Below are positions 1-64,000 of a stretch of 64,000 nt of DNA, in pieces. Positions within the stretch are counted from its first letter, which is position 1, and each line of letters starts with the position of its first letter. The notes below the pieces were generated by a model that was not told the DNA's origin, did no database searches, and worked only from the letters and a program-made list of their open reading frames with translations. Location of the stretch: NCBI RefSeq assembly GCF_000969905.1, contig NZ_CP009520.1, forward strand, positions 2,914,001 through 2,978,000, written 5' to 3'. Both the position numbers and the translations under genes were made by a program. This DNA is from Methanosarcina vacuolata Z-761 (GTDB lineage Archaea; Halobacteriota; Methanosarcinia; Methanosarcinales; Methanosarcinaceae).

Positions 1-1424
1 GAGGCTTTGTGCCCTGTGCAGCCTTTGAGAGCGCAGGGAAAAGGTCCTATCCGCATATTGACATAGAAATGATTGTTTCCATTACCGGAGAAGTGACTTT
101 GCGAGATGACCAGATCCAGATCGAGGTCATGAGCATGAAATTGCTGACCGGAGAGAAGGAAGCAATTGTCAGGGGCAGAGTTGAGAGAGAAATTGACAAA
201 AAGGCAGCTCCTGCGGATATTCCTTTCCTTGTCAAAAGCGAGATTATGGAGAAACTTAAACCCAGGATGCTCCATGTAGCCAAAGAAATCAAAAGAGCTA
301 TTCTCCATTCAACCCCGATTATTCTAAGGCATCATGCCGATGCCGATGGCATTACCTCGGCAATTGCAATTGAAAGGGCCATCCTGCCCCTTATTACGGA
401 AATCGGAGGAATGGATGCAGAGTATTACTTCTACAAGCGTGCCCCGTCCAAAGCTCCTTTTTATGAACTTGCCGATGTTACGAGGGATATTTCGTTTGCA
501 CTTGAAGATCTTTCCAGGCACGGTCAGAAAATGCCTCTTGTAATCCTGGTAGACAACGGATCAACGGAAGAAGACGTACCTTCAATGCGGCAGGCCAAAG
601 TCTATGGAATCGACATGCTTGTTATCGACCACCACCATCCGGATGAGATTGTTGACCAGTACCTTATAGGGCATGTAAATCCTGCGCATGTGGGAGGAGA
701 TTTCGGGGTTACTGCCGGAATGCTCTGTGCTGAAGTTGCTCGTATGATCAATCCCGATATTAGCGACACAATAAAACATCTTCCAGCGGTTTCGGCAGTT
801 GGAGACCGTTCAGAGGCTCCGGAAGCTGAGAGGTATATCTCTCTTGTCTCGGACCGTTATAACCTTGAAGAGCTGAAAGAAATGGCTCTGGCTCTGGACT
901 ATGAGCAGTTCTGGCTGAAATTCAGTAGTGGAAAGGGCATTATCGACGACATCCTGGATCTCGGGGATCATGAAACCCATAAAAACCTGGTTTCCCTGCT
1001 CTGCGAACAGGCAAATACCATGATCCAGGACCAGCTTGAGACCTGCCTCTTTAATGTAAAGTCTCAAAAACTGTCAAATGGAACTATCATGAACGTGATA
1101 GACGTTGAAAACTACGCCCAGAAGTTCACCTTCCCGCCACCAGGAAAGACCTCAGGAGAAGTTCATGACGTGCTTACCAAAAGATATCCGGATAAACCTG
1201 TGGTAACCATTGGCTACGGTCCTGATTTTGCGGTCATCCGTTCAAAGGGTGTGCTCATGAATATTCCGAAAATCGTCAGGGAACTCCGGGAAGAAATGAA
1301 AGGTGCAGGCGTCAGCGGAGGAGGACATCTGGTTGTAGGAAGTATCAAATTTGTAGAAGGAATGAGGACTGAGGTGTTATCAAGGCTTGCTGAAAAGATA
1401 GGAGCCACCGATGTCGAATATTAA
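1..1424 (+). CDS. Archaeal RecJ-like DHH-family exonuclease, 5' partial
   Basis: The frame is open to the left edge of the window, so the true start lies outside; the GTG at 9 is only the first internal start-like codon. The visible part begins with a beta-rich stretch that may be an OB/S1-type nucleic-acid-binding region, followed by a DHH phosphoesterase core. Metal-binding signatures are HHADADG (around 328-350) and VIDHHHPD (around 625-650), and a glycine-rich GVSGGGH near the C terminus matches the DHHA1 end of the family. Known relatives are archaeal RecJ-like nucleases, often longer with an N-terminal DnaJ-type zinc finger, which would be off-window. The expected role is single-strand DNA or RNA exonuclease in repair or replication. 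Family assignment is firm, precise substrate is not. Confidence 0.88.
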   Translation, partial: GFVPCAAFESAGKRSYPHIDIEMIVSITGEVTLRDDQIQIEVMSMKLLTGEKEAIVRGRVEREIDKKAAPADIPFLVKSEIMEKLKPRMLHVAKEIKRAILHSTPIILRHHADADGITSAIAIERAILPLITEIGGMDAEYYFYKRAPSKAPFYELADVTRDISFALEDLSRHGQKMPLVILVDNGSTEEDVPSMRQAKVYGIDMLVIDHHHPDEIVDQYLIGHVNPAHVGGDFGVTAGMLCAEVARMINPDISDTIKHLPAVSAVGDRSEAPEAERYISLVSDRYNLEELKEMALALDYEQFWLKFSSGKGIIDDILDLGDHETHKNLVSLLCEQANTMIQDQLETCLFNVKSQKLSNGTIMNVIDVENYAQKFTFPPPGKTSGEVHDVLTKRYPDKPVVTIGYGPDFAVIRSKGVLMNIPKIVRELREEMKGAGVSGGGHLVVGSIKFVEGMRTEVLSRLAEKIGATDVEY

Positions 1425-1500
1425 AGGGCTTTAATAGCCTCTTTCCTTCCTTTGCTTCTATTCTGGATAGAAAAATTCTATTTTTAAATAGTCTATTTTT

Positions 1501-1612
1501 AAGAAATTGAGTTTTTAAGAAATTGAGTTTTTAAGATATTGAGTTTTTAAGAAATTGAGTTCTTAAGAAATTGAATTTTTAAGAAATTGAGTTTTTAAGA
1601 TATTGAGTTCTC
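1501..1612. repeat. 16-bp tandem repeat, 7 units
   Basis: Seven consecutive 16-bp units of the form aagaaattgagttttt, with single-base variants (aagatattg, aattttt, gttctt). It lies in the AT-rich gap between the RecJ-like gene and the convergent PyrE-like regulator. The remaining gap (1425-1846) shows no gene. Confidence 0.9.
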
Positions 1613-1846
1613 AAAAAGTTATAATCTTAAAATATGCCCTCTTAAGAAGTTCTAATTTTTACACAAAATTTCCTTGAAAATGACTCGTTATTTGAAAATG
1701 ACTCGTCAAACTATTTTTCATAAAAAATAATAAAGACAATCTTAATTAAACACTAATTTTAAAAAATGCTGCAAGTTATGGGAAACCTCTCACTTGGAAA
1801 GGCTCCCATACAAAAGAGTATTAACAGTTTATCCTTGCTTTGCTTT

Positions 1847-2461
1847 TTAGTCCAGGCGTACAATCCTTACAAGAGACTGGATCGGGACATTAGCAATCAT
1901 ATCTGCGCCTTTTTTATCTACAAGAACTGCTACAGCTCTTGGTTTTGCGCCCATTTCCCGAAGCTGCTCAATGACTTCCATAGTTGTGGAACCTGTGGTA
2001 ATAACATCGTCTACGATCACACAGTTCTTGCCGGCAACGCCTCCGAAGTTTCTGCTTATTGTTCCTTTCTGGCCTGGCTGGACTACATCCTGTCCTTTAC
2101 GGGAATGATATAGAGCAAAGTCAGCTCCCAGTTCATTTGCCATCATGCTTGCTAGGGGAATGCCACTGGCAGCGACACCGACAACAACGTCAACTTCGGC
2201 GTTTGTTTTTTCCAGAGTCTCAAGCACCATATCGCAGAGCGCAAGCGAGATGTAGTGGAGCCGTGTAGCACTTTTTCCTATGCTGCTCCAGTTTACGGAA
2301 ATATCCTTCGGAGCGGGGGCTGCTACTTCTTTTTTTGAACGGGTTAAAAGCCAGGTAACCGTTTCCCTTGAAACGTTGAGTTCGTCGGCAATCTGGCCGG
2401 TTACAAGCCCGTTACTCTGCAATTCCACAGCTTTCTGGATTAAATCTTCTATGTTCTTCAT
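1847..2461 (-). CDS. gfcR: PyrE-like phosphoribosyltransferase-domain transcription regulator (GfcR type)
   Basis: A 204-residue protein starting MKNIEDL. An N-terminal helix-turn-helix (about residues 20-43, including [13 protein letters not shown]) is followed by a type I phosphoribosyltransferase fold with the PRPP-binding signature [13 protein letters not shown] bona fide pyrE lies at 10438-11001, so this copy is probably not the biosynthetic enzyme. In haloarchaea the same architecture (GfcR) regulates sugar metabolism genes; transfer of that role to a methanogen is inference. I chose the ATG at 2461 rather than the longer frame to 2542 because AGGTGG sits about 10 bases upstream and the extension is low-complexity. 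The upstream leader (2499-2558) contains short repeats of attaggcactt. Confidence 0.8.
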
Positions 2462-2672
2462 GCCTCCATTCCCACCTGAATTTTTATCTGGCTGTATTTT
2501 TCGGCACTTTATTAGGTACTTTATTAGGCACTTTTTCGGCACTTATTAGGCACTTTTTACAACTAATTCACAACGTTTGCCTCGAATACTGCCTGGAAAA
2601 CTATATTCAAATGTACATTCTCTCAATTAAAGACACTATTACATTATCAAGCATTATATCTTTTTCTTCAGC

Positions 2673-3173
2673 TCAAGAGTAACTCTTTTCTTTTCTACTT
2701 TTTTTCCTTTTTTTCTTGAGGGGAGAACCGCAGATAGGGCAGACATCCCCTTTGTCAAAAGTCTTTTTGCAACCTATACACTGCTTTTGCCAGATAATAA
2801 TATCCTTTATTTTTTTCTGGGCAATGGGCTTAACCTGAATCCCAAGCTGCACAGCAACGTTCTGGACTGCATAATCATCCGTAAGCAATATGCCCCTATC
2901 CCTGTATTCAAGAGCTTTTGCGAGGATTTCCAGGTCCGTTTTTGAGAGCTCTTCGGAGTCCCGCGTGTGCTCAGCCATTTTCCGAACTTCTTTTACCATT
3001 TCAGGCTCTGGCCATTCCACACGTAACCCACCTTCTTTTGCAAGATCAAAACGAAGCTCGGAATCCTTACTTTTCAATTCATCCGCAACCGAAGGAACGG
3101 TAATTATGAGAGAACTGTCCAGGTCACAGTTTCCCATTATAAAAACAGCTGAGTCTGCTATGTAATAGGTCAT
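2673..3173 (-). CDS. nob1: Endoribonuclease Nob1 (PIN domain plus zinc ribbon)
   Basis: A 166-residue protein. The N terminus YYIADSAVFI is the first strand of a PIN nuclease domain with the catalytic Asp; further acidic residues (ELSKTDLEI, LLTDDYAVQN) complete the metal site. A C-terminal zinc ribbon has CIGC and CPICG pairs, followed by a lysine-rich tail. Nob1 cleaves the 3' end of 16S rRNA precursor during small-subunit maturation. The open frame extends to 3350, but the added residues are unlike Nob1 N termini, so I placed the start at the ATG at 3173. What the 3174-3350 stretch represents is unclear. Confidence 0.85.
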   Translation of the reverse strand: MTYYIADSAVFIMGNCDLDSSLIITVPSVADELKSKDSELRFDLAKEGGLRVEWPEPEMVKEVRKMAEHTRDSEELSKTDLEILAKALEYRDRGILLTDDYAVQNVAVQLGIQVKPIAQKKIKDIIIWQKQCIGCKKTFDKGDVCPICGSPLKKKRKKSRKEKSYS

Positions 3174-3790
3174 TTTTCTTCTCTTTTCTCTTTTAGTATA
3201 TAATTGATTCCCGTCTGGGTCCCATCTTGGCAGAGTTGCGGCTCTACAGCCTAAGTTCTGTCTCAGGAAGACTGTGCTCTGTTCAACAGTTGGTAGCTCT
3301 GTAGTGTACCCAAAATTCCGCATAGAGAGCACGAAATCTGTTTTGCTCAATTCGACTGCTCAAGAGGACTAATCTCATGCGAAGTTTTAAACTCTACATT
3401 TCCAACACGCACTGAAGCCATTTAGTAACATGTATACGTTGCAAAAGTAATATTATTGTGCCATTATTGTGCCATTATTGTGCCATGCATCAAATTAAAA
3501 AAAATTCACTAAGTTTTATATTTAAAAACTTATTTTTCCATCTTATTTCTACTTTTCCGGATGAGCTAAACTTTCGCATGACGAAGAAATATGTTCAAGA
3601 TAATTAATCTGGTTTTCAGGTTAAATTCTGTCCGCTATAGTTATCAAAATTATGCCTCAGATGCCTGTTCCTTTTATTTATAAAGAAAATGATTATTAAA
3701 AAAAGCCAATACGGAACGGCTGCTTACAACATACAACTAGAAAACTTAAAGTGATATCGTCAATTTATTGAAAGATCTAAGGAATTTAAA
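3174..3790. other. Intergenic, no supported gene
   Basis: A divergent intergenic region between nob1 and the acetyltransferase gene. It contains a short direct repeat (ttattgtgcca, three copies near 3452-3485). A motif ctcaagaggactaat at 3360-3374 recurs at 5013-5027. 3174-3350 stays open on the minus strand as an extension of nob1 but does not look like part of it. Confidence 0.6.
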
Positions 3791-4387
3791 ATGAAAGAAA
3801 AAGATAAAATGTTAGAAGGCAAACCGTATAGAGCTTTTGGGGAAGAACTGGTCGCAGAACGTCAGGCTGCAAAGGAATTGATTTTTGAGTTTAATGCTCT
3901 GCACCCCAGCAAAATTGAGCAACGCGATAAGATCATTAAAAGACTTTTTGGCAAAACGGGTAAAAACTTCATTATTGAACCGCCCTTTCGCTGCGATTAT
4001 GGATACAATATCTCCATAGGGGAGAATTTCTATGCCAATTATAATTGCACGATTATCGACTGCGCTAGAGTTACCATCGGTGACAACGCTTTTATCGCAC
4101 CCAATGTGAGTCTTTTTACCGCAGAACATCCCATACATCCCGACATACGGAATGACCAGTTGGAATATGCCATTCCTATTTCCATAGGCAACAATGTTTG
4201 GCTTGGCGGTGGCGCTATTGTGAATCCGGGTGTTACTATTGGCGATAACACTGTAATCGGTTCAGGAAGTGTAGTGACAAAGGATATTCCGGCCAATGTA
4301 ATAGCTGTTGGCAATCCGTGTAGGGTGAAACGCAAAATTACAGAGAAAGATAAAACTAATTTTTTGGAGATGTTATATAATGAATAA
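3791..4387 (+). CDS. Maltose/galactoside O-acetyltransferase family (left-handed beta-helix)
   Basis: A 198-residue protein. An N-terminal Mac-type segment (residues about 5-60, beginning KMLEGKPYRAFG) precedes a left-handed parallel beta-helix of hexapeptide repeats (ISIGENF, VTIGDNAFI, ISIGNNVWLGGGA, VTIGDNTVIGSGS). The conserved TAEHPIH segment supplies the catalytic His. Such enzymes transfer acetyl from acetyl-CoA to a sugar hydroxyl in the cytosol. The stop overlaps the start of the next gene by 8 bases, so the two are translationally coupled. The family is widespread in Firmicutes and both genes read like bacterial proteins; transfer is inferred. Confidence 0.88.
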   Translation: MKEKDKMLEGKPYRAFGEELVAERQAAKELIFEFNALHPSKIEQRDKIIKRLFGKTGKNFIIEPPFRCDYGYNISIGENFYANYNCTIIDCARVTIGDNAFIAPNVSLFTAEHPIHPDIRNDQLEYAIPISIGNNVWLGGGAIVNPGVTIGDNTVIGSGSVVTKDIPANVIAVGNPCRVKRKITEKDKTNFLEMLYNE

Positions 4388-4931
4388 AAATATACTGATA
4401 CTTACTGGTAGTCCACGAGATAATGGAAATAGCGATATGCTAGCAGATGCCTTTATGAAAGGAGCAAAGGAAAAGGGGCATACCGTAAATAAAATCAAAG
4501 CGGCAAAACTCAATGTTAGTGGATGTAAGGCCTGTATTATGTGTTGGACAAAAGATGGAGCCTGCGTTCAATGTGACGATATGAAAGAAATTGAACCACT
4601 ACTTGAAAGTGCAGATATGCTTGTACTGGTTTCCCCGTTATATTTCTTTGGAATTTCTGCACAGTTAAAGGCTGTAATTGACAGGTTTTGTGCCTACTGT
4701 GTGGACAGCCGTAAAAAATCTCTCCTAGTAAAAGAATCTGCTTTAATTATGTGTGGAGAGTGCGATGAAGAACGATTTTTCAGTGGTGCCATAGACACTT
4801 ACAAGTATACGGCAGATTATATGAAATGGGAAGACAGAGGTATCTTAATAGCTACCAGCGTCTCAGCAAAAGGAGATATTTTACAGGGAGATTGGCTAAC
4901 TAAAGCGCAAGCCTTTGGCACTAGCATTTAA
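4380..4931 (+). CDS. Flavodoxin-fold NAD(P)H-dependent FMN reductase / iron-sulfur flavoprotein
   Basis: A 183-residue protein. The N terminus ILILTGSPRDNGNSDML is a flavodoxin-type FMN-phosphate loop. A Cys-rich stretch (SGCKACIMCWTKDGACVQC, residues about 47-65) resembles the compact cluster motif of iron-sulfur flavoproteins, and VSPLYFFGISAQLK is the second flavin-binding segment. Likely a cytosolic flavin oxidoreductase with unknown electron partner. Overlap with the upstream acetyltransferase (ATG inside its last codons) makes a two-gene operon that is common as a pair in anaerobic bacteria. Whether the cluster is truly ligated cannot be judged here. Confidence 0.85.
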   Translation: MNKNILILTGSPRDNGNSDMLADAFMKGAKEKGHTVNKIKAAKLNVSGCKACIMCWTKDGACVQCDDMKEIEPLLESADMLVLVSPLYFFGISAQLKAVIDRFCAYCVDSRKKSLLVKESALIMCGECDEERFFSGAIDTYKYTADYMKWEDRGILIATSVSAKGDILQGDWLTKAQAFGTSI

Positions 4932-5167
4932 ATAACTTATCCTTTATCACAAACCGGGTTTCGCTACCCGAATTGCATTTCGGGAGTCCGTTGTCCTTTT
5001 AGCTACGCTTCACTCAAGAGGACTAATTTATGGTTTTGAGTCTTGCTCCTCTTAAATAGATTAATTTACGGTCCAGGATTGTTTTTTCATTGTTTTATCC
5101 GGAATTACGCCTTAGAATAACAAGAAAAGGTTATTATTAATTCAAAAAAACGAATTGGATATTTCAG
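4932..5167. other. Intergenic, hairpin-rich
   Basis: The sequence after the flavoprotein includes the inverted pair ccgggttt/acccg near 4955-4971 and the ctcaagaggactaat motif at 5013-5027 that is also present upstream of nob1. No gene seen. Confidence 0.5.
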
Positions 5168-5333
5168 GCTCTTCGTCATTCCCTGTGGATAAAACAATTT
5201 TCAATTCGAGACCGCATTGGTTTTTATGAGAATATTATGAGAATATTATGAGAATATTATGAGAATATTATGAGGATATTATGAGGATATTATGAGGATA
5301 TTATGAGGATATCCACACAAAACAACGAAGATC
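5168..5333 (+). mobile_element. MITE-like element, copy A (8 internal 11-bp units)
   Basis: Its ends are imperfect inverted repeats beginning ctcttcgt on both strands and matching again at gtggata about 14 bases in. The core (cttcgtca... to ...aacgaag, 5171-5330) is 160 bp: a 50-bp left part, four T residues, eight 11-bp units (four tatgagaatat then four tatgaggatat), and an 18-bp right end. A second copy lies inverted at 14818-14930 with identical part lengths but only three units. It has no coding capacity. Non-autonomous transposition is inferred from ends and dispersal; no related transposase was identified in the window. Confidence 0.8.
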
Positions 5334-5464
5334 CTGTTTAATATATACATATCCAAAAGTTTTCTCCTGTGTAGTTGACAAGCCCTTTCACGATTTTTTG
5401 GAAATATTGTAAAGGGCTTGAGCTGAAGAAATTTTACTTTAAAGGGAAATACGCTTTCCGGATT

Positions 5465-6154
5465 TTACTTAGGGCAAATTTCCTTGAGGCCAGCAGCTAC
5501 ATCAGCCAGAAGTTCGATAGGAATTCCCATAATCATTTCTTCGTCTGCGATTTTGGTGTATGTCCTGCTGCCGCTACAACCGACTGTGACTCCGATTTTG
5601 CCTTCTTTATATACATTTACAACTCCGTCTGAACACAGGCTCTGCTTCCCTGCAAAACTCGCTTCGACCCGGCCTCCGGTTTTATACATTGCAGCCTGTG
5701 TGAGTAACATTATTTGTTTAGGCTTACCGATAATCACAACAACATCAGGGATAAACGTGGCTTTTTCCAGAGGGGAGTACAGGATAGCTTCTGTTGAGTT
5801 TGGGGGAAGCTTGGGAACTCTTTCAAGGGTACGCCTTGCAGCGCCCTGGGTGCTGAACTGTTTGAGTTTATTAAAATAAAACTCTCCACTTGCGACCTTA
5901 GGAGGCATTTCGCCAAGGCCCATTGCGCCAGCGCCACCTTTACACATCTGGTCATCGATAAGGGTATAGAACTCCTCACCTGTTCTTCTCACTCTGTCAA
6001 CCAGCTGGCAGTGCCTCATAGCTTCATCTACTTCTTTCATTCCTCCAGGAATTTCTCCTCCTTTCGGGATCAGCTTCACTGCAACAGGAGAAGTCTCCAG
6101 TTTCAGGCAGTCTACAATTTCTTGTCCATATTTATTTATCTCTTTTACATCCAT
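5465..6154 (-). CDS. DUF169 family protein
   Basis: A 229-residue protein starting MDVKEINKYGQEIV. The early segment LETSPVAVKLIP, a central Cys (DDQMCKGG) and the C-terminal VGCSGSRTYT are typical of DUF169, a family common in methanogens and other anaerobes with no assigned reaction. No signal peptide or membrane segment. The conserved cysteines suggest a metal or cofactor site, which is inference. It stands alone between the MITE and tRNA-Leu. Confidence 0.8.
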   Translation of the reverse strand: MDVKEINKYGQEIVDCLKLETSPVAVKLIPKGGEIPGGMKEVDEAMRHCQLVDRVRRTGEEFYTLIDDQMCKGGAGAMGLGEMPPKVASGEFYFNKLKQFSTQGAARRTLERVPKLPPNSTEAILYSPLEKATFIPDVVVIIGKPKQIMLLTQAAMYKTGGRVEASFAGKQSLCSDGVVNVYKEGKIGVTVGCSGSRTYTKIADEEMIMGIPIELLADVAAGLKEICPK

Positions 6155-6811
6155 GTTCTCAACTCGGGTTTTGAAATTTTTGTTACTTTTAAGATAGTAA
6201 TACTGTTTTAGAACTTCATAAGTATTTTCAAAATTTGTTTGTCTGGTTGTCTAGTTCCGACAAATAAAACATGACAATTTTTGATCAAAATATTCCTAAA
6301 AAGTTTAAGAGTTATTTTATCAGTTACGGGCAAATTCTTGTAAGATACAGACAAATAATACATGATAAGATTCAATATAAGTATTCCCGAGTTTATATGA
6401 ATACAGGCAATTTCTCGCAGTACTGTCTTTTTTGTCCGATTTTATTTCAGTACTGAGAACTTACTAAATGAAATTTAGGGGTTTTGGGAGTATGGAAAAT
6501 TCACCCTATATTTGGTAGGTCGACATAAGGGATTTGAATATTATGTATCATCTTCAAATTGTATGGGTAAAAGTAAATTTCATGTATTTGCTGAAAAGTT
6601 ATAAACTTTATCAAGTATGAAAAACAACATCAAGCGATACATTAGACTTTATAACTACATAATAAAATTGTGGCATAATTATTGAGTTGGAAAATTCTCC
6701 ATTGAATTTGAAGATGATACGATAGCGTAAACTAAAGAACCTTGAGAATCCTTGAAAAAAACCTGTAGAAATGTATGAAACCTTAAATAAAAGCTAATAA
6801 AAAAGTTTGAG
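6155..6811. other. Intergenic, nothing recognised
   Basis: AT-rich gap upstream of the DUF169 gene. A 61-codon open frame at 6271-6456 has no coding character. The motif gacaaataa recurs near 6256 and 6349. Confidence 0.6.
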
Positions 6812-6896
6812 TGCGAGAGGTGCGATTCGAACGCACGAATTCCTACGAAACTGGACTCTGAATCCAGCGCCTTTGACCTGGCTGGGCAACTCTCGC
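6812..6896 (-). tRNA. tRNA-Leu (anticodon CAG)
   Basis: On the minus strand the acceptor arm GCGAGAG pairs with CTCTCGC. The anticodon stem CTGGA/TCCAG encloses the loop TTCAGAG with anticodon CAG. A long variable arm marks a class II tRNA, and the T-arm is GTGCG-TTCGAAT-CGCAC. The discriminator is A; CCA is not encoded. Confidence 0.95.
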
Positions 6897-7118
6897 ACGA
6901 TGTAGCTTATGTTGCAGGAGAAATAGTAGTGCTCTTTGTTCTTATACTTTTTCCTTGAAAGCCTGCTCGGCGGGCGAAATTCGTTTAAACTCTTACAATA
7001 ATTTCCTTTTTTAGGAACCGGTTTTAAGCAAGTTTAAACTAAGATTTAAAACCGCAGAAGCCGAAAAATCCCTGAGCATTTATAATCTATATAAAGTAGG
7101 TTGGAATTGATGAAATTT

Positions 7119-8027
7119 TCATCTCATCAATTTCAGGATAAGGGCTTTTTGCGCATGCAGACGGTTTTCAGCCTCTTCAAAAATCACGGAATTCGGGCCG
7201 TCCATAACTTCATCCGTAATCTCAAGGCCTCGACGGGCTGGCAGGCAGTGCATAACTATTACGTCCGGCTTTGCAACTCCAAGGAGTTCAGTATTGACCT
7301 GGAAAATGGCAAAGTCCTTCAGGCGTTTCTCCTGCTCGGCTTCGTCGCCCATGGAAACCCAGACATCCGTATAAATGATATCCGCATCTTTTGCGGCAAC
7401 TTTCGGGTCATCCGTAACTGTAAACTTGCCTCCGAGGGCTTTTGCCTTTTCAAGAAACTCGGGCTCAGGTTCGTATCCTTTCGGGCAGGCAACTGCGAAT
7501 TCCATTCCCATAATAGCCGAGCCTAGCAGAGCTGAATTACAGACGTTGTTTCCATCTCCTACCCAGGCGAATTTCAGGCCTTCGAATTTGTCCTTGCACT
7601 CCATTATGGTCATGAAGTCGCCAAGGATCTGACAGGGGTGTTCCCTGTCCGAAAGCGCATTGATCACAGGTATGGTTGAGTATTTGGCTAATTTCTCTAC
7701 GGTATCGTGGCTCATAACTCTGGCCATGATTCCATGAAGGTAGCCTGAGAGGGTTCTGGCAGTGTCCTCAATAGTCTCGCCTCTCCCTACCTGGATATCT
7801 CTGGAATTCAGGTAAAGGGAATGTCCTCCGAAATCAGTCATTGCAACCTCAAAGGATACCCTGGTTCTTGTAGAAGATTTCTCAAAAATCATTCCCAGGC
7901 TTTTGTTCTTCAGGTACTCTGTAGGTTCTCCAGCCTTGCGTTTTTCTTTCAGGTCCATGGCCGATTTGAGGATTTCATAAATCTCTTCTCTGGACAGGTC
8001 AGTTATCGAAAGTACATCCTTCTTCAT
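7119..8027 (-). CDS. argF: Ornithine carbamoyltransferase
   Basis: A protein of about 302 residues of the aspartate/ornithine carbamoyltransferase family. The carbamoyl-phosphate site SSTRTR is near residue 52, HPCQ near 130, and the ornithine-binding [10 protein letters not shown] near 263. The enzyme makes citrulline from ornithine and carbamoyl phosphate in arginine biosynthesis, in the cytosol as a trimer. The start is ATG at 8027 or the GTG immediately before it (8030); GGGGT upstream suits either. Full length, no oddities. Stands alone upstream of purD on the same strand with about 200 bases between. Confidence 0.95.
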
Positions 8028-8214
8028 CACTTCAACCCCGACTTACTCTAGCTGAATTTACTTCATTCAAGCCTGAGTTTCTCTTTTTTAACAACTTACT
8101 TCATTCTGGTTGAACTTAAGTTTATATTACTGCATAGTACTTATTTGCACGCCGTACTTTTGCAGGACATTTCAGGCAGTTAGCTTTGTTTTCAGCAGTA
8201 ATCCTTATTTTCTT

Positions 8215-8244
8215 GGCAATTAGCCTCTAGGCAGTTAGCCTCTA
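8215..8244. repeat. 15-bp duplication spanning the purD stop codon
   Basis: ggcagttagcctcta (8230-8244) contains the last codons and stop of purD, and is repeated with one change as ggcaattagcctcta immediately downstream of the gene (8215-8229). The same kind of 3'-end duplication is seen at three other genes in the window. Confidence 0.85.
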
Positions 8245-9536
8245 AGTTCTTTCATATGGTCAATTCTCTTCTGGATAAGAGCGGTAGTCCCAATGTCTTT
8301 CCGGAAAAACAGCTTGCCGTGAAGATTTTCAAGGGCATTCTGGGCAATTTTTTCGGCTGCAGCTATAGTTTCGGCAATCCCGACAACTGCAATGGCGCGG
8401 GAGCTGGTTGTGTAAACTTTTCCTTCTTTTTCATAGACACTGGCATAATAAATGGATGCATCCCCTATGTCTCCTACAGTTACCTCGCTGTCTTTTTCAG
8501 GATTTTCAGGATAGCCGGCAGGAACTGCGTATTTACAAACAGTTGCTTTCTTGCTAAAGCTTACAGGTAAATCTCCAAGGGTCCCTTTAACCACCGCAGA
8601 CATGATATCCACGAAGTCTGTTTCAAGGAGAGAGATCACATTCATGGCTTCGGGGTCACCGAACCGGGCATTGAATTCCACGACCTTGGGGCCGCTAGCT
8701 GTAAGTATGAACTGCCCATAGAGAATCCCCTGATATCCGGCACCAGTTTCCTTAGAAAGCGCCTTTACGGTATCCTGCATGATCTTCTTTGCCTTCTCAA
8801 GATCTTCAGGAAGCATAAAAGGCAGGATTTCCCCGGCATCAGTGTATGAACCCATACCTCCTGTATTGGGCCCTAGATCTCCTTCATAGGCTCTTTTGTG
8901 GTCCTGCACGGCAGGGAAGAAAACAAGGCTTTTTCCGTCTACAAAGGCCTGAAGCGTAAATTCCTCTCCTATAAAGCGTTCCTCGATGACTACAGACCCT
9001 TTTTCAAGCAGCTCACTTGTGTAGGATTTGGCGGCTTCCAGGTCAGGGAGCTGGTCTCCCATAACTTTTACGCCTTTGCCCCCTGTAAGACCTGAGGGTT
9101 TGACTGCCACATCGCCCAGTTTCTCTATGAAAGCGTGCGCAGGTTTTTCCTCTGTGAAAACTTCATAGGCAGGGCAGCCTTCGATTCCATATTTTTTCAT
9201 GAAATTTCTTGCCCAGGCCTTGTCAAACTCTATAATTGCACAGGCTTTTTTAGGTCCCACAACCGGAATTCCGGCTTCCCATAGGGCATCTGCAACTCCT
9301 GCTGCAAGAGGGGCTTCAGGGCCTACAAAAGCCATTTCGACGTTTCTGGCTTTTGCGTACTCAACAACTTTTTCAACTTCAGTTTCCTTCTCAAGGAGAA
9401 AGTCCTCACAGAGGGCGGCAATTCCGGGATTTTTTTTCGCCATTAACGCATAAAGAGAGGGATTATGCTTGCTTTTCTTGATTCCTTCGGCGATTGCGTG
9501 TTCCCTTCCGCCTCCGCCGATAAGCAAAATTTTCAT
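8235..9536 (-). CDS. purD: Phosphoribosylamine-glycine ligase
   Basis: A 433-residue protein with N-terminal [17 protein letters not shown] (Rossmann-like preATP-grasp), [14 protein letters not shown] in the ATP-grasp loop, the family signature RFGDPEAM near residue 290, and a C-terminal rudiment domain. Second step of purine synthesis: ATP-dependent ligation of glycine to phosphoribosylamine. Length is normal and the start is clear (GGAGAAT just upstream). No other purine gene is adjacent. Confidence 0.96.
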
Positions 9537-10080
9537 TTTTATTCTCCTGGTTTTAAAAAGATTCCTATTATTTTCAAGTATAAGTATGGTTTCAATATGT
9601 ACTCATAATAAGGTGAAATAGATGAGATAAGAAAAAGGTAATGAATTTTCAGTCCTCAAAACCTTTCAATGCTGCTTTATGCAGCTGTCTCTTTTTATTG
9701 ACAATTTGCTGATTACTCATTAACAATTTGCTGATTACTCATTAACAATTTGCTGATTACTCGTTAATTATTTATTTGCAGTTTGTTGGCAACTTGCTGG
9801 CAATTTATTACCAAATACTTTAGTAAAGAATATACTGAAGGACCTCCTAGTTCTTTATTTCTTCTAATAAATATCTTTTCATTGTCAGGCTCCAAATTTA
9901 ACTAAAAATTTTCCTTTTTGAGATCGGTTTCAGATTTTTGCTCCACCTTTTCCAGTGATTGAAATCCTTTTTCCATGAATAGGATATCTCAGGTTTTCCT
10001 GGCGGGGTAAAACCAGCCCTTTTCCTGAGACGAAAATCCTAATTTTTATAAAGTAAAAACTAATTAGACTATTTCAGGAG
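9537..10080. other. Divergent intergenic region with 22-bp triplication and promoter
   Basis: Three 22-bp units acaatttgctgattactcatta occupy 9701-9766 (the third has a single change), followed by looser variants of the same words to about 9810. A TATA-like tttttataaa at 10043-10052 sits at a suitable distance for a very short leader ahead of the carboxymuconolactone-decarboxylase-like gene. No other gene seen. Confidence 0.7.
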
Positions 10081-10089
10081 ATGAAAAGC

Positions 10090-10401
10090 ATGAATCAAAA
10101 TCCATATGAAATCTTCCAGAAAGAATGTCCTGAAGTAGCAGCACGTTTTAATGACCTTATTGAAGCCCAGAAAGCGTTGAAAGGCCTTGATGCTAAAACA
10201 AAACAATTGATTACCATAGCCATCCAGACTGCGAACCGAAACCCACGAGGCGTACAGATGCATGCAATGATGGCAAGGAACGAGGGTGCAGCTCGTGAAG
10301 AAATTATCGCTGCAGTGGTTCTGAACCTTCACCATTCCGGTTTTGCTAAAGTTCTTGAGTGCCTTCCTGCAGCAATTGATGGATTTGAAGGTAAAATCTG
10401 A
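10090..10401 (+). CDS. Carboxymuconolactone decarboxylase / AhpD-like small protein
   Basis: A 103-residue all-helical protein. The central segment (LDAKTKQLITIAIQTANRN, then VQMHAMMARNEGAAREEI) matches the CMD/AhpD fold. The CxxC redox pair of true AhpD proteins is absent: no Cys precedes the conserved His. Peroxidase-linked disulfide activity is therefore unlikely and the reaction is unknown. AGGAG at 10076-10080 abuts the first ATG (10081) but is 9 bases from the second (10090), so I prefer the latter. Confidence 0.85.
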   Translation: MNQNPYEIFQKECPEVAARFNDLIEAQKALKGLDAKTKQLITIAIQTANRNPRGVQMHAMMARNEGAAREEIIAAVVLNLHHSGFAKVLECLPAAIDGFEGKI

Positions 10402-10437
10402 AAAACTTCAGTATCGATAAGTGCTCTCGCACTTCCT

Positions 10438-11001
10438 TTACTTTAAGAGGTCGCGTGCACTTACGAGAGGTACAAGCTCCGTACCTGCCTCTTTTAAGTT
10501 TTCTATTGCTCCTTCTTCCCTGTCCACAACACTGATTACATATTTGACGCTTGCTCCGGTTTCCCTGACAACCTCAATTGCGTTCCTGACCGAACCTCCA
10601 CTTGTTGTTACGTCTTCGAGCATTACAAGCCTGTCTTCCGGTCTAATATCGCCCACAAACCTGCTCTTTGTACCGTAGTCCTTTATAGATTTCCTGACTA
10701 TAAGCAGAGGAAGCTCGGTTTCCATAGAAACTGCAGTTGCTAATGGCACACCTCCAAGTTCCACTCCTGCTATTATGTTCACATCCATCTGTTTTATCCT
10801 GAATGCTGCCTGTCGTGCTATAAGTTTCAGGGTTTTAGGGTCAGTACTGGCCTTTTTGATGTCTATATAATACTTGCTTTTCTTTCCTGAGGCAAGTGTG
10901 AAATCCCCGTAGCGAACGGCTCCGCAGGCCTTGAGGGCTGCGATTAGTTCCTGTTTCTGATTCTCAATGTTATTTCCTGTTTCTAAATTTGTTTTGCTCA
11001 T
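10438..11001 (-). CDS. pyrE: Orotate phosphoribosyltransferase
   Basis: A 187-residue protein. The fold begins with IAALKACGAVRYGDF-like and SGKKSKYYIDIKKA motifs that bind orotate, and the PRPP loop is LVMLEDVTTSGGS. It converts orotate and PRPP to OMP in pyrimidine synthesis. This is the canonical enzyme, in contrast to the helix-turn-helix version at 1847-2461. It is followed by carS on the same strand upstream with an 89-base gap, and pyrG lies further upstream, so pyrimidine functions cluster loosely. Confidence 0.93.
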   Translation of the reverse strand: MSKTNLETGNNIENQKQELIAALKACGAVRYGDFTLASGKKSKYYIDIKKASTDPKTLKLIARQAAFRIKQMDVNIIAGVELGGVPLATAVSMETELPLLIVRKSIKDYGTKSRFVGDIRPEDRLVMLEDVTTSGGSVRNAIEVVRETGASVKYVISVVDREEGAIENLKEAGTELVPLVSARDLLK

Positions 11002-11090
11002 TCTCTCACCGTATTTGCAGCCTTATTAGCGCTATAAGTGCTTTATTAAAGTTCTTCCTGTACTGATTCTTATGAATTTCCAGTATAATT

Positions 11091-11621
11091 TCACCAGGGT
11101 TCTTTCTTTACACCTATAAAGTATCCGATTATATTTGTTGCAAGATGGAGCAGAGGCGTTATTATAATAACGGTAAGCATGATCCCGTGAGTGAAATTAC
11201 TCACAAACCACTCAGGGGCTACAAGGTATGTAAATACCCAGGCTCCCACAACAAAATCAAGCTGGTCTACCAGAGGAAGAGATGCTCCTCTTTTCAGGCC
11301 CATCCTGCGCTTGAAAAAGCTCTTGAACATATCCCCGAACAGAGCGCCGGATGCGAGGGCGAGCACAATTATTAAAGAGCTTTTGTAATCCGGGCCAAAG
11401 GCAGGCATTTTGATCCCCATAACCTCAAACCCTCTGGAACTCAGCCAGATCTCAATACATCCTGCAATAAACCCGCAAAATATACCTGAAAAGAGCCCTC
11501 TATAAGTCTTTCCGTCTCCAAGGATCCTTCTTCCATCCTTATAGGTCTTACCCCAATCAATCGGCTTTCCGCCACCAAAAACAGCTGCAAATGGATTGGA
11601 AAGGTATGCTGGAAGCATCAA
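11091..11621 (-). CDS. carS: CDP-archaeol synthase (CTP:2,3-di-O-geranylgeranylglycerol-1-phosphate cytidyltransferase)
   Basis: A 176-residue integral membrane protein. Conserved PAYLSNPFAAVFGGG, the ILGDGKTYRGL cytidyltransferase-like signature, FGDMFKSFFKRRMGLKRG and LPLVDQLDFV are characteristic of CarS. It activates archaeal ether lipid precursors with CTP in the cytoplasmic membrane. The start is uncertain: the frame opens with TTG at 11621 followed by ATG, yet the upstream in-frame sequence (to about 11730) still reads as a plausible helix (ITIELIIKAFWL) expected at the N terminus of the family, with no ATG, GTG or TTG ahead of it. Confidence 0.9.
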   Translation of the reverse strand: MMLPAYLSNPFAAVFGGGKPIDWGKTYKDGRRILGDGKTYRGLFSGIFCGFIAGCIEIWLSSRGFEVMGIKMPAFGPDYKSSLIIVLALASGALFGDMFKSFFKRRMGLKRGASLPLVDQLDFVVGAWVFTYLVAPEWFVSNFTHGIMLTVIIITPLLHLATNIIGYFIGVKKEPW

Positions 11622-12202
11622 CCAGAAGGCTTTAATTATCAGCTCGATCGTGATATCAACTCTTTGTATAGGTTTGTTTTTTGAGGCGAGCTTAACTTTC
11701 TGGATATCGCCGTACTTTTTAATTCGCTATTACTTTTTAATTCTCTATATAATTGCCCACGGAGCATACCAGTAACTTTTGCTCGCTGTCTTACTCTGCT
11801 TTTTAATCAGTCAGTTACGATTAAGATATCGACTTAAAAATGGAGTTATCAATTGACTTAAGTAATTTAAGTAATGGATCTTAGATAAGGGCTTAACGTA
11901 CTCAATTGATGGGATTATGTAACTATTGACTCTATTTAATTGTATTTCTTTTTACGTTTTAATCTTAATTAGCGCTTCCCAGTGCCTTTATACTATGCTA
12001 TCCTTATACTATGCTATCCTGAATAGTTTTTCGAAGAATAATTAAATTTGAGATGATGAGAAAAGTCTATGAAAACGAAGAAAAACAAGTGCCAATGAAA
12101 TCTCATAATAGGAAAGTAAGGATTTAGAAATGTGAAGGTTTCTAGATAGGTAATGGAATTTTATAGCACTTTTTGTACAATCTTGAAATAAAAATTGGTG
12201 TC
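11622..12202. other. Intergenic, no supported gene
   Basis: AT-rich. Contains a small duplication (ttatactatgctatcc, about 11989-12020). No ORF with coding character was seen. Confidence 0.6.
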
Positions 12203-12227
12203 GATCGGGGTGAATAGTCCCCAGATC
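12203..12227 (-). terminator. Hairpin downstream of the small lysine-rich gene
   Basis: GATCGGGG pairs with CCCC-A-GATC (8 bp with one bulged A, loop of about 8 bases). It lies 40 bases past the stop of the minus-strand gene at 12268. A terminator or 3' processing role is inferred from position. Confidence 0.4.
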
Positions 12228-12267
12228 TTCTCACACGCTATATAGAAAAGAAACGCTTAATAAGGAA

Positions 12268-12402
12268 TTATTTTTTTCTCTTTTCCTTTGCAAGTTTCTT
12301 TTTGGCGTCCTTGCTACCTGCAGAAGCCAGTTTTTCCAGCTCTTCCATCTTTTCTTTTTTAGCGCTCTTCTTCTTATCCATATCTTTTTTAGACATTGCC
12401 AT
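12268..12402 (-). CDS. Small lysine-rich hypothetical protein
   Basis: A 44-residue, highly basic and charged helix (SKKDMDKKKSAKKEKMEEL and AKKKLAKEKRKK) with no hydrophobic segment. The frame could extend to a TTG at 12501 (77 residues), but AAGGT precedes the ATG at 12402 at a normal distance and the extension has different composition. It lies downstream of pyrG on the same strand. I do not recognise the family; nucleic-acid or ribosome association is only suggested by charge. Confidence 0.55.
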   Translation of the reverse strand: MAMSKKDMDKKKSAKKEKMEELEKLASAGSKDAKKKLAKEKRKK

Positions 12403-12652
12403 AGTGAGTACCTTCATAGGTTTTGGTGAAGTTGCGATATCTGTACAGGCATTGCTTATGTAAGATGCCTCAATAGATCTCGCGTAATCTACCTTTTTCA
12501 ATTTTAAAAGTATTTATCAGTTTCCAGCCAAATTAATCTTTTTGGCAGAGTGCCATGTCAGGTTAAAGGTTTTAACTTCTCCGATAAGATTGAAATATTC
12601 ATGAAAAAGGGAATTAAAAGTGATAAATTCCCTAAAATAACTTTTACTTGCG

Positions 12653-14257
12653 TTATCGTCCTTCTCTTTCCTTCCTGTATTTGCACATTGCCGCGACGAG
12701 ACCATTGAATGGAGGAGACGGCCTTCCAGGCCTTGACCTGAACTCAGGATGGAACTGGGAACCAAAGAAGAAGCGCTTGCCAGGAATCTCGGCAATCTCC
12801 ATCCTGTTCTTGTTTTTGCCGGAAAAGACAATGCCGTAAGACTCAAGTCTTTCAACAAATTCCGGGTTAACTTCATACCTGTGGCGGTGGCGCTCGACAA
12901 TGTAATTGGTCCCGTAAATTTTAGCGGCAATAGAGCCTTCTTTCAGGATGGCTTCATAGTCCCCAAGGCGCATGGTTCCGCCCATGTCTGCAACACCGTT
13001 TTGCTCAGGCAGGAGGTCAATTACAGGGTAGGGTGTATCTTCGTCAAATTCCGTACTGTTTGCCCCTTTGAGTTTGGCCACATTTCTGGCAAACTCGATG
13101 ACTGCAAGCTGCATACCCAGGCAGATCCCAAGGAATGGAATATCGTTTTCCCTGGCAAACTTAATTGCCATCATCTTGCCTTCTGTGCCTCGCCCGCCAA
13201 AACCGCCCGGAATAAGAATCCCATCATACTGTGTCAGCTTCTCAATCTCGGCTGGATTTTCTTCCAGGATTTCGGCTTCAACCATATTGACTTCAACCCT
13301 GCATCCGTTATCAATTCCTCCATGCTTGACAGCTTCAAGGATGCTGAGGTAAGAATCCTCAAGGTTGGTATATTTTCCGACAATTGCAAGTTTTACCGTA
13401 TCAGTTGTAGATTTCATCCTTGCAACCATCTCTTTCCATGCACCGTTTTCAACATTGGAATCCAGTTGCAGGTGTTTCATGAGCTGGGTGGTTAATCCCT
13501 GCTCTTCTATCTCAAGAGGCACTTCATAAATATCATCGGCATCATGAGCGCTGATAACCAGTTCCTGGGGCACATCACAAAATAGGGCAATTTTCTCTTT
13601 GGCGCTTTCCTGAAGAGGAGACTTTGACCTTACAACGATTACTTCAGGACTGAGCCCAAGGGCACGGAGTTCCTTTACGGAATGCTGGGAAGGCTTGGTT
13701 TTTTGCTCTCCCTGAAGGTCTTCCATAGCCAGGGTGACATGAATAAATGCAATATTTTCGGAAGGTTCTTCCCTGTGCATCTGACGTACAGCCTCAAGGA
13801 AAGGCATGCTTTCAATGTCCCCAACAGTCCCTCCGATTTCAATAAGACAGATATCAGCCCCACTCCGGGCTGCAACCTTTCTGATCCTGTTTTTGATCTC
13901 ATTTGTGACGTGGGGAATAATCTGAACGGTTTTTCCGAGGTAGTCTCCTCTCCTTTCTTTGGAAATTACTTCTAAGTAGATCTTGCCTGTGGTAAGGTTA
14001 TGGTCCCTCGTAAGTTCAGTGTCAAGGAACCGCTCGTAATTCCCAAGATCCAGGTCAACTTCACCTCCGTCTTTGAGCACAAAAACTTCCCCATGCTGGT
14101 AGGGGCTCATGGTGCCTGCATCAATATTGATGTAAGGGTCGATCTTGATAGCCGTAACTTTATAACCTTTGTTTTTAAGGTTTCTTCCAATGGATGCGAT
14201 GGTAATGCCTTTTCCAAGCCCGCTCATCACCCCACCGGTAACTATGATGTACTTCAT
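12653..14257 (-). CDS. pyrG: CTP synthase
   Basis: A 534-residue protein of usual length. The N-terminal amidoligase domain begins [15 protein letters not shown] and contains [19 protein letters not shown]; the C-terminal class I glutamine amidotransferase has the nucleophile elbow FLGICLGMQ and the distal QFHPEF. It makes CTP from UTP, ATP and glutamine, and also supplies CTP for carS-dependent lipid synthesis nearby. ATG start at 14257. Confidence 0.97.
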
Positions 14258-14817
14258 GGATAAGCTTCCTCATTAGTTTTTCCTAATAGTGGTTTCAGAC
14301 TACTATAAAGGTTATTACGCGGAGTTAGACAGGAAATAATCAAATTAGTAATGTATAAAAATCTGTCATTAATCCTCTTGTACGAACACAATACCAATAT
14401 CTTCATGATATAAAAATTACTCCCAACTTCTAAAAATGGACAGACTCAAATAAGAAGTGAGAGTAAGAGAATAGACCTGATGATGAATAACTCATAAAGT
14501 AATGGCTAAAGTGCCGGCCGACGGAAAATCTGGATTGAGGGAGAATAAGATTCAGTAAAGCACATTTTTTCTAGTTTTTAGATAATTCAGAATTATGAAT
14601 ATTTGGAATGTATTTTTCCATGCATTTTTATTGATTTTGTTGAGCATGTGCTCACAGCTAATTCAAGAAGTTGATTCAGTTGTTGCAAAATCACCTTATT
14701 TTTGAGGGGGGCAGAATGTGAGTTTATAACTGAGATTAACTTCAGGTTTATAACTCAGAATTTACCTCTGAAACCGAAGTGAGAATTAGCTTCAGGTGCA
14801 TAAGTAAAAATTCATAT
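14258..14817. other. Intergenic, no supported gene
   Basis: AT-rich region upstream of pyrG. A block near 14704-14790 (ggcagaatgtgagtttataa and following) recurs in diverged form at about 15127-15200 on the other side of MITE copy B, so the element sits within or between a diverged direct repeat. Confidence 0.5.
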
Positions 14818-14930
14818 GGTTCTTCGTTGTTTTGTGTGGACATCCTCATAATTTCCTCATAATTTCCTCATAAAAACCAGGGGAGTCTTGAATTGAAAAT
14901 CATCTTATCCATAGGGGATGACGAAGAACC
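14818..14930 (-). mobile_element. MITE-like element, copy B (3 internal 11-bp units)
   Basis: Inverted relative to copy A at 5168-5333. Its ends are ggttcttcgt on both strands, a 10-bp terminal inverted repeat. Read on the minus strand, the 50-bp left part is about 80 percent identical by eye to copy A, followed by four T, three 11-bp units (tatgaggaaat twice, tatgaggatgt once) and the same 18-bp end. The core 14822-14926 is 105 bp; copy A core is 160 bp, a difference of exactly five units. Confidence 0.8.
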
Positions 14931-15273
14931 ATTCATCTTATTCAGAACTGATTTTTGGCTTGAATCCCACAACGTTCAAAAAAATCAAATTTAAATTTAG
15001 AGAATTAAATAAAAATTTTGGCAGACGTGAAGATACATGGTGAATATTAACTAATTAATGTAGAATGAAGAGCAAAATTAGTAATAAATTGTATAAATAA
15101 AAAAATTAAGTTGTGCTTTTGAAAGGGGATCGGAATGTGAGTTATAAACCTGAAATGAGCTCTGACTGAACCTGAAAATCAACTTTCAGTTATAATCTGA
15201 AGTGAATTGAGTGGATATCAGGTTCAAAATGGATATAAGTCTCAGGTTTAAAACTGTAATTCTCCTAAAGGTT
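14931..15273. other. Intergenic, no supported gene
   Basis: AT-rich. Contains the second member of the diverged repeat pair noted around MITE copy B (about 15121-15250, with several tataa and caggtt words). No ORF with coding character. Confidence 0.5.
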
Positions 15274-16017
15274 TTAGCTCTCTTCTGCAATTTTTAGCAG
15301 AATATATATCATGCAGGTCACAAAAAGTATTGAAAACAAAACCGACTGGGCAAAGCTGACCTTAAACTGCAGGCCCGATGGCAGTATAAAGTAGAGGAAG
15401 AATAAGCATGCAAGTAGTAAAAAGCCTCCAAAAGCAATATTCAGAGGAAGTTTTTCGTTATCACTTATATGTATTGGACTCTTTCTTTCGGTGGCTGAAA
15501 AGCTTCCTTTAAAACTTCTGTGGATAAAAGATGAAAACCCGCCAAAATCGTTTCCTGATTTAGGGTGAGAGAGTTTTATAGGTAGTGTAGTTGAGGATCT
15601 TTGAGAACTCAATTCATCTTCCTGATTTCCTGCATGGGACTCGTCTTCGGAGTGTTCCTGCGGCTTTGGATCGATTTTTCCAAGCTGGACTGGAAAACCT
15701 TTCTTTCTGGAGCCATAACCCGCTGTGATATAGATCTGCCCTTTTGTAAGCACCCTGCCTTCTTGCGGGATTCTTGCAACTACAGAAACGTATTCTTTCT
15801 GAAGCACATATGGGTTATCCCTCAGAAAAATGATCTGACCTTTCAATTCGTCACTTACTGAGAAGTGAATATGCGTAGGGGACCCGTAGTTTGTGATCAG
15901 GACCTCAAAGGTTTCTTCTCCGCCGGGAGAAAGAGAAATCTCAACACTTTCCTTTTCGAACTCAATTGAGTTTATCTCTTGTCGGTTGATAATAACATTC
16001 TGGAATGTCTGCTGCAA
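15274..16017 (-). CDS. Membrane-anchored beta-sandwich protein of unknown function
   Basis: A 247-residue protein. Residues about 1-110 are beta-rich (EISLSPGGEETFEVLITNYG) like an Ig-type or COG1470-like domain. A hydrophilic, low-complexity linker follows (about 115-185), then two hydrophobic helices near the C terminus (NIAFGGFLLLACLFFLYFIL and VLFSILFVTCMIYILL). No signal peptide. The start is a TTG supported by GAGGG five bases upstream. It is 14 bases downstream of the Trm112 gene, so the two are probably cotranscribed. Function not recognised. Confidence 0.75.
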   Translation of the reverse strand: MQQTFQNVIINRQEINSIEFEKESVEISLSPGGEETFEVLITNYGSPTHIHFSVSDELKGQIIFLRDNPYVLQKEYVSVVARIPQEGRVLTKGQIYITAGYGSRKKGFPVQLGKIDPKPQEHSEDESHAGNQEDELSSQRSSTTLPIKLSHPKSGNDFGGFSSFIHRSFKGSFSATERKSPIHISDNEKLPLNIAFGGFLLLACLFFLYFILPSGLQFKVSFAQSVLFSILFVTCMIYILLKIAEES

Positions 16018-16031
16018 GTTTAACCCTCACA

Positions 16032-16217
16032 TCAGTTTCTAAGGTCAGGAGGAAGTAAATTTGGGATTCCTTCGTCGATGGGATAGTGCTCTTTGCATAC
16101 AGGGCAGTAGAGGGTTCCGGATATAACCTCTCCTTCATTTTCTTCGACAACGTTCAAAACCAGGTCGCCCTTACATATAGGGCAGGCCAGAATATCCATA
16201 AGATCTCTTTTCACCAA
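16032..16217 (-). CDS. Trm112-family methyltransferase activator
   Basis: A 61-residue zinc-binding protein: CPICKG near residue 12 and CPVCKEHYPIDEGIPNLLP near residue 38 form the Trm112 fold. Trm112 partners activate several tRNA, rRNA and translation-factor methyltransferases. The start is TTG (16217) or the following GTG (16214), with GGTGA upstream. It is the first gene of a likely two-gene unit with the membrane protein at 15274. Confidence 0.9.
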   Translation of the reverse strand: MVKRDLMDILACPICKGDLVLNVVEENEGEVISGTLYCPVCKEHYPIDEGIPNLLPPDLRN

Positions 16218-17515
16218 AATTCACCATTAAAGTCGCTTTACCTATAAGAGGAGACAAAGTTTAACATTAAATAAGGAAAGTTGATTGTTTTTAATCCTTG
16301 CTTTTTGTTCTGCGGATGTGAACTTTATCCCGTTACTTAACCGTATTCAATTCATACTCCTATTTTAATGTAATCTATATTTTTACAGGCACTTCTGATT
16401 TGAAGCTTGTCTACTCTATCGAATGTTGTTCTTTATATAAGCTAATATCAAAACTAATATCCTAGTAATGTTATAAATATAAAATTATAATATTTCTCCC
16501 TGGGTTACGGTATTCAAAAAAGACTTTTAGGTCTTTATTAAATATTAAATGAGTTTTACTAGAGAATTATAAGTTACAACCCATTAACTCTATAAAACCT
16601 TCCATTTATAATATGTCAAACATTTTGAAATGAATTTTTATTGTTAGATTTCTAAGTTTAAACCGGGCCAGTAAAATAAGTTTAGAGATATAGTTTAGAG
16701 AGGTTTGCCTATAGATCTTTTTAGAGTGGAACCGCTAATTTTTGCACTACATGAAACTTTTGCTTAATTCTTTTTACTTATAAGCGGCTTTGCACAAAAT
16801 CTCTCTTGCTTACAAGCACAATTTACTTATATTTATAAAAGGAAATAGGATTCCGCTCTTCCGATGAGTAAAAGAACTAATAAAACGTAGAATAGAGGAG
16901 AACCAATTAATTAATAAAAAACAGAGAAGAAGCTTTCAAAGCAAATTTCACAAGGATCCTTGTCAGGAATGGCATGTTTTTAACTTATGATAAAACCTAT
17001 TAAACATATCGGGGTTCTTTGTGCAACATTAATCTAAGCTTAAAAATAAATTGGAAAAAAGGTATATATCAAAAATTTGTTAATAAGCGACCTTTAGGCA
17101 GCCTCCAAAAACTTATCTACACAACTTATCTACACAACAGTCGAAACACAATTTAATAGAACAAAATTTGAAAATAATGAAAGAGTGAACTAGCCTCTAA
17201 GTAATCCACAAACATATCAATAAAGTCAAGAATTTTTAAAGAGTTGATAAATGTTTGAGTTCTTCCAAAAACTCAATTCATTGTTCCAAATTCGAGATCA
17301 AGGGTGTCAATTTTGGTTTTAGGGTAAGCTCTATCTGAATATAGTTGCAGTTTTTTTTAAAAAAGTTTATAAAACAATAAAATTTGATAATTCTGAAGAA
17401 TTTTTTCCATATTAACCAGTTTTAAGACTATACAGAGCTGGAAATCAAGAAATAAAAAATCAGCCAGGTAAAGTCTTCAGGATCACAGATTTAGGGACTA
17501 ATTCTTCAAATCAGA
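16218..17515. other. 1.3-kb AT-rich intergenic region upstream of cooS
   Basis: No ORF with coding character and no tRNA or rRNA-like structure was found. Near 17105-17140 acttatctacacaac is directly repeated. A TATA-like gtttataaaa lies at 17365-17374. The size is unusual for the window, so a long leader or an unannotated small RNA is possible, but nothing specific is seen. Confidence 0.6.
17365..17374 (+). promoter_or_regulatory. Candidate cooS TATA box
   Basis: gtttataaaa preceded by A-rich sequence compatible with a BRE. A start site about 25 bases downstream would give a leader of roughly 120 bases before the GTG at 17516. Confidence 0.35.
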
Positions 17516-19522
17516 GTGTTTGATCCGAAGTTTCGGATAGTTCCAGAAGGAACAGAGAAAACAAACATGATATTCTCTGAACAAAATGCACAACCAATGA
17601 AAGTGTTTGCAGATGGCAGCATTTTCATGCTAAATGTGGGATATGAGATGAAGACGGAAATATATGAGAAAAGCATTGACCTTGCAAGCCAGAAAATGCT
17701 TCAGAAGGCCGAAGAAGAAGGCATTGAAACCGCCTGGGATAGATATGAAAAACAACTACCTCAGTGCAGTTTCGGGCAGCTAGGAGTTTGCTGTCGGAAT
17801 TGCAATATGGGTCCATGCAGGATTGATCCCTTCGGAGAAGGAGCTCAAAAGGGAATTTGCGGTGCTACCGCAGATATCATAGTTGCAAGGAATTTCCTTA
17901 GAATGATTGCCGCAGGCGCAGCAGCTCATTCCGACCATGCAAGAGATGCTGTTCTGACCTTTAAGAAAATGAGTGAAGGAGAAGCTGGCAGCTACAGGAT
18001 AAAAGATGAAGCAAAACTGCTGTCTCTTGCTTCGGAATATGGGATTCCCTCAGAGGGCAAAAGCCTGGAGGAAGTCGCAGGCAAACTTGCCGACACACTG
18101 CTTCAGGAATTTGGAAAACAGGACGGACATCTCCAGTGTACCAGAAGAGTTCCTGAATCAAGGCTCAAGCTCTGGGCCGAGCTTGGAATAGAGCCCAGGG
18201 GAATTGACCGGGAAATCGTGGAATGTATGCACAGGACTCATATAGGTGTGGACAATGATGCGGTTCATATCCTGCTGCAAGGACTACGCACAGGGCTTTC
18301 CGATGGCTGGGGAGGTTCGATGATCGCCACCGATGTCCAGGACGTACTCTTCGGAACCCCACAGCCTAGAAGAAGCACAGTTAATCTGGGAGTACTGTCG
18401 AGCGATAAAGTAAATGTAATTGTCCACGGGCACGAACCTATTCTCTCAGAAATGATCGTGGAAGCTGCAGAAGATCCCGAACTCCTTAAACTGGCAGAGG
18501 AAAAGGGTGCATCAGGCATCAACGTTGCAGGGATCTGCTGTACTGGCAACGAGACCCTGATGCGGCACGGTACTCCAATAGCAGGAACCTTCCTTCAGCA
18601 GGAACTGGCAGTAATTACAGGCGCTGTGGAAGCTATGGTTGTCGATGTCCAGTGTGTCATGCCCTCGCTTGGGGAACTTACAGGATGCTACCATACGAAG
18701 TTTATATCTACGTCCCCAAAGGCCGATTTTCCCAACACCGTAAGAATGGAATTCCATGAAAACAGGGCTTATGAAACTGCAAAAGAAATCGTAAAGATTG
18801 CTGTCGAAAACTTCCCTAACAGGGTTCCGGAAAAGGTTACCATACCTGAAGAGAAGCAGGAGTGCATGGTTGGCTTCAGTGCCGAAGCTATCCTCAGTGC
18901 CCTTGGAGGAAGCCCTGATCCTCTTATTGAGGCAATAAAAGGCGGGGCAGTTAGGGGAATAGGAGCTGTTGTCGGCTGCAATAACGTAAAAATAAAGCAC
19001 AATTACGGTCATGTCAACCTCGTTAAAGAACTGATCAAAAACAATGTGCTTGTGGTCACAACTGGCTGCAATGCAATTGCATGTGCCGAAGCAGGGCTTC
19101 TTCTGCCGGAAGCCTCCGAAATGGCAGGCGATGGGCTAAAAGCCGTCTGTAAGGCTCTGGGCATACCCCCTGTCCTGCATATGGGCTCCTGTGTTGATAT
19201 CAGCCGTATCCTTGTGCTTGCATCCGCGATTGCAAACCGCCTGGGTGTGGACATAAGTGATCTTCCAGCAGCAGGAGCAGCTCCCGAATGGATGAGCGAA
19301 AAGGCGGTTAGCATCGGGGCTTATGTGGTTTCATCCGGCGTATTTACCGTTCTCGGGACTATTCCTGCTGTTCTTGGAAGTCAGGCTGTTACGTCCCTTC
19401 TGACAGGAGGCTTGAACGGTGTGGTGGGAGCAAGTTTTGCGGTTGAACCTGATCCCCTTAAAGCCGCAGACCTGATGCTTGAGCACATTGACGAAAAAAG
19501 AAAGGCTCTGGGCTTGAACTAA
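17516..19522 (+). CDS. cooS: Anaerobic carbon monoxide dehydrogenase, catalytic subunit CooS
   Basis: A 668-residue nickel-iron CODH of the monofunctional CooS type. The Cys cluster for the D and B clusters is at residues 84-101 (CSFGQLGVCCRNCNMGPC). Downstream segments IGVDNDAVHILLQGLRTGLS, GICCTGNE, VVDVQCVMPS, VVGCNNVK and HMGSCVDISR carry the C-cluster ligands. It oxidises CO to CO2 and passes electrons to the adjacent CooF. The start is GTG at 17516; an ATG at 17567 would remove 17 residues. M. acetivorans is known to carry CooS homologs in addition to the Cdh acetyl-CoA synthase complexes. Confidence 0.95.
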   Translation: MFDPKFRIVPEGTEKTNMIFSEQNAQPMKVFADGSIFMLNVGYEMKTEIYEKSIDLASQKMLQKAEEEGIETAWDRYEKQLPQCSFGQLGVCCRNCNMGPCRIDPFGEGAQKGICGATADIIVARNFLRMIAAGAAAHSDHARDAVLTFKKMSEGEAGSYRIKDEAKLLSLASEYGIPSEGKSLEEVAGKLADTLLQEFGKQDGHLQCTRRVPESRLKLWAELGIEPRGIDREIVECMHRTHIGVDNDAVHILLQGLRTGLSDGWGGSMIATDVQDVLFGTPQPRRSTVNLGVLSSDKVNVIVHGHEPILSEMIVEAAEDPELLKLAEEKGASGINVAGICCTGNETLMRHGTPIAGTFLQQELAVITGAVEAMVVDVQCVMPSLGELTGCYHTKFISTSPKADFPNTVRMEFHENRAYETAKEIVKIAVENFPNRVPEKVTIPEEKQECMVGFSAEAILSALGGSPDPLIEAIKGGAVRGIGAVVGCNNVKIKHNYGHVNLVKELIKNNVLVVTTGCNAIACAEAGLLLPEASEMAGDGLKAVCKALGIPPVLHMGSCVDISRILVLASAIANRLGVDISDLPAAGAAPEWMSEKAVSIGAYVVSSGVFTVLGTIPAVLGSQAVTSLLTGGLNGVVGASFAVEPDPLKAADLMLEHIDEKRKALGLN

Positions 19523-19535
19523 GAGATGATTTACA

Positions 19536-20045
19536 ATGAAGGATTTAATGATTCGCCCCGAACGCTGTATGGGCTGCCGCTCATGTGAGACTGCATGTGC
19601 CGTTGCACATTCCGAGAGCAAAAGCCTCTTTTCGGCTATAGGAGAAAAGCCGGCTCCGAAAAAACGCATCAATCTGGAGCCTGTCCCTGACCTTGGAGTT
19701 TCTCTTCCCATTACCTGTCGTCACTGTAAGGAGGCTCCCTGTGTTTCGGTTTGCCCTACAAAAGCTATCTATCAGGATGAAAACGCCAGCATGGTAAGCT
19801 ATGACCCGAATCGTTGCGTAGACTGCTGGATCTGTTCTACGGTATGTTCACGTTTTACTCCTCTCTATCATATGATTCTTGTTATGGGCTGCTGGACCAG
19901 TTCCATGAATCACAATCGTAAGGTAATCAGCAGGCAAGCTGAAGCAGGGATAAAATGTGACCTTTGCGAGGGTAGAGATATGCCTGCCTGCGTTGAAGCC
20001 TGCCCTACACATGCCCTTATTTTCACAGAGGCGAACGAGGTTTAA
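19536..20045 (+). CDS. cooF: CooF-type polyferredoxin partner of CooS
   Basis: A 169-residue iron-sulfur protein 13 bases downstream of cooS. Four cluster motifs in order: CMGCRSCETAC (residues 11-21), CRHCKEAPCVSVCP, CVDCWICSTVC and CDLCEGRDMPACVEACP, matching the electron-transfer subunits that take electrons from CODH. The third motif is followed by an unusual hydrophobic stretch (LYHMILVMGCWTSS) where close relatives usually have a short loop. The physiological acceptor is unknown; no hydrogenase genes are present here. Confidence 0.92.
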   Translation: MKDLMIRPERCMGCRSCETACAVAHSESKSLFSAIGEKPAPKKRINLEPVPDLGVSLPITCRHCKEAPCVSVCPTKAIYQDENASMVSYDPNRCVDCWICSTVCSRFTPLYHMILVMGCWTSSMNHNRKVISRQAEAGIKCDLCEGRDMPACVEACPTHALIFTEANEV

Positions 20046-20097
20046 AAGAAAAGTTACCTTAGCTGAACTGCCGTAGAACTTGCAAGTAAATAGAATC

Positions 20098-20146
20098 GTG
20101 ATGGCGCATTCTCGGTTTCAAGCAATATTCCTATCTGCGCCATCGC
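20098..20146 (+). terminator. Inverted repeat downstream of cooF
   Basis: GATGGCGCA (20100-20108) pairs with TGCGCCATC (20136-20144), and the stem can extend by two pairs, with a loop of 27 bases. It stands between cooF and the UspA gene. A transcript end or processing site is inferred. Confidence 0.4.
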
Positions 20147-20162
20147 TTCTTTCCTGAATGAT

Positions 20163-20173
20163 ACTTTATAAAG
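20163..20173 (+). promoter_or_regulatory. Candidate TATA box for uspA-like gene
   Basis: actttataaag about 55 bases upstream of the ATG at 20225. Suggests the stress-protein gene has its own promoter separate from cooSF. Confidence 0.4.
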
Positions 20174-20224
20174 GATTATGTCATATCAACAACCATAACT
20201 TCAAAAGAAAATGGGGAGTCAGGT

Positions 20225-20680
20225 ATGACTAACAGTTTTTACAGGAAGATAATGGTTGCAACCGACGGTTCGGAATCTGTTAGAAAAGCGGTCGAAACAG
20301 CAGTCGAAATCGCAAAAATAAGCGGTGCAAAGCTATATGCTGTGTACGTGATTGCTTCGGAAAGGTTTTCGATAACCTATCCAAAGGACATTGGATGGGA
20401 AAGGGCCATTTTTGAATACTTCAAGGCTGAAGGCAAGGAGGCTACGGCTTATGTCGAAAACTCCGGGAAAGCTGCAAATGTCGAGGTTGAGTCCGTAATC
20501 CTGCAAGGAATTCCTGCAAATGAGCTTGTCAATTTTGCAGAAAGAAGCGACATTGACCTTATTGTCATGGGCACGCTAGGAAGGACCAGAATTGAGAGGT
20601 TCTTGCTCGGGAGCGTGGCAGAAAATGTGGTAAGGCATTCAAAAAAACCGGTACTCGTCGTAAGGGGAGAAATTGCTTAA
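20225..20680 (+). CDS. Universal stress protein (UspA family)
   Basis: A 151-residue single-domain USP. Strand 1 is KIMVATDGSESVRKAVE, and the ATP-binding loop is VMGTLGRTRIERFLLGSVAENV, with GxxGRxxxxxxxxGS intact, so it probably binds ATP. A close paralog of identical length lies at 22784-23239 on the other side of the gate-domain protein. SD-like GGGGAG precedes the ATG. Its role under CO or other stress is inferred from context only. Confidence 0.93.
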   Translation: MTNSFYRKIMVATDGSESVRKAVETAVEIAKISGAKLYAVYVIASERFSITYPKDIGWERAIFEYFKAEGKEATAYVENSGKAANVEVESVILQGIPANELVNFAERSDIDLIVMGTLGRTRIERFLLGSVAENVVRHSKKPVLVVRGEIA

Positions 20681-20710
20681 AAGGTCAAATAAACATAAAA
20701 AGGTCAAATA

Positions 20711-20833
20711 AAAAAATAAGATAAAAAAATAAGATAAAAAAATAAGATAAAAAAATAAGATAAAAAAATAAGATAAAAAAATAAGATAAAAAAATAAGAT
20801 AAAAAAATAAGATAAAAAATAAGATAAAAAAAA
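20711..20833. repeat. 13-bp tandem repeat, 9 units
   Basis: Nine units of ataagataaaaaa in the gap after the first UspA gene. Period is 13 bp, with one 12-bp step at the end. Extremely A-rich on the plus strand. Confidence 0.9.
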
Positions 20834-20940
20834 TCAGATAAACATAAAAATTAGCTAAATATAAATTTAAAATTTTTCATGGATAGAGTCCCAGACCTTT
20901 TCTGGATATATTTATTACTTTTCCATGGGAACAACTAATA

Positions 20941-21879
20941 ATGATAGGCCTTTTCATCAAAGTACTTGATTTCGCGCTTCCAGTACTTGCAATGATTTTT
21001 GTGGGGCTTGTGGGTACAAGCGTACTTGTAGAACTCGGCCTGATGCAGAAATTTTCTAGGCTTGTAAGCCCTATCTTTGCCTACACTAACCTGCCCGATA
21101 CCTGCGCTTCAGCTTTCCTGGTATCAATAGGGTCTACGGTAGCTGCAAATAGCATGCTTTTTCAGGCAAAAAAAGAGAATTGCCTGGAAAATCGAGAGGT
21201 CTTACTCTGTGCGATGATGAATTCTACGCCTGTTTATTTTCGGGAACTTTTCACTTACCAGATTCCGATAGTTCTGCCTGCACTTGGCCTTATGGTAGGG
21301 GGATTTTATTCTATTGTATTCGTAGTCACAGCATTATTCAAAATCCTGGTAATTGCAATTGCAAGCAAACTGTTCCTTAAAGGCAACTCCTGCAGAATCC
21401 CTGAACTGCAAAACAGGGAGAAAATCTCCTTGAAAAGTGCGATTATCCGGGCTTTCAGGAAAGAGTTCAGGATTTTTTTAAAAATTGCAGGAGTTTACGT
21501 TATTGCAACTACCATTATTTTTGTACTTCAGGAACAGGGCTTTTTCGAAATTTTCAGTGTGCTCCCCCTTGCTGAATTTTTTAAAATTCCTCCTGTGTCC
21601 ATTGTCCCGCTGACAAGCTATGTGGCTAGCCCAATCCTGGGAATCTCACTTCTGGGCCCTATGATTCACTCAGGAGAAATTACAAACATACAGGCAATGA
21701 TTGTGCTCATGCTTGGCAGTATGTTCATGCTCCCTATTTTTGCACTTCGAAGCCAGCTTCCAGGAAAAATAGCGATTTTCGGGACTCAATTGGGCTTTCA
21801 GATTGTCATATACTCAATGGCAATAAGCGTGTTTGTAAGGCTCGCAATCCTTCTAGTACTTTTAAGTATCGCTCCATAG
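20941..21879 (+). CDS. Nucleoside-recognition (gate) domain membrane protein
   Basis: A 312-residue polytopic membrane protein with about eight hydrophobic segments. Two gate-like halves are visible: residues about 10-150 (FALPVLAMIFVGLVGTSVLV, then FLVSIGSTVAANSM and MMNSTPVYFREL) and about 170-300 (FKIPPVSIVPLTSYVASPI). The family resembles SpmA/SpmB and the gate domain of nucleoside transporters; substrate unknown. It is bracketed by the two UspA paralogs. The stop is TAG and the frame stays open for about 40 more codons to a TGA at about 22008. Confidence 0.8.
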   Translation: MIGLFIKVLDFALPVLAMIFVGLVGTSVLVELGLMQKFSRLVSPIFAYTNLPDTCASAFLVSIGSTVAANSMLFQAKKENCLENREVLLCAMMNSTPVYFRELFTYQIPIVLPALGLMVGGFYSIVFVVTALFKILVIAIASKLFLKGNSCRIPELQNREKISLKSAIIRAFRKEFRIFLKIAGVYVIATTIIFVLQEQGFFEIFSVLPLAEFFKIPPVSIVPLTSYVASPILGISLLGPMIHSGEITNIQAMIVLMLGSMFMLPIFALRSQLPGKIAIFGTQLGFQIVIYSMAISVFVRLAILLVLLSIAP

Positions 21880-22600
21880 TTCAGAGGCTATCAGTGGGAG
21901 CTAGCGGCGCAAGAGCGTAGCAATACGGAAGCTATCGGTGTAGGGGCAGTGGTACAGAAGATAGCAGTGAGGAAATTGTCAGGAGGAAATTTCTCTCAAG
22001 GTCTGTGACCAAGAATTGAACAGGGAGTTCTAACAGAAAAGATATTAAAAAAATAACTAAAAATTACTTGTATAAACTTAAGAAAGATATAAAAAATATG
22101 TTTGTGAACGGGGTTTTTTGGAGGAGGTTAAAATATGTTGGATATAATTATTGTCAATAACAATTGAGTTGAGCTTACCCGTTCACCATCCCTCAGTGAG
22201 GGTTAAGCTATATATAAGTGTTCTGGTGCGCAAAACGAGAATTCCTTTTTGTGCCATAATTGTAGGGAATAAATTCAACTTCAAGGGCTTTTTGTCCTTA
22301 TATAGCTAATAAACGGAATTAATACAGTAAAACAATATTAATACAATAAAATCAATATTAAAACAATACTATTTTTTCTGTTGTATATCAGGGTTAAGGT
22401 AATCTTAATTAGTAAATAATAAAACTTAACGAAAAAGTAATTTATATATGACTCTATATATCAGTATTGGGAGATGTATTTTCCCGGCAATTGTGAGTAA
22501 ATATAGAAATGTTTGCACAAGAGAGATTTTCCACGGATGTAATAGAAAGCTCCAGAATAAGAGTTTGTGCAATGTAGTGTAAAAATATAATTCTAATAAT
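21880..22600. other. Intergenic, hairpin near 22192-22204
   Basis: ccctcagtgaggg at 22192-22204 is a near-perfect palindrome that could end the upstream transcript. 21880-22010 is richer in G and C than its surroundings and is open in frame with the upstream gene past its TAG. The rest is AT-rich without a gene. Confidence 0.5.
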
Positions 22601-22754
22601 TGTAATGTAAAAATTGTAATGTAAAAATTGTAATGTAAAAATTGTAATGTAAAAATTGTAATGTAAAAATTGTAACGTAAAAATTGTAACGTAAAAATTG
22701 TAACGTAAAAATTGTAATGTAAAAATTGTAATGTAAAGATTGTAATGTAAAAAT
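22601..22754. repeat. 14-bp tandem repeat, 11 units, directly upstream of a UspA gene
   Basis: Eleven contiguous 14-bp units of tgtaatgtaaaaat (three consecutive units read tgtaacg, one ends aaagat). The array ends 30 bases before the TTG start of the second UspA gene, so it lies in the promoter or leader. Minus-strand open frames here are repeat artefacts. Confidence 0.92.
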
Positions 22755-22783
22755 TCGTAGTATTAAAATTGGGGGATTTTATT

Positions 22784-23239
22784 TTGGAAGGCAAAAGTTA
22801 CGACAAGATAATGATTGCAACTGACGGTTCGAAACAGGTAGAAAAGGCAGTCGAGGCAGCAGTTCAGCTTGCTATGTTTACTGGAGCAAGACTCTACGCC
22901 GTATACGTAATTGCCTCAGCGGGCTATACTCCGAGAAATTTCGGGTGGGAGGAGTCTCTGAGAGAAATTCTCAATGCTGAAGCGAAAAAAGCCGTTACTT
23001 TTGTTGAAGAGGCGGGAAAAACTTTGGGGGTTAAGGTCGAACCTGTAATTCTTGAAGGGCATCCTGCAAACAGAATTATGGAATTTGCAGAACAGGAAGA
23101 CATGGACCTTATAGTTATGGGCTCGCTTGGAAGAACCGGGCTTGACAGGTTCCTGCTTGGGAGCATAGCTGAAAATGTAGTAAGGCATTCAAAAACACCT
23201 GTAATGGTCGTAAAAGGCGAAGCCGAAAAAGAAAATTGA
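22784..23239 (+). CDS. Universal stress protein (UspA family), paralog
   Basis: A 151-residue USP. The ATP loop VMGSLGRTGLDRFLLGSIAENV is intact. I chose the TTG at 22784 over the longer frame from 22769: GGGGGAT ends six bases before it, and the resulting protein aligns without gaps to the 20225 paralog (SYDKIMIATDGS against FYRKIMVATDGS) with the same length. It sits directly behind an 11-unit tandem repeat, which may influence its expression; that is inference. Confidence 0.92.
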   Translation: MEGKSYDKIMIATDGSKQVEKAVEAAVQLAMFTGARLYAVYVIASAGYTPRNFGWEESLREILNAEAKKAVTFVEEAGKTLGVKVEPVILEGHPANRIMEFAEQEDMDLIVMGSLGRTGLDRFLLGSIAENVVRHSKTPVMVVKGEAEKEN

Positions 23240-23800
23240 AAAATGATAAGAGCCAGAAATTTTCATTTGTTTTAGGGCGGCTATCCCACCCTAAACAGGT
23301 TGTCCGACAATAACCTTCGGTAATTAACCTTTGGTAATAAGAGTTTTCTGTTCAATTAATATATTACTTATTTTATATTGATTCTTTGATATTATTTGTG
23401 GTATTCATCAAATCTTCAAAAAATCAAGTATTGAATTTACCTCCAGATATCCGAGATCTTATTCCTTCAGATCACATTTCTATTTGGTTGAGTCTTTTAT
23501 AGATGAGATGGATTTTAGTTAATTTTAAAAGGTCTAATGGTTCTGGACATTCTTCATGTCATCCATGTATAATCAAAATTTTGCTTCAATCCGTGCAAGA
23601 TTTTGCTTCAATCCATGCTTGAGATGGGATGTCGGTAACCCTCTGCGCTCCTGATGTAATTAAATTTCATGCGTCTTTGGAATAGGCCAAAATTTAAGGC
23701 CGGCTTCTAACAAAATCGATAGCTTTCAAGCAAGAAAATTCCTTAACCGATGACCAATAAATTAAATTTTTAGTTCTTCCCGATCATTACTTGTGGTATA
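23240..23800. other. Intergenic, no supported gene
   Basis: AT-rich. Contains a 22-bp near-duplicate (attttgcttcaatccrtgc, about 23577-23620) and small repeats of taaccttygg. No gene seen. Confidence 0.6.
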
Positions 23801-25030
23801 TTACTCGTGGTATTTTTGAAGCATAAGTGGCCAATTTTTGCAGTCTTTCGCAAATTTTAAGTCTGCATAATATTCCGAAACGGGAATAAGTGGCGGAATT
23901 AAATAGATTGATGCTCCACAACATTGGTCGTAGCCATTTCCGAGATGTGATTCTGCAATAATGAATTTTTTCGAATTCGGTTCGAATTCAGTGATAACTT
24001 TTTGTATCGCCTGATTTAGATTATCGTCCTGAATTAAACCTGATAATACCTTGCAGAAATGAGACACATCCCATAGAGAGTAGGTGCAAAAGCTCTTTGA
24101 TTTGTTTTGAGCATTCTGCATATTATTAATTACATCAGGCATCTTATCGATCAATTCTTTAGCCAGCAAATCTAAACTCTTTGTGGCATCTTTAACTCTT
24201 GAAAGGTCGAAAGCCGACTGAGTCACATTAGATCGGCCCCATTTTTTGTAAGTTTCTGTATAAACCCTCACGATCTCACAACAAATATCTGGCGTTGAAA
24301 TCTCCGGGGTTTTGGACAGAATGTCAAGTATGGCTTCGTATGGCCACCCTTCATTAGGCTCATTTGCCTCAGATGCAACAATATATTTTACGTATGGTGC
24401 TGCTTGATAGGCCACCTCTAAGTTACTCATAAGGCAAGCATCCATGCCCAGAATATCCAATGGTTGTCCAATCATTTCTTTTGCATAAGCAAGAACTTTG
24501 CCTAGCTCTATTGTGTCTAGAGAATGGCCTGATCCATCATCGATACAGATCTCTCTCAATTCCGGTAAGTCCAAATTAAGGATATTACTAATAGTCGTAT
24601 TGAATAAGGTTCTCTTTAATTCTGAAGCTGATAAAAAATTCGCTTCACGTACATTCCAATTCCTGGTTCTCTCATATCTAGCGAGCCTGTCAAAATCACC
24701 AGGCTTCCACCCACCACCATGATTCCACAAAATCAATGCGTAGCGCTCGGCTGGATAATGTTTACAAGACCAGGCTATGAAATTCTCGAGGACAAGCGGA
24801 TCTCCAGAGTCGGTTTTTCCTAAACATTCAACCTTCTCATTGATACCCCCGCGTTGAACATAAAAACGCCTGGTGCCTTCAATACCCGCATTATCAAATT
24901 GGACTAAAACATTAACTTCAGGGCTCGAGCCGACTTGCCTCATCTCTTTTAGATCTTCATCACCAGCCGTTGATAAATTATTATCGCCGGCCATATAAAC
25001 CATGTACGTCCATTTGGCTTTCGTTTCCAT
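23801..25030 (-). CDS. Clostripain-family (C11) cysteine peptidase
   Basis: A protein of about 409 residues. The N terminus WTYMVYMAGDNNLS is the signature first strand of C11 peptidases. The catalytic His is in ILWNHGGGW (about 104) and Cys in LGMDACLMSNLEV (about 199), the clan CD dyad shared with caspases and gingipains. There is no signal peptide or anchor, so it appears cytosolic, unlike many bacterial C11 enzymes. Specificity in the family is usually for basic residues; not shown here. The start is ATG at 25030 with AAGGTGA five bases upstream. It stands alone, with no obvious substrate or inhibitor gene next to it. Confidence 0.9.
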   Translation of the reverse strand: METKAKWTYMVYMAGDNNLSTAGDEDLKEMRQVGSSPEVNVLVQFDNAGIEGTRRFYVQRGGINEKVECLGKTDSGDPLVLENFIAWSCKHYPAERYALILWNHGGGWKPGDFDRLARYERTRNWNVREANFLSASELKRTLFNTTISNILNLDLPELREICIDDGSGHSLDTIELGKVLAYAKEMIGQPLDILGMDACLMSNLEVAYQAAPYVKYIVASEANEPNEGWPYEAILDILSKTPEISTPDICCEIVRVYTETYKKWGRSNVTQSAFDLSRVKDATKSLDLLAKELIDKMPDVINNMQNAQNKSKSFCTYSLWDVSHFCKVLSGLIQDDNLNQAIQKVITEFEPNSKKFIIAESHLGNGYDQCCGASIYLIPPLIPVSEYYADLKFAKDCKNWPLMLQKYHE

Positions 25031-25039
25031 TATCTTCAC

Positions 25040-25640
25040 CTTTTTATTTAAAAGCTAATCTAAAAACTCAAAAATATTTCTTCGGATCAAGTACTCTGTC
25101 TTCGAATCAAGTAATCTGAGTGATCAAAGTTAAAATTCGAAAAATAATCCCCCACTTAATTCCCCACTCAAAACAACACAGAGCCGTATTTTACTGATTG
25201 TATTTTTTACCTGTAAAAGTGATGTTTTTTAATAGTTATTATATATAATTAAGAACATATAATTATTAGAGAATCTGTATTTAGGACTTATAGTCACAAT
25301 TGCATGTAACCTATATTGGCAGGCAGATATTAAAATGTGAAAATTAATTGTTAATGATGTTTTTGAAACTATAGCTGTATCTCACATGTTCATGAGATCA
25401 CATATGTCCCAACCATGGGTTCATATAAAAGTGGACTTGTGGTATTGACATGTTAGAAACAAGTTAGTTATATGGCAAAACAGATTCGAAAGGAGATGCA
25501 CCGAAAATACAAAGTACTTGCCGAAAGCAGGATCTAAATAATAAAAAAGATCTCATGTAAAATAATTTTTATTAAAACCCTGGAGTAATAGTAATCAACC
25601 TTAGTAATCAACCTTAGTAATCAACCTTAGTAATCAACCT
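25040..25640. other. Intergenic with 13-bp repeat, 4 units
   Basis: Mostly AT-rich and geneless. At 25590-25640 four units of agtaatcaacctt lie just downstream of the tldE stop (minus strand). Confidence 0.7.
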
Positions 25641-25678
25641 ATCAATTCTTGAAAAAAGAGAAGGCTCTTTACGAGCCC

Positions 25679-26989
25679 TTAACCTATAACACTCATATCC
25701 GAAACCCGGATAGAAGGTGTAATTATTCCTCCAACTTTCCTGACATCAAAGCCTGCTCCTGAGATCTGCTTCAAGAGTTCGAAAGCATTGCCCGAAATCA
25801 TGAGGGATTTTATAGGCTTATCGAGTGCTCCGTCTTTAATTGTGAAAGCATTTCTGGCTTCTACGGAGAAATCTCCTGAAATTGAGTTTGCCGTGTGGGC
25901 GCCGATTACTGTGTTTACGAAGACCCCGGACTGCGTATCAGCAATAACATCCGTCTGAGGATAATCAAGAATAACGTTCCTGAGTCCTACTGAAGGGGGG
26001 CTTGTATAAGAAGACCTGGAGCTGTTCCCTGTACTCCTTACGCCTGCTTTTCCTGCAGTATAACTGTCATAGAGGTAAGTCTCAAGCACACCTTTCCCGA
26101 TCACGGTAGTGCGCTGCGAAGGAACACCTTCGTCATCCGAAGCCGATGTTTCAATTCCAGCTTCAATGAGCCCGTCATCGTAAATACTAAGTTCAGGCAC
26201 CGCCAGCTCTTCTCCGACTTTGTCTATCAAGCCTGACCTTCCCTTCTGGACATTATCCGCGTCAAGTGAAGGAGCAAGCGCTTCTTCAATAATGTCTGAA
26301 ATAGCAAACGGATGGAAAATCACATCAGTTTTTTGCGGTTCGATCTTTATTCCGCTATTAGACTTCAGGGCAAGATCGGCTGCATTCTTTCCTATGGAAA
26401 AGAAATCAATATCCAGTGAACGAGAAATCCCAAAGTCATAGGCTGTTGAAGCCTGCCCATTAACAGTAATGACATCCACAAAGCCGGAAACTGCTGTTGA
26501 TTCCTCTTCGATTTCTATGCCATTAGTGTTCAGGATAAGTTGCTTGCCCTTTGACCGGGTAAAGCCTCCTGATGTTGGAAGCGTGCCTGGGACTTCTTTT
26601 GTGCCTTCAATAAGTGCCAGGGCATACTCAATACAGGATTCAAGTTCCAGAGTCTCGACTTTTTTATCAAAGATACCCGAGACAGTAGGATATTTCCCGT
26701 TAGAAGGAAGACTTACCCAATCAGGGTCGCTTTCTCTGACCCTGGCTTCGGCAACTGCGACCTCGACGGCATCCTCTATTTGTGCTGCCGAATTCGTGCT
26801 GGCAAAGCCAACGGCTCCGTTTACTATAGCACGGATTCCTATGCCTTCCGAAAAACGGTCTTTAGCGTTTTCAAGGGCATCTTTTCTAAAGTTCACACCA
26901 GTTGAGTGGTTTGCAGCGTAATAGATTTCAGCTTCTTCAGCCCCTGCTTTTTCCGCAAGCCTGAGGGCTTTTCTTGCAAGCTCGTACAT
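25679..26989 (-). CDS. tldE: TldE/PmbA family protein, metallopeptidase partner subunit
   Basis: A protein of about 436 residues beginning MYELARKALRLAEKAGAEEAE. The central FHPFAISDIIEEAL and C-terminal GNAFELLKQISG segments match TldE/PmbA. It lacks the HExxxH metal site, which is carried by the adjacent TldD; the two form a heterodimeric peptidase in studied systems. The longer frame to 27076 overlaps tldD; the ATG at 26989 is three bases past the tldD stop with GGAGGTG inside the tldD end, so they are translationally linked. Confidence 0.92.
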   Translation of the reverse strand: MYELARKALRLAEKAGAEEAEIYYAANHSTGVNFRKDALENAKDRFSEGIGIRAIVNGAVGFASTNSAAQIEDAVEVAVAEARVRESDPDWVSLPSNGKYPTVSGIFDKKVETLELESCIEYALALIEGTKEVPGTLPTSGGFTRSKGKQLILNTNGIEIEEESTAVSGFVDVITVNGQASTAYDFGISRSLDIDFFSIGKNAADLALKSNSGIKIEPQKTDVIFHPFAISDIIEEALAPSLDADNVQKGRSGLIDKVGEELAVPELSIYDDGLIEAGIETSASDDEGVPSQRTTVIGKGVLETYLYDSYTAGKAGVRSTGNSSRSSYTSPPSVGLRNVILDYPQTDVIADTQSGVFVNTVIGAHTANSISGDFSVEARNAFTIKDGALDKPIKSLMISGNAFELLKQISGAGFDVRKVGGIITPSIRVSDMSVIG

Positions 26990-26991
26990 CT

Positions 26992-28329
26992 TCAGGCACC
27001 TCCCACAAGGGCTTTTGAGATTGCAAGATGAGGAGAACCATCTGATACGGGTACAAGCTGCCCGGCTTTTCCGCATCTGCCTGCAGTCATTTTAAGGTCG
27101 TTACCCACAAGGGCCACATGGTTGAGAATCTCAAGAGTTTTGCCTGAGAGAGAAACGTCACGTATGAGTTCTGTGAGTTCTCCGTTCTTTATCAGGTACC
27201 CTTTTTCGGCATTGAACTGGAAAATCCCTTCTCCGGTATTTACCTGTCCTCCTCTTGAGCCTATGAGGTACATCCCGTCTTTTACTTCTTCAAGCATCTC
27301 TTCAAACCTGGCATCCCCGTTGTCTATGAAGGTATTGCTCATCCTGACAACGGGCATTGAATAGCCCTGAGCCCTGCAGTTCCCTGGAGTTCCCCCAAGT
27401 TTCGCTGCAGTTTCCCGGGAATGAAGATATGAATTAAAAACCCCGTTCTTGATTATTTCTGTCCTTTTTGATTGTGCCCCTTCGGCATCAAAAGGATAGT
27501 ATCCGAACTCATGTAGGGTAGGGTCATCGATAATCGTAACAAGGGGAGATGCAATCTGTTCTCCGATCCGGTTTTCAAGGATGGAGTCCCCTTCGAGGAC
27601 AAGATCGGCTTCAGATGCATGCCCCACGGCTTCATGGGCAAAAACACCAGCCAGTTCCTGGTCAAGGATCACAGGCATTTCTCCACCTTTAGGGGTTTTT
27701 GCTTTGAGAAGTTCAATTGCGGAATTTCCTGCCTTGCCAGCAAGTTCCAGAACATTTTCTTTCTTGAAAAGCTCATACCCGTAACCAAAGCGGCTCTCTC
27801 TGCCTGCCTGGTATACTCCGTTTTCCGAAGCAACTGCCGAAACCGCAAAACCGACGTTCATAAGCTCATAAGCACCTTCAATTCCATCGGAACTCCTGTA
27901 TTCGACTTTAAACTCGGATTCCAGGTACATTACCTTGGTACTGTTGATGCCCTTTACTTTTGCATGGGTTTCTATGCTTTTTAAAAGATCGACTTTTTCC
28001 TCAATAGGAACATTCCTTGGGTCGATTCTGACCTCAGGGAGATTCTTTACTTCCGGAGGATTTATGGTTGCGAGTTCCACGTCTTCCCTGGGGGTATGTG
28101 CGTTCATAGAAAAAGCAAGTTTTGAGGCCGCCGCTACGCCCTGTTTAAGGTCGACTTCCCCTTCCACAGATGTATAGCCCCAGGAACCACCACAGAGAGC
28201 CCTTACACCGGCCCCCCGTGTAAAGTTTCTGGATAGTTCCTCGATCTTTCCGTTATCCAGAATAATTGAGGTGGAACTGCCCTCAATTACCCTGCAGTCA
28301 TAAAATTTAATATCCTGCATAATAGTCAT
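26992..28329 (-). CDS. tldD: TldD family zinc metallopeptidase
   Basis: About 445 residues. The zinc motif HEAVGHASEADL (HExxxH) is present, with the C-terminal GGQVNTGEGIFQFNAEKG block. With TldE it degrades unfolded or small peptides in the bacterial and archaeal members studied. Start candidates are GTG 28344 (overlapping lonB), ATG 28329 and ATG 28320; AGGAA precedes 28329 at a normal distance. It lies directly behind lonB, giving a three-gene proteolysis run lonB-tldD-tldE. Confidence 0.92.
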   Translation of the reverse strand: MTIMQDIKFYDCRVIEGSSTSIILDNGKIEELSRNFTRGAGVRALCGGSWGYTSVEGEVDLKQGVAAASKLAFSMNAHTPREDVELATINPPEVKNLPEVRIDPRNVPIEEKVDLLKSIETHAKVKGINSTKVMYLESEFKVEYRSSDGIEGAYELMNVGFAVSAVASENGVYQAGRESRFGYGYELFKKENVLELAGKAGNSAIELLKAKTPKGGEMPVILDQELAGVFAHEAVGHASEADLVLEGDSILENRIGEQIASPLVTIIDDPTLHEFGYYPFDAEGAQSKRTEIIKNGVFNSYLHSRETAAKLGGTPGNCRAQGYSMPVVRMSNTFIDNGDARFEEMLEEVKDGMYLIGSRGGQVNTGEGIFQFNAEKGYLIKNGELTELIRDVSLSGKTLEILNHVALVGNDLKMTAGRCGKAGQLVPVSDGSPHLAISKALVGGA

Positions 28330-28331
28330 AA

Positions 28332-30428
28332 TCAGTTCCTGCACCCGAAAAGGTTCTTAGCCTGCACGGAAGCGGGTGAAACCTCAGGAATATCGAAGCT
28401 GAGCTTTGTAATGTTTCGCAATTTTTCGATAATTGAGTTCTTTTTCGGACCTACAAGGCTGTGTTCCATTACCTCCGCAATAGAGGAGACAGGAATAATC
28501 TGGATTTTGTCCTTGTACGCCTTTTCGATAAGGACATCTGCCTCGTTTGCTTTGGGGATAATTACTTTCTTAATCCCGGCCCGGGCTGCAGCCTCAATTT
28601 TATAGGTAACTCCACCTACAGGCAGGACATCTCCCCTGACTGAAAGGGAACCTGTCATTGCCACGGTCTGGTCTACAGGAATCTTCTCAATGGCAGATAT
28701 GACAGCTGTTGCAATGGAAACTGATGCACTGTCTCCTTCAACACCTTCGTAGGTCCCTACAAACTGGATATGGACATCATGTCTGGATATATCCGTACCT
28801 GTCATGTTCTTAATAACGGCAGAGACATTTAGTACTGCTTCCTTCGCAATCGTCTTAAGCTTACCTGTTGCTATAATACGCCCTTCGGCTCCGGAAAGTG
28901 CCGGGGTGACTTCGGATACTATGGGAAGTACAATTCCTGAATCTCCACCCATGACTGCAAGCCCGTTGACTCTGCCCACAGCAGAACCTTTTCTAAGGAA
29001 GGATTCGTAATCTTTGCGGTTTTCCAGATAACTATCTGCAAGCTGCTGTTCAATAGATCTTGCAATTCTTTTTGCTGCAAGTACGTGCTCAGCGGTTGTT
29101 AATGGAGCGCCTTCGGAATGGGCAATGTCTCCTGCCACGCGTACAAGTCCACCAAGGTCACGAAGCTTCAGGGTAAGGTGCCCTTTCCTGCCTGCCCGCC
29201 TTCTGGCTTCCCGAATTACTTCTTCCACTGCACCTTCGTCAAAGTGAGGGATGTGCCCGTCCCGAACAACTTCCTGGGCAACGAAACGGACCATTTTCTT
29301 CCGGTTCTCAGGAGTATCTTCCATAGAATCCTGCATGTAAACTTCGTAGCCGTAACCTTTTATTCTTGACCTGAGCGCAGGGTGCATCTTCTGCACAGCG
29401 TCGAGGTTTCCTGCAGACACCATAATAAAGTCACAGGGTACTGGCTCGGTCTTGACAAGAGCTCCTGAACTTCTCTCGGACTGTCCGGTAATCGGGTATT
29501 CCTTTTCCTGGAGTGCAGTCAGGAGACTCTGCTGGGATTCCAGCCTGAGAGTGTTGATTTCGTCAATAAAGAGCACACCCTTGTGGGCCTTGTGGATATC
29601 TCCGGCTTCTACTCTGTCATGAGCAGGGGTTTCAAGCCCACCGGACTGGAATGGATCGTGCCTCACATCTCCAAGCAGAGCTCCTGCGTGGGCTCCGGTT
29701 GCATCGATATAAGGTGCATGCTCTTTGTCATAGTTTGAAACCGCCAGTTTCGGGATCATCATTTCTTCTTTAGGCAAGAACTGGCGGGTTAGCATGAGAA
29801 TCATAATACCTGCAATAATGCCCCAGAGTAATTGACCAACAAAATAAGAATAGATGATAATGCCCACAACAAAAAGCATCATGAGCATATTTCTGGCCTG
29901 AGCTTTCTTCCTGGCCTCCATCTTGTGAGCCATGACGATTTCTCTGCCCTTTCCGGCAGGAACTTCCCTTATTTTAGGATTGTTAAGGTCTTCCATGTTA
30001 GGATATACAAGGATATCCTTTAGCTCTTCTTTAGGGAGAAGTTCTGCCATTGCTTTCGCAAGCAGAGATTTCCCTGTTCCTGGGGTCCCTATCATCATAA
30101 TGTGCCGTCTCTGACCAGCCGCTTTTTTTACGACTTCGACGGCATGTTCCTGACCCAGCACCTGGTCGATAAGAAGTTTGGGTACATCTATATTAGAAGT
30201 ATTTTCAAAAGAAAAACCGATATCAACATATTCATAATCGTCCTGATCGGACTCAGACTCGGCCTTTACTTGATTGGATTCAGGCCCGGTCATACCCCCA
30301 CCGGACTCCTCCTTCTTCTGATCGGCCTTAGACGTGTCTACATCCTGAACGGGCTTGCTGATGTTTTCAGCGGGTTCGTCCATCTTCCCCGAAGACTCGT
30401 CTATGTTCTGATTATTATTATACACCAT
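28332..30428 (-). CDS. lonB: Archaeal membrane-bound Lon protease (LonB)
   Basis: About 698 residues. An acidic, low-complexity N terminus is followed by an AAA+ domain with Walker A GTPGTGKS and Walker B VLFIDEIN. A two-helix membrane insertion (LFVVGIIIYSYFVGQLLWG...) between the Walker motifs anchors it to the cytoplasmic membrane. The C-terminal S16 protease domain has the Ser in EGDSASVS and Lys in VTYKIEAA. It is the main ATP-dependent membrane protease of archaea. The start is ATG at 30428; a TTG at 30458 would add ten residues. A small protein built from the same membrane hairpin lies at 34364-34702. Confidence 0.96.
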   Translation of the reverse strand: MVYNNNQNIDESSGKMDEPAENISKPVQDVDTSKADQKKEESGGGMTGPESNQVKAESESDQDDYEYVDIGFSFENTSNIDVPKLLIDQVLGQEHAVEVVKKAAGQRRHIMMIGTPGTGKSLLAKAMAELLPKEELKDILVYPNMEDLNNPKIREVPAGKGREIVMAHKMEARKKAQARNMLMMLFVVGIIIYSYFVGQLLWGIIAGIMILMLTRQFLPKEEMMIPKLAVSNYDKEHAPYIDATGAHAGALLGDVRHDPFQSGGLETPAHDRVEAGDIHKAHKGVLFIDEINTLRLESQQSLLTALQEKEYPITGQSERSSGALVKTEPVPCDFIMVSAGNLDAVQKMHPALRSRIKGYGYEVYMQDSMEDTPENRKKMVRFVAQEVVRDGHIPHFDEGAVEEVIREARRRAGRKGHLTLKLRDLGGLVRVAGDIAHSEGAPLTTAEHVLAAKRIARSIEQQLADSYLENRKDYESFLRKGSAVGRVNGLAVMGGDSGIVLPIVSEVTPALSGAEGRIIATGKLKTIAKEAVLNVSAVIKNMTGTDISRHDVHIQFVGTYEGVEGDSASVSIATAVISAIEKIPVDQTVAMTGSLSVRGDVLPVGGVTYKIEAAARAGIKKVIIPKANEADVLIEKAYKDKIQIIPVSSIAEVMEHSLVGPKKNSIIEKLRNITKLSFDIPEVSPASVQAKNLFGCRN

Positions 30429-30852
30429 GGTTAGCTCACATATTCGAACGTTATTCAATAGACGTTACTGATCGATATATATACTTGACGTTATCGAAAA
30501 AATAAATGCTTTTAGTGATAAAATGATTGGCAAAAGGAGATGCCACAATAACGAGTTCCTCAAGTTACTGTGACCCCTCCATCTTTCTGCTAATTATATT
30601 AACTTACTGCATATATAATTAACCTGCCAGTATATCTCCCATTTATAGAAATGTTTTGTTATATAGAATTAATAGGACCTTTTTGTTGTTATATCATTTG
30701 CTAGATTTTTTTGTTTGGCTATAAAATGTAATGAAAAATTAATTCTCAAATCATTTAGATAATTTCAACTCTTTTATGCTATCCCCCCTATATATACATT
30801 GAGCATTATTCGCTAATTCATACTAGAGTTACTTAAGAGCTGATTCATAACT
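30429..30852. other. Divergent intergenic region upstream of lonB
   Basis: AT-rich, with no gene seen. TATA-like stretches occur near 30475 and 30610-30620. Confidence 0.5.
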
Positions 30853-31250
30853 GGTTTAGATCATTTCAGATCAGTTCAGACCGTTCAGGTCAGTTCAGGT
30901 CAGTTCAGATCAGTTCAGATCAGTTCACATAATTTCAGATCATTTCAGATCATTTAAGATCATTTCAGATCGTTTCATATCAGTTCACATAATTTCAGAT
31001 CATTTCAGATCAATTAAGCCCATTTCAAACCAGTTAAGACAATTTCAGATTATTTCAGATCATTTCAGATCAGTTAAGATTTTTTGGGTCAGTTTAGGTC
31101 AGTTCAGATCAGTTCAGATCAGTTCAGACCAGTTCAGATCAGTGCAAGGTCAGTACAGACAATCTCAGATTAATTCAGACCGATTCAGGCCAGTTCAGAT
31201 CATTTAAAACCAGTTATATCAGTTTAAGCCAGTTTAGGCCAGTTAGCCCA
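30853..31250. repeat. Degenerate 10-bp-periodic repeat field, about 40 units
   Basis: About 400 bp made of variants of cagatcagtt and cagatcattt in register every 10 bases, with occasional slips. Most units contain GATC. It lies between lonB and the divergent TPR gene, ending about 120 bases before the TPR start. It is not a CRISPR array: there are no unique spacers. Confidence 0.9.
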
Positions 31251-31370
31251 GTGCATGTCGGTTTAGAGCTAGCTTAGAGGTATCAGGACCTAACTTTAAG
31301 CTATGTCCTGCCGGCTGTCCATAAACCGGCATCGACAGCTATTTAAAAAAACAAGGGGCATTTTTCTCTT

Positions 31371-32321
31371 ATGTCCAGAAGCAAGGTAAGAAATATTCTC
31401 CTTCTGAAGCAAATTCACAGTGCAGTAACCCATATCAAAAAAGGCAAGCTGGATAAAGCCCTTGAAACCCTAGATAAAGCCGAAGACTCTGCAAGGAAAG
31501 CAAAAGCCACTGACGCTGTATATTACATTCTTTTTATGCGCGGAGGCATCTATTATACTGAGTCGAAATACGATGAAGCCCTCGAAACCTACGAAAAGGC
31601 CCTCGATGCAGGCTTAGAACTTCTTAAAAACGATCCTGAAAACACCAATTACCAGCACTACATGGGTACAACTCTGAGCAATACCGGAAACCTTCTCAAA
31701 AGAAAAGGCGAAAATCCGCAAGCTGCGGAATATTATGTCCGCGCCCGTGAGACCTATGAAAACCTCCTGGCAAAAGAACCTGAAAATGCAGTCTTCCGGT
31801 CTGCTGCCGGCGAGAACCTGAACAATTATGCAGCTCTCCTTACGGACATGGGTTCTTTTGAGCAAGCATGCGAAGTCCTCAGTCAGGCAATTGAGCTTTA
31901 TGAAAAGCTGCTTGAAGAAAAGCCAGAAAACCTGGGCTATCAGGCTGAACTTGCAGTTGCGCTCAGCCGGCTTGGAAACTGCCTGGTCCAGCAGGGCCCG
32001 GAAAAATCCGATACTGCAAAACAGAGCCTTGAAAAAGCCCTGACTATGCAGGAAAACATCTTCAACCAGCAGCCTGAAGATGCAACTATCAAAGATGCTA
32101 TTGCTTTAACCCGGGAAAGGCTTGAAAAACTGGAAACAATGAAAATACAGGAAAAGCCTGAAAGCCTGGAAAACCTGGAGAATTCGGAAAATCAGGAAAA
32201 GCAAGAAAATCTGGAAGAACAGGAAACCTTGGAGAACCCGGAAAAACTGAAACAGGAAAAGCCAGAAACTCTGGAAAACCTGGAGAATCCGGAAAATTCG
32301 GAAAAGCCGGAAAAGCTTTAA
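31371..32321 (+). CDS. Tetratricopeptide-repeat protein
   Basis: A 316-residue protein with no signal peptide. Residues about 10-245 are helical TPR-like repeats; the units around LKNDPENTNYQHYMGTTLSN, LAKEPENAVFRSAAGENLNN and LEEKPENLGYQAELAVALSR share the 48-residue spacing seen in the large TPR-nitrilase protein at 34928. The C-terminal 60 residues are low-complexity Glu/Asn/Pro/Lys (repeats such as ENLENPEN). Function unknown; probably a scaffold. An IS element now separates it from the LonB-like membrane protein and the larger TPR gene. Confidence 0.82.
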   Translation: MSRSKVRNILLLKQIHSAVTHIKKGKLDKALETLDKAEDSARKAKATDAVYYILFMRGGIYYTESKYDEALETYEKALDAGLELLKNDPENTNYQHYMGTTLSNTGNLLKRKGENPQAAEYYVRARETYENLLAKEPENAVFRSAAGENLNNYAALLTDMGSFEQACEVLSQAIELYEKLLEEKPENLGYQAELAVALSRLGNCLVQQGPEKSDTAKQSLEKALTMQENIFNQQPEDATIKDAIALTRERLEKLETMKIQEKPESLENLENSENQEKQENLEEQETLENPEKLKQEKPETLENLENPENSEKPEKL

Positions 32322-32389
32322 CTTTGCTTTCAAAGATGACTGATTTTACGTTATCCTGCGGCTTTATCTGTGTATGCCTAATAAAAGAA

Positions 32390-34136
32390 TAATCCTACCA
32401 ATAACGATTCTATTACGATGGCAGATATTTCTCCAGATTCAGAAAAGAAAATAACGATGCTTGTTTAGTGTCCATTTCTTCCACAATAATTTTGCTTTTT
32501 TTGGATTCTTTTTCCTGAACTACTGCAATCTTAATTTCAGACAGTTTTTCAATCAGTTGTTTCATAGAAAACCCATATATCTTTGCTTCCCAGGCCAAAT
32601 ATCTGTAGAAAAGCAGGCCAATCATAGCCAAAAATACATGAACCCTTATATTTTCATCCTTGTGGTGATAAACTGGTCCTACAGGGACAAGTAAATGGTC
32701 GTTCAACAGCTTAAAATCGTCTTCAACAAGATTTTTACTGTTATATGTTTTCACTATCTTTTTAGTATGCCACTCCTGCTTATCCGTAAACAGAATATTC
32801 TTACCAAACGTTTTTTCACACCTTTTTTCGTTTTCCTCATCAACCCAGAACTTCAACTGAGGTTTTTTCTTACCTTCAGGAGCTGCAATTATTTCGTATT
32901 TTATGACAGTCCTGAATTTTTTCAGAATAATTTCTGAAACTTCATTTTCGACACTGCTTCTGTTTCTCTCTTTTCCTTTACTGCTTTCTAATCTTCTCTG
33001 CAGGTCTTGGAGTTGATCAATTATTTTTGATTTGTTTGTTTCATAAGTGCTTTTTTGAAGTTTGTAAGTCCCTTCATTATAGGTAATTACGGTTGTGAAT
33101 TCTGTTCCGTAGAACTGATGTTTTGTCCGGCACCCAAAAATCTCGCTACCTTTTGTGTTTTTATACAAGTAATTATACCTTGAAAGTGGAACATCAAGGA
33201 GTTCCTCAGCCTGATTTGCTTTTGCGGCTCCTACAAAACTCATTTTTGAGATTACCTTTTCAATGTTATCCTTAGAGTTGTTACCTTTATCGAAAACAAG
33301 AACAAGATCTTCAGAACAGATATTTAATTCAGTCAGTCGATTTATGATTTTGTCTACAATGCCCGAAAATTCTTCCGAATCAGGAACATTTCCAGGATAA
33401 GTTTCGTGAATAAAGGGTATATTGTTTTCATTTACAGCCAGTGATACACAAATTTGATTTTTGTCTTTACGATGCTTTTTGTTATATCCTTTATGAAGCA
33501 GTTCACTTTTTTCATCATAATTAGTGGCAAAGGTAAACCAGTTTGATTCATCAACAAACATTATTGATGGAGTTAACCCCTTCTCAACAAGAACCCGACA
33601 AAGGTCGTCTTCAATCTTTTTCATCGTATCTGAATCAATGTAACTCATTTGGTTCAGGAAATTCTGGCAATTTAGTTTGTGAGGAAACTTCCACATGAAA
33701 GATATTGGGGATTTTTTGAACCAGTCTTCGATCCCGTTTTCACTTAAAATGCCGTGACTTTTCCCAATTATATCGAGTAAAAGGTATTCTCCAACACTCA
33801 ATCCATCTATTAATTTTTTGTCAGTATGCTTGTTTACTATGTCAATGAATCCAAGTTCTTCATTTACATGAAGGAGTGCGGCAAGCTTGCCGTACTCAAA
33901 AGACTTAAGTTTATCATAAGGCATCGATTCACATTGTTTTTTCATTTCAAGTATTTTTTCTGCACTACCCAGATAAATCTGAAAAACAGTCTTTACCTTT
34001 CCGTTAACCCTGGCAGCTTCTACAATGTACCAGTAAGGTTTGCCTTTGATAAGTTTCTTTCTCAAAAATACCATACTCTTTAATTAGGATCAACATTTAT
34101 AAATACTTTTCCAATTAAATCGTTAGTATTAGACCT
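32390..34136 (-). mobile_element. IS1634-like insertion sequence
   Basis: About 1.75 kb enclosing one transposase gene. Imperfect terminal inverted repeats of about 24 bp: left end 32390-32413 and right end 34113-34136 share 17 of 24 positions by eye, including ctaacgatt-like core taacgatt. Exact boundaries and a target duplication could not be fixed. The transposase is intact, so the element may be active. Confidence 0.75.
32413..34074 (-). CDS. IS1634-family transposase
   Basis: A 553-residue DDE transposase of the IS4/IS1634 superfamily. The N terminus is FLRKKLIKGKPYWYIVEAAR; catalytic-type acidic residues are in IMFVDESNWF and LVLVFDKGNNSKDN, and the C-terminal DHLLVPVGPVYHHKDENIR and VHVFLAMIGLLFYRYL are typical of the family. 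Uninterrupted. It lies between the TPR gene and the LonB-like membrane protein. Confidence 0.93.
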   Translation of the reverse strand: MVFLRKKLIKGKPYWYIVEAARVNGKVKTVFQIYLGSAEKILEMKKQCESMPYDKLKSFEYGKLAALLHVNEELGFIDIVNKHTDKKLIDGLSVGEYLLLDIIGKSHGILSENGIEDWFKKSPISFMWKFPHKLNCQNFLNQMSYIDSDTMKKIEDDLCRVLVEKGLTPSIMFVDESNWFTFATNYDEKSELLHKGYNKKHRKDKNQICVSLAVNENNIPFIHETYPGNVPDSEEFSGIVDKIINRLTELNICSEDLVLVFDKGNNSKDNIEKVISKMSFVGAAKANQAEELLDVPLSRYNYLYKNTKGSEIFGCRTKHQFYGTEFTTVITYNEGTYKLQKSTYETNKSKIIDQLQDLQRRLESSKGKERNRSSVENEVSEIILKKFRTVIKYEIIAAPEGKKKPQLKFWVDEENEKRCEKTFGKNILFTDKQEWHTKKIVKTYNSKNLVEDDFKLLNDHLLVPVGPVYHHKDENIRVHVFLAMIGLLFYRYLAWEAKIYGFSMKQLIEKLSEIKIAVVQEKESKKSKIIVEEMDTKQASLFSFLNLEKYLPS

Positions 34137-34363
34137 TTTAAAGTGAATTTAGTAGTTAGGATCAACAAATTAAAGAGAAATGAAAAGGCATCTGATAGTG
34201 GTTTTGAGGAGAAATCCAAGCAAAAATCGCACTTCTTTGAAAGTAAAGTTTAAGGATTTTATCTCAAATGCGCCGACAGCGTCATAGAGAGCTGAGTCAT
34301 AGAGGAAAGCGTAATAGAGCCTGTAATCTCTTAAAGCTCGCAACAGCCCGAACACTTTAATTT

Positions 34364-34702
34364 TTAAAGGTTATCCTTTGAAAACAGCAGCATGTGTACA
34401 TAAAGCAAAATCAGCAGTCCTGCAACGACCCCTGAGAGGAACTGGAAAGTAAAGTACGAGTAAACAACCAGCCCAAGCACGAAGAGAGTAACAAGAATGT
34501 TTGCAAGCCGGACTTTCTTCCTCATCTGGGGATCTTGAGGAGTTCCTGCTTCTTTTTCATCCAGGGAACACTCCCTTAAGTAACTCCTTTCCCTTTTTAT
34601 TAGGAAATAAAGCCTCAGAATGAGAACATCAATAACTATGCCCCAGAGAAGCTGTCCGATATAAAAGGTATAAAAGAGGATAGCTGCGAGAAAAATACTC
34701 AC
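34364..34702 (-). CDS. Small four-helix membrane protein built from two LonB-type membrane hairpins
   Basis: About 112 residues from the GTG at 34702. Two hydrophobic halves each resemble the membrane insertion of LonB 4 kb away: the first carries the identical run GQLLWGI in the same position, and the second (RKKVRLANILVTLFVLGLVV, then YSYF) matches LonB at about 20 of 42 positions by eye. There is no AAA+ or protease sequence. The frame stays open upstream (IEIPEFRKKEKIYLLL) behind a strong GGGGGGAGGG, so a nonstandard start near 34735 is possible. It may be a LonB partner, decoy or anchor, or a duplicated remnant; function unknown. Confidence 0.6.
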   Translation of the reverse strand: MSIFLAAILFYTFYIGQLLWGIVIDVLILRLYFLIKRERSYLRECSLDEKEAGTPQDPQMRKKVRLANILVTLFVLGLVVYSYFTFQFLSGVVAGLLILLYVHMLLFSKDNL

Positions 34703-34927
34703 AAGCAGCAGGTATATCTTTTCTTTTTTTCTAAACTCAGGAATCTCGATTCTACCCTCCCCCCGAATCTCGATCTTATTCTTATTTCATTTATCTGTAC
34801 ACATTATTTACCTTTTCCCTGTGTGCTAAGAATAAGAAGCAAAACACCTCTTATTCTCACACTTTTTGCTACAACTCCATAGTAAAAAAACAAAATGTTT
34901 AAACCATCCTGAATTTATTCTTTTATT
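34703..34927. other. Divergent intergenic region
   Basis: Contains a G-rich SD-like block on the minus strand (about 34755-34765) and AT-rich promoter-like sequence for the plus-strand TPR-nitrilase gene. No gene seen. Confidence 0.4.
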
Positions 34928-37900
34928 ATGTCAGAGAGTTTGAGAGATTCAGCAGAAAGACAATTTCAAAAGACTTTATCTTTAATGCAAGAAGGCAAAT
35001 TAGAAGAAGCTTTAAAAGAACTTGAACAAGCCGAAGAAACCGCAAAGTTTCTCTTAAAAGATCCCAAAAACGAATTTTTTCAGTCAAACTTCCAGAAGAG
35101 CTTTGACGATGTTTTCACTCTTGGGTATAACTTACATAAAATAGGACGTTTCTCTCAAGCGCAAAATTTCTACGAACTATCTCTATTGATCTCTCAAAAA
35201 CTCCTCAATAACGATCCCGAAAATATAGCTTACCAATCTTACGTAGGAGGGACACTAAACAATTTAGGAAACTTGCTTTCTGATATGGGACGCATTGAAG
35301 AGGCAAAACAAAGGTATGAAAAAGCACTCGAAATGAGGCAAAAACTACTCAAAAACGGCCCCGAAAACGTATCTTACCAATCTTACGTAGGAAAGACACT
35401 AAACAATTTGGGAAACTTGCTTAAAAATATGGGGCTCGTTGAAGAGGCGAAACAAAGGTACGAAAAAGCACTCATAATCTATGAAAAACTACTCGAAAGC
35501 GACTCCGAAAACGTATCTTACCAGTCTTACGTAGGAATGATACTAAATAATTTAGGTACCTTGCTTTCTGAGATGGGGTTCATTGAAGAGGCAAAACAAA
35601 GGTATGAAAAAACACTCGAGATCTATGAAAAACTACCCGAAAACGTATCTTACCAATCTTATGTAGGAACGACACTAAACAATTTAGGAAACTTGCTTTC
35701 TGATATTGGGCTCATTGAAGAGGCGAAACAAAGGTACGAAAAAGCACTCAAAATGAGGCAAAAACTCCTCAATAACGACCCCAAAAACATAGCTTACCAA
35801 TCAGATGTAGCAATGACACTAAACAATTTAGGAAACTTGCTTAAAAATATGGGGCTCGTTGAAGAGGCGAAACAAAGGTACGAAGAAGCACTCGAAATCT
35901 ATGAAAAACTACTCGAAAGCGACCCCGAAAACGTATCTTACCAATTTTACATAGGAGGGACACTGAGCAATTCAGGTGCCTTGCTTTCTAATATGGGATT
36001 CATTGAAGAGGCGAAACAAAGGTACGAAAAAGCACTCGAAATTTACACCGAACCTATGCAATACCTGACGATAGGTAGAAAGACCCATTCGATAATGAAA
36101 CTTATTGAGTTAAATACAGAACAGGCAAAAAAAGACAATCAATATGATCAGATGAGATGCCTGAAAGAAGCAGTCGAGCTGTGCAAAAAATATCAGGATT
36201 TTTTTATTAAATATGAGCTGAAGCACGAAAGAGAACTGGTTACTGGGGCAGGGCTGAGTGCATATATTGACTTTCTGCTCAAGAACATCAGAGCTGAGCC
36301 CAATACAGGAAAACGTGCAGGTGAATATAAAAAAGCTATAAAAGCAGTTGAAGAGCTAAAATCTGTTGAAGAAGACGAGGCTGTTTCAAAACTATGTGAT
36401 TCGACCTCATATTACCTTTCTGGAAGAAAACTTGTAAATGAAGCACTTTCTTCAAAGCAACCTAATCTGGAGCTGCTCAATCAGGCAATAGAACAGTTTA
36501 AAAAAGCAACTGAAACTTATGAAAAAGCAAACGTTTGCTATTGCGTCTATACCGGGCTGTTTGAAATTCTAACGGAAATTGAAAAATCTAAAGAAGTTGA
36601 TGTGCCAAGATTAAAGAATGTTGTAGAGGAGGTTACCAGAACTCTGTCTGATGATGATAATCCAAGCATCTGCGCTTCATTTATGGACCTCCCACAGATT
36701 TTTGAAGAAAAAGATTGTAAAACTAGGGATAAACTTCTTTTTGATTTCTTGGAAAAAATTAATTCAATTGAATATCGGCCTCTTGAAAACCTTTTTGAGT
36801 ATATTCACAGGAGAACAAAGGACTATTTTGAAGAGCCTTTCAACCCTATCAAGCTGATCTACGAAAATTGGAAACTCAAAGTTATCTTTGATGACCCTGA
36901 AAAAGTAAAAAGCAAGTTAACAATCAAAGCAGGAAACAGAACGCTTTTTAACAAATTCCTTACCTCCGAAGAAAAAGAAAACAATTCTCTTGAAATTGAT
37001 TATCTTGAAAAAAAATATTTCCCGGAAGGAAAAGACGAAATTACTTTCAGCGTAAGAGGGCAGAAAAAACCAGTCATAAAGTCAATTGATTATTTTGAGA
37101 GCATACAAGGAAATAAGAAAATTCGGATATTACAACATGACTGCTGCAATAACTCTTTTGAAGGTTCTAATTTACGAATTGCGGCTGTGCAATTGAAATA
37201 TCATGCTTATGAAGAAGATTCCATTGTGAAACTTACGGCTGATGAAGCTTATTACAGGAAAATAATGGCAATTCTTGAAGCTGTGAAGGAAAAAGCTGAC
37301 ATTTTGGTATTCCCTGAGTTTTCTATACCTTTTGAATATCTCGAAGATATACAGCAATATGCCGATGAAAATGGGGTTATTGTCGTTGCAGGCAGCCACT
37401 ATGTTCAGGAAAAGAACCTTGAGAAGTATGGAAAACTGTTCATCCGCGAGTTTAGAGAAGAAGATTTAAGGAAAAATATCTCTCCTATTGTGATTCCTGA
37501 TTCTAAAATCATACACAATGAAAAAGCGCTGGCAGCAAGGGATGAAAGAGGATGCGGTTTTGAGGAAGGTATGGAAGCAGGTGAAGTGAACCACATTCTC
37601 AAACTTAGAGAAGACCTTAGAGTGGGGGTTATGATCTGTTATGAGTATGTGACTGATGATTTGAGAAAGCGTTTGATACGTGCCTGCGACGTAATCCTTG
37701 TGCCTCAGACAAATCCATCTCCAAAGATATTTTATAGAAAAGCAAACAGTGAGCTCAATATCCAGCTTTGTGCTGGAAACCGGGCACACGTTATGGTAAA
37801 TGGAATCTATACCTGGGGAAAGGATAAAACAACAATACATGGAGGGTCTACTGGAGTTGTTTTAACACTTGACAAGCACTCGTACTCAAAACTTGGGGAG

Positions 37901-38308
37901 AATGAAACCGTCATAGAGCCAGTTGACGGCGTAATGGAACAATTTGTATATATAATGTCAATAAATACGGATTTTAATACATCAAGGGATACTCAGACAG
38001 GGCAGGAGCCAATAACCTTAAAGCTCATCCACATTTTTGAAGAAGCTGAAATTCCCGATAAATTAAAAGAAAAAGGCAGGGAATTTGTGGAAATAATTAA
38101 CAGAATAAACTCCTGTAATGATCATAATGCATTGAAATGCATGCTTATAAAAGAAAGGGGAAGTATTGAGAAAAAAACAGATGATGTTGAAACGTCCCTA
38201 ATAAAACAATTCTCTCCTTTAACAAACAAACATATTCAGAATCTTGATGAACGTAAAATTGAAGAATTAAAAGAAAAATGCCTTTTTCTTGTTATCCCTA
38301 ATAATTAA
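34928..38308 (+). CDS. TPR-nitrilase fusion protein (carbon-nitrogen hydrolase domain)
   Basis: An 1126-residue protein. Residues about 1-95 are a helical N-terminal region; about 94-378 are six near-identical 48-residue TPR-like units (each with YQSYVG, LNNLGNLL and EEAKQRYEKAL); about 380-740 are a helical middle part ending in a beta-rich segment. Residues about 750-1040 are a nitrilase-superfamily hydrolase with Glu797 in VFPEFSIP, candidate Lys866 in NEKALAARDE and Cys904 in VMICYEYV, so the Glu-Lys-Cys triad appears intact. It would hydrolyse a C-N bond of an unknown substrate under control of the repeat scaffold. The fourth unit lacks four residues. No signal peptide. Confidence 0.85.
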   Translation: MSESLRDSAERQFQKTLSLMQEGKLEEALKELEQAEETAKFLLKDPKNEFFQSNFQKSFDDVFTLGYNLHKIGRFSQAQNFYELSLLISQKLLNNDPENIAYQSYVGGTLNNLGNLLSDMGRIEEAKQRYEKALEMRQKLLKNGPENVSYQSYVGKTLNNLGNLLKNMGLVEEAKQRYEKALIIYEKLLESDSENVSYQSYVGMILNNLGTLLSEMGFIEEAKQRYEKTLEIYEKLPENVSYQSYVGTTLNNLGNLLSDIGLIEEAKQRYEKALKMRQKLLNNDPKNIAYQSDVAMTLNNLGNLLKNMGLVEEAKQRYEEALEIYEKLLESDPENVSYQFYIGGTLSNSGALLSNMGFIEEAKQRYEKALEIYTEPMQYLTIGRKTHSIMKLIELNTEQAKKDNQYDQMRCLKEAVELCKKYQDFFIKYELKHERELVTGAGLSAYIDFLLKNIRAEPNTGKRAGEYKKAIKAVEELKSVEEDEAVSKLCDSTSYYLSGRKLVNEALSSKQPNLELLNQAIEQFKKATETYEKANVCYCVYTGLFEILTEIEKSKEVDVPRLKNVVEEVTRTLSDDDNPSICASFMDLPQIFEEKDCKTRDKLLFDFLEKINSIEYRPLENLFEYIHRRTKDYFEEPFNPIKLIYENWKLKVIFDDPEKVKSKLTIKAGNRTLFNKFLTSEEKENNSLEIDYLEKKYFPEGKDEITFSVRGQKKPVIKSIDYFESIQGNKKIRILQHDCCNNSFEGSNLRIAAVQLKYHAYEEDSIVKLTADEAYYRKIMAILEAVKEKADILVFPEFSIPFEYLEDIQQYADENGVIVVAGSHYVQEKNLEKYGKLFIREFREEDLRKNISPIVIPDSKIIHNEKALAARDERGCGFEEGMEAGEVNHILKLREDLRVGVMICYEYVTDDLRKRLIRACDVILVPQTNPSPKIFYRKANSELNIQLCAGNRAHVMVNGIYTWGKDKTTIHGGSTGVVLTLDKHSYSKLGENETVIEPVDGVMEQFVYIMSINTDFNTSRDTQTGQEPITLKLIHIFEEAEIPDKLKEKGREFVEIINRINSCNDHNALKCMLIKERGSIEKKTDDVETSLIKQFSPLTNKHIQNLDERKIEELKEKCLFLVIPNN

Positions 38309-38545
38309 AATCAATCTCAGAACTAATAATGTGCAGGCTTCGTGAGAATAATTCCAAATTTTTCCGTTTATTGCACTTTCACTGATTCTTCTGCTTGGGT
38401 TCTATTCACAAAAAGGCCGCTCTCCTTCGTCGAGCGTGACAAGCTCCCGTAAAGATGCTACTCTCCAGTCCCGGACAATAAGCAATCAAAAAAACGAAAG
38501 GATGGAAAAAAAGTAATTTCCACCAAAAAATCCTTTATCGGCTAA
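38309..38545. other. Intergenic between convergent genes
   Basis: GC-richer patch at 38405-38470 with short inverted words (gctctcctt, gtcgagcgtgacaagctc). No gene seen. Confidence 0.4.
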
Positions 38546-38758
38546 TTACGAAGTGAACAAATCGAAAACGTCTCCCAACATGCTGCTCTTGGTCTGGTAG
38601 AACTCGGTGTATTTGCAGCGCTTGCAGGTGACATGGGTGAATCTTTTGTTCTGGATATCGAAGATTTTACTTAAAAAGCCGCCTGTGGTGCGGATCTCGC
38701 CGGTTTCGTAGGTGGTATTTCCGCATTTGGGGCAGATGAAATGAATATCTTTACTCAT
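38546..38758 (-). CDS. Small zinc-ribbon protein (DUF2082-like)
   Basis: 70 residues. Two Cys pairs, CPKCGN near residue 9 and CKRCKYTEFY near residue 45, form a zinc ribbon with a Gly-rich middle (TTGGFLSKIFDIQ). It resembles predicted nucleic-acid-binding Zn-ribbon proteins; partner unknown. ATG start is clear. Confidence 0.8.
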   Translation of the reverse strand: MSKDIHFICPKCGNTTYETGEIRTTGGFLSKIFDIQNKRFTHVTCKRCKYTEFYQTKSSMLGDVFDLFTS

Positions 38759-38966
38759 TTTATGGCCTCTTTACTCTCTTTTAGATAATCTAAACGGTGG
38801 AATACCTTTAGTGTTGCGATATTTAATGATATTGCAAGTAGTCTAAATATAGAAACCCTTGCAATAAAAATGACGCATTTTCCGTTTTGAAATCGGTCAG
38901 GCATGATAGAAAAAAGATTTGCAGGAAAGAGATATTAAAAAAGAAGAATATTACTGAGTAAGAACC

Positions 38967-39425
38967 ATGAAAACAAAACCAATAATTGTAATTGCCCTTC
39001 TAATCTCATCCATTCTACTGGCTGCTAGATTCGTTCCTGGAACCAGTGCAGATCAGTTCAAAGAAGGAAAATATATTCACGTTGACAATATAGTGATTCA
39101 GTTTGACAAGACTGACGCGACTGTCAATATAGACTACCATCTCAGTCCCTTTGCTCAGGTATATATATCATTTTTTGGAAGTAAAAACCTGGAGCCCAAG
39201 ATTAAGGAGATTTTCTCCGAATTTAAGGAAGTAAAGATTCAAAAGATAGGAAGGTCAAGTGCCTCGCTCCAGATGCTAAATATTTCCAGGAAAGAGGCCG
39301 GGAGCTACCTGTGTGATCCTTATGAATTAGGAGTGCAGTCTGACGTTGTCACCTTTGTTTATCCTCCTAAAGGCAAGGCAAGGAGTTATGAAAATGTAAA
39401 AGTCACTCCGCCGGTCTTTTATTAA
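38967..39425 (+). CDS. Secreted hypothetical protein
   Basis: 152 residues. A positively charged start and hydrophobic segment (IIVIALLISSILLAARFV) form a signal peptide or anchor, followed by a beta-rich exported domain with no Cys pair typical of known families. The product is probably extracytoplasmic. I do not recognise the family. Confidence 0.72.
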   Translation: MKTKPIIVIALLISSILLAARFVPGTSADQFKEGKYIHVDNIVIQFDKTDATVNIDYHLSPFAQVYISFFGSKNLEPKIKEIFSEFKEVKIQKIGRSSASLQMLNISRKEAGSYLCDPYELGVQSDVVTFVYPPKGKARSYENVKVTPPVFY

Positions 39426-39561
39426 GGAAAAGAGAAACGTTGATAAAAGTTACCTGCTTAGCCTTAATTCCCCATCTACTTTTAGTTTCTTCTACCTCTT
39501 TTCTTTCTTCAATAGTCTCCTTTCCGGCACGTCATTTTTTCCTTTCCATTCCTTCGTCTTT

Positions 39562-39777
39562 GCTTCCCGGTTTTGTTATCATTCCTTTTCAGTTTTTCTT
39601 CTCTTTTCTTTCCAGTTTTTCCTTCTTTCTTTCTCAGATCCCCCCTCTTTCTCTTTTCTTTCCAGTTTTTCCTTCTTGCTTCCCAGTTTCGTTATCATTC
39701 CTTTTCAGTTTTTCTTCTCTTTTCTTTCCAGTTTTTCCTTCTTTCTTTCTCAGATCCCCCCTCTTTCTCTTTTCAGT
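39562..39777. repeat. 116-bp tandem duplication in a polypyrimidine tract
   Basis: gcttcccggttttgttatca begins at 39562 and gcttcccagtttcgttatca at 39678, exactly 116 bases later; the copies agree almost throughout (the second ends near 39777). The region about 39490-39790 is overwhelmingly C and T on the plus strand. The open frame through it is a composition artefact. Confidence 0.9.
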
Positions 39778-39983
39778 TTCCCAATCCTTTTCTCCTCTAG
39801 CTGTCTTCTAGCTGTCTTATCAAATTTTTCCAACTTGTTAATTTGATAAAGTGGTTCTCTTCTCATTAGTAAAATAAAATAGCCCAATAAGACAACTAAT
39901 TCAATAATATAACACAAAAAGAGAATTATATTCACTTTTCAGGAATACATATTTAATTAGAAGCCCAATTTCCTGTGATAGCG

Positions 39984-41234
39984 ATGGGAAAATTCAAACT
40001 GAAATGTCTTAAGTGCGGAAGAGAGTACGGCCAGGAATACAGGCTCACCTGTGAGAACGATGACGCTTTTTTGCGGGCGGAATACCTCGAAAAAAGACTG
40101 GAATTAAGAAACCAGCCAGGTATCGGAAGGTTTCATTCCTGGCTCCCGGTCCAGGAAGAACTTACTACGGATGCGGGGCCTATAACTTACAAAAGTGAAG
40201 CTTTTGCCAGAGAACTCGGGCTTTCGAACCTTTATATAGGGTTCAGCGGGTACTGGCCTGAAAGAGGGGCTTTCATTAAAACCTGCAGTTTCAAAGAACT
40301 CGAAGCCCACCCGACCATGCAACTCCTGAAAGAGACCGGAGGAAAAGCCATAGTCCTTGCTTCTGCTGGAAATACCGGCCGGGCCTTTGCGCACGTATCG
40401 GCTTTGACAGGAACTGATGTCTACATAGTTGTACCGGAGTCCGGAGCTTCAAATCTATGGCTGCCTGAAGAGCCCACTGAATCTATCCATCTCATCAGTA
40501 TGAGTCCAGGAAACGATTACACTGACGCTATCAATCTCGCAGGCAGGATTGCAAAGCTGCCTGGCATGATTCCCGAAGGCGGAGCAAGAAATATCGCCAG
40601 AAGAGATGGAATGGGCACTGTGATGCTGGATGCAGCAGTAACTATAGGAAAAATGCCTGATCAATATTTCCAGGCAGTCGGAAGCGGCACAGGAGGAATT
40701 TCAGTATGGGAAGCCGCAATGCGTCTCAGGGACGATGGGCGGTTCGGGCAAAAAATCCCTAAACTTCAGCTTGCCCAGAACCTTCCTTTTGTTCCCATGT
40801 ACAACGCCTGGCAGGAAAAAAGAAGAGAAATCATTCCAGAACTTGACATGAAGGATGCAAAGAAACAGGTAGAAGAAACCTATGCTACCGTGCTTACCAA
40901 CCGGACTCCACCATATGGGGTTATGGGCGGGTTATACGATGCACTTACCGATACTGATGGAATAATGTACGCAGTTACCAGAGAAGAAGCCATTGAAGCT
41001 AAGGCCCTTTTCGAAGCCATTGAAGGAATCGACATTCTGCCTCCGTCAGCAGTTGCAACAGCTTCTCTACTAAAAGCCGTGGAAGCAGGAAACGTTGATA
41101 AGGACGAAACTATTCTCCTGAACCTTGCAGGCGGAGGATACAAACGCCTGAAAGAGGACTATACACTTTACCAGATCGAGCCGGTAGCTACTGCCAAAAA
41201 TCCTGATATTTCCTTAGACGAGCTGAATATCTAG
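39984..41234 (+). CDS. Cysteate synthase (threonine-synthase homolog, coenzyme M pathway)
   Basis: About 416 residues, PLP fold type II. An N-terminal zinc-ribbon-like LKCLKCGREYGQEYRLTC is followed by the PLP lysine region ERGAFIKTCSF, SAGNTGRAFAHVSAL and a C-terminal LNLAGGGYKR. Directly followed by comDE. In Methanosarcinales this threonine-synthase relative makes cysteate from phosphoserine and sulfite, feeding sulfopyruvate for coenzyme M. I chose ATG 39984 over GTG 39975 because of GTGAT at SD distance. The stop is TAG and lies inside the first unit of a six-copy 17-bp repeat. Confidence 0.92.
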   Translation: MGKFKLKCLKCGREYGQEYRLTCENDDAFLRAEYLEKRLELRNQPGIGRFHSWLPVQEELTTDAGPITYKSEAFARELGLSNLYIGFSGYWPERGAFIKTCSFKELEAHPTMQLLKETGGKAIVLASAGNTGRAFAHVSALTGTDVYIVVPESGASNLWLPEEPTESIHLISMSPGNDYTDAINLAGRIAKLPGMIPEGGARNIARRDGMGTVMLDAAVTIGKMPDQYFQAVGSGTGGISVWEAAMRLRDDGRFGQKIPKLQLAQNLPFVPMYNAWQEKRREIIPELDMKDAKKQVEETYATVLTNRTPPYGVMGGLYDALTDTDGIMYAVTREEAIEAKALFEAIEGIDILPPSAVATASLLKAVEAGNVDKDETILLNLAGGGYKRLKEDYTLYQIEPVATAKNPDISLDELNI

Positions 41235-41316
41235 ATGAGCTGAATATCTAGACGAGCTAAATATCTAGACAAGCTGAATATCTAGACAAGCTGAATATCT
41301 AGACAAGCTGAATATC
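41215..41316. repeat. 17-bp tandem repeat, 6 units, starting inside the cysteate synthase 3' end
   Basis: Units of tagacgagctgaatatc begin at 41215, 41232, 41249, 41266, 41283 and 41300. The first unit encodes the last residues of the enzyme and the TAG stop is the first codon of the second unit. Minor variants (gatgag, gacaag, ctaaat). Confidence 0.92.
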
Positions 41317-41388
41317 TGAGTCTAAAACAACTCTAACTAAAAACAGTGAAAATATAAAGAATATTAAGAAAGCTGAAGAGGCATGTGC

Positions 41389-42537
41389 ATGGCAAGTCCG
41401 GAAGAAGAAGTCATAGCAATAATGAAAAAGGCAGGTATCGACCTTGCCGCAACTCTGCCCTGCGACAGGATCAAAAACCTGCTTCCCCTGGTTTCTGAGA
41501 ATTTTCCTGAAATCAAGTTAACGAGAGAAGAAAATGGTGTGGGCATTTGTGCCGGGGTTTACCTTGCAGGGGGGAGGCCCATGATGCTTATCCAGAGCAC
41601 AGGGCTTGGGAATATGATTAATGCTCTGGAATCACTTAATGTAATCTGCAGGATTCCCTTACCTGTTCTGGCAAGCTGGCGTGGGGTTTACGCTGAAGGA
41701 ATCGAAGCCCAGGTCCCGCTTGGCACCCATCTCCCGGCAATCCTTGAAGGAGCAGGGCTTGCGTATACAATAATTGATGAAGCCGGAAAGCTATCTCTAC
41801 TTGAAAATGTAATAAAAGACGCGTTTGAGAATTTAAGGCCGCATATAGCCCTAATTTCTCCGAAAGTATGGGAAAGCTCGAATTGTTGCGCCTGGGAAGC
41901 GGCTGGATTGCCCGAAAAACCCGAGATTATGGAAAGAACATGCCGTTTCAATATTAAGCAGGAAACCCTCAGACCATTAATGCTAAGGAACGATGCGATT
42001 TGCGCAATTGATTCTCAGCTTGATGGCGAAATTACGGTAACAAATCTTGGAGTTCCCTGCAAGGAACTTTATGCTTGCAGAGACAGGGAGCTTAACTTCT
42101 ATATGTTTGGCTCAATGGGGCTCGTCTCGTCGATAGGACTTGGCCTGGCTCTTAGGACAGAAAAGACGGTAGTGACCCTTGACGGGGACGGCAGCCTGCT
42201 TATGAACCCCAACGCCCTGCTCGAAATTGCTAATGAAGCCCCAAAAAACCTGATTATTATTTGCCTTGACAATGGTGCCTACGGCTCCACAGGCTCGCAG
42301 GAAACCTGTGCTCTCCGCTATATTGACCTGGAAATTTTTGCAACCGCTTGCGGAATTCAGAATACGGCTAAGGTAAACAGCCCAGAGAGGTTAATAGAAG
42401 CTTTCAGTAAATTTCGGGCCATGCAGGAACTTTCCTTTATCCATGTAATCCTGAAGCCTGGAAATACAAAAGCTCCCAATATCCCCCTGAGCCCTGAAGA
42501 GGTTACAAAACGCTTTAAAGAGGCTTTAAAAGCTTGA
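41389..42537 (+). CDS. comDE: Sulfopyruvate decarboxylase, fused alpha and beta subunits
   Basis: About 382 residues, ThDP-dependent. The N-terminal Pyr-type half (residues 1-165, with LTREENGVGICAGVYLAGG) corresponds to ComD; the C-terminal PP half has the ThDP motif VVTLDGDGSLLMNPNALLEI and corresponds to ComE. It converts sulfopyruvate to sulfoacetaldehyde in coenzyme M synthesis. In Methanocaldococcus the two are separate genes; a single polypeptide is the Methanosarcina arrangement. The start is ATG at 41389 with GAGG seven bases upstream. Confidence 0.94.
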   Translation: MASPEEEVIAIMKKAGIDLAATLPCDRIKNLLPLVSENFPEIKLTREENGVGICAGVYLAGGRPMMLIQSTGLGNMINALESLNVICRIPLPVLASWRGVYAEGIEAQVPLGTHLPAILEGAGLAYTIIDEAGKLSLLENVIKDAFENLRPHIALISPKVWESSNCCAWEAAGLPEKPEIMERTCRFNIKQETLRPLMLRNDAICAIDSQLDGEITVTNLGVPCKELYACRDRELNFYMFGSMGLVSSIGLGLALRTEKTVVTLDGDGSLLMNPNALLEIANEAPKNLIIICLDNGAYGSTGSQETCALRYIDLEIFATACGIQNTAKVNSPERLIEAFSKFRAMQELSFIHVILKPGNTKAPNIPLSPEEVTKRFKEALKA

Positions 42538-42585
42538 AGTCTGAAAAAGTTACAAAACGCTTTAAAGAGACTTTAAAAGTTTGAG
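42502..42585. repeat. 47-bp-period duplication of the comDE 3' end
   Basis: gttacaaaacgctttaaag is at 42502 and again at 42549; the first copy encodes the last 12 codons and stop of comDE. Looser repeats of aaaaattagaagt follow to about 42700. Confidence 0.85.
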
Positions 42586-42737
42586 CTTGAAGAGGTTTAA
42601 AACAAAGAGATTCTAAAAACAAGTCTCCGAAAAAATAAGAATTAGAAGTAACATTTCAAAAAATAAAAATTAGAAGTTACGTCTTTAAAAGTAAAAATTA
42701 CAGTTACAGGAGCATTAAAGGAGAGAAGAACATTGTC

Positions 42738-44054
42738 TTACTTTCTCCAGCTTATTTTTTCTACAGGTTCATTAAGTCTGAACCTTCCTGTGAGAATTTT
42801 CTCTTTGAGTTCTTCGGCAGCTATAATTGCCCTTGCACGATCGGACTGACGCAGTGTTACCTTAATATCTCTAAGGCAGCCTCCGGTTGAACACCTGACA
42901 GAACCCAGGTTTGCACTGAATGCTTCTCCCCTGCACCTTGAGATACAGAGTCCGCAGTTAAAGCAAAATTTCAGATTGTGTATAGCTCCGTTTTCCCCCC
43001 GACTTACCGCACCCATGGGACAGGCTTCGATTACAAGGCAATCCTTGCAATTAAGGCATTTTTCGGGTTCGTACTTAATATTCAGGTCCACGTTATCCCA
43101 TACATCCCCATAGGTGATCTCACAGAGGGGAATTCTCCCTGCGAGGTCTACAAGCTTTAGCGGGATTTCCTTATCCAGCTTCAGGATATTTTCCAGCATT
43201 CCTCCGTGAAGAATGGGGATAGGAACAGCCCATGTATTGATAATTTCAGGACCAGCAGATGTTACAAACCCCCCCATGTACTCAGGGGTCATGTCATGCA
43301 TATCAGCAAAACCCGTAAGGTTAGGATTATCCGGAGCGCTTCGAGTGCCAGCCCCGGTAACAAATCCGTCTGCTCCGTTGAGAAGTACTCTTGTCCCGAT
43401 TCCTATAGTTTCGAGCTTGGGGTCGTTTTCAATTGGGTTTAACTCACCGCAGCCGCAAAAGGTCATTTCCTTAAACTCACCTTCAAAAGGCAGAGCGTGA
43501 AAGATGGTTTTGATAGACTCTTTTCCGGGATTTACAAACGCCCGATAATTCTTAAAGGAGTGTCTTGTTGCATTGAGTTTCGCATAGGGGATCTCAGATA
43601 ACCGCGTTTCTACCGAGAAATGGTCTCCTTCACTGGTAGTTACATCAACTTTAATGTTTTTTCCTTCTACCATCTCCCTGAAAAGGTGTCCGCCCCCGTA
43701 GTTGGGATCAAACTTACTGTGAGCGGTTCCAAGTACTATCAGGTCCAAAATTCCAAGCCTTTCATTAGGGCAGGGACCAACAACTGCAGGCACGCCGTTT
43801 AGCAGGACTTCAGACGCCTTAACAAACGAATCAGGCTCTGATACTTTGAACGAAAGTACGGCATAGGTTCCACTCATAATGCCACGCGTTGCAGTTGTTA
43901 CAACATCCACGTCTTCGAGCTTTATATCCTCCCCTGCTCGAATTCTTGCACTAATTTCCGTAGCCGTAAGAACGATTGCGTCTCCGGCATCAATTTTATC
44001 CTGGATTTCCGGGATTGTCCGGGACGTCTCTGTGTTATCGAATGCTCCGTTCAT
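42738..44054 (-). CDS. Methanogenesis marker 16 metalloprotein (DUF39 plus ferredoxin domain)
   Basis: 438 residues. The N-terminal DUF39 domain is typified by VVTTATRGIMSGTYAVLSF and GPCPNERLGILDLIV; the C terminus has two 4Fe-4S motifs, CLNCKDCLVIEACP and CFNCGLCISRCRG. DUF39 proteins include sulfur-transfer enzymes for homocysteine synthesis. Its convergent position next to cysteate synthase and comDE suggests a late sulfur step of coenzyme M synthesis; this is inference supported by genome context. Confidence 0.92.
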   Translation of the reverse strand: MNGAFDNTETSRTIPEIQDKIDAGDAIVLTATEISARIRAGEDIKLEDVDVVTTATRGIMSGTYAVLSFKVSEPDSFVKASEVLLNGVPAVVGPCPNERLGILDLIVLGTAHSKFDPNYGGGHLFREMVEGKNIKVDVTTSEGDHFSVETRLSEIPYAKLNATRHSFKNYRAFVNPGKESIKTIFHALPFEGEFKEMTFCGCGELNPIENDPKLETIGIGTRVLLNGADGFVTGAGTRSAPDNPNLTGFADMHDMTPEYMGGFVTSAGPEIINTWAVPIPILHGGMLENILKLDKEIPLKLVDLAGRIPLCEITYGDVWDNVDLNIKYEPEKCLNCKDCLVIEACPMGAVSRGENGAIHNLKFCFNCGLCISRCRGEAFSANLGSVRCSTGGCLRDIKVTLRQSDRARAIIAAEELKEKILTGRFRLNEPVEKISWRK

Positions 44055-44140
44055 GTTTCCCTCAACCGGGATATTGAGTTCATCCTATTTTAGGAGTAAG
44101 GATTGCCTGAGGATCAGTTACTCTGGAGGAAAGAATAAGC

Positions 44141-44188
44141 GTGAAATTGGCCGTTTTAGAGAATGTGAAATTGGCCGTTTTAGAGAAT
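44141..44188. repeat. 24-bp direct duplication
   Basis: gtgaaattggccgttttaga plus gaat occurs twice in tandem (44141-44164 and 44165-44188) between the marker 16 gene and the metallo-beta-lactamase gene. Confidence 0.92.
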
Positions 44189-44196
44189 GAATAAAC

Positions 44197-44964
44197 TCAA
44201 AGGTCTTCTTTACTTTTTTTTGTCTTTTTTTCGTATGAGTTTTTTAGTTTCTGGAGAGGTATGGGTCTGCCATGACCGGGGAAATATGTCCTGCAACTTG
44301 AAGCAATCAACCCCTCCCAGCTTTCTAGAAGTTCGCGGATGTCGTTTGCAAAAGGGGGAAATACACTCCAGGGCATGACATTGAAAAGCGTATCTCCTAC
44401 GAATGCAGCGTCATTTTCAATCACAAGGCTTATCGAGCCTGCAGTATGGCCAGGCGTGGAAATGACTTTTGCACCAGGGATATAGTTTCCAAGGTCATAT
44501 TCGTTCCCTATTACTATATCAGGATTGACAGGTTGATATTTTGATTTGGAAACCATTAAGGAGTTCCCAATTTCCGAAATTATTTTTGAGAACCACATAG
44601 TACCTTTCGGAAAGGGAGTTATGCCCGTTTCCAGGCATCTTTTTTCGGATGCATGAACCAGAACTTTTGCTCCGCTTCGTTTTTTTATTTCGGCAAGGCA
44701 GCCTGTATGATCGTAATGAGTGTGGGTGAGAATGATCAGAACTATATTCCGGAAAACAAGGTTGTTCTGTTCGAGAGCAGTTTGAATGTTTTTGATTTTG
44801 CCCGGGCATCCTGCATCCACAAGAACTCCCCGGCCAGCTGAAACTATCAGATAAGAATTTGAGTGCCCCATTGGGATACTAATAATATTGTAAGACTTCT
44901 CGCATTCTGGTCTTTTACTTTTCAAGCTCTCACGGTCTTGCCGGTTGTCTTCGCTGGAAGTCAT
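44197..44964 (-). CDS. Metallo-beta-lactamase-fold hydrolase
   Basis: 255 residues. The zinc motif ILTHTHYDHTG (HxHxDH), downstream STPGHTAGS, AFVGDTLF and YFPGHGRPI are all present, so the enzyme should be active. Similar to glyoxalase II-type hydrolases; substrate unknown. N-terminal 25 residues are hydrophilic and unrelated to the fold; an internal ATG (MGHSNSYLI) is a possible alternative start. It is 142 bases upstream of, and on the same strand as, the marker 16 gene. Confidence 0.9.
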   Translation of the reverse strand: MTSSEDNRQDRESLKSKRPECEKSYNIISIPMGHSNSYLIVSAGRGVLVDAGCPGKIKNIQTALEQNNLVFRNIVLIILTHTHYDHTGCLAEIKKRSGAKVLVHASEKRCLETGITPFPKGTMWFSKIISEIGNSLMVSKSKYQPVNPDIVIGNEYDLGNYIPGAKVISTPGHTAGSISLVIENDAAFVGDTLFNVMPWSVFPPFANDIRELLESWEGLIASSCRTYFPGHGRPIPLQKLKNSYEKKTKKSKEDL

Positions 44965-45060
44965 TCAGTTTTCTCCTCAAAATCTGGAAAGAGTTTCGTT
45001 GCTCTTTGCATGTTTTGCATTGTATTGCCTTTTGCATTGAGCCTCTAGTGCTGCCTTTAT

Positions 45061-45164
45061 ATTGAGCCTCTTTTTGTTTATTGAGTTGCTTTTACATTGA
45101 ACTACCTTTTACATTGAGCCTCTTTTTGTTTATTGAGTTGCTTTTACATTGAACTACCTTTTGT
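45061..45164. repeat. 52-bp direct repeat, 2 units
   Basis: attgagcctctttttgttta begins at 45061 and again at 45113, giving two adjacent 52-bp units. Looser copies of attgagcctct precede at about 45033-45055. Confidence 0.85.
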
Positions 45165-45424
45165 TTTTCCTTTAACAGGTTTCATGTTTTCTAGAAATTA
45201 ATATATGGTATTATTGACTTATTAAAAAATTAATGTTTTATAAAAACAAATCAGACGATTGAATTTGAAGAATTGTAAATGAGGGATTTTGCAATGCTTG
45301 CTGGAAAACCGAATCTCTAAAAAGATTCATCATTAGATTCCGAAAGAAAAATTAGGATACAAACTGTATAAAGATTTCATCTCTTTTAAGGTTGATTCGG
45401 TTAGAAAAGGTACATACCACCCAA

Positions 45425-45436
45425 AACTTATATAAA
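45425..45436 (+). promoter_or_regulatory. Candidate promoter of the tRNA cluster
   Basis: aacttatataaa lies about 60 bases upstream of the first tRNA-Val. No comparable TATA element precedes the second tRNA block, so all six tRNAs may be one transcript. Confidence 0.5.
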
Positions 45437-45494
45437 TGATGATGCGCACTATGGAGTTGCACTTTTGTGCGAAAAACAGAAGCAACAAACTACT

Positions 45495-45568
45495 GGGCTC
45501 GTGGTCTAGACGGTTATGACGTCGCCTTGACATGGCGGAGGTCCTGAGTTCGAATCTCAGCGGGCCCA
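45495..45568 (+). tRNA. tRNA-Val (anticodon GAC), copy 1
   Basis: Acceptor GGGCTCG pairs with CGGGCCC; anticodon loop TTGACAT in stem CGCC/GGCG; T-arm CTGAG-TTCGAAT-CTCAG. CCA not encoded. Confidence 0.95.
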
Positions 45569-45663
45569 CTAAAAAAATTTCCGGAGATTTTTCCGGAAAG
45601 TGAAAAAGAAAACGAAAATTCAGGATATCACTTAATCGAAGTATAACTTGAATTAACCTGCTT

Positions 45664-45735
45664 GCCCAGGTAGCTCAGTGGGAGAGCGCTGCCCTGAAGA
45701 GGCAGTTGTCCCCGGTTCGAATCCGGGTCTGGGCA
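45664..45735 (+). tRNA. tRNA-Phe (anticodon GAA), copy 1
   Basis: Acceptor GCCCAGG pairs with TCTGGGC; anticodon stem CTGCC/GGCAG with loop CTGAAGA; T-arm CCCGG-TTCGAAT-CCGGG. CCA follows directly (45736-45738) and may be encoded. Confidence 0.95.
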
Positions 45736-45745
45736 CCATCTTCAA

Positions 45746-45817
45746 ACATCAGTAGTGTAGCGGTCATCACCGGGCGTTGCCAACGCTCGAACCCGGGTTC
45801 GAATCCCGGCTGGTGTA
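45746..45817 (+). tRNA. tRNA-Gly (anticodon GCC), copy 1
   Basis: Acceptor ACATCAG pairs with CTGGTGT; anticodon stem GGGCG/CGCTC with loop TTGCCAA; T-arm with TTCGAAT. The leading A and one G-U pair in the acceptor are slightly unusual. Confidence 0.9.
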
Positions 45818-45876
45818 TTACTTTTTTAATACAGTGCTTCGGATAAGTATTCCGACGCAAAAATCATAAGCAACAT

Positions 45877-45950
45877 GGGCTCGTGGTCTAGACGGTTATG
45901 ACGTCGCCTTGACATGGCGGAGGTCCTGAGTTCGAATCTCAGCGGGCCCA
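45877..45950 (+). tRNA. tRNA-Val (anticodon GAC), copy 2
   Basis: Identical to the copy at 45495-45568. Confidence 0.95.
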
Positions 45951-46044
45951 CTAAAAAAATTTCCGGAGATTTTTCCGGAAAGTGAAAAAGAAAACGAAAA
46001 TTAGGCTATCACTTAATCGAAGTATAACTTGAATTAACCTGCTT

Positions 46045-46116
46045 GCCCAGGTAGCTCAGTGGGAGAGCGCTGCCCTGAAGAGGCAGTTGTCCCCGGTTCG
46101 AATCCGGGTCTGGGCA
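46045..46116 (+). tRNA. tRNA-Phe (anticodon GAA), copy 2
   Basis: Identical to the copy at 45664-45735, again followed by CCA. Confidence 0.95.
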
Positions 46117-46126
46117 CCATCTTCAA

Positions 46127-46198
46127 ACATCAGTAGTGTAGCGGTCATCACCGGGCGTTGCCAACGCTCGAACCCGGGTTCGAATCCCGGCTGGTGTA
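46127..46198 (+). tRNA. tRNA-Gly (anticodon GCC), copy 2
   Basis: Identical to the copy at 45746-45817. Confidence 0.9.
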
Positions 46199-46308
46199 TA
46201 TTTAATTTTTTCCAATTTATTGAGTCACTTTCGAATAAGGTCAGGTTCAAGAATAAGGTAATTGTTAAGAATAACAGGTTGTATCGGTAAGTTTTTTACC
46301 TTTTTTCT

Positions 46309-46388
46309 TCTTTATCTACTCTTTTCTTTATCTACTCTTTTCTTTATCTACTCTTTTCTTTATCTACTCTTTTCTTTATCTACTCTTT
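46309..46388. repeat. 16-bp tandem repeat, 5 units
   Basis: Five exact 16-bp units of tctttatctactcttt after the tRNA cluster. The geneless stretch continues AT-rich to 46800. Confidence 0.92.
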
Positions 46389-46800
46389 TCTTTACCGGTA
46401 TTTATTTGCGACATTTCCCGGACCTACCTGATATTAATATTTTTTGCTTTGAGTTTGAAATATTTATTATATTGACCAGCACTCCAATAAAACATTAGCT
46501 TCTAATTAAATACTTCCTATTTTTATTTTAAAATTTCAGTTTTAAATCTTTTTTGTCAAGCTTATGAACGATATCTGATTCAATGTTAACCTATAGTTAT
46601 TGTTTGAGTTCAGAGGTGATGATATCCACGAGTTTTGAAAACCAGGTATGTTAACCAGGTATTGTCAACCAAAAAATTAATTAAAACATAAAATGATTAT
46701 AATTATTGGATATACATCTCAAGAAGACAGAGAATAAGTCTGCTTGAAGAGATCTATACCAACTATGTTGCAAACCTGAAAAATCGTAAGGAGATCTAAA

Positions 46801-46929
46801 ATGACAGGAAAGTTCCAGAAGAGAAATGCGGAAAGGAAAGGCGTTAGAAAAGAATATGAACTGGAGCAGAAGTTAATTAAGGAAGTCGTGGGCGAAATTC
46901 AGGTAAGCGGCGGTGGAGCAATAGAGTGA
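46801..46929 (+). CDS. 42-residue basic protein coupled to SAMP
   Basis: A 42-residue protein, MTGKFQKRNAERKGVRKEYE to a C-terminal VSGGGAIE. Charged helix followed by a Gly-rich tail. AAGGAGAT precedes the ATG, a strong SD. Its stop TGA overlaps the GTG start of the ubiquitin-like gene (GTGA). Too short for most gene finders. I do not recognise it; tight coupling suggests it is a partner or target of the SAMP. Confidence 0.72.
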   Translation: MTGKFQKRNAERKGVRKEYELEQKLIKEVVGEIQVSGGGAIE

Positions 46930-47138
46930 GTAGAAAAGTACATATAACAATCCAGGCTGGAGAGATTTCTGAGCAGACCGTAGAAGTAGCTGAGAGCGCT
47001 ACCTACGAAGACCTGCTTAATACTTTGGATATAAATCAGGAAACAGTACTTGTATTAAATGGAGGGAATGCTGTTCCCCTTGATGGAACAGTCAGTTCCG
47101 ATAAACTTACAATCCTCAGAGTTGTCACAGGGGGCTGA
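46926..47138 (+). CDS. Ubiquitin-like small archaeal modifier protein (SAMP / MoaD-ThiS family)
   Basis: 70 residues with a beta-grasp fold pattern and the diagnostic C-terminal TGG. Starts with GTG overlapping the previous stop. Such proteins are adenylated by an E1-like enzyme and then either donate sulfur for tRNA thiolation or molybdopterin or are attached to lysines. Which role applies is not shown here; no E1 gene is in the window. Confidence 0.85.
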   Translation: MSRKVHITIQAGEISEQTVEVAESATYEDLLNTLDINQETVLVLNGGNAVPLDGTVSSDKLTILRVVTGG

Positions 47139-47629
47139 ACTGCCAGCAAAAGGCAGACCCCTCCTTTATTACAATTCTTTTTTCCACCTTTTTTGAAGTT
47201 CCTGTATAGCGTTTCTGTATAGCGCTTCTGTATAGCGTTTTTATCACAGAGTTCCTTCACCCGAGTCCCGTCTCTGGGAGACGGTGCCGTTTCGCTCACT
47301 TCGCTAGTTCAAGCGGAGTAATCTTTGGAGAAAAGTTAGAGAGAGGTTCTATCTTCAACGCTCTCAGGAGAGTTAATTTACTCAAATTACCCCTGGGTCA
47401 TGCATCACAAGTCATTTTAAAAACTGTTTGCCAGCAAGATATTTCAAAAAATGATTGACCGAAAACTCCACAACATGGTCGGCGTGATCAACCGGCGCAA
47501 CGGTTGATCCAGAAAAGTAGAGAACAGGAATGAAAAATGACTCGAATAATTAAGATTTTTGTTTCCATAATGGTCGAATTCAAGAGAAGAATTGTCAGCC
47601 ATTATGGAGCAAATTCGTTTTGAAGGTTT
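47139..47629. other. Intergenic, hairpin near 47264-47290
   Basis: gtctctgggagac is a short palindrome near 47270, and three copies of tgtatagcg(t/c)ttc lie at about 47201-47238. No gene seen; minus-strand frame 47036-47299 is not coding. Confidence 0.5.
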
Positions 47630-48028
47630 TTACTTTGAGGGAGTAAGAGGCACCTTTTTACTCATAACCTTCAGCTTCTTAATTGCTGAGATGGTTGCCT
47701 GAGATTCTTTGTAAATTTTGTCTTCGTAATAACTGATGATCTCGTCAACTGGCGCTGCAAGAGCATAGATCTTTATTGGGCGCCCTTTACCGGGTTTCTT
47801 TTCCGAACGAACGCTAACCCATGACTGATTGCGCATCAGCCTCATCGCAAGACTTACTTCTGGTTGTCTTAGTCCGGTACTGATTTCTATTTCACGGGAT
47901 GAAGCCTCGTCAACATTCATAAGATATGCCATAGTTGTAGCGACATTTCTGGACATTCCAAGGTTTCTTAACGTTTCAATAAAAATGTGGTCGTTTTCGT
48001 CCAGCACTTTAACTTCATAGTCTTTCAT
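47630..48028 (-). CDS. Winged helix-turn-helix transcription regulator
   Basis: 132 residues beginning MKDYEVKVLDENDHIF. A winged-HTH core (NVDEASSREIEISTGLRQPEV, SLAMRLMRNQSWVSVRSEKK and the wing GKGRPIKIYAL) belongs to the archaeal TrmB/ArsR-like group. ATG at 48028 with GGGG six bases upstream is preferred over an ATG at 48046. Targets unknown; flanked upstream by a large geneless region. Confidence 0.82.
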   Translation of the reverse strand: MKDYEVKVLDENDHIFIETLRNLGMSRNVATTMAYLMNVDEASSREIEISTGLRQPEVSLAMRLMRNQSWVSVRSEKKPGKGRPIKIYALAAPVDEIISYYEDKIYKESQATISAIKKLKVMSKKVPLTPSK

Positions 48029-49425
48029 GATAACCCCTTCTTTCATAGAATTTTATGGATAAGTTTGTCAGTTAAATAATATTAAGATACTTATGTTTAA
48101 GCCTTCAAGAAAGGTTTTTATAATTATCTTTTAAAACTGACGACAGTCTCTAAATATGCACACAGTATGTATATTTATAAGGTAACCTATTTCGTTTTGA
48201 AATTTTAAACATAATAAAAAACGTTTTTACGCAATGTAGTGGATTATTTCTGTTTTAAGTATAACAACCGGCATTAGAAGTAAATACCAGATGTCTATAA
48301 CTGGCTACTAGAGCCCGTTTTATCCGTTTTATGAGATTGATGGGAAGAGCCTTACAGGTTGATCAATTAAACCTGTATAGGTATATAATTAGAAGGTTAT
48401 TCATCTCTAACAATTAATAATGTACTCATACTATTTAAAGTTGTATATATTAAAAAGGAGTTGAAAAACTTTCAACTAGCCCTGACATGGGAAACTATTT
48501 AAGGTTTTTGATATATATCCGGTATTATAATAGTCTATTCTATATAAAAAATTTCAGGTATCATATTGACAATATTATAATTTTACTGATTAATAATTTG
48601 GACTCAGGTATCAGGGAAAAGTCGGATTCAAGAGCAACCTGAATATTTATACTCAATTCAGTGTTTGTCCATAATTATACAGTTGATATTTTCCTGATCA
48701 ATTTCCGGTGCCAGAAGTGTTACATTTTGTGCATCAATATATGGCTATTATGACCTCACTGAAATTGCAAAAATACATGATGCATCATTAAGAGATGTTT
48801 AGGAATAACATCAACCAGTAGTTTATAATCAAATTTTCTGGAGCATCAAAAATCAGTAATCAAAATCAGTATTAATCTACAGGATCATTAACCATACTAT
48901 CATTAACCACACTAATTGAAATCTCCAATACAGATTGAAAAGTGTCATCTTCTAAATTATACTTATGGGAATACTAACTATTTTCACTACAAACTTGATA
49001 TTCATTCCAAACCCTTACGAAAACCTTGCTGAATAGAGACACCCTTGCCTTAAAAAGTCAGTTGAACAGTCCCATAATAGTTTATTAGGATAGATTCCAG
49101 TTACATGCAGATTTCCCATGCAGATTTCCCCGGCTGAATTACATTTCTTTTTCATTTGCCTTCATCATTAAACAAAATAAATTTTCCAAAAGAATAAGAA
49201 ATATTTATATGTTTAAAGACTAAAAGGTCACTTCAAGCTAATTCTTAAAGATATTTCCTAAACTTTAATTTCCTAAACTTTAATTTCCTAAACTTTATTG
49301 ACTATACCACAAATATATCAAAGATACTTGTAGTTATTACTATTGCATGTATTGCCGAGCACTAATTATTTGCTATGAATACCATAATCAGGCAGCTCTA
49401 AGATGAACATGGATCAAGTGGTCAA
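48029..49425. other. 1.4-kb AT-rich intergenic region
   Basis: No ORF with coding character. At 49252-49296 three 15-bp units of ttcctaaactttaat occur. Several ATATAT-rich promoter-like stretches lie near 48380 and 48520. Possibly the upstream region of the divergent HEAT and regulator genes. Confidence 0.6.
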
Positions 49426-50709
49426 ATGAGGATTGAAAGGCTAAAAACTTATCTTATATTTTTCACATTGGTTATTCTCCAGTTATCTATCTTTTCTGGT
49501 GTTAATGTAGCCAGTGCTGCTTCAGATGAGCAGGATATTGAGATCTTAATTGAGAATTTCAATGCACAGGATGTAAATGTCAAAGCTGATTCCGTAAAAG
49601 CTCTGGTTGAAGCTGGAGAAACCGCAGTAGGACCTTTAATCCAGGCGCTGGATTCCAAAGACCCGGAAATCCGTGAAAACGCAGCTATTACTCTTGGTAA
49701 GATCAAAGATGAAAGAGCTATAGATCCGCTCATCAAATTGTTGACGGATGAAGAATGGGAAGTTGAAAGTGCTGCAACCAATGCTCTTGTTGAAATCGGA
49801 AAGCCTGCTGTAGAGCCCCTGATTAAGATCTTGCAGGACAAAAACGAAGATGTTTTTCTCCAGACGAAAGTTATTGCAGTCCTTGCTGGAATAAAAGATG
49901 AAAGGGCAATTCAGCCTATGATTCAGGCCTTGAAAGAAGAAACAGAACTTGATGCAGATCTGGGTTATAACCTTGGTCTTATGGGCGAACCTGCTGTAGA
50001 ACCTTTGATCCAGATCCTTGACGATGAAGACCCCAGAGTTCGGGTACGTGCAGCTGAAGCCCTCGGCAGAATTGGAGATGAACGTGCGATTAAGCCTCTT
50101 ACAGATGCTCTAAATGATAAGGATGAGACTGTTCGGACATTTGCAAAAATGGGGCTTGAAAGCATTGAGACTCAAAAGAAAAATACGTTAATCGCCACTT
50201 ATGGAAAGGAACGCGAATTCTATATTGAAGACCAGAGACGAGAATGGCTCGATCAACTTAACAAAATCTGCGACCTTTCGAGAGATCCCTTGGAACCTTA
50301 TACTTATCCCCAGGGCCCGGTTATAAGCTCAGGCTGGGGTATTGAAAACCGCATAGGAGTAGGAATTCTGGAAGGCTCGGAAGTTAATAATTCCACTCTT
50401 GATAATATTTACAATGTATTTGACCGGTCTGGAAAAGAGATTGGAGTTAATGATGTGCCTGTTGTATTTAACTATGAAGGATTTGTTCAAGATGACCTGG
50501 TAATTGAACAGGATACGGCAGAAGAAACCGAAGAAAACAGGGAAAGTGAAGAACTAAACGTAAGTGAAGAAATTAACGGAGCTAAAGAAGCTAACGAAAC
50601 TAAAGAAACGGCAAAAGATTTACAGTCGCCAGTTAGTATTCCGGGGCCTGGGATGATGTTTGTTTTGTCAGAGTTATTGATTTCAGCACTTATAGTAAAC
50701 AGGCGCTGA
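49426..50709 (+). CDS. Exported HEAT-repeat protein
   Basis: 427 residues. N-terminal signal peptide (YLIFFTLVILQLSIFSGVNV), seven or so HEAT/PBS-lyase-type repeats (residues about 40-260, motifs AVEPLIQILDDEDPRVRVRA and DERAIKPL), a middle beta-rich region, an acidic Glu-rich linker, and a C-terminal PGPGM plus hydrophobic segment plus NRR that looks like an archaeosortase-type sorting tail. Probably displayed on the cell surface. It is the first of three exported proteins in the same direction. Confidence 0.82.
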   Translation: MRIERLKTYLIFFTLVILQLSIFSGVNVASAASDEQDIEILIENFNAQDVNVKADSVKALVEAGETAVGPLIQALDSKDPEIRENAAITLGKIKDERAIDPLIKLLTDEEWEVESAATNALVEIGKPAVEPLIKILQDKNEDVFLQTKVIAVLAGIKDERAIQPMIQALKEETELDADLGYNLGLMGEPAVEPLIQILDDEDPRVRVRAAEALGRIGDERAIKPLTDALNDKDETVRTFAKMGLESIETQKKNTLIATYGKEREFYIEDQRREWLDQLNKICDLSRDPLEPYTYPQGPVISSGWGIENRIGVGILEGSEVNNSTLDNIYNVFDRSGKEIGVNDVPVVFNYEGFVQDDLVIEQDTAEETEENRESEELNVSEEINGAKEANETKETAKDLQSPVSIPGPGMMFVLSELLISALIVNRR

Positions 50710-50755
50710 TTTGAATGTGACTCAAAAGACGCTGATTTAAATGTGATTCAAATCT
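50704..50755. repeat. 26-bp duplication including the HEAT gene stop codon
   Basis: cgctgatttgaatgtgactc starts at 50704 (last codon CGC and stop TGA) and a near copy cgctgatttaaatgtgattc starts at 50730. Confidence 0.85.
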
Positions 50756-50774
50756 TCGGTATGGGTTGAGGTAT

Positions 50775-52688
50775 ATGTGTCCTGCGATAAAGAATTCATT
50801 AATTCTTGCGTTATTATTACTTGTTTTTTCAGTAATTCCCACTTCAGTTGCTTCAGCGACTGAAATCGTTATCGATACTGGACACCATCATTTTGGTGAC
50901 GATTTTAAAGAAGAATTGAATCCAGTTGATCCTGAAGGGCTGGTTTACACAGCAAATTTCACCCTGGACCCTTCAGTAGATATCGAAAGTGCAGAACTCA
51001 CATTGACAGGCATAAGTATTGTTCCTGGCCCGACGGATGAATTTTCAGATAAAGTATATCTCAATGAGATAGAAATAAGTTCCCTTAATGACTATGTTCC
51101 GGCAGAAACTCTGGATTCTGTTGCAGTGAATATTACAATTCCGGTTCATCCCTCTCTTTTCAATCCAGGAAACAATACCCTGAAAATCAGCTCCGGAAGT
51201 GATGCTAATGGCAGTAACTACGATGACTTCGAGTTTTACGATCTTTCATTCCATCTAAGCGAAACTGAACCTGTAACCCTTGAGCCACCTTTGAAAGTTG
51301 CCTGGACTTATAAACTACCCTGGGAACTTGGGTATGAGATACCCTCAGAGGTAACACTTGCTGCGGGTGGAGTCCTCTACTTTGCTAGAGAGGACTTTGG
51401 AAAGACTATTATTATAGCAGTGGATGCGGAAACCGGTGTCTTACTCTGGAGTAAGGAATGGAGTGGTGAACAGGGTATTAGCCTGGGATATAATGACGGG
51501 GTTTTGTTTGCCGTACACTCCTCAAATATTGATGTACTGGACGCAAAAACCGGAAAACTGTTGTGGAGCAAAAAGTATCTGAGTGCCTCGTGGGGAAATC
51601 CCATTATTTTTGGAAATACGTTGTTTATCAGCACACCTGATGACAGATATGTGGCTGCTATTGATGCGGAGAACGGGGCTTTGAAGTGGGAATATGAATT
51701 CAACAGAACCGACTTTGAAACTGAAGGGAGCAGCTATTACAGGTTGTCAGGGCCTGTGGTGAATGGAAATATCGTGGTATTCAGATACTATGCCTCTCAT
51801 TCCACCTATACCGAACCCATCGCGATACCTGAAGATCCAGAGTTAGAGCCGGAACTGGAAAAGCCCATAGTAAAAGAGGGTTTAATTGCGCTCAATGCGC
51901 ATACGGGAAAGGCGATATGGGAATATGTATATCCAGGCGAGGTTTTATATTTCGAACCATTCCTTTACAGAGACCTAGTTTATACTACTCTTAGCGAGAG
52001 AGATATTATCGCATTGTCTGTTGAATCCGGAGAAGAAGTCTGGAAAACAAACAACGGCAAATGGTCAAATGTTGTTGAAGCAATAAATGGCAAGTTATTT
52101 GTTGATTTTTCAAGTCCTGGCATCTTACAGGCAGAAACTGGCGAAATCTTGAATGAGTATCCCGGTTCAAAAGTGAGTTTTTCCTCATCTGTTATCAGCG
52201 ATAAATTCGTATATTCCACGGACCGGAACAATATACATGTTTCTAATTCCAGTACTGGAGAACTCATATGGAGCAGCAGCAAAATAAAAGGATATGATGT
52301 ATCGAAGCCCGTACTTCACAAAGGCAAATTATACCTGATTTCATCAGAGGGGACGCTGTATGCATTTGAGCATGGGGAAGAAGGTATGTTCTTTACAAAG
52401 GGCCTGGAGAGTTCTGCATTATATTATTTCCCCCAGATTGCCATTGCTGCAATGTTAATTCTACTGGTCATACTTCTAATCAAAGTAAAAAACAGGGCCC
52501 TTATCTTTGGTTCCTGGCTAATAGCTCTAACAGGGGTTATTTTTCTATCTCTTAAAGCCTTAGAACCTTATATCGTAGGGTTTGTATTCGGATTAATGTC
52601 TGCTTTTGTCTTCTTGTTTATGTTTATAATCTTTCTAATTGGCATTGCATTTTTTAGGTATGGGATCAGGAAGGGGAAGCAGTCTTGA
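50775..52688 (+). CDS. Exported PQQ-like beta-propeller protein with C-terminal membrane segments
   Basis: About 637 residues. Signal peptide LILALLLLVFSVIPTSVASA, then an N-terminal Ig-like domain (EIVIDTGHHHFGDDFKEEL, residues about 30-175), PQQ-type propeller blades (ALDAKTGKLLWSKKY-like; IDAENGALKWEYEF; LNAHTGKAIWEY), and three to four hydrophobic helices in the last 110 residues. Ca or PQQ binding not evident. Probably a surface receptor or sensor. ATG 50775 with GAGGT upstream is preferred over TTG 50766. Confidence 0.85.
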   Translation: MCPAIKNSLILALLLLVFSVIPTSVASATEIVIDTGHHHFGDDFKEELNPVDPEGLVYTANFTLDPSVDIESAELTLTGISIVPGPTDEFSDKVYLNEIEISSLNDYVPAETLDSVAVNITIPVHPSLFNPGNNTLKISSGSDANGSNYDDFEFYDLSFHLSETEPVTLEPPLKVAWTYKLPWELGYEIPSEVTLAAGGVLYFAREDFGKTIIIAVDAETGVLLWSKEWSGEQGISLGYNDGVLFAVHSSNIDVLDAKTGKLLWSKKYLSASWGNPIIFGNTLFISTPDDRYVAAIDAENGALKWEYEFNRTDFETEGSSYYRLSGPVVNGNIVVFRYYASHSTYTEPIAIPEDPELEPELEKPIVKEGLIALNAHTGKAIWEYVYPGEVLYFEPFLYRDLVYTTLSERDIIALSVESGEEVWKTNNGKWSNVVEAINGKLFVDFSSPGILQAETGEILNEYPGSKVSFSSSVISDKFVYSTDRNNIHVSNSSTGELIWSSSKIKGYDVSKPVLHKGKLYLISSEGTLYAFEHGEEGMFFTKGLESSALYYFPQIAIAAMLILLVILLIKVKNRALIFGSWLIALTGVIFLSLKALEPYIVGFVFGLMSAFVFLFMFIIFLIGIAFFRYGIRKGKQS

Positions 52689-52767
52689 GGAGAATTGAGA
52701 TTTTTGGAGTTGAGATTTTTGGAGATCACTGGATGAATAAAAAAATTACATAATTCGGAGAAGCATA

Positions 52768-54684
52768 ATGAAAAGATTGTTGTTCATATCACTGCTATTG
52801 TTTGTTTCTATTCTAACTGTAGCTGCGTCCATTTCAAATGTTTCGGCGGCCGAAGTAGTTATCGATACCGGACACCATCATTTGGGTGACGATTTTAAAG
52901 AAGAATTGAACCCAGACGATCCTGAAGGGCTGGTTTACACAGCAAATTTCACACTGAACCCTTCAGTAGATATCGAAAGTGCAGAACTCACATTGACGGT
53001 CAGAAGTATTGTTTCGGGACCAACGGATGAATTTTCAGATAAAGTATATCTCAATGAGATAGTAATAGGTTCCCTTAATGATTATGTTCCGGCAGAAACT
53101 CCGGATTCCGTTGCAGTGAATATTACAATTCCGGTTCATCCCTCTCTTTTCAATCCAGGAAACAATACCCTGAAAATCAGTGCCGGAAGTGATGCTAATG
53201 GCAGTAACTACGATGACTTTGAGTTTTATGACGTTTCATTCCATCTAAATGAAACTGAACCTGTAACCCTTGAGCCACCTTTGAAAGTTGCCTGGACTTA
53301 TAAACTACCCTGGAAATATGTTTGTGAGAAGCCAGCTGTTAAAACACTTGTTAAGGACGGGGTCCTCTACCTTGGTGGAGATCTTGAAGAGGGCCTTATA
53401 GCAGTTGATGCAGAAACAGGTGAACCACTATGGAATAAGGAATGGAGTGCCAGTCTGGCATATAAGAATGGGGTTCTGTTTGCTGTGCACTCTTCAAAAG
53501 TTGAGGCACTGGATGCAAAGACCGGTAGACCGTTATGGAGTAAGGAGTATTCTGATGTTGGGTGGGATAATCCCCTCGTTTTTGGAGATACATTGTTTGT
53601 CAGCACGCCTTACGACAGGTATGTGGCTGCTATTGATACTGAAAATGGCACTTTGAAATGGAAATACGAATTCAATATTACATCCTTTGAAACTGGTGGA
53701 AGCAATTATTACCAGATGTCAGGTCCTCTGGTGAATGGAAATACTTTTGTGTCCAGATATTCTGCCGTTCATTCCATCTATACCGAACCCGTCGAAATAG
53801 ATCCTGATGAGCCAGAACCAGAGACTGATGAGCCTGAAGTAGAAGATGGTTTAGTTTCCCTGGATGCAAACACAGGAAAAGAGATATGGAGATACTCGAA
53901 CTTAAGCACATACTCTTACAGCCCCTTCCTTTACAAAGACCTGATTTATATTGAGAATAATGGAACTATTCTTGCGTTGTCCGTTGAGTCTGGCGAAGAG
54001 GTCTGGAAAACAAATGCTGGCGAGTGGGCGGATATTATTGAAGTAAAAAATGATAGAATGCTCGTTAATACCGGCAAATCTTTCCTGTTAAATGCAAGCA
54101 CCGGAGAAGTCTTAAAAGAACTCTCCTATCCCGACAAAGAATTCCCTTATCCCGAAATTCCGGTTGCTTCGTCCATGATAACTGACAAATATGTATATTC
54201 AACAGGCCCATATAACATAAGAGTGTTTAATTCCGATACCGGAGAAACGGTATGGGCCAGTAGCCGAATAAAAGGTACCTCAGTATCGGACCCAACGGTC
54301 TACAAAGACAAACTATACCTGGTTTCAACTGAAGGTATATTGTACGCCTTTGAACACGGCGAAGAAGGTTTGCTCTTTACCAGGGGGCTCGAGAACTCTG
54401 CTACTTATTATTTCCCCCCGATTGCTATTGCCGGAATGATTCTTCTGCTGGCATTACTCCTTAGAAATAGCAGTAATAAGTCCCTTGTACTTGGTCCCTG
54501 GCTGATAGCTTTGTCAGGTGTCCTTTTGCTCTCGCTTAAAGCTATCGATCCTTATACCTGTGCCTGGAGTTTACTTGGTTTTCTATCTATTCTGATCTTC
54601 TTTTTCTTCATGCCTCTAGCCTTTCTTGTTGGCATTGCGTTTCTTGTTTCCGGGATCAGAAAGAAGAAAGCCTGGGGAAAATAA
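52768..54684 (+). CDS. Exported PQQ-like beta-propeller protein, tandem paralog
   Basis: 638 residues, same architecture as the protein at 50775. The N-terminal domain is nearly identical (shared DTGHHH and DDFKEELNP, the whole 150-residue block differing at few positions), whereas the propeller and membrane parts are more diverged. A recent duplication or gene conversion of the N-terminal domain is inferred. SD GGAG six bases upstream of the ATG. Confidence 0.88.
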   Translation: MKRLLFISLLLFVSILTVAASISNVSAAEVVIDTGHHHLGDDFKEELNPDDPEGLVYTANFTLNPSVDIESAELTLTVRSIVSGPTDEFSDKVYLNEIVIGSLNDYVPAETPDSVAVNITIPVHPSLFNPGNNTLKISAGSDANGSNYDDFEFYDVSFHLNETEPVTLEPPLKVAWTYKLPWKYVCEKPAVKTLVKDGVLYLGGDLEEGLIAVDAETGEPLWNKEWSASLAYKNGVLFAVHSSKVEALDAKTGRPLWSKEYSDVGWDNPLVFGDTLFVSTPYDRYVAAIDTENGTLKWKYEFNITSFETGGSNYYQMSGPLVNGNTFVSRYSAVHSIYTEPVEIDPDEPEPETDEPEVEDGLVSLDANTGKEIWRYSNLSTYSYSPFLYKDLIYIENNGTILALSVESGEEVWKTNAGEWADIIEVKNDRMLVNTGKSFLLNASTGEVLKELSYPDKEFPYPEIPVASSMITDKYVYSTGPYNIRVFNSDTGETVWASSRIKGTSVSDPTVYKDKLYLVSTEGILYAFEHGEEGLLFTRGLENSATYYFPPIAIAGMILLLALLLRNSSNKSLVLGPWLIALSGVLLLSLKAIDPYTCAWSLLGFLSILIFFFFMPLAFLVGIAFLVSGIRKKKAWGK

Positions 54685-54752
54685 TAAGGAAGGGGGACTG
54701 ATATTAACGCAATTGAAGTGTATAGGATCTTACCTGAAGGAGAAATGAAGAA

Positions 54753-55111
54753 ATGATAAACAACACTGATGTATCGAAATACGGAACTGATGACAGAAAA
54801 TTGTCAGATTTGAAAGATAAAACCCGGTAGAAAATAATCCTTTAATGCATTAGCCTTTTCCTTATTTTTCATTTCAGCAACCTAGTAAGCCTGTTTACAG
54901 GCTGGATAGAAAATCCTTCGGTGAGATTTGTTGTTCGGGAGATCTTCCTGAGATTGCCCCTTACTTTTGTCTTCTTCTGGCTGTTTGCACATTATGTTAT
55001 CGAGAGGCCTTTATCCTTCTTTTTGATCAGAAAAACTATAAACGAGATCTGAAATGGATGGGAGTCGGGTTCGTTTTGCCTTTATCTGTGATCTTAATTT
55101 ATAAAACATAA
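54753..55111 (+). pseudogene. Decayed small membrane protein gene
   Basis: The frame from ATG 54753 (GAAGGAG upstream) encodes MINNTDVSKYGTDDRKLSDL and then hits TAG and TAA before continuing in the same frame with clear membrane-protein sequence (LVSLFTGWIENPSVRFVVRE, FVFFWLFAHYVIERP). A frameshift near 55042 is needed to reach the last segment (KWMGVGFVLPLSVILIYKT). Two nonsense codons and a frameshift argue for a pseudogene; TAG as pyrrolysine would not rescue the TAA. Confidence 0.6.
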
Positions 55112-55180
55112 GGCAGAAAACCCCTGAGTCTTTAGCTCAGGGGATGAATGCCATTAACTTTAACCCTGATTCCTGATGCA

Positions 55181-55789
55181 TCAGTTCGCGTTACTTGTGT
55201 CATTCTTTATTGATTCATTTCCCTCACTCTTTGTTGATTCGTTTCCTTCACTCTTTGTTGATTCGTTTCCTTCACTCTTTGTTGATTCGTTTCCTTCACT
55301 CTTTGTTGATTCGTTTCCTTCACTCTTTATTGATTCGTTTCCTTCACTCTTTGTTGATTCGTTTCCTTCACTCTTTGGTTCCAGGACATTACCAAAATTA
55401 TTTGTTGTTTGTTCCGATAGATTCTGTCTCACGAGATAATCTTCGATCTCCAGTCTTTTCATTTCTTCAGGATAGTTTTCAGGAAGGTGTTCCATATCCT
55501 CAAGACTTTCAATCCGGACGGGCTCAAGTTTCTGGTCTTCTTCGAGCATTTTCCTTACCGTCTCGTTCTGTTCGGCAAGGGCGCGAATTTCATCGTTGCT
55601 GAGCCGGTTTAATTCGTCACCTTCTTCGAACCAGGGGTCGCCTTCATTAAACCAGGGCGCACCTGCGTTTTCTTCCCCTTCCTCTTCCCCTTCCCCTTGA
55701 TCTGCAACTTTTTGTATGCCATCAGCAGGCGCAAAGAAGGCAACAGTCAGCAATAGCGCTATAACCAGCGCAGCCATTCCTGATTTCAC
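55181..55789 (-). CDS. Exported protein with KSEGNEST repeat tail
   Basis: 202 residues. Signal peptide (MAALVIALLLTVAFFAPADG), acidic region, a Glu-rich helical section, then seven 8-residue units KSEGNEST/KSEGNESI at the C terminus. Each unit contains the N-E-S N-glycosylation sequon. The last residues are KNDTSNAN with another sequon. Likely secreted or wall-associated. No known domain. Confidence 0.8.
   Translation of the reverse strand: MKSGMAALVIALLLTVAFFAPADGIQKVADQGEGEEEGEENAGAPWFNEGDPWFEEGDELNRLSNDEIRALAEQNETVRKMLEEDQKLEPVRIESLEDMEHLPENYPEEMKRLEIEDYLVRQNLSEQTTNNFGNVLEPKSEGNESTKSEGNESIKSEGNESTKSEGNESTKSEGNESTKSEGNESTKSEGNESIKNDTSNAN
55208..55375 (-). repeat. 24-bp coding minisatellite, 7 units
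   Basis: Seven 24-bp units encode KSEGNEST/I in the gene at 55181. Units are nearly identical, so copy number is expected to vary by replication slippage without changing frame. Confidence 0.92.
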
Positions 55790-56068
55790 GTTTCAAATCA
55801 CCTTCCCTGCTCTGTCATTTATTTCTCTGTTTTCTTTTTTCCTTTGCATACTTTATCCCGACTCCATACTTTTTAAATATTAAATCTATTTGTCTTTTTT
55901 TCCTCACCTTATCAAACTAAAAGAAAAAGATTAAATTTTATATCATGATATTTTATATTAGTTTCATATTAGTTTTTTCACAGAAAAGTTATATGATTTA
56001 ATATTTATTTCTTATTTTGTAAAATCGTCGATTTCCTGTATTCTACACTGGTCTGTGGAGAAGCTTTT

Positions 56069-56548
56069 ATGAAGAAAACATGGACAGCAATAATCGTATT
56101 TTTCGTATGTGTTCTTGGAATTCTCGGTACATTTTACGAAAGCCAGCTCAAGGCAGCCGCTGATGTGGTCCTTTTTGGCCATGTGAGTTATACGGATGAG
56201 GAACTGCAGGAGTTGTATGAAAAATATGATATTACGGAAAATGACCTCAAATTTGCCAGAGGAGAACTTCCGAATTATCTGGACGGCACGGTTTTTCAAA
56301 GTAACTCAAGAGTCATTGTCAGCGAGACAGGAGAGCCACCGGAGAGTTCGAAAGAAGGTGTGGATTATGACGTTGTAATGAGCGAGCAGGAAATGTTAGC
56401 AATAATAGAGGAAGCCAGAGTGGCTTATATTGAAAAATATGGAGTAGATCCCTCAAACCCCAAAATTGACGAGGTCGACGGCTATCTTATCCCGGTACAG
56501 GAGGCAAAAAAACTCGCGTTTCTTAGCATGGTAAGAGAAAGAGAGTGA
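56069..56548 (+). CDS. Exported hypothetical protein
   Basis: 159 residues. N-terminal hydrophobic anchor or signal (AIIVFFVCVLGILGTFY), then a charged, largely helical domain with EELQELYEKYDITENDLKFA and a late MLAIIEEARVAYIEKYGV. No recognised family. Divergent from the KSEGNEST gene, with about 280 bases between them. Confidence 0.7.
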   Translation: MKKTWTAIIVFFVCVLGILGTFYESQLKAAADVVLFGHVSYTDEELQELYEKYDITENDLKFARGELPNYLDGTVFQSNSRVIVSETGEPPESSKEGVDYDVVMSEQEMLAIIEEARVAYIEKYGVDPSNPKIDEVDGYLIPVQEAKKLAFLSMVRERE

Positions 56549-56629
56549 ACTACTCGTTAAATCTAAAGATTTAACGGGCTTCCTAATTCATAGATGACCA
56601 TCGACATTTCCAAAGGCTTTAATTCCGGC

Positions 56630-56965
56630 TGAAATAGCTCTCGATTTCACATATCACTGCCTTGGGGATACTTTTAAAGAAGAATTAACCACGGCTGAGT
56701 CTGAAGGACTGGTTTACGTCTTAACATTTTCCCTTAATTCGTCAGCGATATAGAAAGTGCAGAACTTATAGCGTCGGTTAAAAGCGTTGTTCCGGAATCA
56801 ACTTTAGGGAATAATTTCCTTTCGTGGCCCCTACGCTGGCATTTGGGAGTCATGGAGGGCCCAATACCCTATATTCTGCCCAATGATTTCCTCTACAGCA
56901 GACTGGTTTTCATATTTATGGGCGTCGTTATGTTTGCATTTACCTGTAGAAAGTCTAAAACCTGA
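56630..56965 (+). pseudogene. Remnant of a third beta-propeller-type surface gene
   Basis: 56632-56750 reads EIALDFTYHCLGDTFKEELT and SEGLVYVLTFSLN, clearly homologous to the N-terminal domain of the two propeller proteins, including the shared word at nucleotides gatatagaaagtgcagaac. A one-base deletion then shifts the frame; the downstream frame continues as DIESAELIASVKSVVPES and jumps to a C-terminal hydrophobic segment, FIFMGVVMFAFTCRK, ending at TGA. The propeller is missing. No start is visible. Confidence 0.75.
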
Positions 56966-57123
56966 GTTTCGTCGTCTGTTCCTGCAGGACCTGTCCTGGA
57001 ATGCAGAAGTGAATCTTATAACTATATTTTATGAATTTTATAATTATAATTTATAGTTGGTAGAAAATTTTTAATATAACTTATCCCAACAATACACCCC
57101 TTTTTTATTTATGGGGAGCAAAA

Positions 57124-57551
57124 GTGGAAAGTTCCAGGCTTCTTGAAAAAATGGACCATTATTATCAAAAAAATTTAAAATAATGTAAATTCTTAGAGGA
57201 ATACAGAGATATTACCTGCAATGTCTTCCTCTATCTCAGGAAACTTAATTCCCTGGGCAATCCCACGATCTCCGAACTGGCAAAGACCATGGAGGTCAGC
57301 AAACCCTCTGCCAGCAACATGGTTTCTATAATGGCGGAAAAGGTCTGCTGAAAACAAAGTCTTCTACGAAAGACGGAAGGATCTGCCTGGTTGAACTTAC
57401 CGATAAAGGAAAAAAGGTAGTTGAGAGCAAATACTGGGCCGATATGAGGTCCTATGAAAAGACCCGGGAAATTCTGTATGAAGAAGAACTTGAGGTTATG
57501 GAGAAACTCTTTGAGAATATAGCTACCGGGCTTGATGAGGTAAAAGTATGA
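57124..57551 (+). pseudogene. Decayed MarR-family repressor gene
   Basis: A GTG start with GGGGAG upstream opens MESSRLLEKMDHYYQKNLK, then an in-frame TAA. The same frame continues with a MarR-type HTH (FLYLRKLNSLGNPTISELA, then MEVSKPSASNMVSIM). A one-base deletion near 57345 (gaaaaggtctgctg) breaks it before the wing, and the correct frame resumes as KDGRICLVELTDKGKKVVES to the TGA at 57551, which overlaps the ATG of the MATE gene. Two lesions in a recognisable gene. Confidence 0.82.
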
Positions 57552-58951
57552 CAGATGAACGGGAAATGAGGTCTGCAAGTATCGGAAAGCTTTTCCTGAA
57601 ATTCGTTCTCCCAGCAACTATCGGGTTGATCGTTGCTGGAATCCAGGGAGTGATTGACGGTTTCTTTGTCGGGAATGCTGTTGGTAGCCAGGGGCTTGCG
57701 GCGATAACTCTTGCATTTCCCGCACTTCTAGCCATAGTTGCTGTAGGGCACATGATCGGAATCGGGACTTCAAGCCTTGTGGCCCTGGCCCTTGGCAGAG
57801 CTAACCGACAGGAAGCCCTCAAGCTCGTACATAATGCTTTTCCCCTGCTCCTGCTTGCAGGAATAGGTCTCACCTCCATAGGGTTTGCCTTCTCGGATTC
57901 TTATCTTCGCCTCCTGGGAGCTTCTGGCCCGGTCTTTGACATGGCAAATAGTTACATTAGAGTCTTATTTTCAGGTTCTGTACTCCTCATTCTGTCCATT
58001 GCTCTCGATCCTCTTGTAAGAAATGATGGAAAACCAAGACTTGCTATGACATGCGTGGTTGCGAGTGTTCTCGTAAACATGGTTCTTGACTACGTATTTG
58101 TCATGCGAATGGGAATGGGGGTTGCTGGGGCTGCCATAGCCACGGTTATTGCTTTCTCTTTTTCCGGAATTCTGCTGGCTCTGTATTTTTTTAGCGGATG
58201 GGCCGGGCTGAGGCTAAAACCCAGTTCCCTCTCTCTGGACTCGAGAATTATTCTGAAAATTATGAAAACAGGTCTTCCTTCCTTTGCAATGCAGTTTTCA
58301 ACTTTCATCCTGCTCTTTGCGAACGAGTACATGCTGCTCAGTTACGGCTCGGAACTTGCAGTTTCAGGCTATGGAATTATAGGTTACGTCTTTTCGATTT
58401 TTTCCCTGATCTTTGAAGGGATAGCAGTCGGGACCCAGCCGATCATCGGTTTTAATTACGGGGCCCGTTGTTATTCCCGGGTTGCAGGGACCTTGAAGAT
58501 AGCTGTTATCTCCTGCTTCGTGACAGGGTTGATTGGTTTCATGCTTCTCTCTATGTATCCGGAACAGTTTATCCTTATCTTCAACCACGACAGCCCCGAA
58601 CTCCTGAAAATTACTCTTAACGGCATGGAGATTTTCGTATTTGCCCTCCTTACCCATGGGACGGTTATGCTGGGTTCCGTATATTTCCAGTCGATAAACA
58701 AAATCAGATACGCTCTTTTTATCCAGCTAGGAACAGTTTTTCTCTTTCTCCTTCCTCTGCTCTGGATTTTACCTTCTTTACTTGACCTTAACGGGGTCTG
58801 GCTAGCAACCCCGGCTGCGGAGTTTCTGATGTTTTTGGTTGTGCTGGGCTTGCTCTGGAAAGAGTTCGGTTATCTCAAAAATGGAATAACTGTAAGTGAA
58901 GAAGGGCACTTCCATGCTTCTGAGATTGTATTAACTACCAACGACGAATAA
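57548..58951 (+). CDS. MATE-family multidrug/sodium antiporter
   Basis: 467 residues with twelve hydrophobic segments. The N-terminal FLKFVLPATIGLIVAGIQGV and GFFVGNAVGSQGLAAITLAF, plus the second-half AVGTQPIIGFNYGAR, are MATE signatures. It exports cationic compounds with Na+ or H+. Its start ATG overlaps the stop of the broken MarR gene, so they were an operon and the pump may now be expressed without its repressor. Intact. Confidence 0.93.
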   Translation: MTDEREMRSASIGKLFLKFVLPATIGLIVAGIQGVIDGFFVGNAVGSQGLAAITLAFPALLAIVAVGHMIGIGTSSLVALALGRANRQEALKLVHNAFPLLLLAGIGLTSIGFAFSDSYLRLLGASGPVFDMANSYIRVLFSGSVLLILSIALDPLVRNDGKPRLAMTCVVASVLVNMVLDYVFVMRMGMGVAGAAIATVIAFSFSGILLALYFFSGWAGLRLKPSSLSLDSRIILKIMKTGLPSFAMQFSTFILLFANEYMLLSYGSELAVSGYGIIGYVFSIFSLIFEGIAVGTQPIIGFNYGARCYSRVAGTLKIAVISCFVTGLIGFMLLSMYPEQFILIFNHDSPELLKITLNGMEIFVFALLTHGTVMLGSVYFQSINKIRYALFIQLGTVFLFLLPLLWILPSLLDLNGVWLATPAAEFLMFLVVLGLLWKEFGYLKNGITVSEEGHFHASEIVLTTNDE

Positions 58952-58959
58952 ATGGATGC

Positions 58960-59137
58960 ATACTCCACTGTGAACACTGTCGTAAGAACTTCTCGCATAC
59001 GGAATTCATGAATCCAGATATCAAGAAGGAAAAAATCGCATCGCCCTTTTCCAAGACCAGTCATAACCCGCTGCTTCCATTGTGAGCATTGCAGGCACAG
59101 GTTATTGGAAAACGACGGCTGCCCGAATAAAAAGAGT
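58960..59137 (+). pseudogene. Possible frameshifted zinc-ribbon remnant
   Basis: One frame gives CILHCEHCRKNFSHTEFMNP and later another gives CFHCEHCRHRLLENDGCPNK; both carry the same HCEHCR word. A single frameshift between them would restore a small double zinc-ribbon protein. No start codon or SD is evident. Confidence 0.35.
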
Positions 59138-59140
59138 AGA

Positions 59141-59168
59141 AAGCTGCCTTTAGCAGCCTTTTTTTTTA
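59141..59168 (+). terminator. Hairpin plus T-run between convergent genes
   Basis: GCTGC (59143-59147) pairs with GCAGC (59153-59157), followed by nine or more T (59159-59168). It lies downstream of the MATE gene and ahead of the convergent truD end. Confidence 0.6.
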
Positions 59169-59215
59169 CGGGCTGATTTTTCTGCAGCCCGGCTTGTTTT
59201 GAGTTTCCAGCTTTC

Positions 59216-60532
59216 TCAGCTCATCTGCAACGGATCTACCTTCATGTACTCCCGCAGCACGGTTGTTGCGTAACTTCCCTTTGGCAGCATGAACTCAAGC
59301 ACAGCTTTTGACTTTCCCGGGTTCAGTTCGTCTTCAGCAACCTCAAACTTCGGCTCAACCTGAAGGAGGATTTCCCGCCTTGTGCCTTTCGAGCTCATCT
59401 CAGGAACTTTTTCTATATTGAAACCTTGCAGAGGGACTTTGAGTTCATCGAGAACTGCCTGTTCGATCTCTCCCGGAATGCCTGACGCAAATTCCGTACT
59501 GTAACCCGGGAGGGGAGCGGTTACGAAGGCCCGGTTTCTCTTAATCAGGCGGTTCATGGCATTTACAGTTTCTGCGGTGGCTTTTTCGGTTTTTGAAGAA
59601 TCCGGCAGGCCATGTTCATTCTTGAAACAGACAATATCGCCTTCTACAGCCTCATTTAAGGGAAGGCCTTTTTCGACCCTCCTGCACAGGACTGTGTTAT
59701 ATATGTAGGACTGGTAGCCGTGTACAAACATCCTGTAGAGGTTTTTCGGGAGAACAAGAAAAGCTCCTGCAAAATCATCCGGGTTTGCGATCAGATGGTT
59801 CATCATTGCTCTTTCATGCCCAAGGTGGAGATGATAGATTTTCAGGCCTTCTTTGAAATCGAGAGTATCTTTAACAAACTGGCGGGCTTTCCGTGTATCT
59901 TCCGGCTCATCAGGGAAGGGTTCGACAATATAGAGCAGGGCAGCTTTTTCAAAGTCTCCTTCAACAATGGCTTTTCCTACCAGATGCGTGACAGGACGTA
60001 CCGAGCCGAAGCGCTGGATCCCGAAGAAGTTTGGAACGCCGCTCTGAGCCAGGATCTCTTTTGTGGTATTTTCGAGCAGTTTGTGTGTCTCCTCACTCGA
60101 ATGGTTTATATTCCGGATGGTAATTCTGAAATTATTTCCCCACAGGTCTCCCAGCTCAACGGATTTTCGAGAGCGTCCAAGGACTTTCAGCTCTACGTCC
60201 TTTAAGTGGATCTTCTCAATTTCCTGGGCGTCAATATCAAAAATGCTGATTTTCTGAGTTGTAAGTGCACGTTTGTCCTTTGTGCCTGCAACACTGATTC
60301 GCTTCTGGCTTACCTGGAGGATTTTTGCGAGAGTCCTGGTCAGGTGATGTGTGTCCCAGTCGCGCTTTACTAGCTCAAGAATCAGGTATTTTCCTTCCTG
60401 TCCTTCCTCCCGGTTCGTAATTTCTCTGACAATAAAATCCTCTACTTCCTGCCGAAGCTGCCCTCCGAGGCCGTCAGTATCCGTGGAGTAAAGATTTATT
60501 CCGATCTGTTTTTCAATTTCCGGCACTTGCAT
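59216..60532 (-). CDS. truD: tRNA pseudouridine synthase TruD
   Basis: 438 residues. The catalytic Asp86 lies in SVAGTKDKRALTTQ, with FVHGYQSYIYN and an inserted TRUD domain (PNFFGIQRFGS). It converts U13 of tRNA to pseudouridine. Length and motifs are normal for archaea. ATG start at 60532. Confidence 0.95.
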   Translation of the reverse strand: MQVPEIEKQIGINLYSTDTDGLGGQLRQEVEDFIVREITNREEGQEGKYLILELVKRDWDTHHLTRTLAKILQVSQKRISVAGTKDKRALTTQKISIFDIDAQEIEKIHLKDVELKVLGRSRKSVELGDLWGNNFRITIRNINHSSEETHKLLENTTKEILAQSGVPNFFGIQRFGSVRPVTHLVGKAIVEGDFEKAALLYIVEPFPDEPEDTRKARQFVKDTLDFKEGLKIYHLHLGHERAMMNHLIANPDDFAGAFLVLPKNLYRMFVHGYQSYIYNTVLCRRVEKGLPLNEAVEGDIVCFKNEHGLPDSSKTEKATAETVNAMNRLIKRNRAFVTAPLPGYSTEFASGIPGEIEQAVLDELKVPLQGFNIEKVPEMSSKGTRREILLQVEPKFEVAEDELNPGKSKAVLEFMLPKGSYATTVLREYMKVDPLQMS

Positions 60533-60570
60533 GGATTAAAAACACTCCTCTATTACGTGCTTTGTGAAAA

Positions 60571-61815
60571 TTATAAAGACCACCTGGGGTTGATATCAAT
60601 AGCTTTTACTTCATTCGTATCTAAAAAGGTCCAGCTTCTATATGTTTCGTTTCCTTCAGCAGTTTTAACTTTCGCAGGGGCCGTTTTTCCGGGAAGCCCT
60701 CCTGCGTAAAGGCTTGAGGTCGGGTCGAGCATCAACCAGGAACCGTATTCGTCGGTCAGGTAATTTACATCAACGTTTCCGTAATAGGCCCTTACGCCTC
60801 TGACTGCAGCATCTGTCGCAGCGGTCCCATTGCCTATATATACTGCTGCAAAGGCATGAGTATTGGTCAGGTAGACCCGGGTTGTGCCTCCTACAGCCTC
60901 GAGCATGGATGAAAGGAGAATTGCCTGATCTTCACAATCCCCGGCTCCTATTCTCAGGGTAACGTTGGCTGGCTCCCAGATGTCATTACCTCTTGGGTCA
61001 CTTACGTATTCGACCTTCTCTTTTACCATGTCAAAGAGGGCACAGACCTGATAGATATTATATGCTCCCGGATATGTGCGAGCCACCAGGACTGCCTTTT
61101 CCCTTATATCAGGTTCAGCTGGCTCCACAAGCTGGTTTATGGTCTCAAAGTAAGGCGAAGGATTGTCTCGGTATACTGGATTTGCTTTTTCTGGCATTGG
61201 CTTCAGGTTTACAGTAAAGTTTTTCAGAGAATAAGATCCGTAGTCATGCCATTTTCCTTCCGAGGTCGAGGCAAGCAGCCAGAGGACAATACTGAAATTT
61301 GCTTTTTGTTCTTCAGGGATATGAATCGGGATTACTCCGATATACTGCTCCTCACCGGGATTGATCAAAACCCCGCAGTCCTCAGAATAAATCCGACTTT
61401 CAGAGGCATTAACCGAAACCCCGTACCTGTCTATAAAAATTGGGTTTCGGCCTTCGTTTTTGAGATTGATTCTAACATAGCCCTTTCCCCCCTGGTAAAA
61501 ATCTGAAGTCTGGTAGTTGCTGTTCAGGGAGAATCCAGGCTGCAACGGAGTTTTCAGGATGGGAGTGAGTTTATTTTCCCTGGGGGAGTATGTGAGTGTT
61601 GCCGGGAAAGTAAATAAAGCCGGTTGAGGTGTAAAAACACTCTCCTGGCTTTCGGAGTCCAGTCCTGAGGAGATATAACCTATTATTTCTTCTCTGAAAT
61701 TCTCAATCGAATCCGAAGACAGCACTCCGGTGAGTGCGGCGAGTACGAGGCATACGCATAAAATAGCAATTATTGAGGCTACCTCTCTTCCTCTTGAAGC
61801 CTTTGAATTCCTCAT
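60571..61815 (-). CDS. Membrane-anchored transglutaminase-like protein
   Basis: 414 residues. N-terminal hydrophobic anchor (IIAILCVCLVLAALTGVL), then a beta-rich region (residues about 60-210). The C-terminal transglutaminase-like domain has Cys in RIGAGDCEDQAILL, His in LTNTHAFAAVYI and Asp in WLMLDPT, so the Cys-His-Asp triad is intact. Probably a surface cysteine protease or amidase. Function unknown. Confidence 0.85.
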   Translation of the reverse strand: MRNSKASRGREVASIIAILCVCLVLAALTGVLSSDSIENFREEIIGYISSGLDSESQESVFTPQPALFTFPATLTYSPRENKLTPILKTPLQPGFSLNSNYQTSDFYQGGKGYVRINLKNEGRNPIFIDRYGVSVNASESRIYSEDCGVLINPGEEQYIGVIPIHIPEEQKANFSIVLWLLASTSEGKWHDYGSYSLKNFTVNLKPMPEKANPVYRDNPSPYFETINQLVEPAEPDIREKAVLVARTYPGAYNIYQVCALFDMVKEKVEYVSDPRGNDIWEPANVTLRIGAGDCEDQAILLSSMLEAVGGTTRVYLTNTHAFAAVYIGNGTAATDAAVRGVRAYYGNVDVNYLTDEYGSWLMLDPTSSLYAGGLPGKTAPAKVKTAEGNETYRSWTFLDTNEVKAIDINPRWSL

Positions 61816-61941
61816 GGTTTCCTCCTGAATTGAACGCAGGCGGAACCTTTTTCCTCACCAGATGATCTATTGCATCGATAGCCCAGGCTCGGTTTCATTT
61901 TAATACTGTATTCCCAAACCTGGCATTCAGGTTCTTGACAC

Positions 61942-62289
61942 TTAAACAAGTTTAAGGTCCCGCGTAACTTTATCTATAAGCTCTTCTTTTGCCGGCCCTA
62001 TTCCGAGGACTGTAACCGTTCCCGGCGGAATTTCCGTAAGTCCTGCGTCCTGTATAAGAGCAGTAGGTAGCCCTTCCCGTCTTGCTTTTTCCTTAAGTTC
62101 ATACAGGTCATTAAGGGTAGGGACTTTAAGGACAATTTTTTTCTGTCCGCCTTCTTTCCATTTTTCAAGGTCACTTTTGCTTGCCCATTCTGAAGCAGAA
62201 ATGGCAGCATGAGCTACCTGCACTGCAAACTTGCCTTTGGAAAGCTTCAGGTCCTCCCGGGTAACTATACACTGTTTATATTCACTCAT
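61942..62289 (-). CDS. pth2: Peptidyl-tRNA hydrolase, Pth2 type
   Basis: 115 residues, the archaeal/eukaryotic class. Motifs [32 protein letters not shown] and [15 protein letters not shown], and the [11 protein letters not shown] end, are diagnostic. It releases tRNA from stalled peptidyl-tRNA. Confidence 0.96.
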
Positions 62290-62539
62290 TTTTTGCCTCG
62301 GGTTTATTGAAGGTCCGTCTGTTTCTTAAATGTTTTCAATGAGGGTATCCGGATCGGCTTTATATCTCGGTTTTGAGACTTATTCTTTGATCCTCTATAT
62401 TGTGACCGAGCCGGGCCCGAAGTATTAAATCAAACAATTAAATCAAACAATTTTTAAAAATCTACGAAATTCAAATAGTTGTTCTACGAAATTCAAATAG
62501 TTGTATTTGATATTATAGGCGGCATCATTTATAATTATT

Positions 62540-63529
62540 TCATAAAATTTTTTCGATGTATTCTATAATATACTCTGCCGGATTTATCCCCCATGCATCA
62601 AAAATACCTTTTCCAGATGGTGTTCCATTGACTTCAAGAATTTTAGGGCCCCCCTCAGTTTGACCGGAATTAATATCAATTTCTTTACTAAGACTATCCT
62701 CGGTCATACCTTCTATAATATCAACACCGGCAAAAGTTGTGCTCACTGCCAGGGCAGCCTTTTCAGCAATTTCTTTTTGTTCTTCCGTGAGTGTACACTG
62801 GTCTGCACTTCCTCCCTGGCTCAGATTATTAACCCAGGAGCCGGATGCTGCTTTACGGTAAATTGCCCCAATAGCCTTACCGTCAACAACAAAGGCCCTG
62901 ATATCTCTTCCCGGATTCTCTATGAACTCCTGTATATACAGCATACCTCTCTCTTGAAGCAGTTGAGTGAGAATTGGTTCCAGGGATGAAGATTCTACTT
63001 TTCTATCCGAAAACCGGACTTCGCCGTTCCTTACTCTTGCAATATCCTTTCCTTTATATCCAAAAACAGGCTTAATAACAGCGTCTCCAAATCTTGATAT
63101 TGCCCTCAGGGCTGCTTCCATATCCTGCACAGCTACGGTTTTTGGTACAGGCAGTCCGGCCTTTGCCAGAAGATAGGAAGCATGATATTTATTTGCAGCA
63201 TTCCGGATAGCTTCAGGGGAATTGACAACAGGGATTCCTTCGTCTCCCAGTTCACGAAGGATATCAAACCTGAAAGACACGCCTTCAAAAGCTCCTGCGC
63301 CCACATCTCTTACAATTATCGCGTCAAGGTCAGAAAGTTTTATATCTCCCACTTTGAAGGCCACAGTTGAGTTTTCAGCTTTCGATTCCCAAGCTGCCGA
63401 ATTCATGCTGACCTTTGCAGTTCTGAGATCCAGAACAAAAGGAGAAAAACCCTTTTTTCTCGCTGCGTCAGTAAGTGCCCTGGCTGTCCAATCTTCCGGG
63501 TCAGTGATGACAATTCCTATTTTTTTCAT
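62540..63529 (-). CDS. mptN: RimK-type ATP-grasp ligase, probable tetrahydromethanopterin:L-glutamate ligase
   Basis: 329 residues. Starts [21 protein letters not shown]-grasp loop [16 protein letters not shown], metal-binding [10 protein letters not shown]. The RimK-related group in methanogens includes MptN (adds Glu to make tetrahydrosarcinapterin, the form used by Methanosarcina) and CofF (adds Glu to F420). I favour MptN; CofF cannot be excluded. It lies downstream of an iscU-like gene on the same strand. Confidence 0.78.
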
Positions 63530-63567
63530 AGATCATCATCGGGAGAATCCCAGATCAAGTTTACGAT

Positions 63568-63770
63568 ATGGAAGTACATGAGGTATGAAATACATGAGAT
63601 CTGAAATGTATGAGATCTGAAATACATGAGGTATGAAATACATGAGGTATGAAATACATGAGGTATGAAATGTATGAGATCTGAAATGTATGAGATCTGA
63701 AATGTATGAGATCTGAAATGTATGAGATCTGAAATGTATGAGATCTGAAATATATGAAATCTGAACTTGT
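63568..63770. repeat. 16-bp tandem repeat, about 12-13 units
   Basis: Two alternating 16-bp unit types, gaaatgtatgagatct and gaaatacatgaggtat, fill about 200 bp between the ATP-grasp gene and the IscU-like gene. One type carries the palindrome agatct. Minus-strand reading frames here are artefacts. Confidence 0.92.
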
Positions 63771-63787
63771 TTTCTATTTTATTTCTA

Positions 63788-64000
63788 TCAGGTCTGTTCA
63801 GGAAGGGCCTCAAGCCCCTGCTTTTTTCGGTATTCATTTATCGCACTGTGGATTGCTTCTCTGGAAAGAACCGAACACTCCAGCTTGCCCGGAGGCAGGC
63901 CTTCGAGAGCCTCAGCAACGGCCTCGTTTGTAAGCCCCCAGGCTTCTTTGAGGGTTTTGCCTTTAATCAATTCGGTTGCCATGCTGCTGGACGCAATTGC
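63788..64000 (-). CDS. iscU: IscU/NifU-type iron-sulfur scaffold, partial
   Basis: The frame runs off the right edge; the visible C-terminal half reads AIASSSMATELIKGKTLKEA and a later KLECSVLSREAIHSAI, with the conserved third Cys of IscU. The scaffold assembles Fe-S clusters. The internal ATG at 63982 is not the true start. Confidence 0.9.
   Translation of the reverse strand, partial: AIASSSMATELIKGKTLKEAWGLTNEAVAEALEGLPPGKLECSVLSREAIHSAINEYRKKQGLEALPEQT

What the first reader, a model, noticed from the sequence alone, without database searches (positions are those of the whole stretch)
34364..34702. Free-standing protein made of two copies of the LonB membrane hairpin
Both halves of this roughly 112-residue protein align to the membrane insertion of LonB (28332-30428), the first including an identical GQLLWGI, the second at about 20 of 42 positions by hand. 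It has no ATPase or protease part. It could insert beside LonB and modulate it, or be a duplicated remnant. A G-rich SD-like block with no standard start at the right distance makes translation uncertain.
Basis: partly seen in the sequence, partly recalled or inferred. Interest (0 to 1): 0.62.

Follow-up and report, generated by a model that had tools for sequence, protein, structure and literature searches.

The report
Loose double copy of LonB anchor
Next to the gene for the membrane protease LonB, these methane-making archaea keep a small gene whose protein is little more than two copies of LonB's own membrane anchor, so it may plug into LonB from the side and tune what it degrades, although this has not been tested.

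Summary
Both halves of the protein at 34364-34738 (minus strand) match the LonB membrane hairpin (BLASTP 21/48 and 22/52 identities), far above shuffles that keep the hydrophobic pattern (z about 8). A LonB-only hairpin profile finds both halves in a six-frame search of the whole genome.

It is not a remnant. Of 30 Methanosarcina genomes, 23 have an intact copy, under purifying selection (median dN/dS 0.15). It lies in fixed order hairpin gene - convergent TPR gene - lonB in 30 of 30 genomes that have it.

New here: other proteins of the same order also carry the hairpin, and their turn motif tends to match the LonB of their own lineage.

Best explanation, inferred: a four-helix membrane protein that packs against LonB's hairpins as adaptor or modulator, in the manner in which LapB's membrane helix binds FtsH. 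Interaction is untested. Main rival: the hairpin is a general membrane module with no LonB function. The start codon is unresolved; selection suggests that translation begins upstream of the GTG. No Pfam or NCBIfam family covers it.

The parts
34364..34738 (-). Conserved body of the double-hairpin protein (124 aa plus stop); GTG-start form is 34364-34702; the stop-free frame reaches 34786
34589..34738 (-). Hairpin 1 (residues 1-50), turn YTFYIGQLLWGI; D37 and R42 in its second helix are conserved in this family but not in LonB
34385..34528 (-). Hairpin 2 (residues 71-118), turn YSYFTFQFLSGV (relatives YSYFTxQFIWG)
34752..34764 (-). G-rich, SD-like block ahead of the conserved body; no ATG/GTG/TTG in frame at the right distance
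   Evidence: low synonymous change here
28332..30458 (-). lonB, ATP-dependent membrane protease
   Evidence: TIGR00764 E 2.6e-286
29763..29918 (-). Membrane hairpin of LonB (residues 181-232)
   Evidence: coordinates computed from the ORF start
31371..32321 (+). TPR gene that lies between the hairpin gene and lonB, convergent with the hairpin gene, in all 30 genomes checked
   Evidence: Pfam TPR; order
32413..34074 (-). IS1634-family transposase inserted between the hairpin gene and the TPR gene in this genome; no match to it lies there in the other loci
   Evidence: NF033559 E 5.3e-71; gaps

Best explanation
The gene makes a small membrane protein of four helices, that is two LonB-type hairpins joined by a charged cytoplasmic linker. 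It arose from the membrane hairpin of LonB, or from a hairpin common to both, near the base of a clade of three genera, and has been kept beside lonB since. Most likely it packs against the hairpins of the LonB hexamer through the shared Y-x-x-x-x-x-Q-x-x-W-G turn and helix surfaces. There it would act as adaptor or modulator: it changes which membrane or membrane-near substrates reach the AAA+ pore, or limits LonB activity. The TPR protein encoded between the two genes is a candidate soluble partner. Shown: similarity of both halves, conservation, purifying selection, gene order. Inferred: topology, contact with LonB, direction of the effect, role of the TPR protein.
For: Similarity beyond composition and found by a LonB-only profile in whole genomes. 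Specificity: in 58 genomes of the phylum outside the class, that profile gave one match each in 56 and none in 2, every match in an open frame of at least 617 aa, LonB-sized. Residues conserved in the family fall on those conserved in LonB: Y23, W32, G33 in half 1; N80, Y93, G103 in half 2. Charge and hydropathy give the same topology as LonB, with basic ends and linker and uncharged turns. Selection: median dN/dS 0.15 over 133 usable of 253 pairs. Gene order hairpin(+) TPR(-) LonB(+) in 30 of 30 distinct genomes (38 loci). Precedent: LapB, an adaptor with a TPR domain, binds the membrane protease FtsH through its transmembrane helix (PMC9356133, passages read).
Against: No interaction, expression or phenotype data. 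The TPR gene on the opposite strand separates it from lonB, so the two are not one operon. LonB persists without it: 5 of 30 genus genomes have no match (in G012 the contig ends there), G019 keeps a truncated copy, G015 a frameshifted one, and among other genera it was found only in g4 (1 of 2) and g5 (4 of 4). Similar single hairpins occur in proteins with no known link to LonB. The TPR gene stays in G028, G024 and G019, where the hairpin gene is gone or broken, so the two are not strictly tied. The AlphaFold2 model is weak (pLDDT 67.7, pTM 0.40; no break at the second turn).
Confidence: 0.5

Rival explanations
1. The hairpin is a general, re-usable two-helix membrane module of the order Methanosarcinales. 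LonB and this protein both use it, but the protein has its own function, for example as a small membrane scaffold, without touching LonB.
For: The LonB profile also finds single hairpins in a 179-aa protein of this genome with an unassigned C-terminal domain, in PLDc_N-type proteins, in front of a Yip1 domain, and double hairpins in another family f3. The protein has conserved residues that LonB lacks: D37, R42, H115.
Against: It does not explain the fixed place beside lonB in 30 of 30 genomes, nor why turn motifs of free-standing hairpins tend to follow the LonB variant of their own lineage.
Confidence: 0.33
2. The protein is a decoy or inhibitor: it occupies hairpin contacts and lowers LonB assembly or activity, or is itself degraded and so titrates LonB, as an anti-adaptor.
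For: Two hairpins without enzyme parts would be expected to compete for hairpin-hairpin contacts (inference). The YejM/LapB pair shows that such competition within the membrane exists for FtsH.
Against: No direct evidence; sequence cannot separate it from an activating adaptor.
Confidence: 0.12
3. A decaying remnant of a lonB duplication without function.
For: G019 has a deletion-truncated copy and G015 a frameshifted copy; the window's clade lacks a standard start codon.
Against: 23 of 30 genus genomes intact; dN/dS about 0.15; its own conserved residues.
Confidence: 0.03
4. Generic similarity of hydrophobic segments.
For: Both are leucine/isoleucine-rich helices.
Against: Pattern-preserving shuffles z about 8; eight other membrane proteins of the same genome (DUF1673) reach at most 5 bits with the hairpin profile; specificity.
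Confidence: 0.02

Closest known systems
Archaeal LonB (TIGR00764; MEROPS S16) - its membrane insertion
   Same: Same hairpin: length, turn motif, basic residues before helix 1; 42-44% identity over 48-52 aa for each half
   Different: No AAA+ and no protease part; two hairpins in tandem; conserved D37, R42 and H115 of its own
LapB (YciM), TPR adaptor of FtsH in E. coli
   Same: Works-like parallel only: a membrane helix that binds a membrane AAA+ protease, and a TPR protein in play (PMC9356133, passages)
   Different: LapB carries TPR and helix in one chain, its helix is not described in those passages as a copy of FtsH's anchor, and the hosts are bacteria
HVO_0784, CAAX-protease-like neighbour of lonB in Haloferax
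   Same: A membrane-protein gene next to archaeal lonB (PMC4343526 and PMC9263693, passages)
   Different: Cotranscribed with lonB and of a different family; a null mutant showed no evident phenotype according to those passages, though an effect on the proteome is mentioned
Small membrane regulators of Methanosarcina mazei (MtrI, MtrR, a small protein that inhibits ammonium transport)
   Same: Small proteins acting on large membrane complexes in the same genus (titles and abstract starts only)
   Different: Not copies of part of their target as far as those abstract starts say; not compared by sequence here

Membership tests
LonB protease (TIGR00764) | AAA+ module with Walker motifs and Lon_C proteolytic domain | tested here: not met
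   no Lon, AAA or TIGR00764 match for the 124-aa protein; LonB itself matches with E 2.6e-286
LonB protease (TIGR00764) | Membrane hairpin with Y..(Q)..WG turn | tested here: met
   both halves match; in the window the second half has S in place of W at 102
Pseudoprotease (inactive full-length homologue) | Keeps the enzyme fold with lost catalytic residues | tested here: not met
   The enzyme domains are absent, not inactivated
LapB-type adaptor of a membrane AAA+ protease | Binds the protease within the membrane | not testable with these tools
   Needs co-purification; only one chain can be predicted here
LapB-type adaptor of a membrane AAA+ protease | TPR domain in the same polypeptide | tested here: not met
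   No TPR in the protein; a separate TPR gene lies beside it
DUF1673 (PF07895) | Profile score above the cut-off of 30.4 bits | tested here: not met
   11.3 bits for the window protein; eight of the genome's true members score at most about 5 bits against the hairpin profiles

The most novel reading that the evidence does not exclude
In the order Methanosarcinales the LonB membrane hairpin is a docking cassette. Several unrelated membrane proteins (double-hairpin proteins beside lonB, Yip1- and PLDc_N-type proteins, a 179-aa family) carry a copy that co-evolves with, or is copied from, the LonB of the same lineage, and plug through it into the LonB ring as adaptors, substrates or inhibitors. 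A membrane AAA+ protease would thus be served by a whole set of anchor mimics.
Probability: 0.25. Interest if true: 0.82.

Novelty: new variant of a known kind. Interest (0 to 1): 0.6.

Why it matters
[quoted passage not shown] They name substrates, but the passages read name no adaptor or regulator acting in the membrane. A conserved neighbour built from LonB's own anchor gives a direct, testable candidate, and the lineage-matched turn motif suggests that the hairpin does more than tether LonB. If the docking reading holds, anchor mimicry would be a way to regulate membrane proteases, and the motif would list their partners.

Tried and rejected
Chance or composition: rejected. Remnant: rejected as a general account. 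Same operon as lonB: rejected, a TPR gene on the opposite strand lies between. Membership in DUF1673: weak hits (2 of 28 members) followed up and rejected. Other Pfam hits (RAMP, Coa3_cc, DUF7103, PGAP1_TMD) are weak and scattered over members and were set aside. Solved structures: nothing for the protein (best E = 1). For LonB, 3k1j skips the hairpin in the alignment and 4zpx aligns through it; whether the hairpin is resolved in 4zpx was not checked. The AlphaFold2 model is too weak for a fold search, so none was run. A tree of 32-residue hairpins puts each half in its own clade (0.93 and 0.98) but is otherwise poorly supported, so I draw no origin from it. Gene conversion: in G038 a 29-base stretch is identical between lonB and the N-half of its double-hairpin gene, but in G052 the same residues use different codons, so copying is not a general account.

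Dropped rows: one search used 36 free-standing hairpins picked by hand and the alignments; hairpin genes of most Methanosarcina genomes and several PLDc_N-type rows were left out. One search used 38 of the 185 genomes, chosen for quality and spread. The search of genome contigs used two peptide patterns and leaves out near relatives of the window. In one search, G015 was left out of dN/dS because of its frameshift, and 120 of 253 pairs because their dS lay outside 0.1-1.5.

Full report
What is there. On the minus strand at 34364-34702 lies a 112-aa frame starting with GTG. The frame is free of stops up to 34786, and conservation covers at least 34364-34738 (124 aa). I call it the hairpin protein. 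BLASTP aligns residues 1-50 to LonB 181-232 (22/52 identical, E 1e-11) and residues 71-118 to LonB 181-228 (21/48, E 4e-13). Against shuffles that keep the hydrophobic/polar pattern the scores have z = 7.8 and 8.0, with 0 of 100,000 shuffles reaching them; half 1 against half 2 gives z = 5.3. Charges and hydropathy suggest the LonB topology twice: basic end inside, helix, uncharged turn, helix, basic linker inside, and again. AlphaFold2 gives an all-helical model of low confidence (pLDDT 67.7, pTM 0.40), with a break at the first turn but not at the second.

Conservation in the genus. A search of 30 genomes of the genus, own genome included, found the protein in 24 at E 1e-43 or better. Of these 23 have an intact frame and one (G015) is frameshifted in helix 1. 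A further genome, G019, keeps a copy cut short by an internal deletion. Five have no match: G012, whose contig ends there, and G016, G017, G024, G028. Named records include Methanosarcina sp. DH2, KYL-1, MSH10X1 and 2.H.T.1A.6 (17 loci). Pairwise dN/dS has a median of 0.15, range 0.05-0.32, over the 133 of 253 pairs with dS between 0.1 and 1.5. This is a protein under selection, not debris.

Wider spread. With a profile of 23 members (A1), 147 of 185 genomes of the order gave a match. Those at E 1e-43 or better are the hairpin protein: 24 in genus g1, 4 of 4 in g5 and 1 of 2 in g4. Most of the other rows listed are LonB-sized frames, so the profile of the free-standing protein finds LonB itself in whole genomes. 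Not every row of that search was listed.

Gene order. In 38 of 38 loci, standing for 30 distinct genomes (24 g1, 4 g5, 1 g4, and the named genome UBA293), the order is hairpin gene(+), TPR gene(-), lonB(+), followed by tldD and tldE where the stretch is long enough. The hairpin and TPR genes converge, 3-533 bases apart (826 where the TPR frame is split); the window is the exception at 2049 because an IS1634-family transposase sits between them. A TPR gene on the other strand therefore separates the hairpin gene from lonB. Neither gene lies within about 5 kb upstream of lonB in 11 of 11 stretches from genera g3, g7, g9, g10, g11, g12 and g13. In the genus, G016 and G017 lack both, while G028, G024 and G019 keep the TPR gene with the hairpin gene absent or broken, so the two are linked but not inseparable.

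Specificity and other hairpins. A profile built from 11 LonB hairpins only (A2) was run over 38 genomes that I chose from the order and over 70 drawn from the phylum. In the 58 phylum genomes outside the class it gave one match each in 56 and none in 2, always in an open frame of at least 617 aa; these frames were not checked further. The 8 matches in short frames all lie in the window's own family, in G000, G121, G122 and G124. Within the order, free-standing matches fall into several kinds: the hairpin protein; a family with one hairpin and an unassigned C-terminal part (own genome, contig C2 at 105844, 179 aa, open-frame count); PLDc_N-type proteins (Pfam E 1.9e-7 for one); a hairpin ahead of a Yip1 domain in G178 (Pfam E 1.9e-13); a few short ones; and double-hairpin proteins of 142-197 aa in family f3 (G038, G040 twice, G045, G051, G052). 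In G038 and G040 the last lie about 4 kb downstream of lonB, after tldD and tldE, on the other strand.

Lineage-matched turns. LonB of family f1 has turns such as YSYFVGQLLWGI or YSFYVGQLLWGI; f3 has YSxYT(G/Q)TLIWGI (g18), YxFYTGxLIWGI (g19) or YAFFSGMLIWGI (g20). Of 36 free-standing hairpins picked by hand, 25 have their own genus as (joint) best of 15 genera over the 12-residue turn. At family level, 24 of 25 from f1 fit f1 better (1 tie), and 10 of 11 from f3 fit f3 better. Against this: half 1 of the hairpin protein is never best with its own genus (0 of 5 rows) but with other f1 genera; the rows are not independent; and the families have different numbers of variants. In G038 the match extends to 29 identical bases between lonB and the N-half, and a 28-base core occurs three times in that stretch; in G052 the same residues have different codons. 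I read this as a real tendency, with copying in one lineage and shared constraint in another; it is not proof of contact.

Features of its own. Across 28 members R42 and H115 are invariant and D37 is found in at least 90%; LonB has other residues at these places. Conserved LonB positions Y23, W32, G33 (half 1) and N10, Y23, G33 (half 2: N80, Y93, G103) are kept, with W102 replaced in several members, including the window. The protein thus keeps the LonB turn and has added polar residues within or at the edge of the membrane part.

Start of translation. Many relatives have ATG after GGGGGTCAGC or similar; one has CTG at that place; the window's clade has no ATG, GTG or TTG in frame before the GTG inside helix 1. 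In seven members of that clade, codons 1-12 ahead of the GTG have pN/pS 0.21, like the rest of the gene, and codons -16 to -11 have 0.10. The G-rich block (-10 to -1) changes little even at synonymous sites (pS 0.10). Translation from upstream of the GTG, by a start codon that I cannot identify, fits best. Non-ATG starts are common among newly found small frames of M. mazei (ATG 56% against 83% for annotated ones; passages of PMC11456600).

Mechanism. I favour contact with LonB through hairpin packing, as adaptor or modulator, at 0.5. The functional parallel is LapB, whose transmembrane helix binds FtsH and which recruits LpxC with its cytoplasmic part, and YejM, which competes for LapB in the membrane (PMC9356133, passages). 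A TPR gene always lies between the hairpin gene and lonB; that its product works with the hairpin protein is a guess. The main rival is a general membrane module without LonB function (0.33).

Novelty. No Pfam or NCBIfam model covers the protein (28 members against Pfam), and no solved structure matches. Searches of the held open-access library for LonB with archaea and transmembrane, Methanosarcina with LonB, AAA protease with membrane hairpin and Lon, LonB with membrane anchor and related words, and Lon protease with Methanosarcina and transmembrane hairpin listed no title or abstract start that describes such a protein. I read passages of five papers; the library lacks most subscription papers.

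Noticed in passing
own genome G000:C2:98051-106400 (loci L155, L238-L245), outside the window: Nine DUF1673 matches in tandem lie beside the 179-aa single-hairpin protein. Some PLDc_N-type hairpin proteins of genus g7 (L082, L146) begin with a GWCPN motif like that of these DUF1673 proteins.
   Followed up: partly
L139 (G178) against L141 and L156 (G038, G040): The hairpin ahead of a Yip1 domain closely resembles the second hairpin of the f3 double-hairpin proteins (AVIISI..IYSF.....WGI.AA..IMILT...SG.IS), which suggests one shared hairpin family across different proteins.
   Followed up: partly
L141:9365-10706, L176: The f3 double-hairpin genes sit beside frames that look like nucleotidyltransferase (MNT-type) genes, recalled from the motif only; G040 has two such hairpin copies.
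   Followed up: no
window 34928-38308: The divergent neighbour of the hairpin gene is an 1126-aa protein with many TPR repeats and a borderline carbon-nitrogen hydrolase match; it is intact here but broken into several frames in G003.
   Followed up: no
L077 (G019), reverse strand, first 400 bases: The hairpin gene has an internal deletion that joins the first turn (GQLL) to the end of the gene (SGDNL, in another frame), leaving a 79-residue open frame.
   Followed up: partly

What the first reader, a model, noticed from the sequence alone, without database searches (positions are those of the whole stretch)
34928..38308. TPR-nitrilase fusion with six near-identical 48-residue repeats
One 1126-residue protein joins a TPR-like scaffold to a nitrilase-superfamily hydrolase whose Glu-Lys-Cys residues (797, 866, 904) appear present. 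The six 48-residue units are nearly identical at the protein and DNA level, which suggests recent expansion and a binding surface under fast copy-number change. A scaffold-plus-hydrolase layout next to an IS and a LonB-derived membrane protein resembles a signalling or conflict effector, but that role is inference; no partner nuclease or sensor is adjacent.
Basis: partly seen in the sequence, partly recalled or inferred. Interest (0 to 1): 0.7.

Follow-up and report, generated by a model that had tools for sequence, protein, structure and literature searches.

The report
Archaeal TPR-array nitrilase, probable immune effector
A Methanosarcina protein joins a variable-length repeat array to a hydrolase domain that its relatives use as the weapon of antiviral systems (CRISPR, defence reverse transcriptases, NLR-like proteins), so it is probably a one-protein immune sensor and effector kept at a fast-changing spot in the chromosome.

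Summary
The gene is real: 34928-38308 (+), 1126 aa, six tandem TPR-type units (five of 48 aa, one of 44), then a helical region, a beta domain, a nitrilase domain and a helical tail. "Near-identical" is overstated: units are 66-93% alike in DNA. Glu797, Lys866 and Cys904 are at the stated positions. Glu and Lys are invariant in 17 homologues; Cys is lost in one. The nitrilase model (pTM 0.89) matches solved nitrilases at Z about 21.

The C-terminal half is related to defence effectors. It scores against PADLOC's RT_UG5-nitrilase. Its helical-plus-nitrilase region recurs in CARF- and TIR-CARF-TPR-nitrilase proteins inside type III-A CRISPR operons. The same nitrilase is fused to NACHT-HEAT and to a reverse transcriptase elsewhere in the family.

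The gene occupies one conserved chromosomal slot, is found in about half of 31 Methanosarcina species, with 2 to 12 units, pseudogenes and remnants. Its C-terminal phylogeny strongly contradicts that of the flanking housekeeping genes.

Best reading: a stand-alone TPR sensor fused to a toxic amidase, working like DRT1 without the RT. Activation and substrate are inferred. It fails membership in the DRT and CARF families. New variant of a known kind.

The parts
34928..38308 (+). TPR-nitrilase gene, 1126 aa, ATG start, TAA stop
   Evidence: ORF, translation, Pfam, PADLOC
34928..35230 (+). N-terminal TPR-like helical cap, residues 1-101
   Evidence: helices in AlphaFold2 model
35231..36043 (+). 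six tandem TPR-type units (five of 48 aa, one of 44), residues 102-372
   Evidence: TRF, unit table, paired-helix model mostly pLDDT 86-96
36050..36847 (+). helical region, residues 375-640, shared with CARF-TPR-nitrilases of type III CRISPR loci
   Evidence: profile matches E 1e-20 to 1e-24 to G001, G184, G025 CARF proteins; alignment
36848..37162 (+). beta-rich domain, residues 641-745
   Evidence: strands in model; lies inside the RT_UG5-nitrilase match 542-930
37163..38041 (+). nitrilase (CN_hydrolase) domain, residues 746-1038
   Evidence: Pfam 750-910; model pLDDT 86.5, pTM 0.89; VIA Z 21.4 to a CN-hydrolase
37316..37318 (+). catalytic Glu797 codon (VFPEFS)
   Evidence: invariant in 17 homologues and 24 nitrilases
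37523..37525 (+). catalytic Lys866 codon (HNEK)
   Evidence: invariant
37637..37639 (+). catalytic Cys904 codon (MICYE)
   Evidence: present in all homologues except G007, where it is Gly
38042..38305 (+). C-terminal helical tail, residues 1039-1126, only in the TPR-nitrilases; possible lid or regulator
   Evidence: alignment A4, model
34703..38966 (.). the variable chromosomal slot, between the conserved mem112 and 152-aa genes, that holds this gene
   Evidence: synteny over about 27 Methanosarcinaceae loci

Best explanation
It is most likely a single-protein immune effector. The TPR array (plus cap) binds an infection- or damage-associated protein or peptide, the helical and beta regions pass that state on, and the C-terminal nitrilase, an amidase-type Glu-Lys-Cys hydrolase, is switched on. 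Switching probably works by oligomerisation or release of a lid, as in DRT1. It then destroys an essential amide-bearing metabolite and stops the cell. Shown: domains, triad residues, fold, sequence relationship to defence nitrilases, patchy presence, decay, variable unit number, allele exchange at one slot. Inferred: that it is anti-viral, that the TPRs are the sensor, that activation is by assembly, and that it kills. The substrate is unknown; NAD(H)-related amides are one speculative candidate, because related proteins pair the nitrilase with TIR or DUF4062 domains.
For: PADLOC RT_UG5-nitrilase at E 3.3e-14 over residues 542-930; homologues score the same. Helical region 387-635 matches, outside the TPR-nitrilases themselves, only CARF-nitrilases among 393 Halobacteriota genomes. 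Those genes lie directly after csm5 in Cas10-Csm2-5 operons, with a CRISPR array of about 40 repeats in L137. The same nitrilase is fused to DUF4062-NACHT-HEAT (P0014, P0015) and to an RT (P0016). DRT1 precedent: C1116A abolishes phage defence (PMC13275509); a UG5 RT-nitrilase + 1TM system was validated (PMC9122126). Ecology: matches in 15 of 31 species, broken in G003, remnants in others. Incongruent C-terminal tree, AU p 6.5e-8 and 4e-110. Unit number 2-12. Variable residues of the unit (4, 7, 14, 17, 18) fall largely on one face of helix A around invariant Asn11.
Against: No experiment on any TPR-nitrilase. The slot is flanked by housekeeping genes, not a defence island; only the G025 copy sits beside a DUF4011 helicase of PADLOC class PDC-S37. 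No relatives in phages, plasmids or viral contigs. TPR arrays are common in Methanosarcina and need not be immune. One homologue (G007) lacks the Cys. The Pfam CN_hydrolase score is marginal.
Confidence: 0.66

Rival explanations
1. Cell-cell conflict or allorecognition factor rather than anti-viral immunity: divergent alleles at one fixed slot mark kin in aggregating Methanosarcina, and mismatch triggers the nitrilase.
For: Divergent allele classes at one locus with strong incongruence; no links to phage or plasmid records. TPR conflict systems have been described mainly in multicellular prokaryotes (PMC7159879, abstract seen).
Against: No secretion signal or export partner was seen; the closest effector relatives are intracellular anti-viral systems. 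Ordinary immune genes show the same pattern.
Confidence: 0.12
2. A housekeeping or stress-regulated amidase on a TPR scaffold, with no role in conflict.
For: Fold matches ordinary omega-amidases and the glutaminase domain of NAD synthetase; neighbours are housekeeping genes.
Against: Absent or broken in about half of the genus; C-terminal half exchanged between lineages; sequence kinship with DRT and CARF nitrilases rather than with metabolic ones.
Confidence: 0.15
3. A degenerating relic of a CARF-TPR-nitrilase of type III CRISPR that lost its CARF and is now non-functional.
For: Shared helical region with CARF-TPR-nitrilases; pseudogenes in G003 and others; Cys lost in G007.
Against: Glu and Lys invariant and Cys nearly so across several genera; long intact ORFs at 50-60% identity imply sustained purifying selection; the beta domain and tail are absent from the CARF forms aligned.
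Confidence: 0.07

Closest known systems
Class 3 defence-associated reverse transcriptases (DRT1, UG5 RT-nitrilase)
   Same: C-terminal nitrilase with catalytic Cys, preceded by an alpha-helical repeat region; PADLOC UG5 profile matches residues 542-930
   Different: no reverse transcriptase; a tandem TPR array stands in its place, so the DNA-adduct control of DRT1 (PMC13275509) cannot apply; extra 88-aa tail
CARF_m7--CARF_nitrilase (PADLOC PDLC01989), type III CRISPR ancillary protein, and its TIR-CARF-TPR-nitrilase neighbour
   Same: helical region 387-635 and nitrilase; TPRs in the longer forms
   Different: no CARF or TIR, no Cas10 operon seen next to it; carries a beta domain that the CARF forms lack
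NACHT-HEAT-nitrilase (P0014, P0015) with DUF4062
   Same: long repeat array of very similar units joined to the same nitrilase
   Different: has a STAND NTPase and a TIR-like DUF4062; the repeats are HEAT, not TPR
Nitrilase superfamily amidases (PH0642, Nit2, NAD synthetase glutaminase domain)
   Same: fold, Glu-Lys-Cys
   Different: about 12-20% identity; free-standing metabolic enzymes or biosynthetic domains

Membership tests
Nitrilase superfamily | alpha-beta-beta-alpha nitrilase fold | tested here: met
   model pTM 0.89; VIA Z 18.9-21.4 in all 50 rows shown, model 102-395; Foldseek E 6.5e-9
Nitrilase superfamily | Glu-Lys-Cys catalytic residues | tested here: met
   Glu and Lys invariant, Cys 90% or more over 24 rows; Glu and Cys columns align with solved nitrilases. 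Three-dimensional distances could not be measured because coordinates are not given
Nitrilase superfamily | amide or nitrile hydrolysis | not testable with these tools
   needs enzymology
Class 3 DRT (DRT1, UG5) | reverse transcriptase domain in the same protein | tested here: not met
   no RT family in Pfam, and in PADLOC only the nitrilase parts of the DRT models match; the N-terminal part is TPR
Class 3 DRT (DRT1, UG5) | C-terminal nitrilase of the DRT type | tested here: met
   PDLC03780 E 3.3e-14, PDLC03804 E 7.7e-9
CARF-nitrilase type III CRISPR effector | CARF domain | tested here: not met
   no CARF hit in P0001 at E 1, whereas P0008, P0009, P0018, P0019 have hits to CARF models
CARF-nitrilase type III CRISPR effector | encoded in a Cas10-csm operon | tested here: inconclusive
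   window ORF list shows housekeeping-type neighbours, but the window was not scanned gene by gene for cas
STAND/NLR-type receptor | NACHT, NB-ARC or other STAND NTPase | tested here: not met
   no NTPase domain in Pfam
TPR-S conflict-system sensor (PF20308) | TPR-S domain | tested here: inconclusive
   31.4 bits against cut-off 27.6, but over the same residues as generic TPR models that score far higher

The most novel reading that the evidence does not exclude
The slot between the membrane gene and the 152-aa gene is an archaeal counterpart of a plant or fungal resistance locus: one fixed chromosomal position holding divergent, trans-species alleles of an NTPase-free receptor. A TPR array with an asparagine ladder and variable neighbouring positions reads extended peptides, is tuned by unit number, and fires a nitrilase that the same archaea also plug into CRISPR type III, RT and NACHT systems.
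Probability: 0.3. Interest if true: 0.82.

Novelty: new variant of a known kind. Interest (0 to 1): 0.64.

Why it matters
Nitrilases were called uncommon in anti-phage defence, and the DRT1 substrate is unknown (PMC13275509). Here one archaeal family links the same nitrilase to at least four inputs: TPR alone, CARF/TIR-CARF in type III-A CRISPR, NACHT-HEAT, and RT. That would make the nitrilase a general immune output rather than a DRT oddity, offers an RT-free protein in which to find its substrate, and gives a genetically tractable genus in which presence, absence and unit number vary naturally at one locus.

Tried and rejected
Single-sequence scan of genome contigs found nothing; the alignment scan found 14 Methanosarcinaceae/Methanosarcinales loci plus one weak Kordia match. 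tblastn of phages and plasmids: no match. Viral contigs: none. Sequence search of solved structures with the C-terminal half alone: none; with the profile, weak NAD-synthetase and nitrilase matches. DRT1 (PDB 9YFD) did not appear among the fold matches, probably because the library ends in April 2026; I do not read this as a difference. The full-length model was only pLDDT 75 with a poor Lys866 region, so the C-terminal part was refolded with 24 diverse rows. Fold search with the full-length model was swamped by TPR proteins. The neighbours as partners: rejected, because mem112, the short TPR gene and LonB are found with or without the nitrilase. Repeat number among strains of one species could not be tested: one genome per species is held. 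Paper searches found no description of a TPR-nitrilase system or of a CARF-nitrilase function in the held library.

Full report
WHAT IS THERE. The ORF at 34928-38308 (+) encodes 1126 aa. Pfam finds TPR families over about residues 104-422, and CN_hydrolase at 750-910 just above cut-off. TRF finds a tandem array at 35195-36042 with periods 144 and 420. The six units start at residues 102, 150, 198, 242, 290 and 338; the third is 44 aa. Pairwise DNA identity is 66-93%, and the best pairs are units 1/4 and 2/5, which fits a 420-bp three-unit duplication at 88%.

FOLD AND ACTIVE SITE. An AlphaFold2 model of the whole protein shows paired helices through residue 372, mostly at pLDDT 86-96 within the array, then a second helical region to about 635, a beta domain, the nitrilase and a helical tail. 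A separate model of residues 639-1126 built on 24 diverse rows is good (pLDDT 86.5, pTM 0.89). It matches solved nitrilase-superfamily enzymes: Foldseek E down to 6.5e-9, VIA Z 21.4 (rmsd 3.3, 227 aligned) to a Xanthomonas CN-hydrolase and 20.8 to Nit2 and an NAD synthetase with a glutaminase domain. Glu797 and Lys866 are invariant in 17 TPR-nitrilases and in all 24 rows that also include CARF, NACHT and RT forms; Cys904 is present in all but one, G007, which has Gly (codon GGC). A profile search places the Glu and Cys columns on those of solved enzymes.

WHO ITS RELATIVES ARE. PADLOC's RT_UG5-nitrilase model matches residues 542-930 at E 3.3e-14, and all tested homologues do likewise. A profile of the C-terminal half, run against 393 Halobacteriota genomes, matched only Methanosarcina and one sister genus; a family-wide run gave 22 of 112 genomes in 4 of 14 genera. 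The hits outside the TPR-nitrilases proper were telling. In G001, G184 and G025 the helical region (profile 13-267, E 1e-20 to 1e-24) belongs to CARF-TPR-nitrilase or TIR-CARF-TPR-nitrilase proteins of 1078-1168 aa, each followed by a short CARF_m7--CARF_nitrilase. They follow csm5 in type III-A operons. In G184 (L137) Cas10, Csm2, Csm3, Csm4 and Csm5 were confirmed by PADLOC, with an array of about 40 repeats nearby; in G001 and G025 the same gene order was read by eye. In the same archaeal family the nitrilase is also joined to DUF4062-NACHT-HEAT (2005 and 1466 aa, G008 and G012) and to a reverse transcriptase (822 aa, G419). A wider run found the nitrilase in 13 of 295 Halobacteriota genomes, some with further N-terminal partners such as a radical-SAM-like domain in G220 (by eye).

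Experimental precedent exists for the effector but not for this protein. In DRT1 the nitrilase mutation C1116A abolishes phage defence, immunity is abortive, the nitrilase forms the tetrameric core, and the C terminus acts as a lid; the substrate is unknown (PMC13275509). A UG5 RT-nitrilase with a transmembrane partner was also validated (PMC9122126). DUF4062 is a TIR-like NADase (PMC13174449).

THE LOCUS. Across the genus the order pmbA - LonB - short TPR protein - small membrane protein - [slot] - 152-aa protein - thrC-like - comDE-like is conserved; the 152-aa gene is in 30 of 31 genomes. The slot holds a TPR-nitrilase in ten species (in G012, G013 and G016 cut by contig ends or gaps; in G001 as two abutting ORFs), a different TPR-only gene in about six, and only short TPR-like matches or nothing in others. 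The G003 copy is broken by stops. G007 and G025 carry it elsewhere, in G025 next to a DUF4011 helicase that PADLOC calls PDC-S37 and Hhe-like. Unit number ranges from 2 (G024, G025) through 5 and 6 to 12 (G002).

ALLELE EXCHANGE. G005 and G013 have LonB at 96-98% identity to the window but nitrilase domains at only 57%, while the sister genus has LonB at 77-84% and nitrilase at 65-67%. Trees confirm this: flanking genes unite the window with G003, G005 and G013; the C-terminal tree puts the window and G003 apart from G005/G013/G016/G012 and puts G024 with the sister genus. AU tests reject window+G005+G013 as a clade (p 6.5e-8) and G024+G008 (p 4e-110); the groups were chosen from the flanking-gene pattern. 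Either divergent alleles are old and shared across species, or they are exchanged; both are usual for immune loci. I did not separate the two.

THE ARRAY. Over 53 units from nine proteins, helix A has near-invariant Q2, L9, N10, N11, L12 and G13; its variable positions are 4, 7, 14, 17 and 18, and 4, 7, 11, 14 and 18 fall on one face by helical geometry. In TPR proteins that face lines the concave groove (established knowledge, not tested here). A conserved Asn beside variable residues resembles the asparagine ladders that hold peptide backbones in kinesin light chain and LGN (from my own knowledge). This supports, but does not prove, ligand reading by the array.

MECHANISM. Best account: array binds trigger; helical and beta regions transmit; nitrilase oligomerises or opens its lid; an amide metabolite is destroyed; the cell stops. 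Only the parts list, kinship and evolutionary pattern are shown; the sensing, activation, substrate and outcome are inference. A speculative substrate class is nicotinamide-bearing metabolites, because two related architectures pair the nitrilase with an NADase-type domain (TIR or DUF4062).

VERDICT. Not a DRT (no RT) and not a CARF effector (no CARF), but it probably works like them at the output end. A new variant of a known kind, with useful testability.

Noticed in passing
L137:7021-10524 and 5515-7005; L032:1916-5368 and 420-1796; L138:6752-9985 and 10014-11390: TIR-CARF-TPR-nitrilase or CARF-TPR-nitrilase genes paired with a short CARF-nitrilase, downstream of csm5 in type III-A CRISPR loci of Methanosarcinaceae; I found no paper describing them.
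   Followed up: partly
L162:3085-9102; L163:501-4901: DUF4062-NACHT-HEAT-nitrilase proteins (2005 and 1466 aa) with long arrays of very similar HEAT units: a possible dual NADase plus nitrilase NLR-like effector.
   Followed up: partly
L023:3-10925: Three-gene set in G007: STAND-like protein with TPRs, a 611-aa protein with a nitrilase-like motif (TPEYSCPW) and no family match, and a 1457-aa TPR-nitrilase whose catalytic Cys is Gly; possibly an active and inactive nitrilase pair.
   Followed up: no
window 34364-34702: The 112-aa membrane protein resembles the membrane segment of LonB (38-45% by tblastn) and is conserved genus-wide, independent of the nitrilase.
   Followed up: partly
window 31371-32321: Short TPR protein with the same unit type as the nitrilase array and a low-complexity Glu/Lys/Asn tail; conserved genus-wide.
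   Followed up: no
window 45494-46199: A 381-bp direct repeat at 99% whose consensus contains what looks like a tRNA gene.
   Followed up: no
L099:4426-6687 (elsewhere in the window's own genome): A 753-aa protein carries units up to 67% identical to the nitrilase array, so units may move between TPR genes.
   Followed up: no
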